This document shows, one piece after another, positions 1 through 64,000 of a stretch of 64,000 bases of DNA. Each line of letters opens with the position of its first letter. The stretch's first letter is position 1. The position numbers and the translations under genes are program-made. The notes under the pieces are model-generated. The model was not told the origin of the DNA. It saw only the letters and a list, made by a program, of their open reading frames with translations, and made no database searches. This stretch comes from Streptomyces sp. NBC_00654 (GTDB lineage Bacteria; Actinomycetota; Actinomycetes; Streptomycetales; Streptomycetaceae): contig NZ_JAPEOB010000001.1 of the NCBI RefSeq assembly GCF_026341775.1, forward strand, positions 2,790,001-2,854,000, in the 5' to 3' direction.

Positions 1-635
1 AAGTGCTTCTCCGCCGCTTCACGGGCGCTCAGCCCGGACGCCAGGTCCGCCTGCCCGTGCGCGTCCAGGGTGCCTTCCATCACCGGTGTCATCAGGGCGA
101 CCAGATCCTCGCGCCCGGTGACCGGCCGGAACACCAGCCGGCCGCTGTCCTCGGGGACCGCCGTCCCGGCCCGCCACTCCAGACGCAGCCGTTCCACCAG
201 CATCCGGGCACCCGTACGTTCCATCACCTGGATCCGGGCTTCGACGATCTCGCGCGCCACCGGGTCCTCGTGCCAGTCCGGCGGCACGAACCTGCCGTAC
301 TCGGGACGTGCCGCGCCCACCGGCAGCACCGCCGCGACGGCCGTCTCCAGCAGCCGGACCCCTATCTCGACGCGCTCCGGTACGGGCAGGGTGTCGTCCA
401 GGTCGAAGAAGTCCAGTGCCAGCGGCTGCCCGCCCTTCTCGGCGGTCCACCAGGCGGCTCTGGCCACGACGCGCTCGCCGTGCAGCGCCACCCACATCCA
501 CTCCGGGCGGCGCCGGCCGGTCGCCAGGTCGTCCGCCAACTCGTGGTCCAGGACGTACGACAGACGGCGGAAGAGTCCGAGCTCCTGCGGTCCGGCCAGC
601 GGACGAACGGTCAAATCCTGTGGTGCAAGGGTCAT
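1..635 (-). CDS. GNAT-family N-acetyltransferase, 3' end outside window
   Basis: Read leftward from an ATG at 635 (protein starts MTLAPQDLTVRPL), with a purine-rich ribosome site (ggagag) just upstream. About 211 codons are in the window and the frame is still open at base 1, so the C-terminus is missing. The pattern fits GNAT acetyltransferases, which move an acetyl group from acetyl-CoA to an amine: an N-terminal half with WMWVALHGERVVARAAWW, then a second segment after GRLVFRPVTGREDL that looks like the start of another GNAT-like module. The substrate cannot be told. It is transcribed divergently from the FHA gene at 766. An N-terminal stop in the same frame lies 12 bases upstream, which supports this start. 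Confidence 0.75.
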   Translation of the reverse strand, partial: MTLAPQDLTVRPLAGPQELGLFRRLSYVLDHELADDLATGRRRPEWMWVALHGERVVARAAWWTAEKGGQPLALDFFDLDDTLPVPERVEIGVRLLETAVAAVLPVGAARPEYGRFVPPDWHEDPVAREIVEARIQVMERTGARMLVERLRLEWRAGTAVPEDSGRLVFRPVTGREDLVALMTPVMEGTLDAHGQADLASGLSAREAAEKH

Positions 636-752
636 GAACTCTCCTCATGGCGAATAGGCCGCAGACACTAACAACGGCCCCGGCCGAGGAGCACCGCAGG
701 TCAGCACGGGCGGAAAGAGGGGTTCTTCTGGACACCTCGGGGCGGTCGGCCC

Positions 753-766
753 GACAATCGACCCTG
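753..766 (+). promoter_or_regulatory. Possible -10 element giving a leaderless mRNA
   Basis: GACAAT at 753-758 lies 7 bases before the GTG at 766, the distance expected for a transcript that begins at or next to the start codon. No ribosome site is visible in between. The same arrangement occurs before the PP2C-like gene at 57734. Inference from spacing only; no convincing -35 box was found. Confidence 0.3.
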
Positions 767-1332
767 TGACGTCCTCCTTCGAGTTCCACACGTATCCCGC
801 GCGGCTGTCGGACGCCCAGCGCGACCGTGTCCTCGGCGTGCTCAGAGAAGGGGCCGCGCAGGGCAAGCTCTCCCACGACACCTTCCTGCGACGCATGGAA
901 CTGGCCCTCGTCGCACGCCGCCCCGAGGAACTGGCGGCGCTCACCTCCGACCTGGACTCCGGCGGGCGCTGGACCCAGAGCCTGGCCCGTGCCGTGGGCG
1001 GCCTGTCGGCCTTCCCCGGGCGGATGCGCCGGGCCTGGCAGACCGAACGGCTGCCGAAGCTCCTGCTGCCGGCCCCCGGCCCCTACCCGCTCCTCATCGG
1101 CCGCGACCCGGGCAACGGCCTGCGGCTCAACCACGAGACCGTGTCCCGGCTGCACGCCGAACTCACCGTGCAGGGCAGCCGATGGGTGCTGCGCGACCTC
1201 GGTTCGACGAACGGCACCTGTGTCAACGGCCAGCGGGTCGTCGGATCGGTCCCGGTCCGTGACGGGGACCAGGTGAGCTTCGGCCGGATGAGCTTCCGGC
1301 TGACCGCCCAGGCGCTCCGCCCGCCCGCCTGA
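766..1332 (+). CDS. DUF1707 and FHA domain protein
   Basis: 188 residues from a GTG start. Residues about 8-62 form a DUF1707 (SHOCT-like) module typical of actinobacterial membrane or signalling proteins (LSDAQRDRVLGVLREGAAQGKLS, then FLRRMELALVARRPEEL). Residues about 92-180 form a forkhead-associated domain with the hallmark GRD, SRLHAEL and LGSTNGTCVNG motifs, which bind phosphothreonine peptides. No membrane segment or kinase domain is present, so this is probably a cytosolic adaptor reading the output of Ser/Thr kinases encoded elsewhere. It stands alone between divergent neighbours; the following 237 bases hold no gene. Family assignment is firm, partner unknown. Confidence 0.88.
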   Translation: MTSSFEFHTYPARLSDAQRDRVLGVLREGAAQGKLSHDTFLRRMELALVARRPEELAALTSDLDSGGRWTQSLARAVGGLSAFPGRMRRAWQTERLPKLLLPAPGPYPLLIGRDPGNGLRLNHETVSRLHAELTVQGSRWVLRDLGSTNGTCVNGQRVVGSVPVRDGDQVSFGRMSFRLTAQALRPPA

Positions 1333-1415
1333 CCCCGCGAACCCCGCCCGACCCCTCGGATCCCGCGCTACCCTGCCGACCCGCCGTTCGTCGGCCTCAC
1401 CCCGCGAACCCCGCC
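1332..1415. repeat. 17-bp direct repeat
   Basis: ACCCCGCGAACCCCGCC occurs exactly at 1332-1348 and again at 1399-1415, 67 bases apart, in the intergenic stretch after the FHA gene. The stretch 1333-1569 is otherwise C-rich with scattered CCCCGCC words and no gene I can support. Confidence 0.7.
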
Positions 1416-1569
1416 GTGCCCCGCCGGGTGCCCCGCGGTGCGCAGCCGTGCCCCGCCATGCCCGCCGTGCGCGGCCGTCACCCGAACGGCCGCACGCCGA
1501 CTGCGGTGAGAGCCCGGTGGTGGTGGGCTGAAGGCAGCCGCGTCGGGCAGCGACGCACCGACCCCGGGG

Positions 1570-2682
1570 GTGCGGATGCCGGTCGACGGACCCGAGCGCG
1601 TACCAGCGGCCCCCTCCCCGCGCAGGCGGACGGGCGGGCAGCCCGGCCTCCTGGCGCCCGGTGCGGCCACCGACCCCTGCCGGCTCCGGCTCTACCGCCG
1701 CCTGCGCGAGGCCTACCCGCTCTGTTACGACGAGGGCCTCGGCGCCTGGCTGCTCAGCAGGTACGCCGATGTGGCCGTCGCGCTCACCGACCCCCGGTTC
1801 GCCGGCTACCCGCACGACGGCGCACCGCGCGGCGGCCCCGCCCCGCTCGGGCTCTGCCGGGGCAGCATCCACTGTGCGGCGCGGGACGAAGGGACGCGGG
1901 GGCCCGGGCTCCAGGCCCGCCCCGCCGATCCCGCAGGCCCCGCCCCTCCCACAGGCCCAACAGGCTCTGTTCACGCTGTGGCCCCCGCCCGCCGCAAGGC
2001 CGTCGAGCGGACCGCCTATGTGCTGGCCCGCCGCATAGCCGGGCGCCAACAGGCCGACCTGGTAGAGGAGTTCTGCCGCTGGCTTCCGGCCGGTGCCGCG
2101 GCCGCCGCGGCCGGTCTCTCCTCCCCGGACCTCGACCGGCTGCCGCGTGCCGCCCTCCATCCGCGGCTCATCCACTCCGCCGTCGGTCCCACCGACTGCG
2201 CCGGGCACACGGCTCTGCGGGAGACGGCCCTCGCGTCGTTCCTGGCCAACCTGCTCGACGACGCCGACCTGCTGGCTGCCGTACGCACCGAACCAGGGCT
2301 CATCGCGCGGGCCTGGACGGAGACGCTGCGCCGCGACCCGCCCGTCCAGATCGTCCTGCGCCGCACCCTGACCGAAGTCCCCGTCAGCGGTGGCACGCTC
2401 CCCGCGGGGGCGCCCGTCGCCTGTCTGACCGGCGCGGCGGGACGCGACCCGGACCGCTTCGCCGATCCCGACCTCTTCGACCCGTTCCGTCCCGACCCCG
2501 GCCGTCTCATCACCGGCCCCGCGGGCTGCCCCGCCGTACTGCTCGGCCGGCTGGAGGCCGAGTACGGGCTGCGCGCCCTGTTGGAGGCCATGCCCCGCCT
2601 CCGCTGGGCGGACGGCTTCCGTCCGGTCGGCACCGGGCTGCTCACCCGTGGTCCGCGGACTCTTCTCGTACGGCCTTCCTGA
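1570..2682 (+). CDS. Degenerate cytochrome P450-like protein
   Basis: 370 residues from GTG 1570 (an ATG at 1576 is equally possible). The C-terminal half follows the P450 plan: an I-helix-like stretch DCAGHTALRETALASFLANL, the K-helix ETLR, PPVQIVLRRTLTEVPVSGGTLPAG, and a haem-loop position LITGPAGCPAVLLGRLEAE. The cysteine that would bind haem is kept, but the usual Phe, Gly and His of FGxGxHxCxG are replaced by Leu, Ile and Ala. The C-helix HxxxR region is replaced by a Pro/Gly-rich stretch (about residues 90-135). It may therefore not bind haem normally. The 3' end overlaps the convergent treY end by 41 bases. P450 ancestry is fairly sure; activity is doubtful. Confidence 0.7.
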   Translation: MRMPVDGPERVPAAPSPRRRTGGQPGLLAPGAATDPCRLRLYRRLREAYPLCYDEGLGAWLLSRYADVAVALTDPRFAGYPHDGAPRGGPAPLGLCRGSIHCAARDEGTRGPGLQARPADPAGPAPPTGPTGSVHAVAPARRKAVERTAYVLARRIAGRQQADLVEEFCRWLPAGAAAAAAGLSSPDLDRLPRAALHPRLIHSAVGPTDCAGHTALRETALASFLANLLDDADLLAAVRTEPGLIARAWTETLRRDPPVQIVLRRTLTEVPVSGGTLPAGAPVACLTGAAGRDPDRFADPDLFDPFRPDPGRLITGPAGCPAVLLGRLEAEYGLRALLEAMPRLRWADGFRPVGTGLLTRGPRTLLVRPS

Positions 2683-5113
2683 GCAGGGCCACCGGCCGTT
2701 CGGCGAACAGTTCCTCCATTGCGACCGTGCCGCCCGAGAACTCCCGTCCCGGCGCCAGGACGTCCAGCCAGGGGCCGGTGTCGGGCAGCGGAAGCACCGT
2801 GCCGCGCCAGCCGCCCTCCTCCGCCAGCCGCAGGGACAGCCGGGTCACCGCCGTGACGACCTCGCCCGACCGGCAGAACGCCAGACAGTGCCCTGCCGCC
2901 GCGCCGCGAGCGACCAGCGGGAGGTATGTCCCCGACTCCCCGAACACCTCCGGCCGCGCCCGCCGCAGCCGCAGCGCGGCCATCGTGAGCGCCGCCTTCT
3001 CACCGGCCCCGACCGAGCCGTACGCACCCCCCGAGCCGTCGACCCCTTCCGAGCCGTCGATCCCGGCCGAGCCGTCGGTGCCGGCCGAGCCGGCAGCGGG
3101 CTGCCGGAACGGCCGCCGGTTGTCCGGGTCGACCAGCGCGAGGTACTCGTGCTCCGTGCCCTGATACAGATCGGGCACCCCCGGCATCGTCAGATGCACC
3201 AGCGCCGCGCCCAGTACATTGGCCCGCACGAACGGGACGAGCGTGCCCGCGAACCGTGTCACCAGCGTCCGCGCCGCACCGGTGGCGCTGCCCGGACCGG
3301 CCGCGACGAAGTCCGTCACCGCCCGCTCGTACCCCGGATCGGGTTCGGTCCAGCTGGTGAAGAGCCCCGCCTCCCGTACGGCTTTGAGCAGTGCGGGTTC
3401 GAGCCGCCCCGCCATCTCCGTACCGGGCAGCGCCGCGCAGCCGTACGAGGACTGCCAGGACTGCCAGGCCAGCTGTGGGTCCGGTGCCGTCACCGTCGTC
3501 GCCCGGGTCAGCTGCTCCACCAGCGCGGACCATCGTTCGGGGCACTCCGAGAGCACCGCGATCCGGGCCCGCACATCAGCGCTGCGCTTGGTGTCGTGCG
3601 TGGTCAGTACCGTGCCGGTGGCCGGCCAGTCCCGGGCCAGCCGTGCGCAGAACGTGTGGAACTCCTCAGGCGGCACGGCGGGCCTGCCGGGGTCGCCGCC
3701 CACCTCGGTCGCGGAGATCAGCGGCACATAGCGGTAGAACGCGGTGTCCTCGACCGACTTGGCGTGCAGCGCCGACGCCGTCTGCGCGAACCTGGCACAG
3801 AACGCCGCCTGTTCCGGCCCGTCGCCGAGCCGCCCCAGCGCCAGGTCCCGCACCACACCGACGGCCGCCGCCTCCTCCGGCACGGAGAACACCGCCCTCG
3901 CGTCCCGTACCGCCTCCTCCGGCAGCGCCGACGCGGCGGCGTCCGTGAGCGGCCCGCCGGCCGTGACGTACGGGCGGTAGACCGGGATCCGGACGAGCAG
4001 TTCGCGTACGGCGGTGTGGAGTGCCCACGGGGCGTGGTCGCGCAGGACGGGATCCGCGGCGCACACCCGGACCGCCAGCCGGGTCAGCCACGCGGTCTCG
4101 GCGGCGAGTTCATGGGTCACCACGCGGTACGCGGCCCGGCGCACGGTCGCCGCCCAGTAGCCGCCCCGGTCGCCGGGCGGGCCCGCGAAGTCCCGGTAGC
4201 GGCCGAGCAGCTCCGCCGCGCCCGCGGGGTCGGTGAAGAGCCCGTCGATCCGGTGCAGCGCGTCGTACCCCGTCGTCCCGGCGACCGCCCAGCCCGCGGG
4301 CAGCGGTTCCGGTCCGGTGAGGATCTTCTCCACCACCGTCCACCGGCCGCCGGTGGCCCGGTCGAGCCGCTCCAGATAGGCCGCCGGGTCGGCGAGACCG
4401 TCCGGGTGGTCGACACGCAGCCCGTCGACGACACCGTCCCGGAGCAGTTCGAGCACCTTGCCGTGGGTGGCGTCGAAGACCTTGGGATGCTCGACGCGGA
4501 CCCCGATCAGCTCCGGGACGGTGAAGAAGCGCCGGTAGTTCAGTTCGGTACGGGCCAGCCGCCACCAGCCGAGCCGGTAGTGCTGGGCGTCCAACAGCTC
4601 GCGCAGCGGCAGCGCGGCCGTGCCCTCGCGCAGCGGGAACACCTGTTCGTCATAGTGCAGTACGTCGCCCTCCACCGAGAACCGGTCGAGCTGATCGCCC
4701 AGGCGCCCCGCGAGGACCGGCAGCAGGATCCTGCCGCCGTGCTCCGCCCAGTCGATGTCGAACCAGCGGGCGTAGGGGGACTCCGGGCCCTCGCGCAGCA
4801 CTTCCCACAGCGCCCGGTTGTGGCGGGGCGCGGTCGCCATGTGATTGGGCACGATGTCCAGGATCAGCCCGAGCCCGTGCTCGCGGGCCGTCGCGGCGAG
4901 CCGCCGCAGCCCCTCCTCACCGCCCAGCTCGGCCCGGACCCGGCTGTGGTCCACGACGTCGTAGCCGTGCCGGGAACCGGGAACGGCCTCCAGGACGGGC
5001 GAAAGATGCAGATGGGAGACGCCGAGCGCGGCGAGGTAGGGCACCGCGTCCCCGGCTGCCGAGAAGGGGAAGTCCGGCTGGAGCTGGAGGCGGTACGTGG
5101 CGGTGGGCGTCAT
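2642..5113 (-). CDS. treY: Maltooligosyl trehalose synthase
   Basis: 823 residues from ATG 5113 (MTPTATYRLQLQPDFPFSAAG), the usual TreY N-terminus; an in-frame GTG-type extension to 5209 has no family support. It is a GH13 enzyme that isomerises the reducing-end alpha-1,4 bond of maltooligosaccharides to the alpha-1,1 bond of trehalose. GH13 motifs are in order: DIVPNHMA, GLRVDHPDGLADP (nucleophile Asp), VVEKIL (acid/base Glu) and TTHDTKRSADVRAR. Near the C-terminus a GSxGxD hexapeptide repeat interrupts the DPDNRRPF...KAALT region. It lies 127 bases downstream of glgX in the same direction, as expected for a trehalose-from-glycogen route. No treZ is in the window. It converges on the P450-like gene with a 41-base overlap. 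Confidence 0.96.
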   Translation of the reverse strand: MTPTATYRLQLQPDFPFSAAGDAVPYLAALGVSHLHLSPVLEAVPGSRHGYDVVDHSRVRAELGGEEGLRRLAATAREHGLGLILDIVPNHMATAPRHNRALWEVLREGPESPYARWFDIDWAEHGGRILLPVLAGRLGDQLDRFSVEGDVLHYDEQVFPLREGTAALPLRELLDAQHYRLGWWRLARTELNYRRFFTVPELIGVRVEHPKVFDATHGKVLELLRDGVVDGLRVDHPDGLADPAAYLERLDRATGGRWTVVEKILTGPEPLPAGWAVAGTTGYDALHRIDGLFTDPAGAAELLGRYRDFAGPPGDRGGYWAATVRRAAYRVVTHELAAETAWLTRLAVRVCAADPVLRDHAPWALHTAVRELLVRIPVYRPYVTAGGPLTDAAASALPEEAVRDARAVFSVPEEAAAVGVVRDLALGRLGDGPEQAAFCARFAQTASALHAKSVEDTAFYRYVPLISATEVGGDPGRPAVPPEEFHTFCARLARDWPATGTVLTTHDTKRSADVRARIAVLSECPERWSALVEQLTRATTVTAPDPQLAWQSWQSSYGCAALPGTEMAGRLEPALLKAVREAGLFTSWTEPDPGYERAVTDFVAAGPGSATGAARTLVTRFAGTLVPFVRANVLGAALVHLTMPGVPDLYQGTEHEYLALVDPDNRRPFRQPAAGSAGTDGSAGIDGSEGVDGSGGAYGSVGAGEKAALTMAALRLRRARPEVFGESGTYLPLVARGAAAGHCLAFCRSGEVVTAVTRLSLRLAEEGGWRGTVLPLPDTGPWLDVLAPGREFSGGTVAMEELFAERPVALLRKAVREESADHG
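3013..3100. repeat. 18-bp minisatellite inside treY
   Basis: Nearly five copies of an 18-bp unit beginning CCGAGCCGTCGA (3013-3030, 3031-3048, 3049-3066, 3067-3084, partial to 3100). On the coding strand it reads as GSAGTD, GSAGID, GSEGVD, GSGGAY. The frame is kept, so it adds a flexible loop to the enzyme. Confidence 0.9.
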
Positions 5114-5240
5114 GCGAACGTACGTACCCAGCGGGCAGCGGTGTGTGTCACGGCGGCCGTGAGCATCACCCGTTCTTGTCGCGGGAGGCACGGGGGTGAC
5201 GCCGGGCATGCGCCGGGCGCAGGCCGTGCTGAAGCCGCGC

Positions 5241-7451
<2,211 letters not shown>

Positions 7452-7501
7452 GGAAACGATTCTTCCCCTTCTGATCCGGGTGCGAGGGGTCTCTTGGGCC
7501 A

Positions 7502-7534
7502 GATACTCCCCGAATGAGCCGGATACTCCCCGAA
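7502..7534 (-). promoter_or_regulatory. 13-bp direct repeat upstream of glgX
   Basis: GATACTCCCCGAA occurs at 7502-7514 and again at 7522-7534. The copies are 20 bp apart, about two helical turns, and lie 51-83 bases before the glgX start. That geometry suits a dimeric activator or repressor of the glgX-treY pair. The repeat is certain, the role inferred. Confidence 0.5.
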
Positions 7535-7620
7535 AGAGGTGCATCCGCCCGAAGGCTGTCCCGCTCAATCCCTGGCGGGCGCGCGGCGACGGCTGCGGCA
7601 CCCCGTGGCGTTGTCCCGGA

Positions 7621-7649
7621 ACGTCCGCATGGATCCAGTATGCGGACGT
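7621..7649. promoter_or_regulatory. Perfect inverted repeat, 10-bp arms
   Basis: ACGTCCGCAT (7621-7630) and ATGCGGACGT (7640-7649) are exact reverse complements separated by 9 bases. There is no T-run and no gene end nearby, so a protein-binding site is likelier than a terminator. Confidence 0.55.
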
Positions 7650-8047
7650 CCCTCCGCCTGGCGATGCATCGCGTCCGACGCCGCGCGCCGATCCTCCAGG
7701 GATGGCGGGACGGTCTTCAGGGCGTCGGGCCGGAGCGGCCCGGCCCGCTCGGCTCCCCGGGGTGTGCCGGCGACGGGCCGTCGGGGCCGCACCGGTCAAC
7801 TTCGGACACCCCGATGCCGCCCAGGGCGGAAAACTGCCGCGGCCCAGCGGGCGGTCGCCCGGAATGCGGCATGCCGTGGGGTGGTTAATCACTATGAATC
7901 CGCTCACTCCGCCCAATGTTGCCGCTTGGAACGGGCTTGTCCCGCAGGGGAGTTGAGAAAGCAGCCTGCGCATCCGGCTGCACCGGCTCCCGCTCGCGGA
8001 GTACCCTTCCTTGATCGTTGGGTGGGGGAGTGGAAGGCGGTACGCGG

Positions 8048-9280
8048 GTGAGCTCGGGAGGGTTCGAGCTACCCCCAGGTGACGCAGGTCACGAGGGGGA
8101 GTCGACCGATGCACCGCCCGGGGCGGTGTCCCTTGCGCAACCCCTGGAGATCGGTGCCGAGCTCGACTGGGGAGCGGATGCCTGGACCGAGGTACGCACC
8201 CGGGCCCAGCGGGCCGGACGGGCCTATATCTGGCTGAATCTCGTGGAACAGCGGCTGCGGGCCGTCGTCGCCGCAGTGCTGCGGCCCATCTACGAACCGG
8301 TGCACGGCGAGGACTGGGTGGTCGCCGCGGCCGGACCGGCGGGCCAGGAGTGGGTGCAGCGGGCCGTCGCCGTCCGCGAGGTCTCGCGCCGCAAGGGCTA
8401 TCTGCTCGACCCGGCCGACGACAATGTCCTCAGCTTCCTCACCCTGCCGCAGCTGCGCGAGCTGATGGTCCAGCACTGGCCTTGTTTCGAGCCCTATTTC
8501 GACGACCGGCGGGATGTCGAGCTGGCCCTGGACGAGCTGGAGGTGGCGCGCAATGTGGTCTCCCGCAACCGCGCGCTGAACGAGGCGGTCCTGGCCCAGG
8601 CGGAGCGGGCCTCCGCGCGGCTCCTCGAAATCCTCGGGAGCGGGGCCGCGGTCCCGTCCGCGGACCGGCTGCCCGTCGACGCCGTCGAGGAACTGGTCGG
8701 TGACCGGTACGCCGATGTGGTCTCGGTCCACCCCGACCGGGTGCGGCTCCAGCGCCAGCTGCCCGCCGAGGACCTGTTCGGCGGTGCGCGGCGCCTGGAC
8801 GCCGTCGGCATAGGGCTCAACCTGCTCGTGCAGAACTTCTCCGGCCGGCGACTGGTGCGGCTGGCCGAATCGGGCTGCCGCGTCCGGCTGCTGTTCATCA
8901 ACCCGGCCAGCAGCGCGGTCAAGCGCCGTGAGCGGGAACTGGGCCTCAAGAAGGGCGAGCTGAGCCGCTCGGTGGAGATGAACATCCTGCACATGCGCCG
9001 GGTGCGCTCCAAGCTCCGTGACCCGGGCGCCTTCCAGATCCAGGTCTTCGACGAGACCCCGCGCTTCACCGCCTACCTGGTGGACGGCGACGGCCCGGAC
9101 GCCGTGGGTGTCGTCCAGACGTACCTGCGGCGGGCCCGCGGTATGGAGGCTCCCGTGCTGGTCCTGCGCGGCGGCGGGCGTTCGGTGGTCAGGGTGGGGC
9201 AGGACAGCGAGCACGGACTGTTCGAGACGTACCGGGAGGAGTTCGAGTCCGTGTGGACGGACTCGCGGCCGGTCTCCTGA
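8048..9280 (+). CDS. SAV2148-family HEPN domain protein
   Basis: 410 residues from GTG 8048, chosen because ggaagg lies about 9 bases upstream; an in-frame start at 8018 lacks a ribosome site. The protein matches the Streptomyces SAV2148-like family as I remember it. An N-terminal helical HEPN-like half (AYIWLNLVEQRLRAVV, then KGYLLDPADDNVLSFLTLPQ) is followed by a C-terminal domain with LVQNFSGRRLVRLAESGCRVRLLFINP and FTAYLVDGDGPDAVGVVQTY, resembling a degenerate phospholipase-D-like or DUF5919-like fold. HEPN proteins often cut or bind RNA, but the classic RxxxxH motif is not evident. Biological role unknown. It is followed at 9432 by an exonuclease gene in the same direction. Confidence 0.75.
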   Translation: MSSGGFELPPGDAGHEGESTDAPPGAVSLAQPLEIGAELDWGADAWTEVRTRAQRAGRAYIWLNLVEQRLRAVVAAVLRPIYEPVHGEDWVVAAAGPAGQEWVQRAVAVREVSRRKGYLLDPADDNVLSFLTLPQLRELMVQHWPCFEPYFDDRRDVELALDELEVARNVVSRNRALNEAVLAQAERASARLLEILGSGAAVPSADRLPVDAVEELVGDRYADVVSVHPDRVRLQRQLPAEDLFGGARRLDAVGIGLNLLVQNFSGRRLVRLAESGCRVRLLFINPASSAVKRRERELGLKKGELSRSVEMNILHMRRVRSKLRDPGAFQIQVFDETPRFTAYLVDGDGPDAVGVVQTYLRRARGMEAPVLVLRGGGRSVVRVGQDSEHGLFETYREEFESVWTDSRPVS

Positions 9281-9431
9281 CGAGTCGGCCACTGCCATGA
9301 GGAGCTCGTCGGGCCGGGCCGGTCCTGGCGCTTCCTGACGGTCCCGCGGTGTGCGGGCCGGTGCGGGCTTGTCAGTGGTGCGTGGGAGGGTGTTCATCAC
9401 CTGGGGGAGAGCACCACGAAGGAGGTACGGG

Positions 9432-10184
9432 ATGAGCTGGCACCGTGAGCCGCTGGTCGGCTTCGACCTGGAGACGACGGGTACGGAACCGCTGGAGGCC
9501 CGGATCGTGACCGCCGCGGTCGTCGCGGTCGAGGGCCGCGAGGACGAGCCGGTCCGACGGCGGTCCTGGCTGGCGGATCCGGGCATCCGGATTCCCGCGC
9601 AGGCTTCCGCGATCCACGGCATCAGCAGCGAGCGGGCGGCGGCGGAGGGCCGCCCGGTGCGTGAGGTGGCGGACGAGATCGCCGAGACCCTGGTGGACTA
9701 CTGGCGCGAGGGGGTGCCGGTCGTCGCGTACAACGCGTCGTTCGATTTCACCCTGCTGACGGCGGAGTTGCGTCGGCACGGACTGCCTTCGCTCAGCGAC
9801 CGGCTGGGCGGCGGCGGCATCGGCCCGGTCATCGACCCGTACACGATCGACCGTGCCGTCGACCGCTACCGCAAGGGCAAGCGCACCCTCGAAGCGGTCT
9901 GTGTCGAGTACGGGGTGGTGCACGGCGGCGCGCACGACGCGGGGGCGGACGCGCTGGCCGCGGTGCGCGTGGCGTACGCGATAGCCGAGCGGCACGGCTC
10001 GGTGGCCGCACTCACCTCGGCCGAACTGCACGAGCGCCAGATCGAGTGGTACGCGCGCTGGGCGGCCGATTTCGAGAAGTTCCTCCGCCGGAAGGGCAGC
10101 GCCGACGCGGTGATCGACGGGCACTGGCCCCTGCGGGAGCCGGCGGCGACGCTGTCCGGCATATCGGCCCCGTCCGAGGGCTGA
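9432..10184 (+). CDS. DEDDh 3'-5' exonuclease
   Basis: 250 residues. ATG 9432 is preceded by a near-perfect ribosome site (gaaggaggt), so the in-frame upstream extension to 9351 is rejected. It is an RNase T/DnaQ-type exonuclease: FDLETTGTEP supplies Asp12 and Glu14, NASFDF supplies Asp105, and HDAGAD supplies His168 and Asp173, a complete DEDDh set for two-metal hydrolysis of nucleic acid 3' ends. The size fits stand-alone proofreading-like exonucleases rather than a polymerase-fused one. Substrate (DNA or RNA) cannot be told. It is separated by 151 bases from the HEPN gene, possibly co-transcribed. Confidence 0.9.
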   Translation: MSWHREPLVGFDLETTGTEPLEARIVTAAVVAVEGREDEPVRRRSWLADPGIRIPAQASAIHGISSERAAAEGRPVREVADEIAETLVDYWREGVPVVAYNASFDFTLLTAELRRHGLPSLSDRLGGGGIGPVIDPYTIDRAVDRYRKGKRTLEAVCVEYGVVHGGAHDAGADALAAVRVAYAIAERHGSVAALTSAELHERQIEWYARWAADFEKFLRRKGSADAVIDGHWPLREPAATLSGISAPSEG

Positions 10185-10195
10185 GGGCGGTACGT

Positions 10196-10314
10196 CCGTC
10201 GCAGGTCCGCAGGTCCGTGGGTCCGGGTCCGTGGGTCTGGCGGTCGGCCGGTCCCGGTCCGGAGGCCCTTCGGTCCGCCGGCCGTCCGTCGCGGAAGTCC
10301 GCCGGCCGTCCGTC
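10196..10314. repeat. GTCCG-rich repeat region
   Basis: The region between the exonuclease and the kinase-like gene is built of GTCCG words. An 18-bp unit GTCCGCCGGCCGTCCGTC occurs exactly at 10273-10290 and 10297-10314 (24-bp period), and GTCCGTGGGTC repeats nearer the left end. The second copy abuts the stop codon of the leftward gene at 10315. Confidence 0.75.
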
Positions 10315-11181
10315 TCAGAAGGGGTACCAGCGCACCTCGGCGTCACCGTCCCGCAACGACGCCACCCGCCGCCGGAATTCCGCGAGTGCCTTCGGGTTGG
10401 CCGGCGCGTGCTGGGAGACCCAGGCGCAGCTGGCCGTTTCCCGTGCCCCGCGCAGCACCGCGCAGCCGTCCCACTCCCGCACGTCCCATCCGTACGCCGC
10501 GGTGAAGGCGTCGTACGCCGGAGCGGGCAGGCCGTAGCGGTCCCGGGAGAGGGCGAGCACGACCAGGTCGTGTTCCCGCAGATCGAAGGAGAACGTCTCC
10601 AGGTCGACCAGCACGGGGCCGTCCGGGCCGACATGGACGTTGCGGGGGAGGGCGTCGCCATGGATCGGACCCGGCGGAAGGTGCGGGGTCAGTGCGGCCG
10701 CGGCCGCCGCGAAGCCGTCGCGGCGCTCCCGCAGATAGCCGGCGTCGGCCGGATCGATCGTGTCGCCCGCGAGCCGCAGCCAGCGCTCGACGCCGCCGAG
10801 CAGCTCGCGGCGCGGCAGGGTGAAGCCGGCCGGGGCGGGAAGCGCGTGGACGAGGGAGAGCAGGGGCGCGAGATCCTGCGGCCCGGCGGGGCGTACGGCC
10901 TCGGGAAGCCGGTGCCACAGGGTCACCGGGTGGCCCTCGACCAGGCGTGCCCCGGGTTCGGCCGACCGTACGGCGGGGACCCCGGACGCGGCCAGCCACC
11001 GCGCGACGGCCACCTCCCGCTCGGCCCGGTCCCGTAGCTCCGGGTGGAGCGTGGCGTCCCGGCCGACCTTGACCACCAGGTCGCCGTCGGCGAACACCGC
11101 GTTCTCGCCCAGCGCGAGCAGTTCCGCCCCGCCGGAAAGCCCGGCAGCGGTCAGTACCTCGCGCGCACGCATCTCGTTCAT
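10315..11181 (-). CDS. Aminoglycoside phosphotransferase-family kinase-like protein
   Basis: 288 residues from ATG 11181 (MNEMRAREVLTAAGL). It shows the APH/choline-kinase fold: a nucleotide-binding N-lobe (NAVFADGDLVVKVGRD with the ATP lysine), the Brenner motif GPIHGDALPRNVHV with catalytic Asp and Asn, and VLVDLETFSFD in the DFG position. Such proteins phosphorylate small molecules; resistance function cannot be assumed. It is divergent from the sugar ABC genes at 11308. Family call is strong, substrate unknown. Confidence 0.85.
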   Translation of the reverse strand: MNEMRAREVLTAAGLSGGAELLALGENAVFADGDLVVKVGRDATLHPELRDRAEREVAVARWLAASGVPAVRSAEPGARLVEGHPVTLWHRLPEAVRPAGPQDLAPLLSLVHALPAPAGFTLPRRELLGGVERWLRLAGDTIDPADAGYLRERRDGFAAAAAALTPHLPPGPIHGDALPRNVHVGPDGPVLVDLETFSFDLREHDLVVLALSRDRYGLPAPAYDAFTAAYGWDVREWDGCAVLRGARETASCAWVSQHAPANPKALAEFRRRVASLRDGDAEVRWYPF

Positions 11182-11219
11182 GGCTCCGATTTTCGCATCC
11201 GCGCAGGCCGCCTTGACGA

Positions 11220-11232
11220 ACGGACGGTCCGT
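11220..11232. promoter_or_regulatory. 13-bp palindrome between divergent genes
   Basis: ACGGAC-G-GTCCGT is a perfect odd palindrome, next to a -35-like TTGACG at 11213-11218. It sits between the kinase-like gene and the sugar transporter, a natural operator position. No regulator gene is adjacent. Role inferred. Confidence 0.35.
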
Positions 11233-11307
11233 CAGCACGATAACGGGGGCCGACCGGGCGGCCAGACCGGGATGAATCCCATCCAAGGAAGCGAAGAGGT
11301 CGAATTC

Positions 11308-12273
11308 GTGACATTGTCGACCGCGACGAAGCGGTCCGGCCCGTCCGGCGCACGCGGTCCGCGTGATGGACGGGCCGGAGGGGGAACAGGGGCCGGACGG
11401 GCTGCCCGGGACCGGGCCACCTGGTTCCTGGTGCTGCCCGCGCTCATCCCGATCCTGATCCTCAGCGTCGGGCCGCTGCTCTACGGCATCATGCTGGCCT
11501 TCACCGACGCCCAGTCGGGGCGTACCCGCTCCACGCAGTGGATCGGCGCACTCAACTTCCAGGACCTGCTCCACGACACCCTGTTCTGGGACTCGTTCCG
11601 GATCGGTCTGCTGTGGGCGGTCGGTGTCACCGTTCCCCAGTTCTTCCTGGCGCTGGGCCTCGCCCTGCTGCTCAACCAGAAGCTGCGCATGCGCTGGCTG
11701 GCGAGGGCGCTGGCGATCATTCCCTGGGCCATGCCCGAAGTGGTCGTCGGCATCATGTGGCGTCTGGTCTACAACCCCGACGCGGGCATCCTCAACGAGA
11801 CCGTCCGTGATCTGGGGCTCGGCGACGGGCGGGACTGGCTGACCGGACTGGCCACGGCGCTGCCCGCCGTGATCCTGGTCGGCATCTGGGCGGGCATGCC
11901 GCAGACCACGGTCGCCCTGCTGGCCGGACTCCAGAACACCCCGCACGAACTCCACGAGGCCGCGGCCCTCGACGGGGCGGGCGCCTGGCGCCGGTTCCGT
12001 ACGGTCACCTGGCCCGCCCTGAAGCCGGTCGCCCTGTCCATCACCGCTCTCAACTTCATCTGGAACTTCAACTCCTTCGCCCTGGTCTACGTCCTGACCA
12101 GCGGCGGCCCCGGCGGCCGTACCAGGCTGCCGATGCTCTTCGCCTACGAAGAGGCATTCCGCTACGGACAGTTCGGCTACGCCGCCGCGATGGGCTGTGT
12201 GATGGTCGCGGTGATCTCCGTGATCCTCGCCTGCTACCTGGCCGGCCGGCTCCGGGGAGGCGAGGACGCGTGA
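11308..12273 (+). CDS. Sugar ABC transporter permease (MalF type)
   Basis: 321 residues from GTG 11308, chosen because gaagaggt lies 7 bases upstream; an in-frame ATG at 11272 is the alternative. It is an inner-membrane permease of the CUT1 carbohydrate family. Six membrane segments start at FLVLPALIPILILSVGPLLYGIML, and the EAA loop reads EAAALDGAGAWRRFRTVTWP, which docks the ATPase. It is coupled to the next permease by a 4-base overlap. No ATPase gene is in this operon; in streptomycetes a shared MsiK-type ATPase usually serves such importers. Sugar specificity is unknown. Confidence 0.93.
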   Translation: MTLSTATKRSGPSGARGPRDGRAGGGTGAGRAARDRATWFLVLPALIPILILSVGPLLYGIMLAFTDAQSGRTRSTQWIGALNFQDLLHDTLFWDSFRIGLLWAVGVTVPQFFLALGLALLLNQKLRMRWLARALAIIPWAMPEVVVGIMWRLVYNPDAGILNETVRDLGLGDGRDWLTGLATALPAVILVGIWAGMPQTTVALLAGLQNTPHELHEAAALDGAGAWRRFRTVTWPALKPVALSITALNFIWNFNSFALVYVLTSGGPGGRTRLPMLFAYEEAFRYGQFGYAAAMGCVMVAVISVILACYLAGRLRGGEDA

Positions 12274-13109
12274 GTCTCCGTACCGGCGGGCCCGCACGCG
12301 CCGGGCAGTACGCCGCGCTCCTGGCGTATCTGATCTTCCTGGCCTTCCCGTTCCTGTGGCTGATCTCCACCGCCTTCAAGCCCGCCCGCGAACTGGGCTC
12401 GCTGCATCCGACCTGGATCCCCCGGAACCCGACCCTGGACAACTTCCGGCAGGCCTTCGACGAACAGCCGTTGCTCCAGGCGGCCGCCAACTCGCTGATC
12501 GCCGCCGTCTGCGCCGCCCTGATCGCCGTCGTCATCGCGACCCCCATGGCCTATGTGATGGCCCGAAACCGGGGCAGGCTCTCGACGGCGGCGACCGGCT
12601 GGGTGGTGGTGAGCCAGGCGTTCCCCTTCGTCCTGGTGATCATTCCGCTGTTCCTGATCCTCAAGAACCTGCATCTGATCAACACCCTGTGGGGGCTGAT
12701 CATGGTGTACGTCGTCTGGTCGCTGCCGTTCGCGCTGTGGATGCTGGCCGGATACGTGAGAGCCGTGCCGCCGGAGCTCGAAGAGGCCGCCTCGGTCGAC
12801 GGGGCGGGCCGGGTACGGATACTCGTCTCGGTCGTCGCCCCGCTGCTGGCCCCCGGAATCGTCGCCACCGCCCTCTTCGCGTTCATCACCGCGTGGAACG
12901 AGTTCTTCTTCGCGCTCGTCCTGCTCAAGACACCGGAGAAACAGACCTTGCCGGTCGTACTCACGCACTTCCTCGGCGCGGAGGGCGTCGCCGACCTCGG
13001 CCCGCTCGCCGCCGCCGCCTTCCTCGCCACCCTTCCCTCCCTCGTTCTGTTCGCGGTCATCCAGAAGCGGATCACGGGCGGCATGATGGCCGGGGCGGTG
13101 AAGAGCTGA
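12270..13109 (+). CDS. Sugar ABC transporter permease (MalG type)
   Basis: 279 residues. The GTG start overlaps the stop of the preceding permease (GTGA), a sign of translational coupling. It has six membrane segments and the second EAA motif, EEAASVDGAGRVRILVSVVAP. It pairs with the upstream MalF-type protein to form the membrane channel of the importer. Its own stop overlaps the next gene's ATG by one base (TGATG). The three genes at 11308-14401 form one operon. Confidence 0.94.
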   Translation: MSLRTGGPARAGQYAALLAYLIFLAFPFLWLISTAFKPARELGSLHPTWIPRNPTLDNFRQAFDEQPLLQAAANSLIAAVCAALIAVVIATPMAYVMARNRGRLSTAATGWVVVSQAFPFVLVIIPLFLILKNLHLINTLWGLIMVYVVWSLPFALWMLAGYVRAVPPELEEAASVDGAGRVRILVSVVAPLLAPGIVATALFAFITAWNEFFFALVLLKTPEKQTLPVVLTHFLGAEGVADLGPLAAAAFLATLPSLVLFAVIQKRITGGMMAGAVKS

Positions 13110-14401
13110 TGCGCGCCCTCCCGCGGGCGGCGGCCGCCGCCACCGCTCTGATCCTGCTCCTCGCCGGCTGCTCCGGCGGCGGGGACGGGAGGGACGCGGA
13201 CGGCACGATCAGGCTGAGCTTCCAGTCGCTGGCCTGGCAGAAGGAGTCCGTCGACGCCAACAGGCAACTGGTGAAGGAGTGGAACGCGGCCCATCCCGGC
13301 ATCCAGGTGGACTATGTCCAGGGCAGCTGGGACAACGTCCACGACCAACTACTCACCTCCTTCGAGGGCGACGAGGCGCCGGACATCATCCATGACGCCT
13401 CCGACGACCTCGCCGACTTCGCGTACGGGGGCTATCTCGCCGATCTGCGCACCCTGCTGCCCGAGCGGCTGACGAAGGACATCCCGGAGCAGTCCTGGCG
13501 GACCGCCACCTTCGACGGCGGTGTCTACGGTGTCCCGTTCCTGCAGGAGCCCAAGGTCCTGATCGCCAACACCAGGATCCTCAAGGCGTCCGGGGTCCGC
13601 GTCCCGACTCCCGGCCGGCCCTGGAGCTGGGAGGAGTTCCGCCGGATCACCGAGAAGCTGACCGGGAAGGGCACGTACGGCGTCGCCTGGCCGCTGAAGG
13701 AGCCGGTCTCCGTCACCCTCAATCTCAGCCTGTCGGCCGACGGGCGGTTCTTCCACCGCGACGCGGACGGCAAGGCGGTCATCCGCTTCGACGAGGGCGA
13801 GCGGGTGGTGCCCCGGACCATCCACGACCAGGTCAACACCGACCGCAGCGCCGCCCGGACGGCGCTCGGCATGGGCGGCTCCGACACGCTGCCCGGCTTC
13901 TTCGGCGGCAAGTACGCCATGGTGCCGCTGGGGTTCTCCTACCGTCAGCAGGTCGTCGAGCAGGCTCCCGAGGGCTTCGAATGGACGGTGCTGCCCGCCC
14001 CGGCGGGAAGCGCCGGAGCCACCCAGGGCGTGAGCCCGCAGACGCTCTCGGTCGCGGAGGACAGCCCGCACAAGAAGGAAGCGGTGCGGTTCATCGACTT
14101 CCTGCTCCAGCCGCGCAACATGGTGCGGCTGGCCAGGGGCGACTGGATGCTCCCCACCGGCACCGAGGCCCTGGCCGATCCCGCCCTGCACACCGCCGAG
14201 AACGGGTGGGCGACCGGCACCGCGCTCGCCCAGGGGCTTCGTCCGGCGCCCGCGCAGTCCGTACGCGGCTACCCCGAGTGGAAGGACAAGGTGGCGACCC
14301 CCGCGCTCCAGGAGTACTACAGCGGGGCGATCGGCATCGACGAGCTGGAGAAACGCCTGGTCGAGGACGGGAACCGGGTTCTGGCCCGCTATCAGCGCTG
14401 A
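13109..14401 (+). CDS. Sugar ABC transporter substrate-binding lipoprotein
   Basis: 430 residues from ATG 13109, which overlaps the permease stop by one base. The N-terminus has a lipoprotein signal peptide with lipobox LLLAGC, so the mature protein starts at the Cys and is tethered outside the membrane. The remainder is a family 1 extracellular sugar-binding protein ([28 protein letters not shown] split over conserved hinge segments, [36 protein letters not shown]). It captures an oligosaccharide for the two permeases. The ligand cannot be deduced. Confidence 0.93.
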
Positions 14402-14431
14402 GCGGCGGGGGCCGTCCCCACGGGAATGTAC

Positions 14432-14460
14432 TTGCACGATACGTATCGTCTCGCCTAAGT
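14432..14460 (+). promoter_or_regulatory. Promoter with 14-bp palindromic operator
   Basis: ACGATACGTATCGT at 14436-14449 is a perfect palindrome typical of TetR-type operators. It lies between a -35-like TTGCAC (14432-14437) and a -10-like CTAAGT (14455-14460), a 17-base spacer. A repressor bound here would block RNA polymerase. Transcription would start about 8 bases later, practically at the ATG at 14469, and there is no ribosome site, so the mRNA may be leaderless. The palindrome is seen; regulator class and start are inferred. Confidence 0.6.
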
Positions 14461-14468
14461 TGAGCGGC

Positions 14469-15668
14469 ATGACGGAATCGCCGCGTGCCCATATCGCCAT
14501 GTTCTCCATCGCCGCCCACGGGCACGTGAACCCGAGCCTGGAAGTCATCCGGGAGCTCGTCGCCCGTGGGTACCGCGTCAGTTACGCCATCCCCGCCTCC
14601 TTCGCCGAGAAGATCGCCACGACCGGAGCCGGGCCGGTGATCTACCGCTCGGTCCTGCCGACGGAGGAGGACCACGAGGCCTGGGGCACGGAATGGATCG
14701 ACAACATCGAGCCCTTCCTCAACGACGCGGTCCAGGCGCTCCCGCAGCTGGCCGACGCCTTCGCGGGTGATGAACCCGACCTCGTCCTGCATGACATCAC
14801 CTCCTATCCGGCCCGCGTTCTCGCGCATCGCTGGGGCGTGCCCGCCGTCTCCCTCTGGCCCAACCTCGTGCCCTGGGAGGGGTACGAGGAAGAGGTCGCC
14901 GAGCCCATGACCGCCGAGCTCAGGCAGAGCGAGCGGGGCCGGGAGTACTACGCCCGGTTCGCGGCCTGGCTCACCGGGAACGGCCTCGGCGATCTCTCCT
15001 CGGACGACTTCGTGGCCCGTCCGCGCCGCGGGCTCGTCCTGATCCCCGAGGTGCTCCAGCCGAACGCCGACCGGGTGAACCGTGATGTGTACACCTTCGT
15101 CGGCGCCTGTCAGGGCGAGCGGGCCGACCAGGGGGAGTGGGAGCGTCCGGCGGATGCCGAGAAGGTGCTGCTGGTCTCGCTCGGCTCCGCGAACACCAAT
15201 CACCCCGCCTTCTACCGGGAGTGCGTCAAGGCGTTCGGTGATCTGCCCGGCTGGCACGTGGTGCTGCAGATCGGCGCGTTCGTCGACCCGTCCGAGCTCG
15301 GCGACGTACCCGCCAATGTGGAGGTGCACTCCTGGGTGCCGCAGCTGTCCGTGCTGAAGCAGGCGGACGCCTTCATCACCCACGCGGGCGCGGGCGGCAG
15401 CCAGGAGGGGCTGGCCACCGGTACGCCGATGGTCGCGCTCCCGCAGGGCGTCGACCAGTTCGCCAACGCCGACATGCTCCAGGGGCTCGGCGTGGCACGC
15501 CGGCTCTCGATGGAGGAGGCCGACGCGCAGACCCTGCGCGCCGCCGTACTCGCCCTGGTGGACGACCCGGACGTGGCGGCGAGGTCCTCCGAGATCCGCC
15601 GGCGGATGGCGGCGGAGGGCGGGACGCTTCGCGCGGCGGATCTCATCGAGGCCGAACTGGCCTCCTGA
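14469..15668 (+). CDS. Macrolide-family glycosyltransferase (OleD/Mgt type)
   Basis: 399 residues from ATG 14469; a TTG at 14460 is an alternative. It is a GT1-family GT-B enzyme similar in plan to OleD and MgtA, which inactivate macrolides by adding glucose from UDP-glucose. Seen motifs are [56 protein letters not shown] and the donor-binding [22 protein letters not shown]. His19-equivalent in the N-terminal HGHVNPS loop is the expected catalytic base. The gene stands alone behind a palindromic operator, so substrate-inducible resistance or detoxification is plausible. A strong hairpin terminator follows at 15718. Confidence 0.9.
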
Positions 15669-16233
15669 GCCGCCGGACCGGTGCCCCCGCCCGGGGGTGC
15701 CGGAAGGGCCGCGGTGCCGGAAACCGGAGCTGCCACAGGTCGTGGCGGCTCCGGTTTCCGTATCTTCACGTGTCTCCTCGTGATTTCACACAGCTGCGCG
15801 TCGCATTCACGTGCCGTCGTTCACCTTCATGGCGTGCGCGGGGACCTTCGCGGATTCACCTGGGTCTTCACCCGTTCCCGAGGAGTGTTCCGCCGATTTC
15901 GGGGCCGTGCGCACGGTGAGCCCTCAGGGGTGAAAACAAGCCATCTCGGCACGCCCGGCCGCACGCCGGGCGGGAGTTGTCCAGGTGCCGGCTGCGCGCG
16001 TTGTGGCCGGTGATGGCGGTGCGAGAGGCCTAGGGGGCCGATCCGTGGGCGCACGCCGCCCGTGCCGGCGGGGTGTGGCCGATTTCTTATTAAGAAGCCT
16101 TGTTGCATAAGTCACAGCCACGGGAGGGCCTTGATCTGCGCGCGTCAATCGGTCAGGGTTTCGAGCCAGCCCCCGGAGATCTTCCGGCCGAGGGCCAATC
16201 CCCCCACAAAGAATGACGAGGAGCTCCCTCTTC
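15669..16233. other. 565-base intergenic region with protease promoter
   Basis: After the terminator at 15718-15766 I find no supported gene. The right part is unusually AT-rich for this window: TTCTTA-T-TAAGAA (16084-16096) is a perfect odd palindrome followed by ttgttgcataagtcac. That is a likely promoter/operator for the subtilisin starting at 16234, which would give a 5' leader of roughly 120 bases. A ribosome site gaggag lies 10 bases before the protease ATG. Confidence 0.5.
15718..15766 (+). terminator. Strong hairpin terminator after the glycosyltransferase
   Basis: 19-bp arms at 15718-15736 and 15742-15760 match at 18 of 19 positions around a 5-base loop, followed by tatctt. It begins 50 bases after the glycosyltransferase stop. 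Confidence 0.85.
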
Positions 16234-17436
16234 ATGACCACTCAGCAGCGCACCCGCCGGTTCAAGCTCACCGCCGCGATAACCGCCGTGGCGGCAGCGG
16301 CCGGAGTCACCCTTCTCAACACCACGCTCGCCGGAGCCGCGCCGGCTCCCGCGATGGGCACGGTCTACGGCGCGGACGCGGCGACCGCCGTCTCCGGCAG
16401 CTACATCGTGATGCTGGACCAGAAGGCGGACAAGGCGGAGCTCGCCAAGGAGTACGGCGGCAAGCTCAAGCGGAACTACTCCTCCGCCATCAACGGCTTC
16501 TCCGCCAGCGGCCTTTCGCTGACCGAGGCCAAGCGTCTCGCGGCCGACCCGGCCGTCTCCAAGGTGGTGCAGAACAAGAAGTTCCACATCGACGCCACCC
16601 AGGACAACCCGCCGTCGTGGGGCCTGGACCGGATCGACCAGACCGAGACCACGGGCGACGACGCGTACAACTACCCGGACGCGGCGGGCGAGGGTGTCAC
16701 CGCGTACGTCATCGACACCGGTGTCCGTGTCACCCACAGCGACTTCGAGGGCCGGGCCACCTCGGGCTTCGACGCCGTGGACAACGACGACGACGCGGAC
16801 GACGGCAACGGCCACGGCACCCACGTGGCCGGGACCATCGCCGGTGCCTCGTACGGCGTCGCCAAGAAGGCCAACATCGTGGCCGTCCGCGTCCTGGACG
16901 ACTCCGGCTCGGGCACCACCGAGCAGGTCGTCGCCGGCATCGACTGGGTCACCGAGAACCACGAGGGCCCGTCCGTCGCCAACATGAGCCTCGGCGGCGG
17001 CGCCGACGAGGCCCTCGACGCGGCCGTCCAGAAGGCCATCGCCTCCGGCGTCACCTTCGCGGTGGCCGCGGGCAACGACTCCAGCGACGCCGGCGAGGGC
17101 TCGCCCTCCCGCGTCCCCGAGGCCATCACCGTCGCCTCGTCCACGGTGGACGACGAGCAGTCGTCGTTCTCCAACTACGGCTCCGTCGTGGACATCTACG
17201 CCCCGGGCTCGGACATCACGTCCGCCTGGAACGACAGCGACGACGGCTCGAACACCATCTCCGGTACGTCCATGGCGACCCCGCACGTCGTCGGTGCCGC
17301 CGCCGTCTACCTGGGCGGACACCAGGACGCCACCCCGGAGGAGGTCGCCACGGCGCTCACCGAGGGAGCCACCCCGGACGCCATCACCAACGCGACCGAG
17401 GGCACGGCGAACCTGCTGCTCAAGGTCGTCGAGTAG
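16234..17436 (+). CDS. Secreted subtilisin-like serine protease (S8, proteinase K type)
   Basis: 400 residues from ATG 16234 (MTTQQRTRRFKLTAAI), preferred over an in-frame ATG 21 bases upstream because of the gaggag ribosome site. Layout: signal peptide ending near AGAAPA (about residue 38), an I9-type inhibitor propeptide (SYIVMLDQKADKAELAKEYG to about 120), then the catalytic domain. The triad is Asp161 (AYVIDTG), His194 (GNGHGTHVAG) and Ser346 (SGTSMATPH), with oxyanion Asn281. It is exported, self-processed and degrades proteins outside the cell. Monocistronic, with its own promoter region and a hairpin terminator at 17450. Confidence 0.95.
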   Translation: MTTQQRTRRFKLTAAITAVAAAAGVTLLNTTLAGAAPAPAMGTVYGADAATAVSGSYIVMLDQKADKAELAKEYGGKLKRNYSSAINGFSASGLSLTEAKRLAADPAVSKVVQNKKFHIDATQDNPPSWGLDRIDQTETTGDDAYNYPDAAGEGVTAYVIDTGVRVTHSDFEGRATSGFDAVDNDDDADDGNGHGTHVAGTIAGASYGVAKKANIVAVRVLDDSGSGTTEQVVAGIDWVTENHEGPSVANMSLGGGADEALDAAVQKAIASGVTFAVAAGNDSSDAGEGSPSRVPEAITVASSTVDDEQSSFSNYGSVVDIYAPGSDITSAWNDSDDGSNTISGTSMATPHVVGAAAVYLGGHQDATPEEVATALTEGATPDAITNATEGTANLLLKVVE

Positions 17437-17449
17437 TCACCGGCCCGAT

Positions 17450-17493
17450 CGGATGCCGGGCGGCGGCGCTCACCCGCCACCGTCCGGCATCCG
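17450..17493 (+). terminator. Hairpin after the protease
   Basis: CGGATGCCGG (17450-17459) and CCGGCATCCG (17484-17493) are exact reverse complements around a GC-rich inner loop that can also pair. It lies 14 bases after the protease stop. Confidence 0.75.
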
Positions 17494-17572
17494 CGTGTCC
17501 CACGACCGCCGCGCCCTCCCCCACGGGGCGCGGCGGCCGCACAGCTCGGAAAGATCGTCCTATGGTGTGCCC

Positions 17573-18121
17573 ATGACCATGAAGTACGCGGCGTTGCTGC
17601 GCGGGATCAACGTGAGCGGCCACAAGCGGGTCCCGATGGCGGAACTGCGCACCGTGCTGGGGGAGCTGGGCCACCAGGACATCGCCACCTATCTGCAGAG
17701 CGGCAACGCGGTCTTCAGCAGTGACAGTGACGACGAGGACGCACTCGCCGCAGCGCTGGAGAAGGCGATCGAGCAGCGGTTCGGTTTCCATGTCAGCTGT
17801 CTGGTCCGCAGCGGCCCCTACCTCGCGGCCGTCGCCGACGCCTGCCCGTTCCCGGCCGCCGAGCTGGAGGGCAAGCAGGTGCACGTCACCTACTTCGGGC
17901 AACCCGTGGACGCCGCGCGCTTCGCCGCACTGGACGCGGATTCCTTCCTCCCCGAGAGGTTCGGGCTCGGGGACCGCGCGCTCTACCTGTACGCTCCCGA
18001 CGGGCTCGGCCGCTCCAAGCTGGCCGCCGCCCTGTCGAGGCCCGCGCTCAACAAGGGCCTCACCGCCACCAGCCGTAACTGGAACACCGTTGCAAAACTC
18101 GTGGAGATGACACGTGTCTGA
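17573..18121 (+). CDS. DUF1697 family protein
   Basis: 182 residues from ATG 17573; ATG 17579 (MKYAALLRGINVSG) is the alternative and gives the more usual N-terminus. The start YAALLRGINVSGHKRVPMAEL, followed by TYLQSGNAVFSS and a C-terminal ATSRNWNTVAKLVEM, is diagnostic of DUF1697, a small soluble family of unknown biochemical role common in bacteria. The stop overlaps the next gene by 8 bases, so the two are probably co-translated. No secretion signal or metal site is visible. Confidence 0.88.
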   Translation: MTMKYAALLRGINVSGHKRVPMAELRTVLGELGHQDIATYLQSGNAVFSSDSDDEDALAAALEKAIEQRFGFHVSCLVRSGPYLAAVADACPFPAAELEGKQVHVTYFGQPVDAARFAALDADSFLPERFGLGDRALYLYAPDGLGRSKLAAALSRPALNKGLTATSRNWNTVAKLVEMTRV

Positions 18122-18497
18122 GCCGTCGCCCGCCGTGGCCGCCGCCATCGAAGGCGAGCTTCGCCTCCTGGACCCACTGGTGCGGGCCTCCGCGGATCTT
18201 CTCGCCACTCTGCTGCACCCGGAGTTCCGCGAGATCGGCACCAGCGGGCGCCTCTGGAGCCGGGAAACGATCATCGCCTCGCTGACCGCGGACGACGCCC
18301 CGAACCCCGGGCCGCTGACCGCCTCCCGGATGCGGGGAGTCCAGCTCTGCACCGACCTGGTGCACCTCACCTTCGACACGGAGTCCAAGGGGCTGCGCTC
18401 CCACCGCAGTTCGCTGTGGCGGAGGGAGGAGTCGGGCTGGCTGCTCTACTTCCACCAGGCCACCCCGTTCATCGACGACCCGTTCGCCGAGGTCTGA
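18114..18497 (+). CDS. DUF4440 / SnoaL-like (NTF2 fold) protein
   Basis: 127 residues from a GTG that lies inside the last codons of the DUF1697 gene (8-base overlap). The pattern ELRLLDPLVRASADLLATLLHPEFREIGTSGRLWSRETII and a C-terminal RRSLW-type strand (SLWRREESGWLLYFHQATP) fit the NTF2-like DUF4440 family, which forms small cone-shaped domains binding a ligand or acting as an enzyme in unrelated pathways. Function here is not deducible. The overlap indicates an operon with DUF1697. Confidence 0.85.
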   Translation: MSEPSPAVAAAIEGELRLLDPLVRASADLLATLLHPEFREIGTSGRLWSRETIIASLTADDAPNPGPLTASRMRGVQLCTDLVHLTFDTESKGLRSHRSSLWRREESGWLLYFHQATPFIDDPFAEV

Positions 18498-18584
18498 GCA
18501 TCGCGTGGGTGGTGGAGGCAGATCGACGCGGTCCAGGGTCTTCCCCAGCACCCGCACCGTCGCGTCCGGCCGGTTCCGGTCGCC

Positions 18585-19346
18585 TCAGGCCGTCAGCGAC
18601 GCACAGGCCGTGAGCCGTGCCTCGTCGTACCGGGTCAGCAGCAGCCGTGCCAACTCCGGTGCCGGGCCCAGCACATCGGCCAGCACATCGGCCCCGGCCG
18701 CCCCGGCACCCGCCGCGATCCGGTCCGGGAGCCGTCCCGGTGCGATGACGTACGGGGCGACCGCCACCCGGCGTACGCCCTCGGCCCGCAGCGCCCGCAC
18801 CGCGTCCTCGGTGCGGGGGCGGTCCGGGGAAACAGCGGAGGCGAACGCAGGCCGCACGGCGCACCAACCGGTGTGCCGCAGCTCCCGCGCGATTTCAGCG
18901 ATCACTGCGATCGCCTCCGGGTCTGTGGAGCCCGCCGAGGCCAGGACGAGCCCGGTCGAACTCTTGTCGCCGGGGGAGACCCCGGCCTGGTGCAGCCGCC
19001 GGTCCAGGGCCGCGTTGAGCAGGGGCGACGGGCCCAGGACCTCGGCCTGACGGATGTCGAGCCCCGGCATCCGGGTCCGGGCCTCGCGCAGGACCGCGGG
19101 AATGTCGGTCTTGGCGTGGAAGGCCCGGGTGAGCAGCAGGGGGAGGGCGACGATCTCGCCCGCGCCCTCCGCGGCCAGGCGTTCCAGCAGCCTGGGCACG
19201 GACGGCGCGTGGAAATCCAGGAAGCCCGTCTCCACCCGTATCCCGGGCCGCAGCGCCCGTACTCGCGCGGTGAGCGCGTGCACGGTCGCGGCGTGCCGCG
19301 GGTCGCGGCTGCCGTGGGCGATCACGAGGAGGACAGGGGTGGACAT
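18585..19346 (-). CDS. Sirohydrochlorin chelatase (CbiX/SirB type)
   Basis: 253 residues from ATG 19346. Inserts iron (or cobalt) into sirohydrochlorin. The two metal-site histidines expected of this family are His11 (VIAHGSRD) and His77 (TRAFHAKTD). The single chain holds two half-domains, the second starting near SSTGLVLASAGSTDPEA. It lies last in the leftward sulfur block, 60 bases after ssuC. Siroheme made with its help is the cofactor of the sulfite reductase at 26352, so its location makes metabolic sense. The remaining siroheme genes are not in the window. Confidence 0.88.
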   Translation of the reverse strand: MSTPVLLVIAHGSRDPRHAATVHALTARVRALRPGIRVETGFLDFHAPSVPRLLERLAAEGAGEIVALPLLLTRAFHAKTDIPAVLREARTRMPGLDIRQAEVLGPSPLLNAALDRRLHQAGVSPGDKSSTGLVLASAGSTDPEAIAVIAEIARELRHTGWCAVRPAFASAVSPDRPRTEDAVRALRAEGVRRVAVAPYVIAPGRLPDRIAAGAGAAGADVLADVLGPAPELARLLLTRYDEARLTACASLTA

Positions 19347-19406
19347 CGGCGTACTCGTTCTCTCGGCTCTCTCGGTTCCGTCGGTTCCGCGGTCCTCGCG
19401 GTCCTG

Positions 19407-20324
19407 TCAGTTCTTGACGAGGAGGCCGCGGCTGCGCAGCACCCACCGCTCCAGCGGGCTGAAGATCAGCAGGTCGATCGCGATGCCGACGAAGAGGATC
19501 AGAAGGATGGAGAGGAAGATCCCCGGCATGTCGAAGTTGTTGCGGCCGTTCTCCAGCAACTGCCCCAGGCCGAGACCGAGATCGGGGGACGAGGCGATGA
19601 TCTCGGCGGCCATCAGCGAACGCCAGGAGAAGGCCCAGCCCTGCTTCAGCCCGGCCAGATAGCCGGGGAGCGCGGCCGGCAGCACGATGTGCCAGGTCCC
19701 GCGCAGCCCGGTCGCGCCGAGCGTGCGGCCGGCCCGCAGGAACAGCGGCGGTACCTGGTCGACCCCGGAGACCAGACCGTTGGCGATCGAAGGGACGGCA
19801 CCCAGCAGGATCACCGCGTACATCATGCTGTCGTTCAGCCCGAGCCAGATGACGGCCGGGGCCACCCACGCCACCGAGGGCAGCGACTGGAGCCCGGACA
19901 GGATCGGGCCGATGCCGGCCCGGACCAGCTTCACCCGGGCGACCAGCAGACCCAGCGGCGTACCGATGGCCACCGCCAGCAGGAAGCCGAGCAGGCCGCG
20001 CGACACACTGGTCCAGACGACCTCCAGCAGAGTCCCCCGCAACCACATGTCGACCGCGCTGTCCCACACCGCGGACGGCGGCGGCAGCTTGTAGTCCTCG
20101 GTGACCTGGGCCCGGACCAGCAGCTGCCAGATCACCAGGACCAGGACGACCGCGACCACGGGCGGCAGGACCTTGCGCAGCAGGATCTCGCGCACCGGGG
20201 TCCGGCGCACCTGGACGGCGTCCAGCGCGTCGAGTCCGGCCTCCAGACCGGCCAGGTCGTCGGAGTTCGCGCCGGCCGGCCCGTCCTTCCGGTCCCGGTC
20301 GGACGTGATGTCAGTGCTGGCCAT
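19407..20324 (-). CDS. ssuC: Sulfonate-type ABC transporter permease
   Basis: 305 residues from ATG 20324, chosen because ggggaga lies about 10 bases upstream; a GTG at 20342 is less likely. It is a BPD-type inner-membrane permease with five or six membrane segments (VLPPVVAVVLVLVIWQLL onward) and an EAA-like loop (RAGRTLGATGLRGTWHIVLP). The start lies inside the 3' end of ssuB (14-base overlap). Together with ssuB and ssuA it imports an organosulfur compound such as an alkanesulfonate; the exact ligand (sulfonate, taurine or sulfate ester) is inferred from family and sulfur context. Confidence 0.88.
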   Translation of the reverse strand: MASTDITSDRDRKDGPAGANSDDLAGLEAGLDALDAVQVRRTPVREILLRKVLPPVVAVVLVLVIWQLLVRAQVTEDYKLPPPSAVWDSAVDMWLRGTLLEVVWTSVSRGLLGFLLAVAIGTPLGLLVARVKLVRAGIGPILSGLQSLPSVAWVAPAVIWLGLNDSMMYAVILLGAVPSIANGLVSGVDQVPPLFLRAGRTLGATGLRGTWHIVLPAALPGYLAGLKQGWAFSWRSLMAAEIIASSPDLGLGLGQLLENGRNNFDMPGIFLSILLILFVGIAIDLLIFSPLERWVLRSRGLLVKN

Positions 20325-21102
20325 GTCGGCGGATCTCCCCACGCAGTTGTTCGGTGATCTCGACGGACAGCTCCGCCACCGCCTTGTCCTCGATCCGGCG
20401 CGGCTGCTCGATGCCCACCGTCCACTCCCGGGCGATCCGGCCCGGCCGCGACGACAGCAGGACCACGCGCTGGGCGAGCCGTACCGCCTCGCGCACGTTG
20501 TGGGTGACGAAGAGGACCGAGGCGTTCGTCTCGTGCCAGATCCGGGTCAGCTCGTCGTGCAGCACATCGCGGGTGATGGCGTCGAGAGCGGCGAACGGCT
20601 CGTCCATCAGCAGGAGCCGGCTGTCCTGGGCGAGCGCGCGGGCCATCGCCACCCGCTGACGCATACCGCCCGAGAGTTCGTGCACCCGCTTGCCGTAGGC
20701 CCCGCCGAGCCGTACGAGTTCGAGCAGCCGCTCCGCCTCGGTCCGGCGGTCCGGTTTGGGCACCCCGCGCAGCCGCAGGGCCAGTTCGATGTTCTTGCCC
20801 GCGGTCAGCCACGGGAAGAGGGCGTGCTCCTGGAACATCAGGGCGGGCCGCCCGCCGGGGGTCTCGATGGACCCCGCGGTCGGGCGGTCGAGTCCGGCCA
20901 CCAGGTTCAGCAGCGTCGACTTCCCGCACCCGGAGGCTCCCAGGAGGGTGACGAATTCGCCGGGAGCGACATCGAGCGTGATGTCGTCCAGGACGAGCTG
21001 CTGCCCCGTGGGTCCGGCGAAGGACTTCGAGACATGCGTGAGACGAGCGGCGTGCTCGACCGTCGCGCGGTCCTCGGCCTTGGTGAGGGTGGTGGTCGCC
21101 AT
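20311..21102 (-). CDS. ssuB: Sulfonate-type ABC transporter ATPase
   Basis: 263 residues. ATG 21102 is set by aggaggtga immediately upstream; a GTG nine bases earlier is part of that ribosome site. Walker A GASGCGKST is at residues 55-63, followed by the Q-loop FQEHALFPW, signature LSGGMRQRVAMARAL, Walker B LLLMDEPFAALD and switch His (FVTHNVREAV). It powers the importer with ssuC and ssuA. The reading frame overlaps ssuC by 14 bases. Between it and ssuA lies a 15-bp tandem repeat. Confidence 0.92.
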   Translation of the reverse strand: MATTTLTKAEDRATVEHAARLTHVSKSFAGPTGQQLVLDDITLDVAPGEFVTLLGASGCGKSTLLNLVAGLDRPTAGSIETPGGRPALMFQEHALFPWLTAGKNIELALRLRGVPKPDRRTEAERLLELVRLGGAYGKRVHELSGGMRQRVAMARALAQDSRLLLMDEPFAALDAITRDVLHDELTRIWHETNASVLFVTHNVREAVRLAQRVVLLSSRPGRIAREWTVGIEQPRRIEDKAVAELSVEITEQLRGEIRRHGQH

Positions 21103-21150
21103 GGTCGTCACCTCCTGGGAATCCTGGAATCCTGAATGCGGGCGATCGGA

Positions 21151-21195
21151 CGGACAGCCGTCGTGCGGACAGCCGTCGTGCGGACGGCCGTCGGA
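21151..21195. repeat. 15-bp tandem repeat between ssuA and ssuB
   Basis: CGGACAGCCGTCGTG occurs twice in direct succession (21151-21165, 21166-21180), followed by a third copy with three changes (21181-21195). It lies in the 105-base gap between the two genes and does not reach either frame. Confidence 0.85.
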
Positions 21196-21207
21196 CCGGA
21201 CTGCGGC

Positions 21208-22323
21208 CTACTTGACGCCGAGACCGGCGTCGTCGACCGCGGGCTCGCCCCCGGCCTTGAGGATCTTGTTCAGCGGCCCCAGGTCGTAGATGCCCTTGAG
21301 GTCCGGCTCCTCCAGCAGGCCCGCCTTCACCGCGTGCGCCGCCTGCGCGTCGAGCGTCGCCGCCAGCGGGTCGTTGATGACCTGGATGGACTTCCACGCG
21401 GGGTCGAGGATCTCCGGGGCCAGCGGCTTGCCGTTCAGGGCCTCCAGCGCCTTGTTGGCGGACGCCTTGGCGAGATCCGGGTTGGCGTTGATCCACTTGT
21501 TGGTGCTGACCGAGCCGCGCAGCACCGCCTCGACGACATCGGGGTGTGCGGAGAGGAACTTCTGGGACACGATGATGTTCGTGATCACGAACTTGTTGTC
21601 CGGCCACAGCGTCGACTCGTCGAGCAGCACCTTCGCACCCTCGGAGACCAGCTTGGACGCGGTCGGTTCCGGAACCCAGGCACCGTCCAGCGAACCGGAC
21701 GTGTAGGCGTCCGGCGTCACCTTGTTGTCCGAGCGGACCACGGAGATGTCGCCCTTGCCGCTCTGGGCGTCGACCTTCCAGCCCTTCTCGGAGATCCAGT
21801 TGAGGAACGCCACGTCCTGTGTATTGCCGAGCTGCGGGGTGGCTATCTTCTTGCCCTTGAGGTCGTCCAGGGTCTTGATCTTCTTCGGGTTCACGACCAG
21901 CTTCACCCCGCCGGAGGCCGAACCGCCGATGATCCGCAGGCCCTTGCCCTTCGACTTGACGTAGCCGTTGATCGAGGGGGAGGGGCCGATGAAGCCGATG
22001 TCGATCGATCCCGCGTTGAGCGCCTCGATCTCGGACGGGCCCGCGTTGAAGGTCGAGGGCACGACCTTCGTACCGCCGAGCTCCTTCTGGATGGTGCCTT
22101 CCTGGATGCCGACCAGGGCGGTCGCGTGCGTGAGGTTCGGGAAGTAGCCGATCTTCACGGTGTCCGCGGAGAGCTTCTTGCCGTCGGCGGAGACGTTCGC
22201 CCTCCCGGCGTCGTCGTCCTTCGCCTCGGATCCGTAACCGCAGGCGGTCAGTGCCACGGCCAGCAGCGGCAGGGCGACGGCGGCGGCGAGGCTGCGGGAG
22301 GCGGTGGTACGTGGGGCAGGCAC
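21208..22323 (-). CDS. ssuA: Sulfonate-type ABC transporter substrate-binding lipoprotein
   Basis: 371 residues from GTG 22323 with gaggaag 7-8 bases upstream; the longer open frame to 22569 has no support. The signal peptide ends in lipobox ALTACG, so it is lipid-anchored. The mature part has the NMT1/SsuA-type pattern VKIGYFPNLTHATALVGIQEG, NAGPSEIEALNAGSIDIGFIG, and DDLKGKKIATPQLGNTQDVA, typical of sulfonate, taurine or nitrate binding proteins. Sulfur context favours an organosulfur ligand. A 288-base gap separates it from cysN, so it may have its own promoter. Confidence 0.88.
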   Translation of the reverse strand: MPAPRTTASRSLAAAVALPLLAVALTACGYGSEAKDDDAGRANVSADGKKLSADTVKIGYFPNLTHATALVGIQEGTIQKELGGTKVVPSTFNAGPSEIEALNAGSIDIGFIGPSPSINGYVKSKGKGLRIIGGSASGGVKLVVNPKKIKTLDDLKGKKIATPQLGNTQDVAFLNWISEKGWKVDAQSGKGDISVVRSDNKVTPDAYTSGSLDGAWVPEPTASKLVSEGAKVLLDESTLWPDNKFVITNIIVSQKFLSAHPDVVEAVLRGSVSTNKWINANPDLAKASANKALEALNGKPLAPEILDPAWKSIQVINDPLAATLDAQAAHAVKAGLLEEPDLKGIYDLGPLNKILKAGGEPAVDDAGLGVK

Positions 22324-22611
22324 GGGAGGTCTTCCTCTCGTCGGCCCGGTGCTCACGTCCCTCGGAAGTCCGGGGACACGGCCGGGCGGTCGGCAGGTTT
22401 TCGTCCGAACCGGCTGTTCGGGTCGGACGGGTGGCGCTGGATGTGCCGGCGATACGTGCCGCGCCGGCGGTGCGGTGGGTACGGGCGGGCGCGCAGGCAG
22501 TGCGCGTACGTCATCACGCACATCGCCCGACCCCGCCCTGGCCGCTGCCGAGGGCGCCGCTGCCGACACGGCCGCCCTCCTTCGCGAAGGTGGAGAAGAC
22601 GTCGATTCCCA

Positions 22612-23961
22612 TCAGAAGTCCCATTCCGCGTCGTCGTTCGCGGGGCCCCCACCGGCACCGGGCAGCGCGACCTCCGCGAACGAGGCGCCCGCCATCCCGG
22701 CCGAGAGCGTGGTGCCGTCCGCCGGGTCGATCAGCAGGAACGAACCGGTGCGCCGGGAGTCCGCGTACGCGTCGAGCGCGAGCGGCTCGGCGGTGCGCAC
22801 GACGACCCGGCCTATGTCGTTGGCGACCAGCCGGCCCGGGGCCGGGTGCTGGGAGAGGTCGTCCAGGGTCAGCCGGGACGGGATGTCCTTGACGATCGCC
22901 TTGACCGTACGGGTGGTGTGCTTGAGCAGCACCCGCTGGCCGACCGAGAGCGGCTGGTCGGCCACATGGCAGACGGTCGCCCCGACGTCCCTCGTGACGG
23001 CCGGTGCGTCGTCGGTGGGCGCGAGCAGGTCGCCGCGCGAGACGTCGATGTCGTCGGCCAGCCGGACGGTCACCGACTGGGGGGCCCAGGCGATGTCCAC
23101 GCTCTCGCCGAGCGCGTCGATCCCGGCGATCGTCGTCGTACGTCCGGAGGGCAGGACGGTGACGCTCTCGCCGACCCGGAAGACCCCGGCGGCGATCTGG
23201 CCCGCGTACCCCCGGTAGTCGGGGTGCTCGGCGGTCTGCGGCCGGATGACGTACTGCACCGGGAAGCGGGCGTGGCAGCCGGTGAGGTCGTGGCTGACCG
23301 GCACCGTCTCCAGGTGCTCCAGCACGGTCGGGCCGCCGTACCAGTCCATGTCGGCCGACGGCTCCACCACGTTGTCCCCGGCCAGTGCGGAGATCGGGAT
23401 CGCGGTGATCTCCGGGACGCCGAGCGAGGCGGCGTACGCGGTGAACTCCTCGGCGATCGCGGCGAACACCGGCTCCGCGTACTCGACGAGGTCCATCTTG
23501 TTCACGGCGAGCACCACGTGCGGGACGCGCAGCAGCGCGGCGACGGCGGCGTGCCGGCGGGTCTGCTCGACCACGCCGTTGCGCGCGTCGACCAGGACGA
23601 CGGCCAGCTCCGCGGTGGAGGCGCCCGTCACCATGTTGCGCGTGTACTGCACATGGCCCGGGGTGTCGGCGAGGATGAACCGACGCCGGGCGGTGGCGAA
23701 GTAGCGGTAGGCGACATCGATGGTGATGCCCTGCTCGCGCTCGGCCCGCAGCCCGTCGGTCAGCAGCGCGAGGTCGGGCGCCTCCTGGCCGCGGCCCAGC
23801 GAAGCCTGGGTGACGGCCTCCAGCTGATCGGTGAGGACCGACTTGGAGTCGTGCAGAAGCCGCCCCACGAGGGTGGACTTGCCGTCGTCGACGGACCCGG
23901 CGGTGGCGAACCGCAGCAGGGTGGTGGCCGACAACTGCTCGGTGGTGCTGATGCCGGTCAT
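22612..23961 (-). CDS. cysN: Sulfate adenylyltransferase subunit 1 (GTPase)
   Basis: 449 residues from ATG 23961, which begins directly after the cysD stop. It is an EF-Tu-like GTPase: P-loop AGSVDDGKST (21-30), DTPGH (99-103) and NKMD (154-157), then two beta-barrel domains. With CysD it makes APS from sulfate and ATP, driven by GTP hydrolysis. No APS kinase domain is fused; a separate cysC is present. Slightly shorter than enteric CysN. It is the last gene of the tightly packed part of the operon. Confidence 0.96.
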   Translation of the reverse strand: MTGISTTEQLSATTLLRFATAGSVDDGKSTLVGRLLHDSKSVLTDQLEAVTQASLGRGQEAPDLALLTDGLRAEREQGITIDVAYRYFATARRRFILADTPGHVQYTRNMVTGASTAELAVVLVDARNGVVEQTRRHAAVAALLRVPHVVLAVNKMDLVEYAEPVFAAIAEEFTAYAASLGVPEITAIPISALAGDNVVEPSADMDWYGGPTVLEHLETVPVSHDLTGCHARFPVQYVIRPQTAEHPDYRGYAGQIAAGVFRVGESVTVLPSGRTTTIAGIDALGESVDIAWAPQSVTVRLADDIDVSRGDLLAPTDDAPAVTRDVGATVCHVADQPLSVGQRVLLKHTTRTVKAIVKDIPSRLTLDDLSQHPAPGRLVANDIGRVVVRTAEPLALDAYADSRRTGSFLLIDPADGTTLSAGMAGASFAEVALPGAGGGPANDDAEWDF

Positions 23962-24897
23962 TTAGAAGTACCCCTCGCGCTTGCGGTCTTCCATCGCGGC
24001 CTCGGACATCTTGTCGTCGGCCCGGGTCGCGCCCCGCTCGGTGAGCCGGGAGGCGGCGATCTCGGTGATGACCGAGTCCAGGGTGGTGGCGTCGGAGTCG
24101 ACGGCGCCGGTGCAGGACATGTCGCCGACCGTGCGGTAGCGCACCTGGCGGGTCTCGGTCCGCTCGTGCTCCTTGGGGCCGCCCCACTCGCCCGCGGTCA
24201 GCCACATGCCGTTGCGGTTGAAGACCTCGCGCTCATGGGCGAAGTAGATCTCCGGGAGCTCGATGGACTCGCGCTCGATGTACTGCCAGACGTCCAGCTC
24301 GGTCCAGTTGGAGATCGGGAAGACCCGGACGTGCTCACCGGCGGCGTGCCGGCCGTTGTACAGCTGCCACAGCTCCGGGCGCTGTCGGCGCGGGTCCCAC
24401 TGGGAGAACTCGTCGCGCAGCGAGAAGACCCGCTCCTTGGCGCGCGCCTTCTCCTCGTCGCGCCGCCCGCCGCCGAACACTGCGTCGAAGCGGTGCCGCT
24501 GGATCGCCTCGGTCAGCGGCACGGTCTGGAGCGGGTTACGGGTGCCGTCGGGCCGCTCGCGGAGCTTCCCGGCGTCGATGTACTCCTGTACGGAGGCCAC
24601 GAGCAGCCGCAGCCCGTACTTCTCGACCGTCCGGTCGCGGTACTCCAGGACCTCGGGGAAATTGTGCCCGGTGTCCACATGGAGCAGTGCGAACGGCACC
24701 GGCGCGGGCGCGAACGCCTTGAGCGCCAGATGCAGCATCAGGATCGAGTCCTTGCCGCCGGAGAACAGGATCACCGGCCGCTCGAACTCACCCGCCACCT
24801 CACGGAAGATGTGCACCGCCTCCGACTCCAGGGAGTCCAGGTGGCTGAGCGCGTACGGATTGACGGTGCCCTCGGGCACGGTGGTGACAGTGCTCAC
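23962..24897 (-). CDS. cysD: Sulfate adenylyltransferase subunit 2
   Basis: 311 residues from GTG 24897, whose first bases overlap the cysC stop (GTGA). PP-loop ATP pyrophosphatase fold with FSGGKDSILMLHLALKAF near residue 45, the characteristic HVDTGHNFPEVLEYRD, and FGGGRRDEEKARAKER. It is the catalytic subunit that adenylates sulfate to APS, paired with CysN. The C-terminus DRKREGYF is typical of the family. It abuts cysN with no gap (stop at 23962, next start at 23961). Confidence 0.97.
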   Translation of the reverse strand: MSTVTTVPEGTVNPYALSHLDSLESEAVHIFREVAGEFERPVILFSGGKDSILMLHLALKAFAPAPVPFALLHVDTGHNFPEVLEYRDRTVEKYGLRLLVASVQEYIDAGKLRERPDGTRNPLQTVPLTEAIQRHRFDAVFGGGRRDEEKARAKERVFSLRDEFSQWDPRRQRPELWQLYNGRHAAGEHVRVFPISNWTELDVWQYIERESIELPEIYFAHEREVFNRNGMWLTAGEWGGPKEHERTETRQVRYRTVGDMSCTGAVDSDATTLDSVITEIAASRLTERGATRADDKMSEAAMEDRKREGYF

Positions 24898-25439
24898 GCC
24901 AGACCCCTCTCGGTGAGCAGCGCGTGCAGCGCCGCCGCGGATTCCTGCACGGTCTGCTGGTGCGACTCGATCCGCAGGTCGGGGGAGTCGGGTGCCTCGT
25001 AGGGGTCGTCCACCCCGGTGAGGCCGCTGATCTCGCCCGCCGCCTGCTTGGCGTAGAGCCCCTTCACATCGCGTACGGAGCACACCTCCACGGGCGTCGC
25101 CACGTGCACCTCCAGGTAGGTGGTGGACTCGGCGGCGTGCCGCTCGCGGACCGCTTCCCGGCTGTCCGCGAAGGGGGCGATGACCGGCACCAGCACCTTC
25201 ACACCGTTGGCCGCGAGCAGTTCGGCGACGAAGCCGATCCGCGCGACGTTGGTGTGCCGGTCCTCGCGGGAGAAGCCGAGCCCCGCGGAGAGGAACTCCC
25301 GGATCTCGTCCCCGTCGAGCACCTCGACCCGGTGGCCCTCGCCCTTGAGGCGGCCCGCGAGTTCGTACGCGACGGTGGTCTTGCCCGCGCTCGGCAGACC
25401 GGTCAGCCAGATGGTGGCTCCCGTCTCCGTCACGCTCAT
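24894..25439 (-). CDS. cysC: Adenylylsulfate kinase
   Basis: 181 residues from ATG 25439, selected because aggaga lies about 6 bases upstream; an in-frame ATG at 25463 overlaps the cysH stop and is the alternative. Walker A GLPSAGKT at residues 14-21, the LDGDEIR and GFSREDRHTNVARI motifs and the lid ESTTYLEVHVATPVEVCSVRD are those of APS kinase, which phosphorylates APS to PAPS. Having both cysC and a reductase carrying the iron-sulfur Cys pairs leaves open whether APS or PAPS is the reductase substrate. Stop overlaps cysD by 4 bases. Confidence 0.95.
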   Translation of the reverse strand: MSVTETGATIWLTGLPSAGKTTVAYELAGRLKGEGHRVEVLDGDEIREFLSAGLGFSREDRHTNVARIGFVAELLAANGVKVLVPVIAPFADSREAVRERHAAESTTYLEVHVATPVEVCSVRDVKGLYAKQAAGEISGLTGVDDPYEAPDSPDLRIESHQQTVQESAAALHALLTERGLA

Positions 25440-25462
25440 CGAAGTCTCCTGATCAGTCGTCA

Positions 25463-26179
25463 TCAGCCGTGCAGCCCGCACTCGGTCTTGCCCCGCCCGG
25501 CCCAGCGGCCGGCGCGTGCGTCCTCGCCCTCCAGCACCCGGCGGGTGCAGGGCGCGCAGCCGACGGAGGCGTAGCCGTCCATCAGCAGCGGGTTGGTGAG
25601 TACGCCGTGCTCCGCCACATAGGTGTCCACGTCGTCCTGGGTCCAGCGGGCGATCGGCGAGACCTTCACCTTGCGGCGCTTCTCGTCCCAGCCGACGACC
25701 GGGGTGCCGGCCCGGGTGGGGGACTCGTCGCGGCGCAGCCCGGTCGCCCAGGCGGTGTAGGGCGTCAGGCCGTCCTCCAGGGGGGCGACCTTCCGCAGGG
25801 CACAGCACAGGTCGGGGTCCCGGTCGTGCAGCTTCGGCCCGTGCTCGGCGTCCTGCTCGGCGACGCTGCGGCGCGGGGTCAGCGTGATGACATGGACGTC
25901 CATCACCGCGTCCACCGCGTCCCGGGTGCCGATGGTCTCGGGGAAGTGGTAGCCGGTGTCGAGGAACACCACGTCCACGCCGGGCAGGACCCGGGAGGCG
26001 AGGTGCGCGACGACGGCGTCCTCCATGGAGGAGGTGACACAGAACCGCGGGCCGAAGGTGTCGGTGGCCCATTTCAGGATGTCGAGCGCGGAGGCGTCCT
26101 CCAGCTCACGGCCCGCCCGCCCGGCCAGCTCCCGGAGTTGGCCGTCGGTGAGCCGGGCGGACGACAGAGTGTCCGTCAT
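25463..26179 (-). CDS. cysH: APS/PAPS reductase
   Basis: 238 residues. ATG 26179 overlaps the stop of the zinc-ribbon gene (ATGA). It reduces activated sulfate to sulfite. Features seen are the SSMEDAVVAHL nucleotide loop, the FLDTGYHFPETIGTRD segment, the Cys pair LCCALRKV, the second pair CAPCTRRV, and the C-terminal ECGLHG with catalytic Cys234. The two Cys pairs bind a 4Fe-4S cluster and mark the assimilatory APS-reductase type, even though a cysC gene is adjacent. Electrons come from thioredoxin or a similar donor. Confidence 0.95.
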   Translation of the reverse strand: MTDTLSSARLTDGQLRELAGRAGRELEDASALDILKWATDTFGPRFCVTSSMEDAVVAHLASRVLPGVDVVFLDTGYHFPETIGTRDAVDAVMDVHVITLTPRRSVAEQDAEHGPKLHDRDPDLCCALRKVAPLEDGLTPYTAWATGLRRDESPTRAGTPVVGWDEKRRKVKVSPIARWTQDDVDTYVAEHGVLTNPLLMDGYASVGCAPCTRRVLEGEDARAGRWAGRGKTECGLHG

Positions 26180-26355
26180 ATCCCGTCCCCCTTCCCGTCG
26201 TTGCGCTGCAGTCCCCGGGTCAGCAGGCCCAGGAACTTGAGCTGGAACGCGCGATTGCAGGAGGCGCATTCCCAGGCGCCGTGCCCGGTCTCGTGCGGGC
26301 GCAGGTCCTCGTCACCGCAGTAGGGGCAGTAGAAGGGTGCGGCTCGTCCGCTCAT
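26176..26355 (-). CDS. 59-residue zinc-ribbon protein in the sulfite reductase operon
   Basis: Starts MSGRAAPFYCPYCGDEDLRP; too short to be noticed by length alone but locked in place on both sides. Its ATG (26355) overlaps the sulfite reductase stop by 4 bases (ATGA) and its stop overlaps the cysH ATG by 4 bases (ATGA). Two CxxC pairs (CPYC at 10-13, CASC at 30-33) form a rubredoxin-like or zinc-ribbon knuckle, with a basic, helical C-terminal half (NRAFQLKFLGLLTRGLQR). It might bind zinc or iron and act as a redox partner, assembly factor or regulator for one of its neighbours. No function is established that I know of. Confidence 0.9.
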   Translation of the reverse strand: MSGRAAPFYCPYCGDEDLRPHETGHGAWECASCNRAFQLKFLGLLTRGLQRNDGKGDGI

Positions 26356-28049
26356 GACAGCGACTCCGCACTGGCCCGTGCCGCCCAGGTCGCGAAGCGC
26401 TCGCCGTCCTCGCGCTCCTCCTGGAAGCGGCCGAGCACCCGCTCGACGTAGTCGGGCAGTTCGGCCGACGTGACCTTCAGGCCGCGGACCTTGCGGCCGA
26501 AGCCGGCCTCCAGGCCGAGTGCGCCGCCGAGGTGCACCTGGTAGCCCTCCACCTGATTGCCCGCGCTGTCGAGCATCAGCTGTCCCTTGAGGCCGATGTC
26601 GGCTGTCTGGATGCGGGCGCAGGCGTTGGGGCAGCCGTTGATGTTGATGGTGAGCGGCTCCTCGAACTCCGGCAGGCGGCGCTCCAGTTCGTCGATCAGC
26701 GAGGCGCCGCGCGCCTTCGTCTCGACGATCGCCAGCTTGCAGAACTCGATGCCGGTGCAGGCCATCGTGCCCCGCCGGAACGGGGAGGGCTTCACCTGGA
26801 AGTCCAGCGCCTCCAGACCGGCGGACAGCGACTCGACCTGGTCCCGCTCCACATCGAGGATGATCATCTTCTGCTCGACGGTGGTACGCAGCCGGTCCGA
26901 GCCATGGGCGGCGGCCAGGTCGGCGATCTTGGCCAGGGTGGAGCCGTCCACCCGGCCGACCCGCGGGGCGAAGCCGACGTAGAAGCGGCCGTCCTGCTGC
27001 TCGTGCACACCGATGTGGTCACGCCAGCGGGAGCTGGGCTGCTCGGGCGCGGGTCCGTCGAGCAGCGGGCGCTTGAGGTACTCGTCCTCCAGCACCTGGC
27101 GGAACTTCTCCGGCCCCCAGTCGGCCATCAGGAACTTCAGCCGGGCCCGGGTGCGCAGCCGCCGGTAGCCGTAGTCGCGGAAGATGCCGACGACTCCGGC
27201 CCAGACGTCGGGCACCTCGCCGAGCGGGACCCAGGCGCCGAGGCGTTCGGCGAACCGGGGGTTGGTGGAGAGGCCGCCGCCGACCCAGACGTCGAAGCCC
27301 GGACCGTGTTCCGGGTGGTCGACGCCGACGAAGGCGATGTCGTTGATCTCGTGCACCACGTCCTGCACGGGTGAGCCGGAGATCGCGGTCTTGAACTTGC
27401 GCGGCAGGTTGGAGAACTCCTTGCTGCCGATGTAGCGCTCGTGGATCTCGTCGACCGCGGGCGAGCCGTCGATGATCTCGTCGGCGGCGATGCCCGCCAC
27501 CGGGGAGCCGATGATCACGCGGGGGCAGTCGCCGCAGGCCTCGGTGGTGGAGAGCCCGACGGCCTCCAGCTTCTGCCAGATCGCCGGGACGTCCTCGATG
27601 CGGATCCAGTGCAGCTGGATGTTCTGCCGGTCGGTGATGTCGGCCGTGCCGCGGGCGTACTCCTGCGAGATCTCACCGATGACGCGCAGCTGTGCGGTGG
27701 TCAGCCGGCCGCCGTCGATGCGGACGCGCATCATGAAGTAGCGGTCGTCCAGCTCCTCCGGCTCCAGGACGGCCGTCTTGCCGCCGTCGATGCCGGGCTT
27801 GCGCTGGGTGTACAGCCCCCACCAGCGCATACGTCCACGAAGGTCGTTCGGGTCGATCGAGTCGAAGCCGCGCTTGGAGTAGATCGTCTCAATACGTGTC
27901 CGCACATTGAGACTGTCGTCGTCCTTCTTGAACTGCTCGTTCCCGTTGAGCGGGGTGAAGTGACCCATCGCCCACTGGCCTTCGCCACGGTGACGTCCGG
28001 CCTTGCGGCGGGGCGTGGTGGTCGCAGGCTGTTCCGGGGTAGCGGCCAT
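26352..28049 (-). CDS. Ferredoxin-dependent sulfite (nitrite/sulfite) reductase
   Basis: 565 residues from ATG 28049 with an aagga ribosome site; a GTG-type extension to 28097 is less likely. It reduces sulfite to sulfide by six electrons using coupled siroheme and 4Fe-4S centres. The cluster ligands are Cys431, Cys437, Cys473 and Cys477 (ACTGIEFCK and NGCPNACAR). WWGLYTQRKPGID and TTEACGDCPRV contain the Tyr and Cys reported to cross-link in the mycobacterial SirA/NirA enzyme. That and the operon point to sulfite over nitrite. First structural gene after the leader peptide; called sirA, cysI or nirA in different genomes. Confidence 0.95.
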   Translation of the reverse strand: MAATPEQPATTTPRRKAGRHRGEGQWAMGHFTPLNGNEQFKKDDDSLNVRTRIETIYSKRGFDSIDPNDLRGRMRWWGLYTQRKPGIDGGKTAVLEPEELDDRYFMMRVRIDGGRLTTAQLRVIGEISQEYARGTADITDRQNIQLHWIRIEDVPAIWQKLEAVGLSTTEACGDCPRVIIGSPVAGIAADEIIDGSPAVDEIHERYIGSKEFSNLPRKFKTAISGSPVQDVVHEINDIAFVGVDHPEHGPGFDVWVGGGLSTNPRFAERLGAWVPLGEVPDVWAGVVGIFRDYGYRRLRTRARLKFLMADWGPEKFRQVLEDEYLKRPLLDGPAPEQPSSRWRDHIGVHEQQDGRFYVGFAPRVGRVDGSTLAKIADLAAAHGSDRLRTTVEQKMIILDVERDQVESLSAGLEALDFQVKPSPFRRGTMACTGIEFCKLAIVETKARGASLIDELERRLPEFEEPLTININGCPNACARIQTADIGLKGQLMLDSAGNQVEGYQVHLGGALGLEAGFGRKVRGLKVTSAELPDYVERVLGRFQEEREDGERFATWAARASAESLS

Positions 28050-28164
28050 GACAATACGTCCTTCGGGACTGCGGGAGGGCGGCTCTGAACGGCACACTCG
28101 CGCTGAGGCGCGGCGGTGCGCGGGGAGTTGCAGAGGTAAGGGGATCGCGGCGGTGCTGGGACTC

Positions 28165-28248
28165 TCAGCCCGCCGGACAGATGGCGCTGGACATGCGGCC
28201 GAGGTCGACGTGGCGTCGACTCACCAAGGCAATTCCAGCTCCGGACAT
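28165..28248 (-). CDS. 27-residue cysteine-operon leader peptide
   Basis: Begins at ATG 28248 and ends TGA 28165, 115 bases before the sulfite reductase start. It contains SRRHVDLGRMSSAIC, the signature shared by the short actinobacterial 'putative leader peptides' found in front of sulfur genes. The single Cys (codon 24, TGT) lies near the end, so ribosome stalling when cysteinyl-tRNA is scarce could control transcription or translation of the genes behind it, as shown for Cys-rich upstream ORFs in mycobacteria. No clear ribosome site is visible, so it may be read from a leaderless mRNA. The match to the leader motif is strong; the mechanism here is inferred. Confidence 0.85.
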   Translation of the reverse strand: MSGAGIALVSRRHVDLGRMSSAICPAG

Positions 28249-28299
28249 GGCGGAAGCGTGTCACGCGAATCTCGGGCCAGTCCACCACTATCCGGTATG

Positions 28300-28456
28300 T
28301 GGACGAGATGGTCCCGAGGGGCGAGACGCTGTGTCGCGCGGCACCCCGGGGCGGGGTCCGCGCCGCCCCGGACGGGTGCGTATGCGTGTGTGCCGTCGCC
28401 GTGCCGTCGCGCGCTGCCGTGTGTGGTCGTGTGCGGTGGTGTGCGGTGGTGTGCCG
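28300..28456. repeat. GTG/TGCG-rich low-complexity stretch
   Basis: The top strand is dominated by alternating GT and CG words (gtgcgtatgcgtgtgtgccgt, later tggtcgtgtgcggtggtgtgcgg broken up). Such alternating purine-pyrimidine DNA can form left-handed helix. It lies between the GNAT gene and the promoter area of the leader peptide, and holds no gene. Confidence 0.5.
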
Positions 28457-29053
28457 TCAGGAAGCGTGTGCGCCGGGCCACGGGCCGGGCGTCGCCACGT
28501 CCGGCTCCCGCTCGGTCCTCGTGTCGAAGAGCCGGAAGCCGCGCCGCAGGTAGTTGTCCATGGCGTGCGGGCCGTCCTTGGAGCAGGTGTGCAGCCACAC
28601 CCGCTTCGTCTCCGTCCGCTCCGGCCAGCGCTCGGCCAGGTCCCAGGCGCGCGCCACGCCGTACGAGAGCAGATGGCCACCTATGCGGCGGCCCCGGAAA
28701 GCCGGGATCAGCCCGAAGTACATGACCTCGACCACCCCGTCGTCCTGCGGGTCGAGCTCGATGTAGCCGGCCGGGGTCCCGTTCTCGTACGCCACCCAGG
28801 TCTCGGCCCCGGGCCGATCCAGGGCCTCCTGCCACTGCGCGTACGTCATGGCGAGCCGGTCGGTCCACTGGATGTCGCCGCCGACCGCCGTATAGAGGAA
28901 CCGGCTGAACTCGGGCAGTGGCACCGCCGACCGTACGATCCGCAGATCACCCTCCGGTACGGCGGCGGGCCGCAGGTCGGCGGGTGAGGTCTGCTCCAGC
29001 GACCAGATGGTCACCTCGGTGGTGGGGCTGTCGGGATTCGCGGCATTGCTCAT
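28457..29053 (-). CDS. GNAT-family N-acetyltransferase
   Basis: 198 residues from ATG 29053 (MSNAANPDSPTTEVTIWSLEQ). The acetyl-CoA-binding core is clear: VVEVMYFGLIPAFRGRRIGGHLLSYGVARAWD contains the Q/RxxGxG/A-type loop, and KRVWLHTCSKDGPHAMDNYLRRGFRLFDTR is the C-terminal strand-helix of the fold. Substrate unknown. It reads in the same direction as the sulfur operon but is separated by 208 bases, and the intervening leader peptide argues for an independent unit. Confidence 0.85.
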   Translation of the reverse strand: MSNAANPDSPTTEVTIWSLEQTSPADLRPAAVPEGDLRIVRSAVPLPEFSRFLYTAVGGDIQWTDRLAMTYAQWQEALDRPGAETWVAYENGTPAGYIELDPQDDGVVEVMYFGLIPAFRGRRIGGHLLSYGVARAWDLAERWPERTETKRVWLHTCSKDGPHAMDNYLRRGFRLFDTRTEREPDVATPGPWPGAHAS

Positions 29054-29145
29054 GGCCGCCAGAAAACCACGACCTGCCGTTCCGGCCCAAAGCGGGCCCC
29101 CGCCCGGACGGTGGACACCCGGCGGTGCGGCCCCTTCCTCCCGGC

Positions 29146-30438
29146 TCACCCCCGCCGCGCCGGCCGCCGCGCCGCGACCACCACCGGAGCCTTCGAGTGC
29201 GGCAGCAGATCGCCCGGATGCTCCGGGTGGACCACCTCCACCTCGACGTCCTCGCCGAAGCGGTACGGGCGGTGCGCCAGCACCTCCGCCAGATGGCGCC
29301 GCATCCGGGAGATCTCGGCCCGCACCGTCACCGTCCGGGTCGCATCGCCGAAGATGTCCCGCGCCAGCTCCGAGGCGGTCCGCCCCTCCCGGTGCAGCGC
29401 CAGCGCGTACAGCAGCTCCGCGTGCCGGGGCGAGAGCCGCTGCGTCCAGGTGCCGACCGGGCTGACCACATGGATCGAGAGCCCCCGTGCCCGGCTCAGA
29501 TCGAGCACCACCCGGCGCGGCGGACCGTCCGACGAGCCGTCCGCGACCTGCACCAGCCAGCCGCCGGGCAACGGCTCCATCCGGCACATGCCCAGCGACG
29601 GCAGCCACACCCGGCCCGGCTGCGGCGCCTTGGGCAGGGGCAGCCGGTCCACCGGCGGCATCCCGGTGACCGCCGCCAGCCAGCCGCGGGTGTCCACCAC
29701 CAGCGCCCGGCCGCCCAGCCGGCACAGGATCGGCGCCGCCACCGCGCGCAGCCGTTCTATCGCCAGCAGATGGCGCGTCCGCACCTCGCCCTCGGCGAGC
29801 CTGGCGACGGAGCCGACCAGGGCGAGCGCCGTCGGATGGAAGGTGGACGCCGGACCGCTGATGTCGACGACCCCTATCAGCCGTCCGTCACGCGGATCGC
29901 GTACCGGGGCCGCCGCGCAGGTCCAGGAGTGCAGTGCGCGGATGAAGTGCTCGGCGGAGTGCACCTGGATGGGGGCGCGGGCGGCGAGCGCCGTTCCGAT
30001 CGCGTTCGTACCGGTCGAGGCCTCCGTCCAGGCGGCACCCTCCTCCAGGCAGATGTCATGGGCCCGGCGCATCACGGCGGTATTGCCCTGGCGCCACAGC
30101 ACCCGGCCCTCGGCATCGGAGACGACCATGATCTGCTGCGCGTCGGCGATGGAGCCCAGCCCCTCGCGCAGCACCGGCAGTACCTCGCCCAGCACCGTGC
30201 TCCGGCGCCGGTGCTCGATCTCGTCCGCCTCCAGCAGTTCGCTCCCGGGGGACTGCTCCGGATCGATCCCGCTGCGCACCACCCGGTCCCAGGAAGCGTC
30301 GATCTCCGCACGCGGGGCGAACGCGGCACGCTCGCCCGTCAGCCGGGCGTCCCGCGCGCCGTGGAGTAGCCGGGTCGCCGCCCGGTCCGCCTCCTGCGCG
30401 GTGCGCCGCGCCACCTCGACAGGCCCTGTATCCCTCAT
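29146..30438 (-). CDS. GAF domain transcriptional regulator with winged-helix C-terminus
   Basis: 430 residues from ATG 30438 with a gggggaa ribosome site. Residues about 45-85 (SWDRVVRSGIDPEQSP) and a GAF sensor at about 85-215 (VVSDAEGRVLWRQGNTAVMRRAHDI, then TNAIGTALAARAPIQVHSAEHF) resemble the N-terminal part of AcoR-type regulators. The sigma-54 AAA domain is absent. Instead the C-terminus, LSPRHAELLYALALHREGRTASELARDIFG followed by TVTVRAEISRMRRHLAEVL, forms a winged-helix DNA-binding domain. It probably senses a small metabolite. The following acyl-CoA dehydrogenase gene is upstream and reads the same way. Confidence 0.82.
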   Translation of the reverse strand: MRDTGPVEVARRTAQEADRAATRLLHGARDARLTGERAAFAPRAEIDASWDRVVRSGIDPEQSPGSELLEADEIEHRRRSTVLGEVLPVLREGLGSIADAQQIMVVSDAEGRVLWRQGNTAVMRRAHDICLEEGAAWTEASTGTNAIGTALAARAPIQVHSAEHFIRALHSWTCAAAPVRDPRDGRLIGVVDISGPASTFHPTALALVGSVARLAEGEVRTRHLLAIERLRAVAAPILCRLGGRALVVDTRGWLAAVTGMPPVDRLPLPKAPQPGRVWLPSLGMCRMEPLPGGWLVQVADGSSDGPPRRVVLDLSRARGLSIHVVSPVGTWTQRLSPRHAELLYALALHREGRTASELARDIFGDATRTVTVRAEISRMRRHLAEVLAHRPYRFGEDVEVEVVHPEHPGDLLPHSKAPVVVAARRPARRG

Positions 30439-30580
30439 GGGTTCCCCCCAGAAAAAGCCGACCTCAAAGGCTGCCCCGTAGCCCCTGGCGGGCGTACGAC
30501 GACGAATTCCGGACAGCCTTCAGCCCCAGGAACCCCATCCTGACGCCGCCGGGCTCCCCGTACCTCGCACTCCACACAAT

Positions 30581-30599
30581 GGTTGCAACCCTTTGCAAC
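30581..30599. promoter_or_regulatory. Operator-like repeat GTTGCAAC / TTTGCAAC
   Basis: GGTTGCAACC (30581-30590) is a perfect palindrome, and the word (G/T)TTGCAAC recurs at exactly one helical turn (30582-30589 and 30592-30599). It lies in the 298-base gap upstream of the GAF regulator, an AT-rich island in GC-rich DNA. Probable binding site; the regulator is unknown, autoregulation possible. Confidence 0.5.
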
Positions 30600-30683
30600 T
30601 CTGGTGATGTGCCGCGGGCCCGTACGAGAGTGACGGAACACCGTATGACGGGCCTGTTCCCGTCGCCGGTGTCGCAGAAGCAT

Positions 30684-30719
30684 GGAGGGTGGTGCCGTGT
30701 CGGCGCAGCACCACCCTCC
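30684..30719 (-). terminator. Hairpin after the acyl-CoA dehydrogenase
   Basis: GGAGGGTGGTGC (30684-30695) and GCACCACCCTCC (30708-30719) pair perfectly over 12 bp around a 12-base loop, 18 bases beyond the leftward gene's stop at 30737. Confidence 0.8.
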
Positions 30720-30736
30720 GTCGCTTCGCTACCGCC

Positions 30737-32374
30737 TCACCGGGAGACGGGCCGGGCCCGCGCCACCACGGAGGCCAGATCCAGACTGTGCGGCAGCGTC
30801 CCGAACGCCATGCCCCAGTCCCGGCCCAGCCGCGAGGCGCAGAACGCGTCGGAGACCTCCGGCGGCGCCCAGCGCACCAGCAGCGACCCCTGGAGCACGA
30901 GCGCCATCCGCTCGACGATCCGCCGGGCCCGCGCCTCCACGGCCTCCAGGTCGGCCAGCTCGGTCAGCAGGTCCTTGATCGCGGCGTCCAGCCGGTGATC
31001 GGCGCCGCGTGCCTTGCCGACCTCCTGGAGATACGCGTCCAGGGCCTGCGGCTCACGCTGGAGCGCCCGCAGCACATCGAGGGCCTGCACATTCCCCGAG
31101 CCCTCCCAGATCGAGTTGAGCGGCGCCTCGCGCAGCAGCCGGGGCATGCCCGACTCCTCCACGTACCCGTTGCCGCCCAGGCACTCCAGGGCCTCGCCCA
31201 CCACCGCCGTGCAGCGCTTGGTCACCCAGTACTTGGCCGCGGGCACCGCGAGCCGCAGGAACGCCCGCTCCTCCTCCGTGTCCGCGTCGTACGCGGCGGC
31301 CAGCCGCAGGCCCAGGACCGTCGCCGCCTCCGACTCCAGGGCCAGATCGGCCAGGACGTTGCGCATCAGCGGCTTCTCGATCAGCAGACCGCCGAACGCA
31401 CTGCGGTACGCGGTGTGATGGATCGCCTGCGCCACCGCCTGCCGCATCAGCGCGGCCGAACCGATCACACAGTCCAGCCGGGTGGCCGCCACCATCTCGA
31501 TGATGGTGCGTACGCCGCGTCCCTCGTCGCCGACCCGGCGCGCCCAGGTCCCGTCGAACTCGATCTCGCCGGACGCATTGGACTTATTGCCCAGTTTGTC
31601 CTTGAGGCGCTGGATACCGAACACATTTCGGGTTCCGTCCGGCAGGACGCGCGGCACGAGGAAGCAGCTCAGCCCGCCCGGTGCCTGCGCCAGCACCAGG
31701 AAGCCGTCCGCCATCGGCGCCGAACAGAACCACTTGTGACCGGTGAGCAGATACTCCCCCTCGCCCGGCAGCGGCTCGGCCCGCGTCGTGTTGGTCCGTA
31801 CGTCGGTGCCGCCCTGCTTCTCCGTCATGCCCATCCCGAAGAGCACCCCGGACTTCTGCGCGGCGGGCCGCAGTCCCTCCTCGTACACGTGCGAGGTCAG
31901 CCGCGGCTCCCACTCGGCGGCCAGCACCGGGTCGGTGCGCAGCGCGGGCACCGCCGCGTGCGTCATGGACAGCGGGCAGCCGTGCCCCGCCTCGGCCTGC
32001 GTCCACACCAGGAACCCGGCCGCGCGCCGGACATGACCGGCCGGCCGGCCCCAGGCATCGGTGAGACCGGCCGAGACCGCGTGGCCCAGGAGCCGGTGCC
32101 AGGACGGATGGAACTCCACTTCGTCGATACGGTGCCCGTAGCGGTCGTGGGTACGCAGTTTCGGCGGATTCTCATTCGCCTGCGCACCCCATTCCTGGGC
32201 CTGTGCGGAACCGGCGGACCGGCCGAGCGCTCCGAGCTCCTCCCGTGCCTCGGGAAGGACGCCGGGCGCGACGTGCCGCTCCACGGCCTCGGTGAGGGCG
32301 CGGTCGGCGGCGAAGACGTCATAGCCGACCAGCGGCGGAACCTGATTGGTCACTGTGTGAGTGGTGGCTGCCAT
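30737..32374 (-). CDS. AidB-like acyl-CoA dehydrogenase
   Basis: 545 residues from ATG 32374 (MAATTHTVTNQVPPLVGYDVF). The large size, the N-terminal domain ending PSWHRLLGHAVSAGL, FGMGMTEKQGGTDVRTNTT, KWFCSAPMADGFLVLAQ and the C-terminal ECLGGNGYVEESGMPRLLREAPLNSIWEGSGNV are typical of AidB-type flavoproteins. In E. coli AidB belongs to the adaptive alkylation response. Binds FAD; the acyl substrate is unknown. Interesting in view of the Ada-type gene at 50489, though they are far apart. Its start lies only 17 bases from the divergent YihY-type gene. Confidence 0.9.
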   Translation of the reverse strand: MAATTHTVTNQVPPLVGYDVFAADRALTEAVERHVAPGVLPEAREELGALGRSAGSAQAQEWGAQANENPPKLRTHDRYGHRIDEVEFHPSWHRLLGHAVSAGLTDAWGRPAGHVRRAAGFLVWTQAEAGHGCPLSMTHAAVPALRTDPVLAAEWEPRLTSHVYEEGLRPAAQKSGVLFGMGMTEKQGGTDVRTNTTRAEPLPGEGEYLLTGHKWFCSAPMADGFLVLAQAPGGLSCFLVPRVLPDGTRNVFGIQRLKDKLGNKSNASGEIEFDGTWARRVGDEGRGVRTIIEMVAATRLDCVIGSAALMRQAVAQAIHHTAYRSAFGGLLIEKPLMRNVLADLALESEAATVLGLRLAAAYDADTEEERAFLRLAVPAAKYWVTKRCTAVVGEALECLGGNGYVEESGMPRLLREAPLNSIWEGSGNVQALDVLRALQREPQALDAYLQEVGKARGADHRLDAAIKDLLTELADLEAVEARARRIVERMALVLQGSLLVRWAPPEVSDAFCASRLGRDWGMAFGTLPHSLDLASVVARARPVSR

Positions 32375-32379
32375 GCCGA

Positions 32380-32392
32380 TACGGTAAGGAGG
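32380..32392 (+). promoter_or_regulatory. Possible -10 box of a leaderless transcript
   Basis: TACGGT at 32380-32385 ends 6 bases before GTG 32392. The purine-rich aaggagg overlaps the start codon and so is too close to act as an ordinary ribosome site, which favours a leaderless mRNA. Only 17 bases separate this gene from the divergent aidB-like start, so the two promoters must extend into each other's coding sequence. Confidence 0.4.
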
Positions 32393-33672
32393 TGCAGGCA
32401 GCAAATGAAACACCCGAGCGGCCACCGGGCCGGCTCCACCGGGCCCGAGCCCTCTACCGCAACGTATCCAAGCGGCAGATGGCCTGGCACTTGCTCAAGG
32501 ACACCGTCAACTCGTGCATCGAGTACCGCATCCTCGGACTCGCGGCCGAGGCGGCGTTCTTCACCCTGCTCTCCCTGCCACCCCTGCTGCTCGGTCTGAT
32601 CGGACTGCTCGGCTACGTCGACGAGTGGACGGCCACCACCACGGTCGCCTCCATCGAGCGCAACATCCTCGGCGCCGCGCAGACCGTGCTGTCCGAACGG
32701 GGCGTCAACGACTTCGCCAAACCCCTGCTGGCGGACATCACGACCGGTGCCCGGCCCGATGTGATCTCCATCGGTTTCGCGATCGCCCTGTGGTCCGGCT
32801 CCCGGGCGGTGAACGTCTTCATCGACACCATCACCGTCATGTACGGGCTCGACGGCGAACGCGGCATCGTCAAGACCCGGCTGCTCGCCTTCCTGCTGTA
32901 CATCGTCGCGCTGCTGCTGGGAGCGGTGGTGCTGCCGCTGCTGGTGGTCGGCCCGGACCGGGTGGTGGAGTTCGTCCCCTGGGGCACCGAGGTCATCGCC
33001 GTCCTGTACTGGCCGCTGGTCATCCTGCTGACGATCGCGTTCCTCACGACGCTGTACCACGTGTCCGTGCCCGTGCGTTCGCCGTGGATAGAGGACGTAC
33101 CGGGAGCGCTCGTCGCCCTCGGGATGTGGGTGGTCGGCAGCTTCCTGCTGAGGATCTATCTGACCAGCACCGTCGAAGGCCCCACCATCTACGGATCGTT
33201 GGCCGCGCCCATCGCGGTCCTGCTGTGGATAGGCATCTCGGCGTTCGCCGTGCTGGTGGGCGCCGCGGTCAACGCCGCCATCGACCGGGTGTGGCCCTCG
33301 CTCGCGACCGCCGCCGCCCGCGAGGCCAACGAGCTCGTCCGGGCCGCGCAGGCCGCCGAGTTCGTCGCCCGTACCCGCTACACGGCCTGGGACGGCACAG
33401 GGGACGACGACGATGACGACGACGCGTACATGCCCTCGGAGTTCCCGGAGCGCTGGTCGCGCTTCCTGCCGCCGGACGACGTGAAGTCCCGGCTGCACGC
33501 GAGCCGGGAGAAGGAACCCAAGGGAGCGAAGGAACCCAAGGGAGCGAAGGAACCCAAGGACGCCGATGCCTCCGAGGCCGCCCGGGATCCGCAGGACACC
33601 ACCGGCCTGTGGCACACCCCGGACACGGGGCGGACGGACACCGGCGAGAACCCGGGGCTCCGGGCCCCGTGA
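32392..33672 (+). CDS. YihY/BrkB-family integral membrane protein
   Basis: 426 residues from GTG 32392; ATG 32479 is a shorter alternative. The conserved GLAAEAAFFTLLSLPPLLLGLIGLLGY, IALWSGSRAVNVFIDTITVMYGL and IYGSLAAPIAVLLWIGISAFAVLVGAAVNAAI segments define the YihY (formerly RNase BN) family, with six predicted membrane helices; activity is not established. The C-terminal 90 residues are a cytoplasmic, charged tail with an Asp run (GDDDDDDDAY) and a KEPKGA repeat. It is followed 22 bases later by the AraC-type gene, suggesting co-transcription. Confidence 0.88.
   Translation: MQAANETPERPPGRLHRARALYRNVSKRQMAWHLLKDTVNSCIEYRILGLAAEAAFFTLLSLPPLLLGLIGLLGYVDEWTATTTVASIERNILGAAQTVLSERGVNDFAKPLLADITTGARPDVISIGFAIALWSGSRAVNVFIDTITVMYGLDGERGIVKTRLLAFLLYIVALLLGAVVLPLLVVGPDRVVEFVPWGTEVIAVLYWPLVILLTIAFLTTLYHVSVPVRSPWIEDVPGALVALGMWVVGSFLLRIYLTSTVEGPTIYGSLAAPIAVLLWIGISAFAVLVGAAVNAAIDRVWPSLATAAAREANELVRAAQAAEFVARTRYTAWDGTGDDDDDDDAYMPSEFPERWSRFLPPDDVKSRLHASREKEPKGAKEPKGAKEPKDADASEAARDPQDTTGLWHTPDTGRTDTGENPGLRAP
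33514..33561. repeat. 18-bp tandem repeat in YihY tail
   Basis: AAGGAACCCAAGGGAGCG is repeated two and a half times, encoding KEPKGA KEPKGA KEPKDA. The length is a multiple of three, so copy-number change would not shift the frame. Confidence 0.88.
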
Positions 33673-33694
33673 GGACGCGCTGCGGGAACCGCGG

Positions 33695-34468
33695 ATGAGC
33701 GTCGTGGACACGCCCCACGGGTACGCGGAACGGGCGTCGCGCTTCGACGGCGCGGTCCTCTGGACCTGGAACGGGCCCGACGAGCCCTCCCGGCCCGTCC
33801 TGCCCGACGGCTGCATGGACCTGATCTGGACCCGGCGCGGACTGCTCGTCGCCGGACCCGACACCCACGCGTTCGAGGTGGCCGGGGAACAGCGCGGACG
33901 GTGCGCGGCGATCCGCTTCGCCCCCGGCACCGCACCCTCCCTGCTCGGCGTCCCGGCGGACGAACTGCGCGACCGCCGCGTCGGCCTCGCCGCGCTCTGG
34001 CCGGGCGCCGAGGTCCGCAGGCTCACCGAACGGATCACCGAGGACCCCGACCCGGCCGCGGCGCTGGAACGTCTCGCCCTGCGCCGGGCCGCCGACACCG
34101 GCCCCCCGGACCCGCTGACGGTGCACGTCGCCGCGCAGCTCCGGCGCGGCCGGTCGGTCGCCGCCACCGCGCGGTCGGCCGGACTCGGCGCCCGCCAGCT
34201 GCACCGCCGCTCACTGGCCGCGTTCGGCTACGGGCCCAAGACCCTGGCCCGGGTGCTGCGGCTCCAGCGCGCGCTGGCCCTCGTACGGGCGGGAACGCCG
34301 TACGCCGAGGCCGCGCTCACCGCCGGCTGCACCGACCAGGCGCACCTCGCCCGCGAGGTACGGGCGCTGGCGGGCACCACGCTGGGCGGCTACCTGGCCC
34401 GCACCGGCTACGCGGCACCCGCGAACAGCGACACCCCGCAGCCGTCCGGATCCAGCACGACGGCGTAG
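33695..34468 (+). CDS. AraC-type regulator with DUF6597-like N-terminus
   Basis: 257 residues from ATG 33695. The N-terminal sensor (RPVLPDGCMDLIWTRRGLLVAGPDTHAF) matches the DUF6597-type domain seen in many AraC-like regulators. The C-terminal helix-turn-helix pair (VAATARSAGLGARQLHRRSLAAFGYGPKTLARVLRLQRAL, then EAALTAGCTDQAHLAREVRALAGTTLGGYLA) binds DNA. Target genes are unknown; the convergent VOC gene is a candidate partner. The last 61 bases overlap that gene on the other strand, so the C-terminal tail after TGYAAPAN may not be part of the fold. Confidence 0.87.
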   Translation: MSVVDTPHGYAERASRFDGAVLWTWNGPDEPSRPVLPDGCMDLIWTRRGLLVAGPDTHAFEVAGEQRGRCAAIRFAPGTAPSLLGVPADELRDRRVGLAALWPGAEVRRLTERITEDPDPAAALERLALRRAADTGPPDPLTVHVAAQLRRGRSVAATARSAGLGARQLHRRSLAAFGYGPKTLARVLRLQRALALVRAGTPYAEAALTAGCTDQAHLAREVRALAGTTLGGYLARTGYAAPANSDTPQPSGSSTTA

Positions 34469-34800
34469 CGCTGTCCCCACACCGCGTCCCACGGCTCCAG
34501 ATGCCCCGGATGTCCGGCCCCGGTCAGATCGGCGTACACCGCGTCCACCTCGGCCGGGCTGTCGCACAGGAACGCGAGGCCGAGGCGCTCCCCGCCCGCC
34601 GGCCGCTGCCAGTCCGGGTCGAAGGAGCGGATGACCTCCTCGGTGTCCCACAGCAGCCGCCCCCCGCCGGGCAGGGTCACTTCGACATGCGGCGCGGATT
34701 CCGCACCGGCCGGAATGTCCAGGCCGAGCCGCCGGTAGAAGGCGAGGGACGCGGCCAGGTCCGCGGTGATGATGCTGATGGCGTCGAGTCGTGGAGTCAT
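34408..34800 (-). CDS. VOC-family (glyoxalase/bleomycin-resistance fold) protein
   Basis: 130 residues from ATG 34800 (MTPRLDAISIITADLAASLAFYRRLGLDI). The two beta-alpha-beta modules of the vicinal oxygen chelate fold are clear, ending with WGQRYAVVLDPDGCGVSLFAGAA. One expected metal ligand His of the first module seems replaced, since IITADLAAS has no His; E and other ligands cannot be assigned by eye. Function could be antibiotic binding or isomerase activity. It overlaps the convergent AraC-type gene by 61 bases at the 3' end. Confidence 0.85.
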   Translation of the reverse strand: MTPRLDAISIITADLAASLAFYRRLGLDIPAGAESAPHVEVTLPGGGRLLWDTEEVIRSFDPDWQRPAGGERLGLAFLCDSPAEVDAVYADLTGAGHPGHLEPWDAVWGQRYAVVLDPDGCGVSLFAGAA

Positions 34801-34851
34801 GGGCCGACAGTAGGCGCGGTGTCCCACCCAGGTCTTGTACGAAACGGTCAT

Positions 34852-34889
34852 GCCCCCCGACCTGCCTCCTGCCCCCCGACCTGCCTCCT
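34852..34889. repeat. 19-bp tandem repeat
   Basis: GCCCCCCGACCTGCCTCCT occurs twice in direct succession (34852-34870, 34871-34889) in the divergent gap between the VOC gene and the membrane protein at 34971. Its 19-bp length distinguishes it from the 15/18-bp repeats elsewhere. Confidence 0.85.
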
Positions 34890-34970
34890 GCGCCCCGGAA
34901 CCGGTGACATGGATTCGGCTTCGGACCGGGGACGACCAGGGGAAAGAGGAGAACGAGGGGTACGGGAGCG

Positions 34971-35666
34971 ATGACACGGGGAAAGCTCGCGGCGCAGCTG
35001 CCGCTCGCGTCGGCCTGTGTGCTGATGGCCTGGCAGGTGTGGCTGCTCTTCCATGTCGCCGCGGCCGAGGGCTCACGGGTGGTGTGGAGCTGCGGGGTCA
35101 GCAGCTGCGGAACCGATGACCTGGCGGGCGGGGCACCGATGATGGGCGCCGCCGCCGTGGTGGCGCTGAGCCTGCTCTCGACGCGCTATCTGCACCGGGC
35201 CGCCCCGGGCGTCGCCGTCGCGCTGGCCGGTGCCGCGTTCGGCGTGGGCTGGCGGGACGCCATCGACGCGGGGGATGTGCGCGCCGACGAGTCCGCCGAG
35301 TGGATGCTGGGCTGGTTCACCCCGTCGAACTGGATCGTCGCGTCGCAGGCGGTCACCGTCGCCGGATGCCTGTACGCGCTCCGGGGCCTGCGCGTCGGTC
35401 TCCGGCGGACCCAGGTCCTGCACCGGCTCGCGCTCGGACGCCGGCTCGCCGTGGCCGAGGCGGAGCTGACCGGGTGGGAACGGGCGGGACGCGACCGCGG
35501 CCGGGTCGTCGTGGGCTTCGACGACGGGGAGGGTGTACGCCACGAGTTCCCGGCCGTCGTCGACCGGTACGCCCTGGGCCGCCCGGCACTCGTCCTGTAC
35601 GACGCGGAGCACCCCGGCGACGCGACGAGTTCCCGGGTGTCGACCCCGCGGAAGGGCAGGCCGTGA
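34971..35666 (+). CDS. Membrane protein of unknown function (DUF3592-like tail)
   Basis: 231 residues from ATG 34971. Three to four hydrophobic segments are visible (LASACVLMAWQVWLLFHVAA, MMGAAAVVALSLLSTRYL, AAPGVAVALAGAAFGVGW, NWIVASQAVTVAGCLYAL). A soluble C-terminal part with GRVVVGFDDGEGVRHEFPAVV and ALVLYDAEHPGDA resembles the DUF3592 beta domain that often follows membrane helices. The extracellular loop WSCGVSSCGTDD holds two Cys that could form a disulfide. It overlaps the next gene by 4 bases (GTGA), so they form an operon. Function not recognised. Confidence 0.75.
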   Translation: MTRGKLAAQLPLASACVLMAWQVWLLFHVAAAEGSRVVWSCGVSSCGTDDLAGGAPMMGAAAVVALSLLSTRYLHRAAPGVAVALAGAAFGVGWRDAIDAGDVRADESAEWMLGWFTPSNWIVASQAVTVAGCLYALRGLRVGLRRTQVLHRLALGRRLAVAEAELTGWERAGRDRGRVVVGFDDGEGVRHEFPAVVDRYALGRPALVLYDAEHPGDATSSRVSTPRKGRP

Positions 35667-36256
35667 ATCCGCGCGCCCTTCTCGCCGCCGTGCTCAGCGG
35701 CGGCGCGCTGACCGCCCTGGCGCACGGGGCACTCGACGGCCCCCGCTGGCTGCTGCTGGTCGGACTGAACCTCACCGTGCTCGTCCTGGTCGCCGTCGAC
35801 CTGGTCTCCCGGGTGGCCCCCGCGGGCACCGCACTGGACCTGAGGTCCGGCGGCCCGAGCGCCTTCGCGCCCGCCGTCGTCCACGCGGTGCGGGTGGTGA
35901 GCAAGGACGCCGGGCTGCCCGCGCTGGACCCGAGGTCGCCGGACACGGTGTTCGCGTTCGACATCACGGTCATGCCCGGCACCCGGCCCCCGTACCGGGT
36001 CACCGTCCGGCATCCGCTCGACCTCCAGGACGCCCGCAACCGGCGGTCCATGGTGGTCCGGTACGACCCGGAGCAGCCCTGTCGGGTGAGCGTGCCGGTG
36101 CGGGTACCGGAGGAGCTGTCCCGGCGGGCCGAGAACCTGGAACAGCGGGCAACCCCGGCCGAACGCATCGAGCCGCGCCGCCCGGAGAGACGGGTCCTGG
36201 GACTCGGAGCGCTCATCGCCGCCGTACTGCTGACGGTCATCCGGCTGACGGGCTGA
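35663..36256 (+). CDS. Small membrane protein, unknown function
   Basis: 197 residues from GTG 35663, which overlaps the previous stop. One or two N-terminal membrane helices (LLAAVLSGGALTALAHGAL, WLLLVGLNLTVLVLVAVDLV) and one C-terminal helix (VLGLGALIAAVLLTVIRLTG) flank a soluble beta-rich part with FAFDITVMPGTRPPYRVTVRHPLDLQ and MVVRYDPEQPCRVSVPV. That core resembles the soluble part of its neighbour, so the pair could be a duplicated module acting together at the membrane. No enzyme motif is seen. Confidence 0.75.
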   Translation: MNPRALLAAVLSGGALTALAHGALDGPRWLLLVGLNLTVLVLVAVDLVSRVAPAGTALDLRSGGPSAFAPAVVHAVRVVSKDAGLPALDPRSPDTVFAFDITVMPGTRPPYRVTVRHPLDLQDARNRRSMVVRYDPEQPCRVSVPVRVPEELSRRAENLEQRATPAERIEPRRPERRVLGLGALIAAVLLTVIRLTG

Positions 36257-36343
36257 GGCGGGCCCGGACCGTGCCGAGGTGGGGCCCGGGCCGGTCGAGG
36301 CGGGCGCCGGGCGCCCCTCCGCGTACGGCCCGGGGCCCTCCCG

Positions 36344-37879
36344 TCAGTCCGCGCAGGCTTCGGGCGTGGTACCGGGGTCCGTCAACGCCAGCCCGAGCTG
36401 CGCCCGCTCGGTGACCCAGCGGGTCGGCCGGTGGCGCGGGTCACCCGTCGTGGTGTACAGCGACCGGGACAGCTCCAGCATGTGTCCGGCGCCGATCCGA
36501 TCGCCCCAGGCCAGCGGTCCCACCGGGTAGCCGAGCCCCGTCGTCACGGCCAGGTCGATGTCGGCCGGGGTGGCCAGCGAGCGTTCCGCGATCGACGCGG
36601 CGACGGACACGACCGAGGCCAGCAGCCGCTGGGCGACGGAACCGGCGGTGTCCCGCACGACCGAGACGGCATACGGCTCCGCGCCGTCGTCGGCACGCGC
36701 CAGCACCGCACGGGCGTCCCGCGCGGCGGCCGGACCGGACGCCGGGGTCACGGCGAGCACCCGTCGGCGGCCCACCGGGGGCAGCGGGTCCACACCGAAG
36801 GTGCGGTCGGCCGGCAGCCCCTGCGCGGCCACCGCGGCGGCGACCGTCGTTCCCCAGACCGGGACCAGCACCACGGCGTCCGCCGAAGGTTCCCGGCCCG
36901 CCCCGACGGTGGCGCCCGCCGCCGTCAGCGCCGCGCGCAGCGCCATGACCCGCGGCCCGTCGCCGGGCACATGCACCGGCCGGTCCGCGTCGCCCGTGAC
37001 CGGCGCCTCCGGGGCGGGGCCGGGCGCCCCGGGCCCGTACGCGAACCAGCCCCGGCCGGTCTTGCGTCCGTGCAGCCCGCCGGCCACCCGGTTCGGTGTG
37101 AGGTAGGAGGGGCGCAGCCGGTCCTCGTGACGGAAGCCCTGCCAGATCGAGTCGATCACCGCGGCCGTCACATCGAGCCCGGTGAGATCCATCAGCTCGA
37201 ACGGGCCCATCCGCAGACCCAGTACGTCACGGGCGATCCGGTCGATACCGGCCGGGTCGGCGACCGACTCCTCCAACAGCGCCAGCGCCTCGGTCACCAG
37301 ACCGCGTCCGGCGTGGTTGACCAGGAATCCGGGGGTGTCGGCCACCGTGACCGCCCGGTGGCCGCAGCTCTCGACGAGCGCGGTGAGCGCGGGCGGGATG
37401 TCCGGGCGGGTGGCCGCGCCCGGCACCACCTCGACGATCCTCATCAGCGGGACCGGGTTGAAGAAGTGCAGCCCCGCCAGGCGCGAGGGGTCCTGGAGCG
37501 TCGCGGCGATCCGGGTGACCGACAGGGAGGAGGTGTTGGTGGCGAAGACGGCCGAGGCGGGCAGCGCCCGCTCCAGCCTGCCGAACACCTCGGCCTTGGT
37601 GTCCAGATCCTCCCGTACGGCCTCGATGACCAGCTCGACGTCCTCCCCGGCCGCCCAGGGGTCCGCGAGGGGGACGAGCCGTTCCCCGGCGGCCGCCCGT
37701 TCCCCGGCGGTCATCCGGCCCTTGGCCACGGCACGCTCCAGCATCGACGCGACGAAGTCCAGCGCCTCCGTCACCGCCTCGGCCCGTACGTCGCCCAGCT
37801 CGACGGTGTGCCCGGCACTCGCCGCCCACTGGGCGATCCCGCGCCCCATGGCTCCGGCGCCGACAATCCTGATACGCAT
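36344..37879 (-). CDS. 3-hydroxyacyl-CoA dehydrogenase with duplicated domains
   Basis: 511 residues from ATG 37879. The N-terminal half is a full enzyme: Rossmann motif VGAGAMGRGIAQWAA, ATNTSSLSVTRIAA, LHFFNPVPLMRIVEVV (catalytic His) and TPGFLVNHAGRGLVTEAL. After a Pro-rich linker (GPGAPGPAPEAP) a second unit with a weak nucleotide part and a good C-terminal helical domain (ERSLATPADIDLAVTTGLGYPVGPLAWGD) follows. It oxidises (S)-3-hydroxyacyl-CoA with NAD+. PaaH/PaaC-type enzymes have the same layout, which suits aromatic or adipate-type breakdown. It lies 16 bases after the CoA-transferase beta gene, clearly an operon. Confidence 0.92.
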   Translation of the reverse strand: MRIRIVGAGAMGRGIAQWAASAGHTVELGDVRAEAVTEALDFVASMLERAVAKGRMTAGERAAAGERLVPLADPWAAGEDVELVIEAVREDLDTKAEVFGRLERALPASAVFATNTSSLSVTRIAATLQDPSRLAGLHFFNPVPLMRIVEVVPGAATRPDIPPALTALVESCGHRAVTVADTPGFLVNHAGRGLVTEALALLEESVADPAGIDRIARDVLGLRMGPFELMDLTGLDVTAAVIDSIWQGFRHEDRLRPSYLTPNRVAGGLHGRKTGRGWFAYGPGAPGPAPEAPVTGDADRPVHVPGDGPRVMALRAALTAAGATVGAGREPSADAVVLVPVWGTTVAAAVAAQGLPADRTFGVDPLPPVGRRRVLAVTPASGPAAARDARAVLARADDGAEPYAVSVVRDTAGSVAQRLLASVVSVAASIAERSLATPADIDLAVTTGLGYPVGPLAWGDRIGAGHMLELSRSLYTTTGDPRHRPTRWVTERAQLGLALTDPGTTPEACAD

Positions 37880-37895
37880 GGCAGTTGAGGCCCTT

Positions 37896-38717
37896 TCAGC
37901 GGAGGTACACACGGTCGGGGTCGACATCGTCGCGCAGGAGCCGCAGCTCCGCGGCCGTGGGGGACGGCACCGTGGTGACGGTATCGGCCACCTGGAGGTC
38001 CCAGCCGGTCGCGGCCCGGACCCGCTCGACGGTGACGCCCGGGTGGACGGCGACCAGCCGCAGTTCGCCGCCGATGCCCGCACGGGCCAGGATGCCCAGC
38101 TCGGTGATGACCCGGGTGACACCGATGCCGAGCGGCCGGATACCCTCGGCGAGTGCCCGGTCGGGCCCCGGGGTGGTGCAGAAGTCGAGGGTGGCGGAGA
38201 AGGAGCGCGGGGTGTGGCGGCGCATCACCACGAACACCTCGCGGGAGTTGGCCATCACCTCCACACCCCCGCCGGAGCCGGGCAGCCGCACCGAGGGGCT
38301 GTCCCAGTCACCGATCACGGAGGTGTTGAGGTTGCCCCACCGGTCGATCTGGGCCGCGCCCAGGAACCCGACGTCGATGTGGCCGCCCTGAAGGACACAG
38401 CCGAACAGGGCGGGCATCGGCAGCACCGCCTCGGCACCGGTGATCAGGACCGCGTCGGCGATGGTCTCCGGAAGGTGCGAGGGGTGGGCGCCGCAGACCC
38501 CGGACTCGTACACCACCTCGATGTCCGGCGCGACGGTCAGATGCGCCAGCTCGGTGGCGAGCGTCGGCAGGCCGATTCCGGCGAACACGGTGCGCCGGGC
38601 GGCCAGTTCGCGGGAGGCGACGACGGCGAGCAGCTCGGAGGAGGTGACGGCGGGCGCCGGGGCGTCCTCGGAGGCCGCGGCTGCCGCGGCTGTGGTTCCG
38701 GTGGTACCCGTCCGCAT
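37896..38717 (-). CDS. CoA-transferase beta subunit (GctB/IpdB-like)
   Basis: 273 residues from ATG 38717 with a gaagga ribosome site; a GTG at 38747 overlapping the previous stop is the alternative. TSSELLAVVASRELAARRTVFAGIGLPTLATELAH, VVYESGVCGAHP with a candidate catalytic Glu, and GGHIDVGFLGAAQIDRWGNLN are typical of class I CoA-transferase beta subunits of the glutaconate/IpdB branch. With the alpha subunit it would move CoA to, or act on, a dicarboxylic or ring-opened acid. An Ala-rich N-terminal extension (residues 9-20) is unusual. Second gene of the leftward operon. Confidence 0.88.
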   Translation of the reverse strand: MRTGTTGTTAAAAAASEDAPAPAVTSSELLAVVASRELAARRTVFAGIGLPTLATELAHLTVAPDIEVVYESGVCGAHPSHLPETIADAVLITGAEAVLPMPALFGCVLQGGHIDVGFLGAAQIDRWGNLNTSVIGDWDSPSVRLPGSGGGVEVMANSREVFVVMRRHTPRSFSATLDFCTTPGPDRALAEGIRPLGIGVTRVITELGILARAGIGGELRLVAVHPGVTVERVRAATGWDLQVADTVTTVPSPTAAELRLLRDDVDPDRVYLR

Positions 38718-38743
38718 GATCGGTTCCTTCCGGTGTCCCGCGC

Positions 38744-39682
38744 TCACAGCCGTCGTCCGTAGTTCACCGGCTCGCTCAGCGCCTCGCCGACCGCGAGCCC
38801 CGCCCAGAACTCCTCACCGAGCTTGGCCACGTACTCGGCGTGGTCGGCCGTGCCGAGGACCCACTCGTCCAGCCAGGCCCGGAGCCGTTTTGGGTCTTTG
38901 CTGATCCGTGACCAGGCCCGGTAGAAGGCGTTGTCCCGGTCGTAGTACCCCTGCGCGAACGAGGGGTGCGCGCCGCGCGGGCACACGACGACCGCGTCGA
39001 CCGCGTGGGCCGGCACCAGCGTGCGGTTCGGGTCCGAGCGGACCACCTCGTCGTCGACCAGCTCCTCCACGACGACGACCGCCTTGCCCGCGGCGAACAC
39101 CGCCTCGGCCTGGACGCCGGTCAGCCCCCACATCTGGGTGTTGCCCCGGCGGTCCGCGCGCTGGGCGTGGATGATCGTCACATCCGGATTGACGGGCGGG
39201 ACGACATAGATCCGCTCCGGTTCACCGTCCGGGCCCGGATAGGGCGAGGTGACCTTGCGCAGACCGGGGTTGACGGACGGCAGGTCGCTGCCGCCGTACG
39301 AACGCAGCGGATAGAACGGCAGCCGCTGGGACCCGGCGAGATAGCGGCAGATCATCCCGTAGTGGCTGTACTCCTCGAACGCGAGCGGCTCCGGATCCGC
39401 GCTCTCGATCCGCCTGCGCAGCTCGCCCAGCGAACCGGCGGAGGAGTTGCCCACGAAGGAGGAGACCAGCCGCGAGACACAGCCCGCCGCCAGCATCTGG
39501 TCCACCACGATGTCCGCGGTCATCCGGACGACCGTGAGATCGCGGCGGCCCTGCCGGATGATCTCGTGTCCGGCGGCGGTCGGGATGAGATGGGTGAAAC
39601 CTTCGAGACTGATGGTGTCCCCGTCATGGACGAAGGCGGCGACGGCCGCCTTCATCGACATGACCTTGTCCGTCCGGTCCAC
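38744..39682 (-). CDS. CoA-transferase alpha subunit (GctA/IpdA-like)
   Basis: 312 residues from GTG 39682, chosen because gaggag lies 4 bases upstream. An ATG at 39715 would lengthen it by 11 residues and run into an 18-bp repeat tract, which makes it less attractive. SMKAAVAAFVHDGDTISLEGFTHLIPTAAGHEIIR and NPDVTIIHAQRADRRGNTQMWG are the alpha-subunit glycine-rich and oxyanion regions. It pairs with the beta subunit immediately downstream. First gene of the operon with the beta subunit and the hydroxyacyl-CoA dehydrogenase, divergent from the LysR regulator at 39882. Confidence 0.88.
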   Translation of the reverse strand: MDRTDKVMSMKAAVAAFVHDGDTISLEGFTHLIPTAAGHEIIRQGRRDLTVVRMTADIVVDQMLAAGCVSRLVSSFVGNSSAGSLGELRRRIESADPEPLAFEEYSHYGMICRYLAGSQRLPFYPLRSYGGSDLPSVNPGLRKVTSPYPGPDGEPERIYVVPPVNPDVTIIHAQRADRRGNTQMWGLTGVQAEAVFAAGKAVVVVEELVDDEVVRSDPNRTLVPAHAVDAVVVCPRGAHPSFAQGYYDRDNAFYRAWSRISKDPKRLRAWLDEWVLGTADHAEYVAKLGEEFWAGLAVGEALSEPVNYGRRL

Positions 39683-39699
39683 GATGCTCCTCGGCGTCT

Positions 39700-39761
39700 G
39701 CGTGCGGTTCGGCATAGGCCTGCGGTTCGGCGCGTGCGTGCCGTTCGGTGTGTGCGTGCGG
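39700..39761. repeat. 18-bp tandem repeat in the divergent promoter region
   Basis: Three imperfect 18-bp units with core TGC(G/C)GTTCGG at 39700-39717, 39718-39735 and 39736-39753, then a partial unit to 39761. They occupy the space between the CoA-transferase operon and its divergent LysR gene, where operators are expected. Confidence 0.8.
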
Positions 39762-39881
39762 CCGCCCTACCGTGTCAGCGGCCATTGATCGCTGTCCAAT
39801 ACCGAATTAAGGTCGGATCAGGACGTCCCGCGTATGAATCGCCGGAAACACCGACCGGAACGGATGGGAGGCGGCGCCGGT

Positions 39882-40799
39882 ATGGAGCTGCGTCATCTGA
39901 ACGCGTTCGTCGCCGTGGCCGAGGAACTGCACTTCGGCCGGGCCGCCAGGAGGCTCCAGATGGCCCAGCCTCCGCTGAGCCAGCAGATCCGCCAGCTGGA
40001 GAAGGAGCTCGGCGTCCAGCTCTTCCGGCGCAACACCCGCTCCGTACGGCTCACCAGTGCGGGAGAGTCGTTCCTCGAACCGGTACGGACGGTCCTGGAC
40101 GACCTCGGCACGGCGGTACGCGCCGCCAGATCGGCCGGCCGCGGCGAGTACGGCCGGGTCACCATCGGCTTCGCCGGGGCCTCCAGCCACGAGACGCTGC
40201 CACGGCTGACCCGCGCCGTGCGCGCCGCCCACCCCGGCCTCGAACTCGTCATGACCGGCCAGACGTACGCCAACGTCGCGCTGACCCGGGTGGCTGACGG
40301 CACGCTCGACCTCGGCTTCGTCCGGCTGCCGGTGACCCGGCCGGGCGTGGCGTACCGGGTGATCGACGAGGAGGAGCTGCTGTGCGCCCTGCCCTCCGAC
40401 CACCCGCTCGCCCGGCGGGAGACGGTGCCGATCGAGGCCCTGGCCGAGGAACCCTTCGTCTCCTTCCCGGCCAACACCGGCTCCACCGTGCGCGACGCGA
40501 TGGTCGAGGCGTGCGAGGGCGCCGGGTTCAACCCGCGTGTGGTGCAGGAGGCCCCGGACTCGTACACGATCATGGCGCTGGTCGCCGCAGGGGTCGGCGT
40601 CGCCCTCACGGTCACCTCCTGCCGGCACATCCAGCAGAACGGGCTCGTCTACCGCCCCCTCGCCGGACCGCCCATCCGCCGCCAGGCGGCCCTGGCCTGG
40701 CGGGCCGACAACCCCTCCGCCGCACTGCGCGCCGTGCTCGCCGTCGCCGAGGACGCGCTGCCGACACCGGTCCGCCGAACCGGACCGGTGCCCCATTGA
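39882..40799 (+). CDS. LysR-family transcriptional regulator
   Basis: 305 residues from ATG 39882 (MELRHLNAFVAVAEELHFGRAARRL), preceded by gggagg; an in-frame start at 39834 is rejected as it adds no family sequence. The winged helix-turn-helix ends near AGESFLEP, and the effector domain (VTIGFAGASSHETLPRLTRAVRAAHPGLEL) follows. Proteins of this type often activate aromatic catabolic genes in response to a pathway intermediate. Divergent from the CoA-transferase operon and 119 bases ahead of the thiolase, it is the likely local controller of both. Confidence 0.93.
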   Translation: MELRHLNAFVAVAEELHFGRAARRLQMAQPPLSQQIRQLEKELGVQLFRRNTRSVRLTSAGESFLEPVRTVLDDLGTAVRAARSAGRGEYGRVTIGFAGASSHETLPRLTRAVRAAHPGLELVMTGQTYANVALTRVADGTLDLGFVRLPVTRPGVAYRVIDEEELLCALPSDHPLARRETVPIEALAEEPFVSFPANTGSTVRDAMVEACEGAGFNPRVVQEAPDSYTIMALVAAGVGVALTVTSCRHIQQNGLVYRPLAGPPIRRQAALAWRADNPSAALRAVLAVAEDALPTPVRRTGPVPH

Positions 40800-40917
40800 G
40801 ACGTGCCGCCTCTCGAACCGGGGTGAATTCGATATTGGACCGGCTCGGTCGCCGGATGCGAAGGTCGCCCCGACACCCCACCCACCGTCCCCGCCGCCCC
40901 TCGCGAAAGGCCCCGCC

Positions 40918-42144
40918 GTGCCCGACCCGCTCGATGTCGTCATCTGCGAACCGCTGCGCACCCCCATCGGCCGCTTCGGCGGGGCGTTCGCGCAGCAGAC
41001 ACCGGCCTCCCTCGCCGCACGCGTCATCGCCGAGGTCGTCGCCCGTACGGGCATCGACCCCGGCCGCGTCGACGAAGTGATCCTCGGGCAGGCCTACCCG
41101 TCCGCCGAGGGCCCGGCCATCGGCAGGGTCGCCGCGCTGGACGCCGGACTCCCCGAGTCCGTCACCGGTGCCCAGATCGACCGGCGCTGCGGCTCCGGCC
41201 TCCAGGCCGTCCTCGACGCGGCGATGCAGATCCGGGCGGGGTTCAGCGAGGTCGTGATCGCGGGCGGTGTCGACGTGATGAGCGCCGCCCCCTACTACAC
41301 GCACGACGGGCGCTGGGGAATCAAGGGCCCCGGCCTCCAACTGCACGACTCACTGGCCCGTGGCCGCGTCACCGCGGGCGGTGTCAACCACCCCGTCCCC
41401 GGCGGCATGATCGAGACCGCGGAGAACCTGCGGCGCGCGTACGGGATCAGCCGCGCCGACCAGGACGCGCTGGCCCTGCGTTCGCAGCGGCGTGCCGCGA
41501 CCGCCGCCGCCGAGGGCCGGTACGCCGCGGAGACGGTCCCCGTCACCGTACGGAGCCGCAAGGGCGATACGACCGTCACCGCCGACGAGCACCCGCGCCC
41601 CGACACCACCGCCGAGCAACTGGCGGCACTCCGCCCGGTCATGGGCAAGTCCGATCCCGGGGCCACCGTCACCGCGGGCAACGCCAGCGGCCAGAACGAC
41701 GCGGCTGCCGCCTGCCTGGTGACCGGCGCGGCCACCGCCGAACGACTCGGCCTCACACCGCTCGTCCGTCTGGTCTCCTTCGCCCGCGCCGGAGTCCCGG
41801 CCGCGACGATGGGCATCGGCCCCGTCCCCGCCACCCGCGCGGCGCTCGCCCGCGCCGGGCTCACGCTCGCCGATCTCGACCTGATCGAGCTCAACGAAGC
41901 CTTCGCCGCGCAAGTGCTGGCGTGCACACGCGAGTTGGGGCTCAGCGAGACCGACCATGAGCAGCGGATCAATGTCAATGGATCCGGGGTCTCGCTCGGC
42001 CATCCGGTGGGTGCCACCGGCGCCCGCATCCTCGCCACGCTGACCCGGGAACTGCACCGCCGGGAGGCCCGCTACGGCCTGGAGACCATGTGCATCGGTG
42101 GCGGCCAGGGCCTGGCGGCGGTCTTCGAGCGCATCGCCCCCTGA
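40918..42144 (+). CDS. Thiolase (acetyl-CoA acetyltransferase / beta-ketoadipyl-CoA thiolase type)
   Basis: 408 residues from GTG 40918 with gaaagg upstream. The catalytic residues are in place: Cys91 (DRRCGSGLQAV), His362 (GHPVGATGAR) and Cys392 (MCIGGGQG), with NASGQNDAA and LNEAFAAQVLAC. It splits a 3-ketoacyl-CoA into acetyl-CoA and a shortened acyl-CoA, or runs the reverse condensation. Surrounding CoA-transferase and hydroxyacyl-CoA dehydrogenase genes suggest a catabolic role, for example in the beta-ketoadipate or a related ring-cleavage route, but the substrate chain cannot be fixed. Confidence 0.94.
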   Translation: MPDPLDVVICEPLRTPIGRFGGAFAQQTPASLAARVIAEVVARTGIDPGRVDEVILGQAYPSAEGPAIGRVAALDAGLPESVTGAQIDRRCGSGLQAVLDAAMQIRAGFSEVVIAGGVDVMSAAPYYTHDGRWGIKGPGLQLHDSLARGRVTAGGVNHPVPGGMIETAENLRRAYGISRADQDALALRSQRRAATAAAEGRYAAETVPVTVRSRKGDTTVTADEHPRPDTTAEQLAALRPVMGKSDPGATVTAGNASGQNDAAAACLVTGAATAERLGLTPLVRLVSFARAGVPAATMGIGPVPATRAALARAGLTLADLDLIELNEAFAAQVLACTRELGLSETDHEQRINVNGSGVSLGHPVGATGARILATLTRELHRREARYGLETMCIGGGQGLAAVFERIAP

Positions 42145-42310
42145 CGCGGGGCGGGGGCGTTGGGCGTGGGTGCGGCCCGGATCCCGGTGCGGCGCGGTAC
42201 GGCGCGGAAGGGCGGGCGGCTTGACGGAATGTCACACGCCGCCACCACCGCCGTCGCGCCGCGCGACCGCGCATGCCACCCCCGCGTCAACCCGTATGTG
42301 ACCCTCGCGC

Positions 42311-42350
42311 CGCCGCCGCATGTCACAGCGCCGCGCCGCCGCATGTCACA
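42311..42350. repeat. 17-bp direct repeat at the end of the monooxygenase gene
   Basis: CGCCGCCGCATGTCACA occurs at 42311-42327 and 42334-42350; the second copy includes the stop of the leftward monooxygenase gene. The 201-base convergent gap 42145-42345 holds no gene. Confidence 0.7.
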
Positions 42351-43575
42351 TGGCACGGCGCCGCTCGCCCCGGTGCGCGGCCTGTCCCAGTTCCCCGTAC
42401 AGATAGTGCCGGGTCCCCGCCAGCGTGACCCGGCACCATTCGTCCACCTCGTCCTGGCCCATGGCCGCCCAGTCCGGGGTCGCCTCCACCTGTGCGTGTC
42501 CCAGCCTGCGTCCCAGCTCCACCAGGCGGGCGCCCGCCGCCGTGCGTTCGTCCGCGTACCGCTCCAGCGCGCGGGCCGGTGAGGCCGACTCCCGCAGCGC
42601 CCGTTCCAGACACAGCGCGTCCTGGAGCGCCTTGACCGCGCCGCTGGCTGTGTGCGGCCGGGTCACTCCCGCCGCGTCCCCGGCGAGCAGGAGCGGGGAG
42701 CGCGCGGCGCGGGGAACCTGGACATCGGCCACCGGGTGACAGGCCATGGCGAGATGCTCGCCGCGCGCGACGATGTCGGCCCATGAATCCGGGAAGTGCT
42801 CCTCGGCGATCGTGCGTACATGGGCGTCGGCGTCGGTGCCCCGCGCGGGCGGCCGGCCGTAGACGGCGTACGCGATCACCTGGTCGCCGGCCCCGTGGGT
42901 CCGCGCGCCGTCCCGGTGACCGGCCGGAATCAGATAGAAGATCCCATGACCGCCCCGGAAGCCCACGGTGACCCAAGCCTCGCGCAGCAGCTCCAGCTCC
43001 CGGGGATGACCGGCGAGGGCGCTCAGCGGAATCGTGCCGCGCCACACCAGATATCCGGCGGGCGTCGGACGCAGTCCGGGGGCCAGCACCTGTCGGGTCG
43101 GGGACTTGTACCCGTCGGCCCCCACGACGATGTCGTACGTCTCCTCGCCGTCCGCGGTGCGGATCACCGCCCGCCCGTCCGGCTCCTGCCGTACGGCGGT
43201 CACCGGCCGGCCCCGCAGATAGCGTGCTCCACCCACATTTCCGCGCAACGACCGCCACAGCAAACCCCAGTTGCAGGGAGTCACCGCCGCGTCCTGTCGT
43301 GCGAACTCCCGCGCGGAACGTCCCTCCGGCTGCCGGGTGACCCAGGCCCGGTACGCCACCGGAGCCGTGGGCATCGCCGCGTCGAGATAACCGGCCGAGA
43401 CCAGCTCCTCGTGCAGGGGCGGCGGGATCACGATCCCGAACCCCCGGTCCTGGAGCTCGCCGTCGCTGCGCTCGTACACCGTGACATCCGCCCCGGCGCG
43501 GACTCCCGCGACGGCCGCCGCGCAGCCGGCGATGCTGCCGCCGATCACTCCTACGCGCAAGGCTGCTGCTGCCAC
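42346..43575 (-). CDS. FAD-dependent aromatic-type monooxygenase
   Basis: 409 residues from GTG 43575 with aaggtgg 7 bases upstream; the longer frame to 43734 is not supported. It is a class A flavoprotein hydroxylase. The ADP-binding motif is VGVIGGSIAGCAAAVAGVRAGADVTVYER, then the NADPH/FAD DG-type motif VVGADGYKSPTRQVL and the ribityl-binding LLAGDAAGVTRPHTASGAVKALQD. Members such as salicylate or 6-hydroxynicotinate hydroxylases insert oxygen into aromatic rings. Convergent with the thiolase gene, so it could feed the same catabolic route, but it is not part of that transcript. Confidence 0.88.
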   Translation of the reverse strand: MAAAALRVGVIGGSIAGCAAAVAGVRAGADVTVYERSDGELQDRGFGIVIPPPLHEELVSAGYLDAAMPTAPVAYRAWVTRQPEGRSAREFARQDAAVTPCNWGLLWRSLRGNVGGARYLRGRPVTAVRQEPDGRAVIRTADGEETYDIVVGADGYKSPTRQVLAPGLRPTPAGYLVWRGTIPLSALAGHPRELELLREAWVTVGFRGGHGIFYLIPAGHRDGARTHGAGDQVIAYAVYGRPPARGTDADAHVRTIAEEHFPDSWADIVARGEHLAMACHPVADVQVPRAARSPLLLAGDAAGVTRPHTASGAVKALQDALCLERALRESASPARALERYADERTAAGARLVELGRRLGHAQVEATPDWAAMGQDEVDEWCRVTLAGTRHYLYGELGQAAHRGERRRAM

Positions 43576-43736
43576 GTCGCTACCACCTTCGCCGTCGGTC
43601 CGGGATGCGGGGATGCGGAGTTGCCGAACCGGCCCATCGTCCCACCCTGGTCCCGTACGGCACCCGTGCCCGGACGCCGACGTCCGGGCACGGTGTCCCC
43701 GTCGCCCGCCGAGGACCCGGCCGGACGGTCTCAACC

Positions 43737-43772
43737 GCCCGGCCGGGCCTCTGTCGCCCGGAGGGGCCGGGC
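43737..43772 (-). terminator. Hairpin immediately after the long chaplin gene
   Basis: GCCCGGCC (43737-43744) and GGCCGGGC (43765-43772) pair perfectly and abut the leftward chaplin stop codon at 43773. The loop is 20 bases long and there is no T-run, so strength is uncertain. Confidence 0.5.
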
Positions 43773-44516
43773 TCAGACCCGCGTGCCGCGGGTGCGGCGC
43801 ATCAGGACCGCCCCGCCGAGCAGCAGCGCGGCGCTCGCCCCGGCGGCCATGCCGAGGCCGGCGGCACCGGTCTCGGCGAGGTGCGAACCGGGCTGGACCG
43901 GCCGGGGGGTGTCGACCGGCGGCTCGTCGACCGGCGGTTCCTCGACCGGCGGCTCATTCACCGGGGGCTCCTTGACCGGCGGTTCATTGACGGGGGGCTC
44001 CTCCGTGGGGGGCTCCTCGACCGGGGGTTCCTCCGTGGGCGGCTCCTCGGTCGGCGGCTCGGTCGGCGGCTCGTGGTGGTCCGGGCCGCTCACGTTCGCG
44101 CACTGATTGCCGAAGGCCGGGTTCAGCAGACCGACGACGTTGACGCTGTTGCCGCAGGCGTTGACCGGGACGTCCACGGGTGCCTGGACCAGGTTCCCCG
44201 ACAGGACGCCGGGGGAGCCGGCCGTCACGCCCTGGGCGCTGGATCCGCTCTGCTGTCCGGGGTGGCCGCCGGAGTCCACGTTCTTGCACGCGTTGCCGAA
44301 GGCGGGGTTCAGCAGGGCGATCACGTTGACCGTGTTGCCGCAGGCGTTGACCGGGATGTGCACCGGCACCTGGACGGCGTTGCCCGAGCCGACCCCCGGT
44401 GAACCGACGGCGGCACCGGCGGCCGAGGCATCGGCGTACGCGGAGCCGCCGGCCGCGGTCAGGATGCCCGACGCCGCCGCCATGACGATCATGCTTTTGT
44501 TCAGAACCTGTCGCAT
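43773..44516 (-). CDS. Long chaplin with sortase anchor (ChpA/B/C type)
   Basis: 247 residues from ATG 44516 with aaggaaggg upstream. Signal peptide to about residue 28 (AYA). Two chaplin domains follow at about 29-79 and 93-141, each with its Cys pair (59/77 and 121/139) and the GNxVNVxxLLNPAFGN core. A PPTEE/PPVNE pentapeptide spacer spans 149-203. The end is a wall-anchoring signal: LAETG at 213-217, a hydrophobic helix and the basic tail RRTRGTRV. LAxTG is the sequence cut by class E sortases. Such chaplins are fixed to the cell wall of aerial hyphae and organise the short amyloid-forming chaplins. Confidence 0.95.
   Translation of the reverse strand: MRQVLNKSMIVMAAASGILTAAGGSAYADASAAGAAVGSPGVGSGNAVQVPVHIPVNACGNTVNVIALLNPAFGNACKNVDSGGHPGQQSGSSAQGVTAGSPGVLSGNLVQAPVDVPVNACGNSVNVVGLLNPAFGNQCANVSGPDHHEPPTEPPTEEPPTEEPPVEEPPTEEPPVNEPPVKEPPVNEPPVEEPPVDEPPVDTPRPVQPGSHLAETGAAGLGMAAGASAALLLGGAVLMRRTRGTRV
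43906..44076. repeat. 15-bp repeats coding PPxxE in the chaplin spacer
   Basis: About eleven imperfect 15-bp units encode PPTEE, PPVEE, PPVNE, PPVKE and PPVDE. The acidic, proline-rich linker should be extended and span the wall between the anchor and the chaplin domains. Confidence 0.88.
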
Positions 44517-45056
44517 TACTTGCCCTTCCTTAGGACATTTCGCGTGGGCGATTCGCCCGCAGAGCCACCGAGCGGTGTCGCGTTCGAGCCGAGACGCACG
44601 TGCGCGCTGGACGACACCCCTAACGACCCTGGGTTGTGAGGGAAACTTGGAAGTCAGTGGAAATCTTGTAACCAGCCGAACGAGTGACGTACGAACGTTC
44701 GCATTTGATCTGGAGGGGCTGGTTGAAAGTTGGCGGAAGCGAAGGCGTCCCTTCGGTCCTCCGATATTTCCCAGCCTTTGTCCGGGCGGCAACTTTCACG
44801 CGTTCGGCGGCGGTTCCTCCGTGGAGAATGGTCGCAATTCCTTCACGAATCACCTAATCGACTTCCCGAATTAGCCTCCGGGGGGTGCGTCGCACACACG
44901 GACAGGGAGTCACCCTGACGGGGTGGACGCAGGGCGGGCCCTCCGTCAACGAGTTCCGGCTTTCAGGCATTCGGGTGATTGGAGAGAACCAAATGCCGGG
45001 CCGCGAGTTGGTCAGGAGGCTCCGGTACGGGGCAACGGGTTCGAGAAGGGTTAATC
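44517..45056. other. 540-base divergent region between chaplin and rodlin
   Basis: No gene can be supported here. It is less GC-rich than its surroundings. CGAACGTTCG at 44692-44701 is a perfect 10-bp palindrome and may be an operator. Near the rodlin, AGTTGGTCAGGAGGCTCCGG (from 45006) is shared with the upstream region of the second rodlin. I could not confidently place the sigma-factor boxes of the developmental promoters expected here. Confidence 0.5.
45006..45027 (+). promoter_or_regulatory. Conserved rodlin leader element, copy 1
   Basis: AGTTGGTCAGGAGGCTCCGG plus TA matches 46667-46688 at 20 of 22 positions. Both copies sit 30-50 bases before a rodlin start, so this is a shared promoter or 5' untranslated element. 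Confidence 0.55.
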
Positions 45057-45458
45057 GTGATCAAGAAGGTTCTGGCTACGGGCGCTGTCGCCGCCTCCAT
45101 CCTCGGTCTCGGCGCGACGCAGGCCATGGCGATCGGCAACGACGGAGGCACGACCTCGGTCAACGGTAACGGCGCCGCGCAGGTGTTCGGCAACGCTGCC
45201 ACCCACGGTGACTGGAGCCCCCAGTTCGGCCTGATCCAGGGCTCGCTCAACAAGCCCTGCATCGGTCTGCCGCTGAAGGCCAACGCCGGTTCGCTGATCG
45301 GCGCCGTGCCGATCTCGCTCCAGGACATCAACGTCCTGTCGTCGCCGCAGAACCAGCAGTGCACCGAGAACTCCACCCAGGCCAAGGGTGACGAGGCCCT
45401 GTCGCACATCCTGGACAGCATCCCGATCCTCTCCGGCAACGGCGCCCACAACGGCTGA
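45057..45458 (+). CDS. Rodlin, copy 1
   Basis: 133 residues from GTG 45057 with gaaggg 6 bases upstream; upstream in-frame sequence does not code for signal peptide. The secretion signal MIKKVLATGAVAASILGLGA ends near AMA (residue 25). The mature protein begins [31 protein letters not shown] split over the rodlin hallmark and has two Cys (NKPC, NQQC). Rodlins assemble with chaplins into the rodlet layer that makes aerial hyphae and spores water-repellent. Very similar to the two copies downstream. Ends in a hairpin terminator at 45474. Confidence 0.95.
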   Translation: MIKKVLATGAVAASILGLGATQAMAIGNDGGTTSVNGNGAAQVFGNAATHGDWSPQFGLIQGSLNKPCIGLPLKANAGSLIGAVPISLQDINVLSSPQNQQCTENSTQAKGDEALSHILDSIPILSGNGAHNG

Positions 45459-45473
45459 CCGGACCGCGACCAC

Positions 45474-45516
45474 AGGCCCGGACCGCCGGCTTTCCTCCAC
45501 CGAGCGGTCCGGGCCT
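45474..45516 (+). terminator. Terminator after rodlin 1
   Basis: AGGCCCGGACCG (45474-45485) and CGGTCCGGGCCT (45505-45516) are exact 12-bp complements, 16 bases beyond the stop. Confidence 0.8.
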
Positions 45517-45668
45517 GCTGCTGCCTCCATGGGTGGCCGTACATCGGCTGGTCATATGAACCGGCCAGTGATGTGGATCGACTGATACTGCGTCATTCGG
45601 GCGGAATCCGAGAATCTTCTCCTTGAGCGGTTTCAATCTCGGTCGTTAATCGTTACGAATGACAGCGT

Positions 45669-45716
45669 CGGAGTCACGAGCACGAGAGACTCCGCTCGGG
45701 CGATACGAAAGTCGTA
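45669..45716. promoter_or_regulatory. Two small inverted repeats before the short chaplin
   Basis: CGGAGTC/GACTCCG (45669-45675 and 45688-45694) and TACGA/TCGTA (45704-45708 and 45712-45716) lie in the leader of the chaplin gene. They could be operators or folding elements of the mRNA. Confidence 0.4.
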
Positions 45717-45749
45717 CCGCTCCAGACCCCGCCGCAGAAAGGGATGAAA

Positions 45750-45983
45750 GTGAAGTACACCAAGGTTGCCTCAGTCGCCGTCGGAGCCCTCATGGCGCTG
45801 GGATTCGCCGCGCCGGCCATGGCCGACGCGGGTGCCGAGGGCATCGCCGTTGGTTCCCCGGGCGTGCTGTCCGGCAACGTCGTGCAGATCCCGGTCCACG
45901 TTCCGATCAACATCTGCGGTAACAGCGTGAACATCATCGGTCTGCTGAACCCGACCTTCGGCAACACCTGTATCAACAGCTGA
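45750..45983 (+). CDS. Short chaplin
   Basis: 77 residues from GTG 45750. The ATG six bases upstream lies in the spacer after the aaaggg ribosome site, and the GTG context is identical to the next gene's, so GTG is preferred. Signal peptide to residue 25 (APAMA), then one chaplin domain (GIAVGSPGVLSGNVVQIPVHVP, NSVNIIGLLNPTFGNTC) with Cys56 and Cys74. It has no anchor. Short chaplins of this type assemble into surface amyloid fibrils that lower water tension and allow hyphae to grow into the air. A strong terminator follows. Confidence 0.94.
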   Translation: MKYTKVASVAVGALMALGFAAPAMADAGAEGIAVGSPGVLSGNVVQIPVHVPINICGNSVNIIGLLNPTFGNTCINS

Positions 45984-46018
45984 ATGATGACCGGCTGAGC
46001 CCTGGCTCGGCCTCGGTC

Positions 46019-46056
46019 GGCCCCGGATCGTCCATCGTCGATCCGGGGCCTTCCCC
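46019..46056 (+). terminator. Terminator after the short chaplin
   Basis: GGCCCCGGATCG (46019-46030) and CGATCCGGGGCC (46039-46050) pair perfectly around an 8-base loop and are followed by a pyrimidine-rich ttcccctttcccc. Confidence 0.85.
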
Positions 46057-46245
46057 TTTCCCCGCGCGGACATCGTGCGGACTTTCGGTCGGTCCCCGTG
46101 CGGGCGGGAAAAACCTGCGGCCGCGTAGTTTCCCGTGCGCGGCCTGATCGTTGTTCAAGGAAAGCGGCAGAAGTCACAGGCAAAGAGAGCTTGTGTGCGG
46201 CACGGGAACGTGACCGAAAGATGCCGCGCAGAAGGGAACCTGAAA

Positions 46246-46533
46246 GTGAAGTACGCGAAGACCGCTGCGCTCGTTGCCGGTTCCGTGGTCGCTCTCGGAA
46301 CGGCTGCTCCCGCCTTCGCCGTTACTGACACGGCCCCCAACTTCAGCCTCGACAGTGGCCTGAACCAGCTGATGGCCAGCACCCCGGAGATGGTGGACCC
46401 GCTGGTCGACACGGTCGGCGCGGCCACCGAGACGGTGCAGAAGGACGGCACCGTCGGGAAGCTGGCGGGCGAGGCCACCGGCGTGGCCCAGGCGGCAGCC
46501 CCGATGCTCGGCGGAATGCCCATCGGCGGCTGA
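46246..46533 (+). CDS. 95-residue secreted protein of unknown function in the chaplin-rodlin cluster
   Basis: Starts GTG 46246 after gaaggg. The signal peptide MKYAKTAALVAGSVVALGTA, cleaved after AFA (residue 25), is nearly the same as that of the short chaplin, and the 30 bases around the start are also shared. The mature 70 residues contain no Cys, no chaplin core and no rodlin motif. They look like amphipathic helices (LDSGLNQLMASTPEMVDPLVDTVG...) ending in a flexible APMLGGMPIGG tail. The location between a chaplin and a rodlin, and the borrowed start region, suggest a co-regulated surface component. I do not recognise a family. Confidence 0.85.
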   Translation: MKYAKTAALVAGSVVALGTAAPAFAVTDTAPNFSLDSGLNQLMASTPEMVDPLVDTVGAATETVQKDGTVGKLAGEATGVAQAAAPMLGGMPIGG

Positions 46534-46666
46534 CCGTCGTACGGCATCACTTCCCCACCGCTTCACCTTCCCTCCGATGCCCGCTGCCTCGCAGGAGTCC
46601 TTTCGAATTTCCGTGAGGCAGTGGAATCGTTCGAGTGAATGAGCACAACCCATTCCCGCCGGACAG

Positions 46667-46688
46667 AGTTGGTCAGGACGCTCCGGAT
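46667..46688 (+). promoter_or_regulatory. Conserved rodlin leader element, copy 2
   Basis: AGTTGGTCAGGACGCTCCGG plus AT, 20 of 22 identical to 45006-45027. The spacing to the start codon is 35 bases here against 29 at copy 1. The third rodlin lacks a convincing copy. Confidence 0.55.
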
Positions 46689-46723
46689 AGGCGGGCACAA
46701 GAATTTCCCAGAAGGGCTTTTTT

Positions 46724-47134
46724 ATGATCAAGAAGATTCTGGCCTCGGCGGCGGTCGCTGCCTCGGTCGTCGGTGTCTCCGCTGCGGCTGCCCCCTCCGC
46801 CATGGCCATCGGCAATGACGGCGGCACCACGTCGATCAACGGCAACGGCGCCATGCAGTCCTACGGCAACTCCGCCACCCACGGTGACTGGAGCCCGCAG
46901 TTCGCGCTCATCCAGGGCTCGCTCAACAAGCCCTGCATCGCCCTCCCGGCCAAGGCCAACCTCGGTTCGCTCATCGGCCTGGTGCCGATCACGGTCCAGG
47001 ACCTCAACGTCCTGTCGTCGCCGCAGAACCAGCAGTGCACCGAGAACTCCACCCAGGCCAAGGGCGACGAGGCCCTGTCGCACATCCTGGACAACATCCC
47101 GATCCTCTCGGGCAATGGTGTCGGCAACAACTGA
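46724..47134 (+). CDS. Rodlin, copy 2
   Basis: 136 residues from ATG 46724 with agaaggg 7 bases before it. Signal peptide to about residue 28 (SAMA). Mature sequence [22 protein letters not shown], then HGDWSPQFALIQGSLNKPC, and a C-terminus [21 protein letters not shown]. The mature part differs from copy 1 mostly by conservative changes, so they arose by tandem duplication. Exported structural protein of the rodlet layer. No clear terminator lies directly behind it. Confidence 0.95.
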   Translation: MIKKILASAAVAASVVGVSAAAAPSAMAIGNDGGTTSINGNGAMQSYGNSATHGDWSPQFALIQGSLNKPCIALPAKANLGSLIGLVPITVQDLNVLSSPQNQQCTENSTQAKGDEALSHILDNIPILSGNGVGNN

Positions 47135-47444
47135 GGCCGCGTAACTCCGGTCCCTCGCCGCTGACTTCTCCGAACTCCCGGGGAGCGGCCCGGAATCTGC
47201 CTGTCCGCAACGCCTGACCACAGGTGGGGCCAGTCCATCCGCACAGCGACAGTTCCTCGGTCGCCCGGATGCGCTGGCCCCTTTGTCGTGAGCGAAGCCT
47301 CCGTCGTGGGTGAACTCCGCGCCCGGTGTACGGCGCGTGACAGGGCGGCGCGTGACAGGGCGGTGCGGGGCCGGGCGGTGCGTGGTTGGGCCGGATGCCG
47401 CAGCAGCGGCTGACGGTTCCGCCGCACGCGGGTAGGGCCTCTCC
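47135..47444. other. 310-base intergenic region between rodlin 2 and a small gene
   Basis: No gene is supported. The right half holds the 15-bp tandem repeat listed next; the left half shows only weak GC-rich hairpins and no convincing promoter. Confidence 0.5.
47331..47390. repeat. 15-bp tandem repeat, four copies
   Basis: CGGCGCGTGACAGGG is exact at 47331-47345 and 47346-47360, then diverged copies CGGTGCGGGGCCGGG and CGGTGCGTGGTTGGG run to 47390. Not inside a supported gene. Confidence 0.85.
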
Positions 47445-47642
47445 ATGGATGAGTACGACAGTCGACCATCGCGGGGCGGACAACAGCCCGCACAGGACAG
47501 CACACCGATCTACGACCGGCTGGTCGCCGAGTGGCGGGCGGCCGGGCGAGGCTCCGGGCCGGCCGCGTCCCATGAGCCCGCGGTGGTCCGGGGCGGCCTC
47601 GTCCCGGCGGCGCGCACATCGCACGAGATCACCGGGACATGA
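47445..47642 (+). CDS. Small conserved-looking protein, 65 residues
   Basis: Starts ATG 47445 (MDEYDSRPSRGGQQPAQDST). The central PIYDRLVAEWRAAGRG resembles a motif I recall in many short streptomycete proteins (PIYDxLVAEW...GR), which supports it as a real gene. It has no signal peptide or membrane segment and no clear ribosome site. It sits between two rodlin genes without an evident link to surface assembly. Function unknown. Confidence 0.55.
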   Translation: MDEYDSRPSRGGQQPAQDSTPIYDRLVAEWRAAGRGSGPAASHEPAVVRGGLVPAARTSHEITGT

Positions 47643-47725
47643 CCGCGCCGCGTCGACCTCACGCCGGATCACACCCATTTGAGTGGTAGTGCGGAACCGA
47701 TGGCTCCGGCGGGGGTTGATCAGTA

Positions 47726-47742
47726 CGTTCCACAACGGAACG
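47726..47742 (+). promoter_or_regulatory. Inverted repeat before rodlin 3
   Basis: CGTTCC and GGAACG (47726-47731, 47737-47742) pair perfectly around ACAAC, 20 bases before the start codon of the third rodlin. It could be an operator or a leader hairpin near the ribosome site. Confidence 0.4.
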
Positions 47743-47761
47743 CTCCGAAAGGTGAAGCTTG

Positions 47762-48169
47762 ATGAAGAAGATGATGGCCGGCGCGGCAGTGGCTGTGTCC
47801 CTGATCGGTCTGTCCGCAGCCGCGGCCCCCACGGCCATGGCGATCGGCAACGACGGTGGCACCACCACGCTCAACGGCAACGGTGCCACGCAGGCCTTTG
47901 GCAACGCCGCCACGCACGGTGACTGGAGCCCGCAGAACCAGCTCGTCCAGGGCACCCTGAACAAGCTCTGCATCGGTCTCCCGGCCAAGGCCAATGTCGG
48001 TTCGCTCATCGGCCTGGTGCCGATCACGGTTCAGGACATCAACGTCCTGTCCAACCCGCAGAACCAGCAGTGCGCCGACAACTCCACCCAGGCCAAGGGC
48101 GACGAGCCGCTGTCGCACGTCCTGGACGACATCCCGGTCCTCTCGGGCAACGGCGTCGGCAACAACTGA
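47762..48169 (+). CDS. Rodlin, copy 3
   Basis: 135 residues from ATG 47762 with aaaggtga upstream; a TTG three bases earlier is part of the spacer. Signal peptide ([20 protein letters not shown]) ends near AMA. The mature part keeps [40 protein letters not shown] and [20 protein letters not shown] and is the most diverged of the three. A third rodlin is more than the two known in S. coelicolor. A perfect hairpin pair follows (48183 and 48243). Confidence 0.95.
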
Positions 48170-48182
48170 CACCGCTGAGCGC

Positions 48183-48216
48183 GGGCGGCCCGGAGGGTTC
48201 TCCCTCGGGGCCGCCC
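48183..48216 (+). terminator. Terminator after rodlin 3
   Basis: 15-bp arms 48183-48197 and 48202-48216 match at 14 of 15 positions around ttct, 14 bases beyond the stop. Confidence 0.85.
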
Positions 48217-48242
48217 GTACTCATGTGCCCCGGCACCGCACA

Positions 48243-48284
48243 CGACGATGCCCACCACTCCACGGGGGGTGGTGGGCATCGTCG
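48243..48284. terminator. Perfect 16-bp hairpin between convergent genes
   Basis: CGACGATGCCCACCAC (48243-48258) and GTGGTGGGCATCGTCG (48269-48284) are exact complements with a 10-base loop. It lies between rodlin 3 and the leftward DUF5949 gene and can stop transcription from both sides. Confidence 0.85.
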
Positions 48285-48308
48285 CGGGCGGACGGTGCGG
48301 GGGAGGGT

Positions 48309-48809
48309 TCAGCCCAGGGCGCGTACAGGGAGGAGGCAGTGGGCGGCCGTGCTCACGACCTCCGGGTTCGCCGCGAAGCCCCGCAACTGCTCCTCGCTGA
48401 CGGGCTGTCCGGGCACGGCCTCGGGCCAGGGGCGGGTCGCGAACATCACGTACACCTGACCCTGCGCCTCGGCGGCGGCCAGCCACTCCGCGGGGACGGT
48501 GTACTGGGCCTTGAAGTGAGGAAGCGTCAGGACGGCCTGACCGGCCTGGACGAGGAGCTTCGCCTGGATGCCCGGCGTCTCGGAGGCGTCCTGAACGCCT
48601 CCGCCGACCTGGAGGCCCGCGCGCTCCAGGGCCACACGCAGGGCGGCCTCCCCGGCCTCCGGGCCGTCCTGCCCGTCGCCCAGCGAATAGGTGAGAAGGA
48701 AGGCGACGTCATGGCCCTGGTCGGGGTGTTCGCCGCTCCAGCCGATCAGGATCTGGGTGCCCAACTGGGCTTGTGTGAACGTGCCGGTGGCGGTCTGGGG
48801 TGAGGTCAT
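48309..48809 (-). CDS. DUF5949 family protein
   Basis: 166 residues from ATG 48809 (MTSPQTATGTFTQAQLGTQI); an in-frame ATG at 48857 adds residues that do not look coding. The pattern LIGWSGEHPDQGHDVAFLLTYSLGDG, LPHFKAQYTVPAEWLAAAEAQG and the end VVSTAAHCLLPVRALG fits DUF5949, a soluble streptomycete family of unknown role as I remember it. It has no signal peptide. Monocistronic, convergent with rodlin 3. Confidence 0.75.
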   Translation of the reverse strand: MTSPQTATGTFTQAQLGTQILIGWSGEHPDQGHDVAFLLTYSLGDGQDGPEAGEAALRVALERAGLQVGGGVQDASETPGIQAKLLVQAGQAVLTLPHFKAQYTVPAEWLAAAEAQGQVYVMFATRPWPEAVPGQPVSEEQLRGFAANPEVVSTAAHCLLPVRALG

Positions 48810-49007
48810 GCTCGGCACCCTAACGGCCCGAGACCGGTCGATGTACATGCGTATCACCTGATCGAGGGAGATTGAGTGATATCTCCGGCCGGCACCCCGG
48901 CGCGAACCCGATTCCGGGCCCGTTCCGGTTGCCGTCCCCTCGCGGTCCGGCCGCGGTCGGGCGCCGAACCGGCCAGCGTCCTCTCCCGCCGGGCCCGGGA
49001 AAAGCTG

Positions 49008-49038
49008 TTGACGGTGCCGGGCGGGGCCGGGCTATGGT
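49008..49038 (+). promoter_or_regulatory. Likely housekeeping-type promoter
   Basis: TTGACG (49008-49013) and TATGGT (49033-49038) with a 19-base spacer resemble the consensus read by the principal sigma factor. A transcript from about 49045 would carry the short ORF at 49097 and then rsgA. Confidence 0.55.
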
Positions 49039-49096
49039 GGGCGACGTTCCGCGCCGCGGGGCGACCTACGTGAGGAACCAGGAGGTGAGGACATTG

Positions 49097-49168
49097 ATGA
49101 CTGTCATTGCGATGGGCACTGCCCACAACCAGATGAGCATCGTTCTCACCCCCGTGGCCACCGGCTGA
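49097..49168 (+). CDS. 23-residue upstream ORF before rsgA
   Basis: Starts ATG 49097, 8 bases after an excellent ribosome site (aggaggtga at 49080-49088), and ends TGA 49168, 65 bases before rsgA. It reads MTVIAMGTAHNQMSIVLTPV followed by ATG residues. It carries three Met and has hydrophobic stretches on either side of a polar AHNQ. The ribosome site is better than that of rsgA itself, so the ORF is probably translated. It may regulate rsgA or be a free small peptide. No family is known to me. Confidence 0.5.
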   Translation: MTVIAMGTAHNQMSIVLTPVATG

Positions 49169-49232
49169 CCTTCTTCCGAACCTCCCGCGCCGAGCGCGCG
49201 GTGCCGGGGCCACCCTTGTGAAGGGTTCCCCC

Positions 49233-50387
49233 TTGTCTTTCCCGATTCCTTCCGTCCCGTCCTCGTCGCACCCGCTGGCTCCCTACGGCTGGGACGACGA
49301 CTGGGCGGACGCTTTCGCCCCGTACGCCGAACAGGGACTCCTGCCCGGCCGCGTGGTGCGGGTGGACCGCGGTCAGTGCGACGTGGTCACTCCCGACGGC
49401 ACACTCCGTGCGGACACCGCGTTCGTGGTGCCCCGCGACCCGATGCGGATCGTCTGCACCGGGGACTGGGTGGCTGTCGATCCCCACGGCGACCCCCTGT
49501 TCGTACGGACGCTGCTGCCGCGGCGTACCGCCTTTGTGCGCTCGACGTCCTCGCAGCGTTCCGAGGGACAGGTGCTCGCCACCAACATCGATCACATCGC
49601 CATCTGTGTCTCGCTCGCCGTCGAACTCGACCTCGGGCGTCTTGAGCGCTTCCTCGCGCTCGCCATGTCCAGCTCCAGCGGTGACGCGCTGCTGCGGGAC
49701 GGATCCACGGCCGGGGAGACCGATCCCCAGCCGATCGTGCTGCTCACCAAGTGCGACCTGGTCCCGGACGTGGCCACGCTGTCCCACCTCGTCGAGGACG
49801 TCGAGTCCATCGCGCCCGGAGTCCAGGTACTGCCGGTCAGCTCCGCCACCGGCGAGGGACTCGATGTGTTCTCCGCCGTCGTCTCCGGCGGCACGAGCGT
49901 GCTGCTCGGGATCTCCGGCGCGGGCAAGTCGACCCTCGCCAACACCCTGCTCGGCGAGGACGTCATGACGGTGCGGGCCGCCCGCGACGTCGACGGCAAG
50001 GGCCGGCACACCACCACGACCCGCAACCTGCTCGTGCTGCCGCACGGCGGTGTCCTCATCGACACCCCCGGGCTGCGCGGCGTCGGGCTGTGGGACGCGG
50101 AACAGGGGGTGGGCCAGGTCTTCTCGGAGATCGAGGACCTGGCGCGGCAGTGCCGGTTCCACGACTGCGCCCACGAGGCCGAGCCCGGCTGCGCGGTGCT
50201 CGGCGCGCTCGAGGACGGAACGCTGCCCGAGCGGCGCCTCGACAGCTACCGCAAGCTGCTGCGCGAGAACCAGCGCATCGTCGCCAAGACCGATGCCCGG
50301 ATGCGCTCCGAGATCCTGCGGGACTGGAAGCGCAAGGGCGCGGAGGGGCGGGCGGCGATGCAGGCCAAGCGCGGCCGGGTGCGGTAG
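49233..50387 (+). CDS. rsgA: Ribosome small-subunit-dependent GTPase A
   Basis: 384 residues from TTG 49233, chosen because gaaggg lies 7 bases upstream; a GTG at 49218 is the alternative. The protein is a circularly permuted GTPase: an OB-fold (GLLPGRVVRVDRGQCDVVTPDG), then G4 LLTKCD, G1 LLGISGAGKSTLANTLLG and G3 LIDTPGLRGVG, followed by the zinc motif CRFHDCAHEAEPGC. It helps mature the 30S ribosomal subunit and leaves when GTP is hydrolysed. Preceded by a short ORF on the same likely transcript. Confidence 0.94.
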   Translation: MSFPIPSVPSSSHPLAPYGWDDDWADAFAPYAEQGLLPGRVVRVDRGQCDVVTPDGTLRADTAFVVPRDPMRIVCTGDWVAVDPHGDPLFVRTLLPRRTAFVRSTSSQRSEGQVLATNIDHIAICVSLAVELDLGRLERFLALAMSSSSGDALLRDGSTAGETDPQPIVLLTKCDLVPDVATLSHLVEDVESIAPGVQVLPVSSATGEGLDVFSAVVSGGTSVLLGISGAGKSTLANTLLGEDVMTVRAARDVDGKGRHTTTTRNLLVLPHGGVLIDTPGLRGVGLWDAEQGVGQVFSEIEDLARQCRFHDCAHEAEPGCAVLGALEDGTLPERRLDSYRKLLRENQRIVAKTDARMRSEILRDWKRKGAEGRAAMQAKRGRVR

Positions 50388-50488
50388 TCACCGCCACCCG
50401 GGCCGGGTCCGGCGGTCCCGGGGCCGGTGGTTCGATGTCCGAATACCGCGAGTGCGGCAGCGGGGGCTGCCGCACACTGGACGGTGTG

Positions 50489-51898
50489 ATGGACGAAGAG
50501 AGCAGGTACGAGGCGGTGAGCAGCCGCGACGCACGGTTCGACGGAGAGTTCTTCTTCGCCGTCGCGACCACCGGCATCTACTGCCGGCCGAGCTGCCCCG
50601 CCGTCACCCCCAAGCGCGAGAACGTCCGGTTCTACCCGACCGCGGCAGCCGCCCAGCGCCACGGCTTCCGGGCCTGCCGGCGCTGTCGTCCGGACGCCGT
50701 CCCCGGCTCGGCCGAGTGGAACGTCCGCGCCGATATGGCCGGCCGGGCCGTGCGGATGATCAGCGACGGCGTGGTGGACCGGGAGGGCGTCCCCGGTCTC
50801 GCCGGACGCCTCGGCTACAGCCCGCGGCAGGTCCAGCGTCAGCTCAACGCCGAGCTGGGGGCCGGGCCCGTCGCGCTCGCCCGCGCCCAGCGTGCGCACA
50901 CCGCCCGGCTGCTCCTCCAGACCACCGGCCTGCCGGTCACCGAGATCGCCTTCGCGTCCGGCTTCGCCAGTGTGCGCCAGTTCAACGACACGATCCGGCA
51001 GATCTACGCCCGTACGCCCAGCGCACTGCGGACCGAGGCCGGTACGGGCCTGGGGGCGGCGGAGCGGGAGGGCCGCCGGGCCGGGATACCGCTCCGGCTC
51101 GCCCACCGGGGCCCGTACGCCGCGCGGGAGATGTTCGACCTGCTCGGCTCCACGACCGTGGCACGGATCGAGGAGATCAGCGGGACGCCCGGTCACCGCA
51201 CCTACCGCCGCACGCTCCGGCTGCCGTACGGGACGGGCATCGTCGCCGTCGACGAGGCGTCGCCGGGGCCGTGGCTCCAGGCCCGGATCCAGCTGACCGA
51301 TCTGCGCGACCTCACCACCGCCGTGCAGCGGCTGCGCCGGCTCCTGGATCTGGACGCCGATCCGTACGCCGTCGACGAGGCGCTCGGCGCTCACCCCCGG
51401 CTCGCACCGCTCGTCGCCGCGCGGCCGGGGCTGCGGTCGCCGGGGACCGTGGACCCGGAGGAGTTCGCCGTACGGACGCTGGTGGGGCGTGCGCGGGCGG
51501 AGGAGCTGGTGGAGCGGTACGGCAAGGTGCTGGATGTGCCGTGCGGCGGGCTCACCCATGTGTTTCCCGAGCCGGGCGTGCTGGCCGGTGCCCCGGTGGA
51601 ACCCGCGCTGGTGGCGCTGGCGGCGGCGCTGGCCGACGGCGGCGTACGGCTGGACGCCGGCGCGGACCGGGACGAGGCGGAAGCGGCGCTGCGCCGGCTG
51701 CCGGGGATGGACCCGCGCAGCGCGGCGCTGATCCGGATGCGGGCACTCGGCGACCCCGACATCGATCCTGACGTCGATCCGGACGCGGACCCTGACCAGG
51801 GCGGGGCGCCGGACGGGGCGCCGGACGGCGGGGCGCGGCGGTCCTGGCGGCCCTGGCGCTCGTACGCCGTACGCCATCTGGAGCTCGAAGAGCGGTGA
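50489..51898 (+). CDS. Ada-type methyl-transfer regulator fused to AlkA-like glycosylase
   Basis: 469 residues from ATG 50489 (MDEESRYEAV); an ATG at 50435 would add a poorly conserved tail. Domain 1 is Ada zinc-binding with Cys32, Cys36, Cys63 and Cys66, the spacing of E. coli Ada in which the first Cys takes the methyl group. An AraC-type DNA-binding part follows (ISDGVVDREGVPGLAGRLGYSPRQVQRQL). The rest is AlkA-like (IPLRLAHRGPYAAREMFDLL, PVEPALVALAAAL). The helix-hairpin-helix is altered (LPGMDPRSAALIRMRALGDPD) and the segment holding the catalytic Asp is replaced by Asp-Pro repeats, ending SWRPWRSYAVRHLE. Methyl sensing is likely; base excision is doubtful. Confidence 0.88.
   Translation: MDEESRYEAVSSRDARFDGEFFFAVATTGIYCRPSCPAVTPKRENVRFYPTAAAAQRHGFRACRRCRPDAVPGSAEWNVRADMAGRAVRMISDGVVDREGVPGLAGRLGYSPRQVQRQLNAELGAGPVALARAQRAHTARLLLQTTGLPVTEIAFASGFASVRQFNDTIRQIYARTPSALRTEAGTGLGAAEREGRRAGIPLRLAHRGPYAAREMFDLLGSTTVARIEEISGTPGHRTYRRTLRLPYGTGIVAVDEASPGPWLQARIQLTDLRDLTTAVQRLRRLLDLDADPYAVDEALGAHPRLAPLVAARPGLRSPGTVDPEEFAVRTLVGRARAEELVERYGKVLDVPCGGLTHVFPEPGVLAGAPVEPALVALAAALADGGVRLDAGADRDEAEAALRRLPGMDPRSAALIRMRALGDPDIDPDVDPDADPDQGGAPDGAPDGGARRSWRPWRSYAVRHLELEER
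51751..51840. repeat. Asp-Pro-rich repeat in the AlkA half
   Basis: Encodes DPDIDPDVDPDADPDQ followed by GGAPDGAPDGG, in frame, built from 6-bp and 12-bp words (gaccccgacatcgatcc, ggggcgccggac). It stands where family members have the catalytic helix. Confidence 0.85.
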
Positions 51899-51991
51899 CG
51901 CCGCGGCTGTGCGAGGCCGCGGCCGTGCTGGCCCGCCCGCCGGTTCAGGCAGGCGAGCCCCAGCGCGGGGCGTCCACCGCGGACCCGGGGC

Positions 51992-52474
51992 TCAGCCCCA
52001 GAGCACCGCGCCCAGCCACGCCCCGGCGACCAGCAGGCAGGCGAACAGCTCCACCAGTACCGAGAAACCGGTCGCCCGCATCACTGAGCGGACCGACGTC
52101 CAGCCCGCGCCCCGGCTGCCGAGCCGTAGCCGCTCGGCGCCGTAGATCGCACCGACGTACCCCAGGATCCCGCCCACCACCGGCAGCACGAAGAACCCCA
52201 CGATCGCGGTCACCCCGCCGATCATCAACGTCTTGCGGGGCGCTCCCGACTCGCCGGGGCGCCGCGGTGGCAGCAGAGGTCTCAGGGCCTGGTTCAGCAG
52301 CAGTACGGCCGTTGCGCCGATCAGTACGCTCCAGGCGACCGGAGTCGTGTCCGCCAGCGCCCACCACAGCACCGCGGCCCACACGATCGCCTGCCCCGGC
52401 ACGCCCGGCACCAGCACACCGACCAGCCCGAGCAGCATGACCAGGCCGACGGCGACGAGCTGCCACACACTCAT
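51992..52474 (-). CDS. DUF456 membrane protein
   Basis: 160 residues from ATG 52474 (MSVWQLVAVGLVMLLGLVGVLVPGVPGQAIVW). The PGxPG element after the first helix, then LLNQALRPLLPPRRPGESGAPRKTLMIGG and a glycine-rich GGILGYVGAIYGAERL region, is the DUF456 pattern; glycine zippers with four to five membrane helices. Function is unknown. It lies between the Ada-AlkA gene (convergent) and the LuxR-type regulator. Confidence 0.88.
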   Translation of the reverse strand: MSVWQLVAVGLVMLLGLVGVLVPGVPGQAIVWAAVLWWALADTTPVAWSVLIGATAVLLLNQALRPLLPPRRPGESGAPRKTLMIGGVTAIVGFFVLPVVGGILGYVGAIYGAERLRLGSRGAGWTSVRSVMRATGFSVLVELFACLLVAGAWLGAVLWG

Positions 52475-52580
52475 CCCACCAGCCTGCCGGAGACCGGCGG
52501 CTCCCGCCCGTCAGCACAGCCCCCGCCACCTGCGCGGACTCCCGTACCCGCCCGCGTACGCCCGGGGCCCGCCGGCCGTC

Positions 52581-53570
52581 TCAGACGCGCGGGGTGCGCG
52601 ACACCCAGCCCCGTTCGTACGCGTGCCAGCCCAGCTGGAGCCGGGTCGACACCCCGGTCAGCTCCATCAGCCCCTTCACCCGGCGCTGAACGGTCCTCAG
52701 CCCCAGCTCCAACTGCTTCGCCACACTCGCGTCCGTCAGCCCCGCCAGCAGCAGCGACAGGATCTCCAGATCCGTCGGATCGGGCCCAACCCCGTCCTCG
52801 CGCACCCAGCCGGACTCGCCCAGCCGCAGCGGCATCGCCTCCCGCCACACCGCCTCGAAGAGCCCCATCAGCGACTCCAGAAGACCGCTGGCATGAACGA
52901 CCAGGGCGGCAGGCTCCGCACCGCGCCCGGTCAGCGGCACCATCGCCAGCCCGCCGTCCGCGACGACCAGCTTCGTCGGTACCCGGTCCACCACCCGGCA
53001 CTGCTCGTCACGGCTCAGCGCGGCCGACAGCTCCATGATCCCGGACGGCAGCGACAGCACCTCGCGCTCCACGACCACCCGGAAGGACACCCCGCGCGTC
53101 GCCGCCCGCTCCTCGGACTCGTTGTCCATACCGCTCACCGCGATCGGATTCCCGGTGACCAGGGCGCAGACCTCCGAGGTCGCCCCCAGCTGCAACTGAT
53201 GGAAACGGTGCGCGACCGCGCGCGCCCCGGTCACGACCTCCACCAGATCGTGCACCGCGGGCTCGCTCGCCTCCGCGCGGTACTCCTCGGCCAGCAGCGC
53301 CGACGCCAGCTCCGCCTGCTCCAGCTCGTGCCGCTGCTGGATCAGCAGCGCCCCCAGCGCCACCGCCGGGGGCGCCGCCACCCAGCGTCCCGGCCTCGCC
53401 GAGGACTGGGCCGCCAGCCCCTGCTGCTCCAGCCGGCGCAGCGCCCGCTCGGTGTCCGCCTCGGGAAGCGCCAGCCGGTGCGCGAGATCGGAGAGTTCGG
53501 CGGCCCCTGCCGCGACGAGCGCGCGGTACGCCGCCTCCTGGATCTCGTCGAGACCTATCGCACCCAGCAT
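52581..53570 (-). CDS. TrmB/LuxR-type transcriptional regulator
   Basis: 329 residues from ATG 53570 (MLGAIGLDEIQEAAYRALVAAG). N-terminal winged helix of TrmB type (GAAELSDLAHRLALPEADTERALRRLEQQGL), a central ligand-binding part, and a C-terminal LuxR helix-turn-helix (PTDLEILSLLLAGLTDASVAKQLELGLRTVQRRVKGLMELTG). Such two-HTH regulators are abundant in Streptomyces and often sit beside the gene they control. The divergent gene is the large subtilisin at 53781, with candidate binding repeats in between. Confidence 0.85.
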   Translation of the reverse strand: MLGAIGLDEIQEAAYRALVAAGAAELSDLAHRLALPEADTERALRRLEQQGLAAQSSARPGRWVAAPPAVALGALLIQQRHELEQAELASALLAEEYRAEASEPAVHDLVEVVTGARAVAHRFHQLQLGATSEVCALVTGNPIAVSGMDNESEERAATRGVSFRVVVEREVLSLPSGIMELSAALSRDEQCRVVDRVPTKLVVADGGLAMVPLTGRGAEPAALVVHASGLLESLMGLFEAVWREAMPLRLGESGWVREDGVGPDPTDLEILSLLLAGLTDASVAKQLELGLRTVQRRVKGLMELTGVSTRLQLGWHAYERGWVSRTPRV

Positions 53571-53684
53571 TCTCCGGCCCTCCCCGGGCGTCGTGATCGC
53601 GCATCGCCGCGCCTGCTCCGGCCGACCGGCCGTGGCGGGAAGAGGCCACGGCGTAAACCCGCCGCTCACATCATCCCCGTACCG

Positions 53685-53713
53685 GTGGCACCTCTGCCAA
53701 TGTGGCGCCACCG
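53685..53713. promoter_or_regulatory. Clustered inverted repeats upstream of the large protease
   Basis: TGGCA-CCTC-TGCCA (53686-53699) and the palindrome GTGGCGCCAC (53702-53711) stand side by side, and the outer arms CGGTGGC/GCCACCG (53683-53689, 53707-53713) also pair. A double binding site for the divergent TrmB/LuxR-type regulator is plausible. The repeats are certain, the regulator assignment inferred. Confidence 0.5.
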
Positions 53714-53780
53714 CAGCACCAACAACCTCTGGAATGTCATGCCTTGTGCTGCTTCATTCCGGATTGATCAGGGGAGAACG

Positions 53781-56700
53781 ATGCGCCCGATATCGCGTAC
53801 GGCACTGGGAGCGGCAACCGTCGCCGTCCTGGCCGTCACCGCGATCGCCCCGTCCGTGGCGGCACCACAGGACGACGCGACCGCCAAGAAGCCGCTGACC
53901 GGCAGTGCGGCCAGCGCCGCGAAGGACGGCGGGCCGGTCACCGTGACCCTCGTCACCGGCGACAAGGTGCTGGTGAGCACCGACAGTTCGGGGGCCTCGT
54001 CCGCCACCGCGCTGCCCCGCGAGGACGGCACCGTACCGCTCGTCCAGACCCGGCAGTCCGGCAAGGACCTGTACGTCTACCCGGACACGGCAGTCGGGGC
54101 GCTCGCCGCAGGCACGGTCGACGAGGAACTCTTCAACGTCACCGGACTGATCCGCCAGGGCTACGACGACGCGCACTCCACGACCGTCCCGCTCATCGCC
54201 ACCTACCGCGAGGACACCGCACGCGGCGCCCCGCCCACCCCGCGCGGGGCCGAGCGTGGCATGACCCTCGATGTCATCGACGGAGTCGCGCTCAAGGCGG
54301 ACAAGAAGCGGACCGCCGCCTTCTGGGCCGACGTCACCGCACCCCGGTCGCGCTCCGGCGCCGGGCTGGAGAAGCTCTGGCTGGACCGCAAGGTCGAAGC
54401 CAGTCTCGACAAGTCGACCAAGCAGGTCGGCGCCGACCTCGCCTGGGCCGCGGGCTACGACGGCAAGGGCACCAAGGTCGCCGTGCTCGACACTGGCGCC
54501 GACGCCGAACACCCGGACCTCAAGGGCCGCATCACCGCCTCGGAGAACTTCACCGACTCCGACTCCACCGACGACCGTCAGGGCCACGGCACCCACACGC
54601 TGTCCACGGTCGGCGGCTCCGGCGCGGCGAGCGACGGGAAGAAGAAGGGCGTCGCGCCCGGCACCGGCCTCCTCGTCGGCAAGGTCCTCAACGACAGCGG
54701 CTCCGGTGCCGCGTCCTGGATCATCGCCGGTATGCAGTGGGCCGTCGACAACAAGGCCGACGTCGTCTCGATGAGCCTCGGCAGCTCGGCCCCCACCGAC
54801 TGCACCGATCCGATGAGCCTCGCCGCGGAGGAGCTGGGGAAGAACAAGGACACCCTGTTCGTGGTCGCGGCCGGCAACATCGGTCCGACGCTGAACACCG
54901 TCTCCTCGCCCGGCTGCGCCCCCAGCGTGCTGACCGTCGGCGCCGTCGACCGCGACGACTCCACCGCGAACTTCTCCAGCCTCGGCCCGGCGATCGTCTC
55001 GCACACCCTCAAGCCCGAGATCGCCGCCCCCGGCGTCGGCATCTCGGCCGCCGCCGCGGGCGGACGGGGCCCGTACGCGTACCGGTCGATGTCCGGTACG
55101 TCGATGGCCACCCCGCATGTCGCGGGCGCCGCCGCGATCGTGAAGCAGCGTCACCCCGACTGGACCGCCCAGCAGGTCAAGGCGGCCCTGGTCTCCTCCG
55201 CGAAGAGCGCCGTCCCCGGCGACGTACGCGAGACCGGCGCGGGCCGCCTCGATGTCGCGCGGGCCATCGACACGTCCGTCCTCGGCTCCCCGGCGCTCCA
55301 GGGCGGCACGTTCGACTGGCCGCAGGACAAGAGCGACCGCACCTCCGTCGACGTGCCCTACACCAACCTCGGCAAGAAGCCGGTCAAGCTGTCGCTGAAG
55401 GTCGCGGGCGTCACCGGCAACGACGGCTCGGCCGTCCGCTCCGGCATCGCCGGACTCGGCCGGAAGTCCGTCACCGTACCGGCCGGCGCCACCGTCCACG
55501 TCCCGCTGGAACTCGCCCCGGACGCACGTCTGGACAGCAGCCAGTACGGCGATGTCACCGGACGGGTCCTGGCCACGGCAGACGGTGTCAAGGTCGCCAC
55601 CCCGTTCTCCCTGTACGTCGCCCCGGAGACCGTCACCCTGCGCGTCAAGCTCATCGACCGCACCGGCAAGCCGGCAGACGGCGTGTCCTCGCTCGACGTC
55701 ATCGGCACCGACACGTCATCCGGCGAACGCCGCTTCAACGAGGGCGCGGCCGACCAGACGTACCAGGTGCGCCCCGGCGCGTACCTCGTCTCCGGCTTCA
55801 TCGCCTCGCCCGACCCGAAGGACGCCACCGGGCAGCTCGTCGAGTCCCTCGGCTATCTCGCCAGGCCGCAGCTGAACGTCACCAAGGACACCACCGTGGT
55901 GCTGGACGCCCGCAAGGCGCACAAGCTCACCGTGAAGACCGAGGACCGCGCCACCGAGACCCGTACCACCACGCTCGCGTTCGGGCGCTCGTGGGACGAC
56001 ACCTGGCTGCACTCCGGTTCCATCTCGGGTACCGGCATCATCAAGAACTACCTGGTCGACGTCCAGGGCAAGCCCCGTGACGGCGACTTCGAGTTCGACA
56101 GCTTCTGGCGCGCCTACGCGCCGCAGATCGACCGGTTCAGCCTCGTCGGCGGTCCGGCACTGCACCCGCGCCCCGCGGGAACGGGCTCCGTCAACCTGGA
56201 CGGCACCGGCAGGGCCGAGGTCGTCGACGCGGGCACCGGCACCGCCGCCGAGCTGGCGGCCGCCGGGGTCAAGGGCAAGATCGCTCTGGTGAAGGTCGCG
56301 GAAGCCGGTGTCACCGCCCAGGCGCGTGCCGCCCAGGCCGCGAGTGCCAAGGCACTCCTGGTGCACCGCTCCGCCGCGGGTGACTGGAAGCCGAACACCG
56401 GCTACGGTACGGCTCCGCTGCCGGTCCTCGGTCTCACGGCCGACGAGGCCGCCGTCCTCACCGCCGCGCTCGGCGAGGGCCCGGCCGAGGTGTCCTGGAA
56501 GGCGACGGCGGTCAGCCCGTTCGTCTACAACCTGGCCTTCCCCGAGACGGGACAGATCACCTCGGACCGCACCTACAAGGTCCGCGACAGGAAGCTCGGT
56601 TCGGTCACCGCCACGCACGACTCCATGGGTGTGGCCGCCGACTTCGTGGACACGCTGCTGGTCACCCGGCCGTACGGCGGCACCTACTCCGCCGCCGGCT

Positions 56701-57542
56701 TCGACACGCTCGCCACACCGGGCAAGCGCACCGAGTACTACTCGGCGGGCGACAGCACCTGGCGCAAGATGCTCTCCTCCAGCTTCCCCTGGGGCGAGTT
56801 CATGACCGACCGGACGCGCACCTATGAGGCGGGACAGAAGCGCACCGAGGAGTGGTACCGGGGTCTGCTGACACCGGGCACCCCGCGCGACGCGGCAGGA
56901 AAGGAAGCCCTCGCCGGTGAACGGCAGGACAATGTGGTCGGGTTCGCCCCCGGGTTCATGTCCGACACCGAACACGTCGGAGAGCAGGGCTCGTTCGGCG
57001 ACATCGGCAACATGACGCTCTCCAGCGGCGGAGAGGTGATCGGCAGCAGCGGCAACCCGTACGGCGCGTTCACCGTCCCGGCCGAGGACCGTGCGTACGA
57101 ACTCACCATGTCGACCACGAAGATCGGCCAGCCGGCCGCGGCGTGGAAGCGCTCGACGGCGACGGAGACCACCTGGAAGTTCCGTTCCGAGCGGAAGGCC
57201 GATGTCTACTCGCAGAGCATCCCGATGCTCTTCCCGCGCTACGACGTCCCGTCGGACGGGATGAAGACGCTGCCTGCCACGGACGGCCAGCGCATCGGCC
57301 TCACGGTCACCGGCCACGCCGGCTACACGCCCGGCAAGCTCACCGGCGCCAAGGTCTCCTTCTCGTACGACGGTGGCGAGACCTGGTCCGAGGCCGTCAC
57401 CGGCCGGCAGGGCGGGCGCTGGACCGCGACCGTGAACCACAAGGGCGCGTCGGGCAAACCGGTCACCCTGAGGACCGAACTGACGGACGCCAATGGCAGC
57501 ACGGTCGTCCAGACCGTGAACGACGCGTACGTGGTGCGCTGA
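53781..57542 (+). CDS. Large secreted subtilisin-family protease with PA domain
   Basis: 1253 residues from ATG 53781, preceded by ggggaga. Signal peptide to about residue 27 (PSVAA). A long propeptide region up to about 215 is followed by the S8 catalytic domain: Asp237 (VAVLDTGAD), His269 (DRQGHGTHT), Asn366 and Ser441 (SMSGTSMATPH). The C-terminal two-thirds holds beta-sandwich regions and a protease-associated domain at about 806-895 (GKIALVKVAEAGVTAQARAAQAASAKALLV split). It is exported and probably cell-wall or matrix associated. No anchor motif is seen. Likely controlled by the divergent TrmB/LuxR-type regulator. A 15-bp hairpin terminates it. Confidence 0.94.
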   Translation: MRPISRTALGAATVAVLAVTAIAPSVAAPQDDATAKKPLTGSAASAAKDGGPVTVTLVTGDKVLVSTDSSGASSATALPREDGTVPLVQTRQSGKDLYVYPDTAVGALAAGTVDEELFNVTGLIRQGYDDAHSTTVPLIATYREDTARGAPPTPRGAERGMTLDVIDGVALKADKKRTAAFWADVTAPRSRSGAGLEKLWLDRKVEASLDKSTKQVGADLAWAAGYDGKGTKVAVLDTGADAEHPDLKGRITASENFTDSDSTDDRQGHGTHTLSTVGGSGAASDGKKKGVAPGTGLLVGKVLNDSGSGAASWIIAGMQWAVDNKADVVSMSLGSSAPTDCTDPMSLAAEELGKNKDTLFVVAAGNIGPTLNTVSSPGCAPSVLTVGAVDRDDSTANFSSLGPAIVSHTLKPEIAAPGVGISAAAAGGRGPYAYRSMSGTSMATPHVAGAAAIVKQRHPDWTAQQVKAALVSSAKSAVPGDVRETGAGRLDVARAIDTSVLGSPALQGGTFDWPQDKSDRTSVDVPYTNLGKKPVKLSLKVAGVTGNDGSAVRSGIAGLGRKSVTVPAGATVHVPLELAPDARLDSSQYGDVTGRVLATADGVKVATPFSLYVAPETVTLRVKLIDRTGKPADGVSSLDVIGTDTSSGERRFNEGAADQTYQVRPGAYLVSGFIASPDPKDATGQLVESLGYLARPQLNVTKDTTVVLDARKAHKLTVKTEDRATETRTTTLAFGRSWDDTWLHSGSISGTGIIKNYLVDVQGKPRDGDFEFDSFWRAYAPQIDRFSLVGGPALHPRPAGTGSVNLDGTGRAEVVDAGTGTAAELAAAGVKGKIALVKVAEAGVTAQARAAQAASAKALLVHRSAAGDWKPNTGYGTAPLPVLGLTADEAAVLTAALGEGPAEVSWKATAVSPFVYNLAFPETGQITSDRTYKVRDRKLGSVTATHDSMGVAADFVDTLLVTRPYGGTYSAAGFDTLATPGKRTEYYSAGDSTWRKMLSSSFPWGEFMTDRTRTYEAGQKRTEEWYRGLLTPGTPRDAAGKEALAGERQDNVVGFAPGFMSDTEHVGEQGSFGDIGNMTLSSGGEVIGSSGNPYGAFTVPAEDRAYELTMSTTKIGQPAAAWKRSTATETTWKFRSERKADVYSQSIPMLFPRYDVPSDGMKTLPATDGQRIGLTVTGHAGYTPGKLTGAKVSFSYDGGETWSEAVTGRQGGRWTATVNHKGASGKPVTLRTELTDANGSTVVQTVNDAYVVR

Positions 57543-57620
57543 TCACCGCGGCAGGACGAAGCGGCTGGACGTAGCACCCGGACGCACTGGCCGGACGTAC
57601 TGCCGGACACACACCGACCG

Positions 57621-57674
57621 GTCCGCCGGGCGGCCTTCCCTTGGGGGGTGGGGCCGCCCGGCGGACCTCTTTTA
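57621..57674 (+). terminator. Terminator after the large protease
   Basis: 15-bp perfect arms at 57621-57635 and 57652-57666 with a 16-base loop, followed by ctctttta. Confidence 0.85.
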
Positions 57675-57721
57675 CGCGCCACGTTTTCCGGATGCCCCGT
57701 TTTCGCGGGTGCCTCGCGGTC

Positions 57722-57734
57722 GACAATAGGGGCA
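57722..57734 (+). promoter_or_regulatory. Possible -10 box of a leaderless transcript
   Basis: GACAAT at 57722-57727 ends 6 bases before ATG 57734, the same word and spacing as before the FHA gene at 766. No ribosome site is seen. Confidence 0.3.
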
Positions 57735-59071
57735 TGAGTCAGCAGGGGGAGACACCCGCCGCCCATGAGGACGACTGGTGGCGCAAGCTGTACGACGAGG
57801 CCGCGCCGGACACCGGTCCGAGCGGCGCTGCCGACAGTCTCGACGAGCGCTTCGACTCCGTGTCGGACGCGGTGACGTCAGGGGGCCCGCCCCCGGCGCC
57901 CCCGCCGTCCCCGGCGCCCCTTCGGACCATGGCGTTCCGCGCTCCCTGGGAGCCGCCGTCCGGACCGCCGGAGCCGCGGACCTTCGCCGAGCCGGTCCCA
58001 CCCCCACCCCCGCCCCCTCCGACGCCCCCTCCGACGCCTCCGTCCCGACCGCCGCTGCCCCGCCGGGCCACCGGGCCCGATGCCGCCGGACACCCACCGG
58101 CGCCGGCCCCCGCGCCTGTCGCGGCCGCCGCACCCGACGTGGTCCCCGCCCCCGACGCGGCCGCCGCACCCGTCGTCGTCCCCGCGCCCCGCCCGGTCGT
58201 AGGGCACCTCGGCGACCGGCCGCCCACCTACGATTCCGACCCTGCGGCCCTGCCCGCCGCCACGCCGCACAACCTGGACGCGCTCGTCCCCGACACCGTG
58301 CTCGACGGCGCCCGGTACGGCACGTACACCCTGCGCACGGCCTCCGTCCGGGGCGACTCGGCGCGCTTCCGGGGCGAACCCCGGCGGGACGCCCTGCTCA
58401 CCGCCCGATTCGGGTCCGGCGAGAGCGCCCTGGTCCTCGTCGCGGTGGCCGGCGGCGCACGTACCGCCGACGGGACACAACGCGCGGCCGCCGAGGCGTG
58501 CCGCTGGATCGGCGGGGCCGTCGGGCGCAGTCACGCCCGGCTCGCCGAGGACATACGGGCCGGGCGCCGGGGCGATCTGAAATCGGGGCTCCACCGGCTC
58601 ATCGACCGCACCTACGGAAAGCTCCGCGCCCGCGCCGCCGAACTGGGCCTCGAACCGGAGGAGTACACCGCGGGGCTGCGCTGCCTGCTGCTGCCCACCG
58701 ACCCCGAGTGCCGTACCCGGGTCTTCTTCGGCGTCGGGAGCGGTGGGCTCTTCCGGCTCCGGGACGGCGCCTGGCACGACCTGGAGCCGCGGATCGCGCT
58801 CCCCCCGGACGGCCGTGAGCGGGCCGAGGACGCCCCGGGGGCCGAGCCCTTCCGGTTCCGGGCCTCCGTGGCCCGCCCCGGGGACACGCTCCTGCTGTGC
58901 GGCAACGGGCTCGCCGAGCCGATGCGCGGGGAGCCGGCGCTCGCCGCGGAGCTCGCCGAGCGCTGGGCCCGGCCCGGCCCACCGGGACTGCCCGCCTTCC
59001 TCGCGGACACCCAGCTCAGGGTGAAGGGGTACGCCGACGACCGTACGAGCGCGGCCGTCTGGGAGGCGTAA
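57734..59071 (+). CDS. PP2C-like protein with probable loss of phosphatase residues
   Basis: 445 residues from ATG 57734 (MSQQGETPAAHEDDWWRKLYDEAAPD). Residues about 45-165 are a Pro/Ala-rich disordered linker. The C-terminal ~260 residues follow the PP2C fold (ASVRGDSARFRGEPRRDALLTARFG, then FFGVGSGGLFRLRDGAWHDLEPR, ADDRTSAAVWEA). The first metal-binding motif, usually ADGxGG, reads VAVAGGARTADG and the later SDGL reads CGNGL (Asp to Asn). The final DDRT is kept. So it is probably a pseudophosphatase or scaffold that may bind phosphoproteins. No kinase or FHA gene is adjacent. Confidence 0.82.
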   Translation: MSQQGETPAAHEDDWWRKLYDEAAPDTGPSGAADSLDERFDSVSDAVTSGGPPPAPPPSPAPLRTMAFRAPWEPPSGPPEPRTFAEPVPPPPPPPPTPPPTPPSRPPLPRRATGPDAAGHPPAPAPAPVAAAAPDVVPAPDAAAAPVVVPAPRPVVGHLGDRPPTYDSDPAALPAATPHNLDALVPDTVLDGARYGTYTLRTASVRGDSARFRGEPRRDALLTARFGSGESALVLVAVAGGARTADGTQRAAAEACRWIGGAVGRSHARLAEDIRAGRRGDLKSGLHRLIDRTYGKLRARAAELGLEPEEYTAGLRCLLLPTDPECRTRVFFGVGSGGLFRLRDGAWHDLEPRIALPPDGRERAEDAPGAEPFRFRASVARPGDTLLLCGNGLAEPMRGEPALAAELAERWARPGPPGLPAFLADTQLRVKGYADDRTSAAVWEA

Positions 59072-59092
59072 CCCCGCGTGCCGTGGGTTGAT

Positions 59093-59136
59093 GGACTCCG
59101 GAGACCGCCCGGACGGTGTTTCGTTCTCCGGAGTCC
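59093..59136 (+). terminator. Hairpin between the PP2C-like gene and poxB
   Basis: GGACTCCGGAGA (59093-59104) and TCTCCGGAGTCC (59125-59136) are perfect 12-bp complements, 21 bases after the PP2C-like stop. Confidence 0.75.
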
Positions 59137-59183
59137 GGTAAGCCGAGCGTGCACGGAGCACACGGCAGAGAGGGTGCGCACCC

Positions 59184-60926
59184 ATGGCCAAGCAGAACGT
59201 GTCGGAGCAGTTCGTCGACATCCTCGTCAGGGCGGGGGTCAAGCGTCTGTACGGGGTGGTCGGCGACAGCCTGAACCCGGTGGTCGACGCCATCCGGCGT
59301 AACGCGGCCATCGACTGGATCCAGGTCCGGCACGAGGAGACCGCGGCGTTCGCCGCCGGTGCCGAGGCCCAGATCACCGGCAGCCTGGCCGCCTGCGCCG
59401 GCTCGTGCGGCCCCGGCAATCTGCACCTCATCAACGGTCTCTACGACGCCCACCGCTCCATGGCCCCGGTGCTCGCCCTCGCCTCGCACATTCCCTCCAG
59501 CGAGATCGGGCTCGGCTACTTCCAGGAGACCCATCCGGAGCTGCTCTTCCAGGAGTGCAGCCACTACAACGAGATGATCTCCAACCCGCAGCAGATGCCC
59601 CGGCTGCTCCAGACGGCCATTCAGCACGCGATCGGACGCGGCGGCGTCAGCGTCGTCTCCATGCCGGGTGACATCGCGTCGCAGCCCGCGCCGGAGAAGT
59701 CGATCGAGCATGCCCTCGTCACCTCGCGGCCCTCGGTGCGGCCGGGGGACGAGGAGATCGACAAGCTCTGCCGGATGGTCGACGAGGCCAGACGGGTGAC
59801 GCTGTTCTGCGGCAGTGGCACCGCGGGCGCGCATGCCGAGGTGATGGAGTTCGCGGAGCGGGTGAAGGCCCCGGTCGGTCACGCACTGCGCGGCAAGGAG
59901 TGGATCCAGTACGACAACCCGTACGACGTCGGGATGAGCGGGCTGCTCGGCTACGGCGCCGCCTACGAGGCGACCAATGAATGCGATCTGCTCATCCTGC
60001 TGGGCACCGACTTCCCGTACAACGCCTTCCTCCCGGACGATGTGAAGATCGTCCAGGTCGATGTGCGTCCCGAGCACCTGGGGCGGCGCTCCAAGCTCGA
60101 CCTCGCCGTCTGGGGCGACGTACGCGAGACGCTGCGCTGTCTGACACCGCGGGTGAAGCCCAAGACCGACCGCAAATTCCTCGACCGGATGCTGAAGAAG
60201 CACGCCGACGCGCTGGAGGGCGTGGTCAAGGCGTACACCCGCAAGGTCGACAAGCATGTGCCGATCCACCCGGAGTACGTCGCCTCGGTACTGGACGAAC
60301 TCGCCGACGACGACGCGGTGTTCACCGTGGACACCGGGATGTGCAACGTATGGGCGGCCCGCTACCTCTCGCCCAACGGCAAGCGCCGGGTGATCGGTTC
60401 GTTCAGCCACGGCTCGATGGCCAACGCGTTGCCGCAGGCCATCGGCGCCCAGTTCGTCGACCGGAACCGGCAGGTCGTCTCGATGTCCGGTGACGGTGGA
60501 TTCACCATGCTCATGGGCGACTTCCTCACCCTGGTCCAGTACGACCTGCCGGTGAAGGTGGTGCTGTTCAACAACTCCTCCCTGGGCATGGTGGAACTGG
60601 AGATGCTGGTGGCGGGCCTGCCGTCGTTCGGCACGACCAACAAGAACCCGGACTTCGCCGCCGTCGCCCGCGCCGCCGGGGCGTACGGGGTACGGGTGGA
60701 GAAGCCCAAGCAACTGGAGGGCGCCCTCAAGGACGCCTTCAAGCACAAGGGTCCCGCACTCGTCGACGTGGTCACCGACCCCAACGCCCTCTCCATCCCG
60801 CCCAGGATCAGCGCGGACATGGTGACCGGCTTCGCGCTGTCCGCCAGCAAGATCGTGCTCGACGGGGGAGTGGGCCGGATGCTGCAGATGGCCCGCTCCA
60901 ACCTGCGCAACGTCCCGCGCCCCTGA
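59184..60926 (+). CDS. poxB: Pyruvate dehydrogenase (quinone)-like, thiamine pyrophosphate enzyme
   Basis: 580 residues from ATG 59184 with gagaggg upstream. The three-domain TPP fold is complete: activating Glu51 (VRHEETAAFAAGAEAQ), middle FAD-type domain (VTLFCGSGTAGAHAEVMEF, LLILLGTDFPYNAFLP) and TPP-Mg motif GDGGFTMLMGDFLTL...VVLFNNSSLG at about 436-465. It probably oxidises pyruvate to acetate and CO2 and passes electrons to menaquinone at the membrane. Acetolactate synthase relatives are excluded by the overall resemblance, but ligand specificity is inferred. Single gene; a G-rich stretch follows it. Confidence 0.9.
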   Translation: MAKQNVSEQFVDILVRAGVKRLYGVVGDSLNPVVDAIRRNAAIDWIQVRHEETAAFAAGAEAQITGSLAACAGSCGPGNLHLINGLYDAHRSMAPVLALASHIPSSEIGLGYFQETHPELLFQECSHYNEMISNPQQMPRLLQTAIQHAIGRGGVSVVSMPGDIASQPAPEKSIEHALVTSRPSVRPGDEEIDKLCRMVDEARRVTLFCGSGTAGAHAEVMEFAERVKAPVGHALRGKEWIQYDNPYDVGMSGLLGYGAAYEATNECDLLILLGTDFPYNAFLPDDVKIVQVDVRPEHLGRRSKLDLAVWGDVRETLRCLTPRVKPKTDRKFLDRMLKKHADALEGVVKAYTRKVDKHVPIHPEYVASVLDELADDDAVFTVDTGMCNVWAARYLSPNGKRRVIGSFSHGSMANALPQAIGAQFVDRNRQVVSMSGDGGFTMLMGDFLTLVQYDLPVKVVLFNNSSLGMVELEMLVAGLPSFGTTNKNPDFAAVARAAGAYGVRVEKPKQLEGALKDAFKHKGPALVDVVTDPNALSIPPRISADMVTGFALSASKIVLDGGVGRMLQMARSNLRNVPRP

Positions 60927-60982
60927 CACCTCCGGGTCGCGCCGGGGTGAGAAGGGCGGGGGGCGAGGCCTGAGGTGCGTGA

Positions 60983-61015
60983 GGGGCGGGGCCGGGCGGG
61001 CGGCGGGCGGGCGGG
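60983..61015 (+). other. G-quadruplex-prone tract after poxB
   Basis: Seven runs of three or four G, separated by one to four bases, lie within 33 bases on the top strand (GGGG-C-GGGG...GGGCGGGCGGCGGGCGGGCGGG broken up). It sits in the convergent gap between poxB and the mannosidase gene and would appear in the poxB mRNA 3' region. Confidence 0.55.
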
Positions 61016-61033
61016 TGACGCCGCGGGCCGCCG

Positions 61034-64000
61034 TTACGCCGGGGTCAGCCGCACGGTGAGGATCTGGAACGGCCGCAGGGCCAGCACGAGTGCGTTCCCG
61101 TCGGTGTCCGCCGGGTGCAGCGGACGCTCCAGCAGATCGGTGATGTGGGCCCGGACGACGGGGAACCCGACCGTGAGCCGGGCCTCGGCCCGTCCGCCCG
61201 CCGACTCGTAGAGCCGTACGATCACATCGCCGCCACGGTCCTCGGCCAGCTTCACCGACTCCACCGTCACCGCCGGATGCCCGGTCTCCACGAGGGACGG
61301 CACGGCCGGTGCCACCGCCGCCCGGAGCGGCAGATTGAGCGCGAGCCCCTCCCGTACGGCGTCGGTGACGTCGGCGCCCGGGGCGAGCGCGTAACGGAAC
61401 CGGTGGATGCCGAGGTCGGTGTCCGGGTCCGGGCTGTGCGGGGCGCGCAGCAGCGTCAGCCGTACCGTCGTGCCGAGCCCCGACGTGTGCGGGGTCCTGG
61501 TCACCTCGTGGCCGTACGTCGAGTCGTTGAGCAGCGCGACACCGTAGCCCGGTTCGGCGACCCGCAGCCAGCGGTGGGCGCAGATCTCGAAGCGTGCCGC
61601 GTCCCACCCCGTGTTGTCGTGCGTCGCCCGGTGGACATGGCCGAACTGGATCTCGGCCGTGGACCGTTCGGCGTGGACGTCCAGCGGGAACGCCGCCTTG
61701 AGGACCTTCTCGGACTCCCGCCAGTCCACCTCCGTCTCGATGTCGAGCTGCCGGCTCCCGGCCGAGAGGCGCAGCTCCTGCACGACCGTGGACCTCCCGA
61801 AGGAGCGCACCACCCGTACGGCCGCCCGCAGCGGCCCCTCCTCGACCACGGACACGGAGTCGGCGCCGGTCAGATCGGTGCGGGTACGACGGTAGTGCCG
61901 GTCGATGTCCCAGGCGTCCCAGTGATTGGGGTGGTCCGGGTGCAGCTGGAGGAGATTGGCCCGCAGCCCCGGGGCCAGCACCTCCCGCCCCGCGGTCAGA
62001 TCGCGTACCGAGGAGACCAGCCCGTCCCGGTCGACGGTGACCCGCAGCAGCCCATTGTCGAGCACGGTCCCCTCGTCCGGAGCTCCGGCCGCCGTGACCG
62101 GCTCGCCCGGAACGGCCGAGCCGTCCAGCGGCCCGGCGCCCAGCCCCGGCGTACGGACCGCCACGGCCGCACGCCCACCGCCCAGCTCCTGCACCCGGGC
62201 TCCGGAAGGCAGCACCCCGACCGCCTCGGCGTCCAGTTCGATCACCTGACCCCGCGCGTACGGCGAGGAGTTGAGCGCCACCAGTCCCGCCGGGGCGCCG
62301 AGCGAGGCCACCGCTTCGGCGACGAGGTCCGCCAGCTCCGCGCGTACCTCCTCATAGGTGTCACGGGCCTCGCGGTGCACCCAGGCGATCGACGAGCCGG
62401 GCAGGATGTCGTGGAACTGGTGCAGCAGCACCGTCTTCCACACCCGGTCCAGCGCTTCGTACGGGTAGCGGTAGCCGGGGGACCGCAGGGCGGCCGCCGT
62501 CGCCCACAACTCGGCCTCACGCAGCAGGTGTTCACTGCGCCGGTTGCCCTGCTTGGTCTTGGCCTGAGTGGTGTACGTGGCCCGGTGCAGCTCCAGATAC
62601 AACTCGCCCGACCACACGGGCGCCTGCGCCCCGTACTCCTCCTCGGCAGCCGCGAAGAACGCCGACGGCCTCTCGATCGCGACCCGGGGCGATCCCTCCA
62701 GGTCCCGGAGCCTGCGCGCCTTCTCCAGCATCTCGCGGGTCGGCCCGCCCCCGCCGTCGCCCCATCCGAACGGCACCAGGGAGCGGGTGGCCCGCCCCTT
62801 CTCGGCGAAGTTCCGCTCGGCATGGGCGAGTTCGCTCGCGTGGAACTGGGCGTTGTAGGTGTCGACCGGCGGGAAGTGGGTGAACACGCGGGTCCCGTCG
62901 ATGCCCTCCCACCAGAAGGTGTGGTGCGGCATCTTGTTGTGCTGGTTCCACGAGAGCTTCTGGGTGAGGAACCACCGCACCCCGGCCAGCCGGGCCAGCT
63001 GCGGGAACGCGGCCGTGTAGCCGAAGGAGTCCGGCAGCCAGATCTCCTCCGTCTCCACGCCCAGTTCCTCCTCGAAGAACCGCTTGCCGTGCACGAGCTG
63101 GCGGGCCAGCGCCTCACCGCCCGGCATATTGGCGTCGGACTCCACCCACATCGAACCGACCGGCGCCCATTGCCCGTCCGCGACCGCCTGCTTGATCCGC
63201 TCCCAGATGTGCGGCTGGTGCTCCTTGACCCAGGCGTACTGCTGCGCCTGCGAACAGGCGAAGACCAGCTCCGGATAGTCCCGGGCGAGCGCGGTGACAT
63301 TGGCGAAGGTCCGGGACGCCTTGCGCACCGTCTCGCGCAGCGGCCACAGCCAGGCCGAGTCGATGTGCGCGTGCCCGGTGGCCGAGACACGGTGCGCGCT
63401 CGGCGACGCGGGGCGGGACAGCACCTCCGTCAGTTCCTCCCGGCCCGCCGCCGCCGTGCCCGCGACATCGTGCAGGTCGAGCGCGTCGAGCATCCGTTCC
63501 AGCGCGCGCAGGATCTCGTGGTGCCTGGAACGGTCGGCGGGCAGTTCCCGCGTCAGCTCGGACAACACCTCGATGTCCAGGACGAGATGCCAGACCTCCT
63601 CGTCGAGGACGCCGAGGTCCGCCGAGGCGAACCGGTGGAGAGGGCTGTCTCCGGCCGTCAGGACGTCGCCCAGTGGGGTCGGTTCGAAGCCGTGCTCCAG
63701 CACGGTGGGATTGGCCGCCGCCTCCAGGAGCAGCGCGACCCGTTCACCGCCCGCCGCCGCTCCGGCGACGGTGAGGTGGCGGTTGCGCGGGTGGATGCCC
63801 TTGAGCGGGACGCCGGAGGTGTCGTACAGCATGCCCTCCGCCTGGAATCCCGGCCCCTGGCCGGAGAACCCGGGATCGACGACCACTTCCACCCGGCGCC
63901 CGGCCCACTCTCCGGGCACCGTCCCTTCGAGCCGGAACCAGCTGGTGGACCAGGGTTTGCCCCACTCCGTACCGGTGGTGAAGGGCTCGTACGTCCTTTG
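61034..64000 (-). CDS. Alpha-mannosidase (GH38), 5' end outside window
   Basis: The frame is open from base 64000 down to TAA 61034; 988 codons are visible. The leading residues PFTTGTEWGKPWSTSWFRL show the coding sequence continues past the edge, so GTG/ATG codons near 63919 are internal. GH38 hallmarks: SATGHAHIDSAWLWPLRETVRK (metal-binding His and Asp), WVESDANMPGGEAL (catalytic nucleophile Asp), KLSWNQHNKMPHHTFWWEGIDG and LHQFHDILPGSSIAWVHREA. A zinc-dependent retaining enzyme that removes terminal alpha-mannose, similar to cytosolic/Ams1-type members. No signal peptide is visible because the start is missing. It converges on poxB. Confidence 0.93.
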   Translation of the reverse strand, partial: QRTYEPFTTGTEWGKPWSTSWFRLEGTVPGEWAGRRVEVVVDPGFSGQGPGFQAEGMLYDTSGVPLKGIHPRNRHLTVAGAAAGGERVALLLEAAANPTVLEHGFEPTPLGDVLTAGDSPLHRFASADLGVLDEEVWHLVLDIEVLSELTRELPADRSRHHEILRALERMLDALDLHDVAGTAAAGREELTEVLSRPASPSAHRVSATGHAHIDSAWLWPLRETVRKASRTFANVTALARDYPELVFACSQAQQYAWVKEHQPHIWERIKQAVADGQWAPVGSMWVESDANMPGGEALARQLVHGKRFFEEELGVETEEIWLPDSFGYTAAFPQLARLAGVRWFLTQKLSWNQHNKMPHHTFWWEGIDGTRVFTHFPPVDTYNAQFHASELAHAERNFAEKGRATRSLVPFGWGDGGGGPTREMLEKARRLRDLEGSPRVAIERPSAFFAAAEEEYGAQAPVWSGELYLELHRATYTTQAKTKQGNRRSEHLLREAELWATAAALRSPGYRYPYEALDRVWKTVLLHQFHDILPGSSIAWVHREARDTYEEVRAELADLVAEAVASLGAPAGLVALNSSPYARGQVIELDAEAVGVLPSGARVQELGGGRAAVAVRTPGLGAGPLDGSAVPGEPVTAAGAPDEGTVLDNGLLRVTVDRDGLVSSVRDLTAGREVLAPGLRANLLQLHPDHPNHWDAWDIDRHYRRTRTDLTGADSVSVVEEGPLRAAVRVVRSFGRSTVVQELRLSAGSRQLDIETEVDWRESEKVLKAAFPLDVHAERSTAEIQFGHVHRATHDNTGWDAARFEICAHRWLRVAEPGYGVALLNDSTYGHEVTRTPHTSGLGTTVRLTLLRAPHSPDPDTDLGIHRFRYALAPGADVTDAVREGLALNLPLRAAVAPAVPSLVETGHPAVTVESVKLAEDRGGDVIVRLYESAGGRAEARLTVGFPVVRAHITDLLERPLHPADTDGNALVLALRPFQILTVRLTPA

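Follow-up and report, generated by a model that had tools for sequence, protein, structure and literature searches.

The gene at positions 46246-46533 of the window (the whole stretch of DNA that was analysed, 64 kb in length) encodes, as judged by profile comparison, a member of a Streptomyces-wide, uncurated family of small, cysteine-free, putatively secreted proteins with four diverged subfamilies (A to D). By the same comparisons the family is wider than first supposed, extending through the genus, and is linked to the chaplins both by position and by a promoter-like box. We regard it as an even call that the protein is a secreted developmental protein, co-regulated with chaplins, that serves the aerial sheath in an accessory or assembly role. 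The features discussed are listed in Table 1.

The open reading frame on the + strand starts with GTG and yields 95 residues with an N-terminal secretory signal ending in ...APAFA, from which secretion of the protein is predicted. The mature part of 70 residues (about 6.8 kDa) is devoid of Cys, His, Arg, Trp and Tyr, with a pI of about 4.05. Searches with the full protein gave zero matches in Pfam at E ≤ 1, the chaplin model PF03777 included, and two sub-threshold matches and nothing more in NCBIfam, the rodlin model NF041022 not being matched. As neither model matched, membership in the chaplins or rodlins was rejected; the first-pass annotation, which had described a GTG-start secreted protein of 95 residues inside a chaplin/rodlin cluster with a mature part belonging to neither group, thus holds on the evidence of the reading frame, the signal peptide, the PF03777 and NF041022 neighbours and the unmatched models. 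The chaplin-type box and the chaplin neighbourhood of the gene were taken as a sign of working with chaplins, not of membership. A LAxTG-type sortase signal with membrane anchor is absent from the C-terminus, the sequence ending in PMLGGMPIGG, and a PDB search returned one match (E 0.8), covering the signal peptide region. Two AlphaFold models were of low confidence (pLDDT 52.5 and 57.9) and contained helices and zero strands; in both, one helix coincides with the early motif or directly follows it, and another precedes the C-terminal motif.

Table 1. Positions of the 95-residue protein gene, its neighbours and the associated sequence elements within the window.
Feature	Position	Strand	Remarks
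Long chaplin, two chaplin domains, LAETG near end	43773..44516	-	PF03777; start codon judged by eye
Box GTTTC-N16-CGTT of long chaplin	44622..44646	-	pattern search
Rodlin 1	45057..45458	+	NF041022, E 2.1e-63
Box GTTTC-N16-CGTT of short chaplin	45630..45654	+	120 nt 5' of GTG start
Short chaplin, signal peptide resembling 95-residue protein family	45750..45983	+	PF03777, E 7.4e-29; GTG start
Box GTTTC-N16-CGTT of 95-residue protein gene	46128..46152	+	118 nt 5' of start
95-residue secreted protein gene	46246..46533	+	GTG start; one match in own genome
Signal peptide MKYAKTAALVAGSVVALGTAAPAFA, 25 residues	46246..46320	+	cleavage site judged by eye
Early mature-part motif SLDSGLN (family: SLNGG-like), conserved	46345..46365	+	subfamily alignments
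C-terminal motif PMLGGMPIGG (family: LLGGLPL-like), conserved	46501..46530	+	subfamily alignments
Rodlin 2	46724..47134	+	NF041022, E 9.1e-69
Rodlin 3	47762..48169	+	NF041022, E 4.4e-67
DUF5949 gene adjoining cluster	48309..48812	-	PF19374, E 5.5e-73

The cluster runs in the order long chaplin (-), rodlin, short chaplin, 95-residue protein gene, rodlin, rodlin and DUF5949 gene (-), with the stop of the short chaplin (45983) 262 nt upstream of the 95-residue protein gene; the DUF5949 gene may be a further part of it. In the long chaplin, a proline-rich EPPxxEPP repeat lies between the chaplin domains and LAETG, with an Extensin_1 match below cut-off. The upstream regions of the three rodlins are without the chaplin-type box and have GTTGATCAG-like stretches in common, which are perhaps another promoter or a regulator site.

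A phmmer search with the 95-residue protein found 123 relatives among 180 candidates; among the 120 matches listed, every relative with a name comes from Streptomyces and is annotated as a hypothetical, secreted or ATP-binding protein. Forty relatives from this list went into a profile (A1, subfamily A) that matched in 208/295 Streptomyces genomes in two score tiers, the lower of which comprised subfamilies C (profile A2) and B and D (profile A3). A narrower family consisting of the close tier alone was considered and rejected, because the distant matches have a related mature part. In all four subfamilies the mature part has a SLNGG-like motif near its beginning and a LLGGLPL-like end, with a fast-changing middle between them in the family alignment, and the 95-residue protein has the signal peptide, the early motif and the end. 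Among members originally found with full-length profiles, a profile of the mature part of subfamily A alone matched 9/9 members of B, 10/10 of C and 11/11 of D at E<0.01, with 0/2000 shuffled sequences. At the same threshold, the corresponding profile of B matched 3/10 members of C and 9/11 of D, that of C 5/9 of B and 6/11 of D, and that of D 9/10 of C and 8/9 of B, with 1/2000 shuffles.

Database searches returned 1254 proteins for A2 and 741 for A3 (each at E ≤ 0.001, among 8000 scored candidates). At E ≤ 1e-5, where some matches cover the signal peptide alone, a broad profile (A4) built from 110 sequences matched in 237/295 Streptomyces genomes (233/288 of those of good quality) and gave no match in the other 58/295; across the class it matched in 21/246 genomes and in 1/103 genera sampled, namely Streptomyces, and A3, searched at order level under the same threshold, in 139/197 genomes and 1/6 genera. 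The profile search that the first-pass annotation had proposed, carried out with full-length profiles, finds the family in Streptomyces only, and the idea that the gene carries a mature domain new to it gives way to one of a genus-wide family. The gene is single-copy in its own genome and relatives usually occur once per genome. No Pfam or NCBIfam model describes the family: among the 110 members, PF03777 was not found at E ≤ 0.001, NF041022 was not matched, and the stray matches were one in each collection, AIDA and BRANT_His_rich. The database name 'ATP-binding' was discarded, with zero supporting Pfam or NCBIfam domains in these members. Cysteine occurs in 0/136 mature parts examined; the median mature pI is about 4.1-4.9 in subfamilies A, B and C and 10.2 in D, and the mature GRAVY ranges from about 0.2 to -0.3 depending on the subfamily.

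For the neighbourhood of the relatives, 141 loci were compared: the window and 140 fetched loci, 100 of them from A1 matches (60 better-scoring, 40 lower) and 40 from order-level A3 matches (20 of which 19 were weak, with E 2.5e-10 or worse, and 20 better), with two genomes contributing more than one locus. A mature-part profile matched in 136 of the 141 (31 A, 21 B, 65 C, 19 D). A chaplin was found in the fetched flank of about 6 kb at 131/136 loci (A 31, B 20, C 61, D 19) and within 2 kb at 128/136. Four of the five chaplin-free loci retain a tyrosinase gene at a distance of 0.7-1.2 kb; at the fifth, which is close to the end of its contig, a rodlin is found 158 nt from the family gene. By our estimate, which is based on 9 PF03777 matches in about 5 clusters of the 9.6-Mb genome, at most about 1% of random 12-kb stretches would contain a chaplin. 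The mature-part profiles had been built from earlier-fetched loci; among 80 fetched later, 75 matched, with a chaplin near 70 of the 75. The linkage counts are not independent, since the loci are related by descent. The five loci that failed to match the mature-part profile, none of which (0/5) had a chaplin in the flank, were rejected as members; their products are small secreted proteins too, whose signal peptide is similar and whose mature part does not match.

A rodlin was present in the flank of about 6 kb at 72/136 loci (A 30, B 20, C 6, D 16), subfamily C being mostly without nearby rodlins (6/65 have one). Tyrosinase genes occur at 57/65 subfamily C loci, and DUF5949 relatives beside 30/31 loci of subfamily A and 44/65 of subfamily C, which may point to a single ancestral cluster. 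The gene order is almost fixed (25 + 9 + 1 truncated) in 35 loci of subfamily A, a set in which L001-L004 are counted and genomes may repeat. The neighbourhood survey had likewise been proposed beforehand, with homologues commonly away from the cluster and lacking secretion signals as the outcome that would speak against a surface protein; what it returned are relatives with signal peptides, 131/136 of them near a chaplin and 72/136 near a rodlin.

The positional link is accompanied by a promoter-like box. The pattern GTTTC-N14-ATCGTT occurs at 2 sites in the 9.6-Mb genome, before the 95-residue protein gene and before the short chaplin, and its reversed control at 0. GTTTC-N15-TCGTT occurs 5 times (control 1), three of the sites belonging to the long chaplin, the short chaplin and the 95-residue protein gene, and before these three genes alone GTTNC-N16-CGTT is found in the window. 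This form, loosened from GTTTC to GTTNC after variants had been noticed, is present with a spacing of N16 or N17 up to 200 nt upstream at 133/136 family loci (125 at N16, 8 at N17), and the other spacings from 8 to 25 account for 13 occurrences all together. With strict GTTTC, counted in an overlapping locus set that also includes loci outside the 141, the box was found before 78 family genes at N16 and 5 at N17 among 96, before 76 chaplins at N16 and 10 at N17 among 196, and before 0/172 rodlins; over the whole of this locus set there were 161 occurrences at N16 against 0-17 at other spacings. At the three family loci without the box, a chaplin lies 97-129 nt away with its end visible just upstream, so that co-transcription is possible and the family gene and the chaplin may form an operon. 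Among 61 relatives, the strict pattern was found in 26 genomes, including at sites away from the family gene, and some of these sites agree almost exactly in their spacer, as repeat copies would.

In its spacing of N16 and in CGTT, the box of the 95-residue protein gene agrees with the published BldN motif CGTAACN16CGTTGA (PMC2375139), its -35 element reading AGTTTC. Three other chaplins of the genome have CGTAGC, CGTTAC or CGTAAC-N16-CGTT, one further chaplin has a weak CGTGTC variant, and one long chaplin has no box. We read the box as sigma-BldN-like. The literature describes both chaplins and rodlins as sigma-BldN targets, yet the rodlins are without the box (0/172), which leaves the assignment to this sigma factor uncertain.

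The first-pass annotation had also noted that the signal peptide and the start region resemble those of the short chaplin, and had read this as a duplicated chaplin 5' module fused to a new mature domain. The resemblance stands at the level of a 14-mer, TGAAAGTGAAGTAC, which spans both GTG starts and occurs on the + strand of the window at positions 45745 and 46241 only. The signal peptide, compared with the whole genome in a search whose first look let through 3 candidates only, matched itself and the short chaplin (E 0.034, 52% over 25 aa). In the DNA the resemblance is weaker: the 75 nt encoding the signal peptide are identical at 47/75 positions between the two genes, against 44/75 at the next best place in the window, so that the common 5' coding region is modest evidence by itself, and the DNA does not support the idea that the chaplin 5' end was duplicated recently. 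The promoter box, which the first-pass annotation does not mention, is the stronger link between the two genes.

The direction of the proposed transfer is probably the reverse. Among 267 chaplin N-termini from the loci, 52 start with MKY, MKH or MKL (a sorting rule of our own), and 44 of the 52 have a GTG start. On a signal-peptide profile built from subfamily C only, these 52 reach a median of 37.7 bits and the other 215 a median of 0.0 bits (best 36.8), with subfamilies A, B and D at 34.7, 36.0 and 30.9 bits; on a profile of the signal peptides of the other 215 chaplins, the 52 reach a median of 18.6 bits. From these scores, the short chaplin most likely carries a secretion module of the kind typical of the 95-residue protein family; it is probably the odd one among the chaplins, the signal peptide of the 95-residue protein being typical of its own family. 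This suggests an exchange of the secretion module between genes of the cluster. The signal peptide and GTG start of the short chaplin are unlike those of most other chaplins.

A working model can be built on these observations. A family gene would be transcribed from the chaplin-type promoter GTTNC-N16-CGTT, read most likely by sigma-BldN, and since the promoter type is that of the cluster chaplins, the product would be made and exported when they are, at the time hyphae grow out of the substrate. Once at the cell surface, the mature chain would bind chaplins and, in strains that have them, rodlins; it is probably flexible, with two or three short helices, and its tail is hydrophobic and LLGGLPL-like. 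It would thereby serve the hydrophobic sheath as an accessory component or modulate its assembly. The variation in mature charge between subfamilies (pI 4.1-4.9 vs 10.2) argues against one simple charge-based contact.

The same promoter type and neighbourhood, together with the small size, predicted secretion and hydrophobic C-terminal motif, would also suit the third structural class that the first-pass annotation had suggested, here taken as a bulk, self-assembling sheath component laid down with the chaplins. We consider this unlikely: the family lacks both a chaplin domain and cysteine, its mature GRAVY is only about 0.2 to -0.3, both low-confidence models are made of helices without strands, and unlike the chaplins it is usually present in one copy per genome. 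A secreted protein that is timed with aerial growth and shares the chaplin regulon but has no connection with the sheath, for instance a signal, a protease inhibitor or an antimicrobial peptide, might account for the fast-changing middle, the subfamily-specific charge and the tyrosinase genes at subfamily C loci; it is harder to reconcile with a chaplin link that holds over four subfamilies, and neither the 110 members nor the few neighbours examined showed a domain of toxin, inhibitor or immunity-like type, which makes this explanation quite improbable.

That the signal peptide and promoter form the functional unit, with the mature part a near-neutral passenger from 5' module shuffling, is what one might gather from 40 subfamily A members, in which 13 of 17 invariant columns fall within the 25-residue signal peptide. 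We give this little credence, as the early and C-terminal motifs persist over four subfamilies, the mature-only profiles cross-match, and internal stops are rare (1 among the A4 Streptomyces matches listed, 1 among the order-level A3 matches listed). We tentatively entertain, as rather doubtful, a coat formed with the help of three co-evolved secreted classes (chaplins, rodlins and this genus-wide family with the chaplin promoter), the last being needed for sheath assembly or patterning. Short length, fast sequence change and names such as hypothetical or 'ATP-binding' would explain how the family came to be overlooked.

Neither a description of the family nor experiments on its members were found in searches of open-licence PMC texts. 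The gene order of subfamily C (chaplin, family gene, DUF5949-like gene, tyrosinase, chaplin) fits the interval between chpF (SCO2705) and chpG (SCO2699) of S. coelicolor with its melanin genes (sco2700-sco2701), and by this gene order the family member would be SCO2704. One paper alone among the open-licence PMC texts was found to name SCO2704: it reports the gene as overexpressed in an argR mutant, with chaplins and rodlins up as well according to its results section, but one sentence of its discussion states that rodlin and chaplin genes did not differ significantly (PMC5839063). The S. venezuelae strain deleted for chpDFG-rdlAB had the coding sequences 'and intervening genes' replaced (PMC12096830); mutants of this type could have lost the family gene unnoticed. 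In the literature consulted, the exported coat of the aerial hyphae is said to consist of chaplins, rodlins and SapB; if the model is true, a family that is also secreted and has the chaplin promoter type and neighbourhood in most Streptomyces would be a missing coat component or helper.

Among known systems, the chaplins (PF03777) are likewise small and secreted, occupy the same loci and in many cases have the GTTTC-N16-CGTT box, one short chaplin also having a near-identical start region and a similar signal peptide; the family differs from them in lacking the chaplin domain and cysteine (136/136 mature parts) and in its helix-leaning, low-confidence models. The rodlins RdlA/RdlB (NF041022) are also small and secreted, belong to the same cluster and lie no more than about 6 kb away at 72/136 loci, but NF041022 is unmatched by the family, the box is found before 0/172 rodlins, and subfamily C is mostly rodlin-free. 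The SapB/AmfS lanthipeptides resemble the family in being small and exported and in their morphogenetic link with aerial growth, which for the family is putative; lanthionine bridges, however, require cysteine, of which the mature part of the family has 0. The Streptomyces database entries called hypothetical, secreted or 'ATP-binding protein' are members of the family under those names, and annotators gain a family to model in place of the last.
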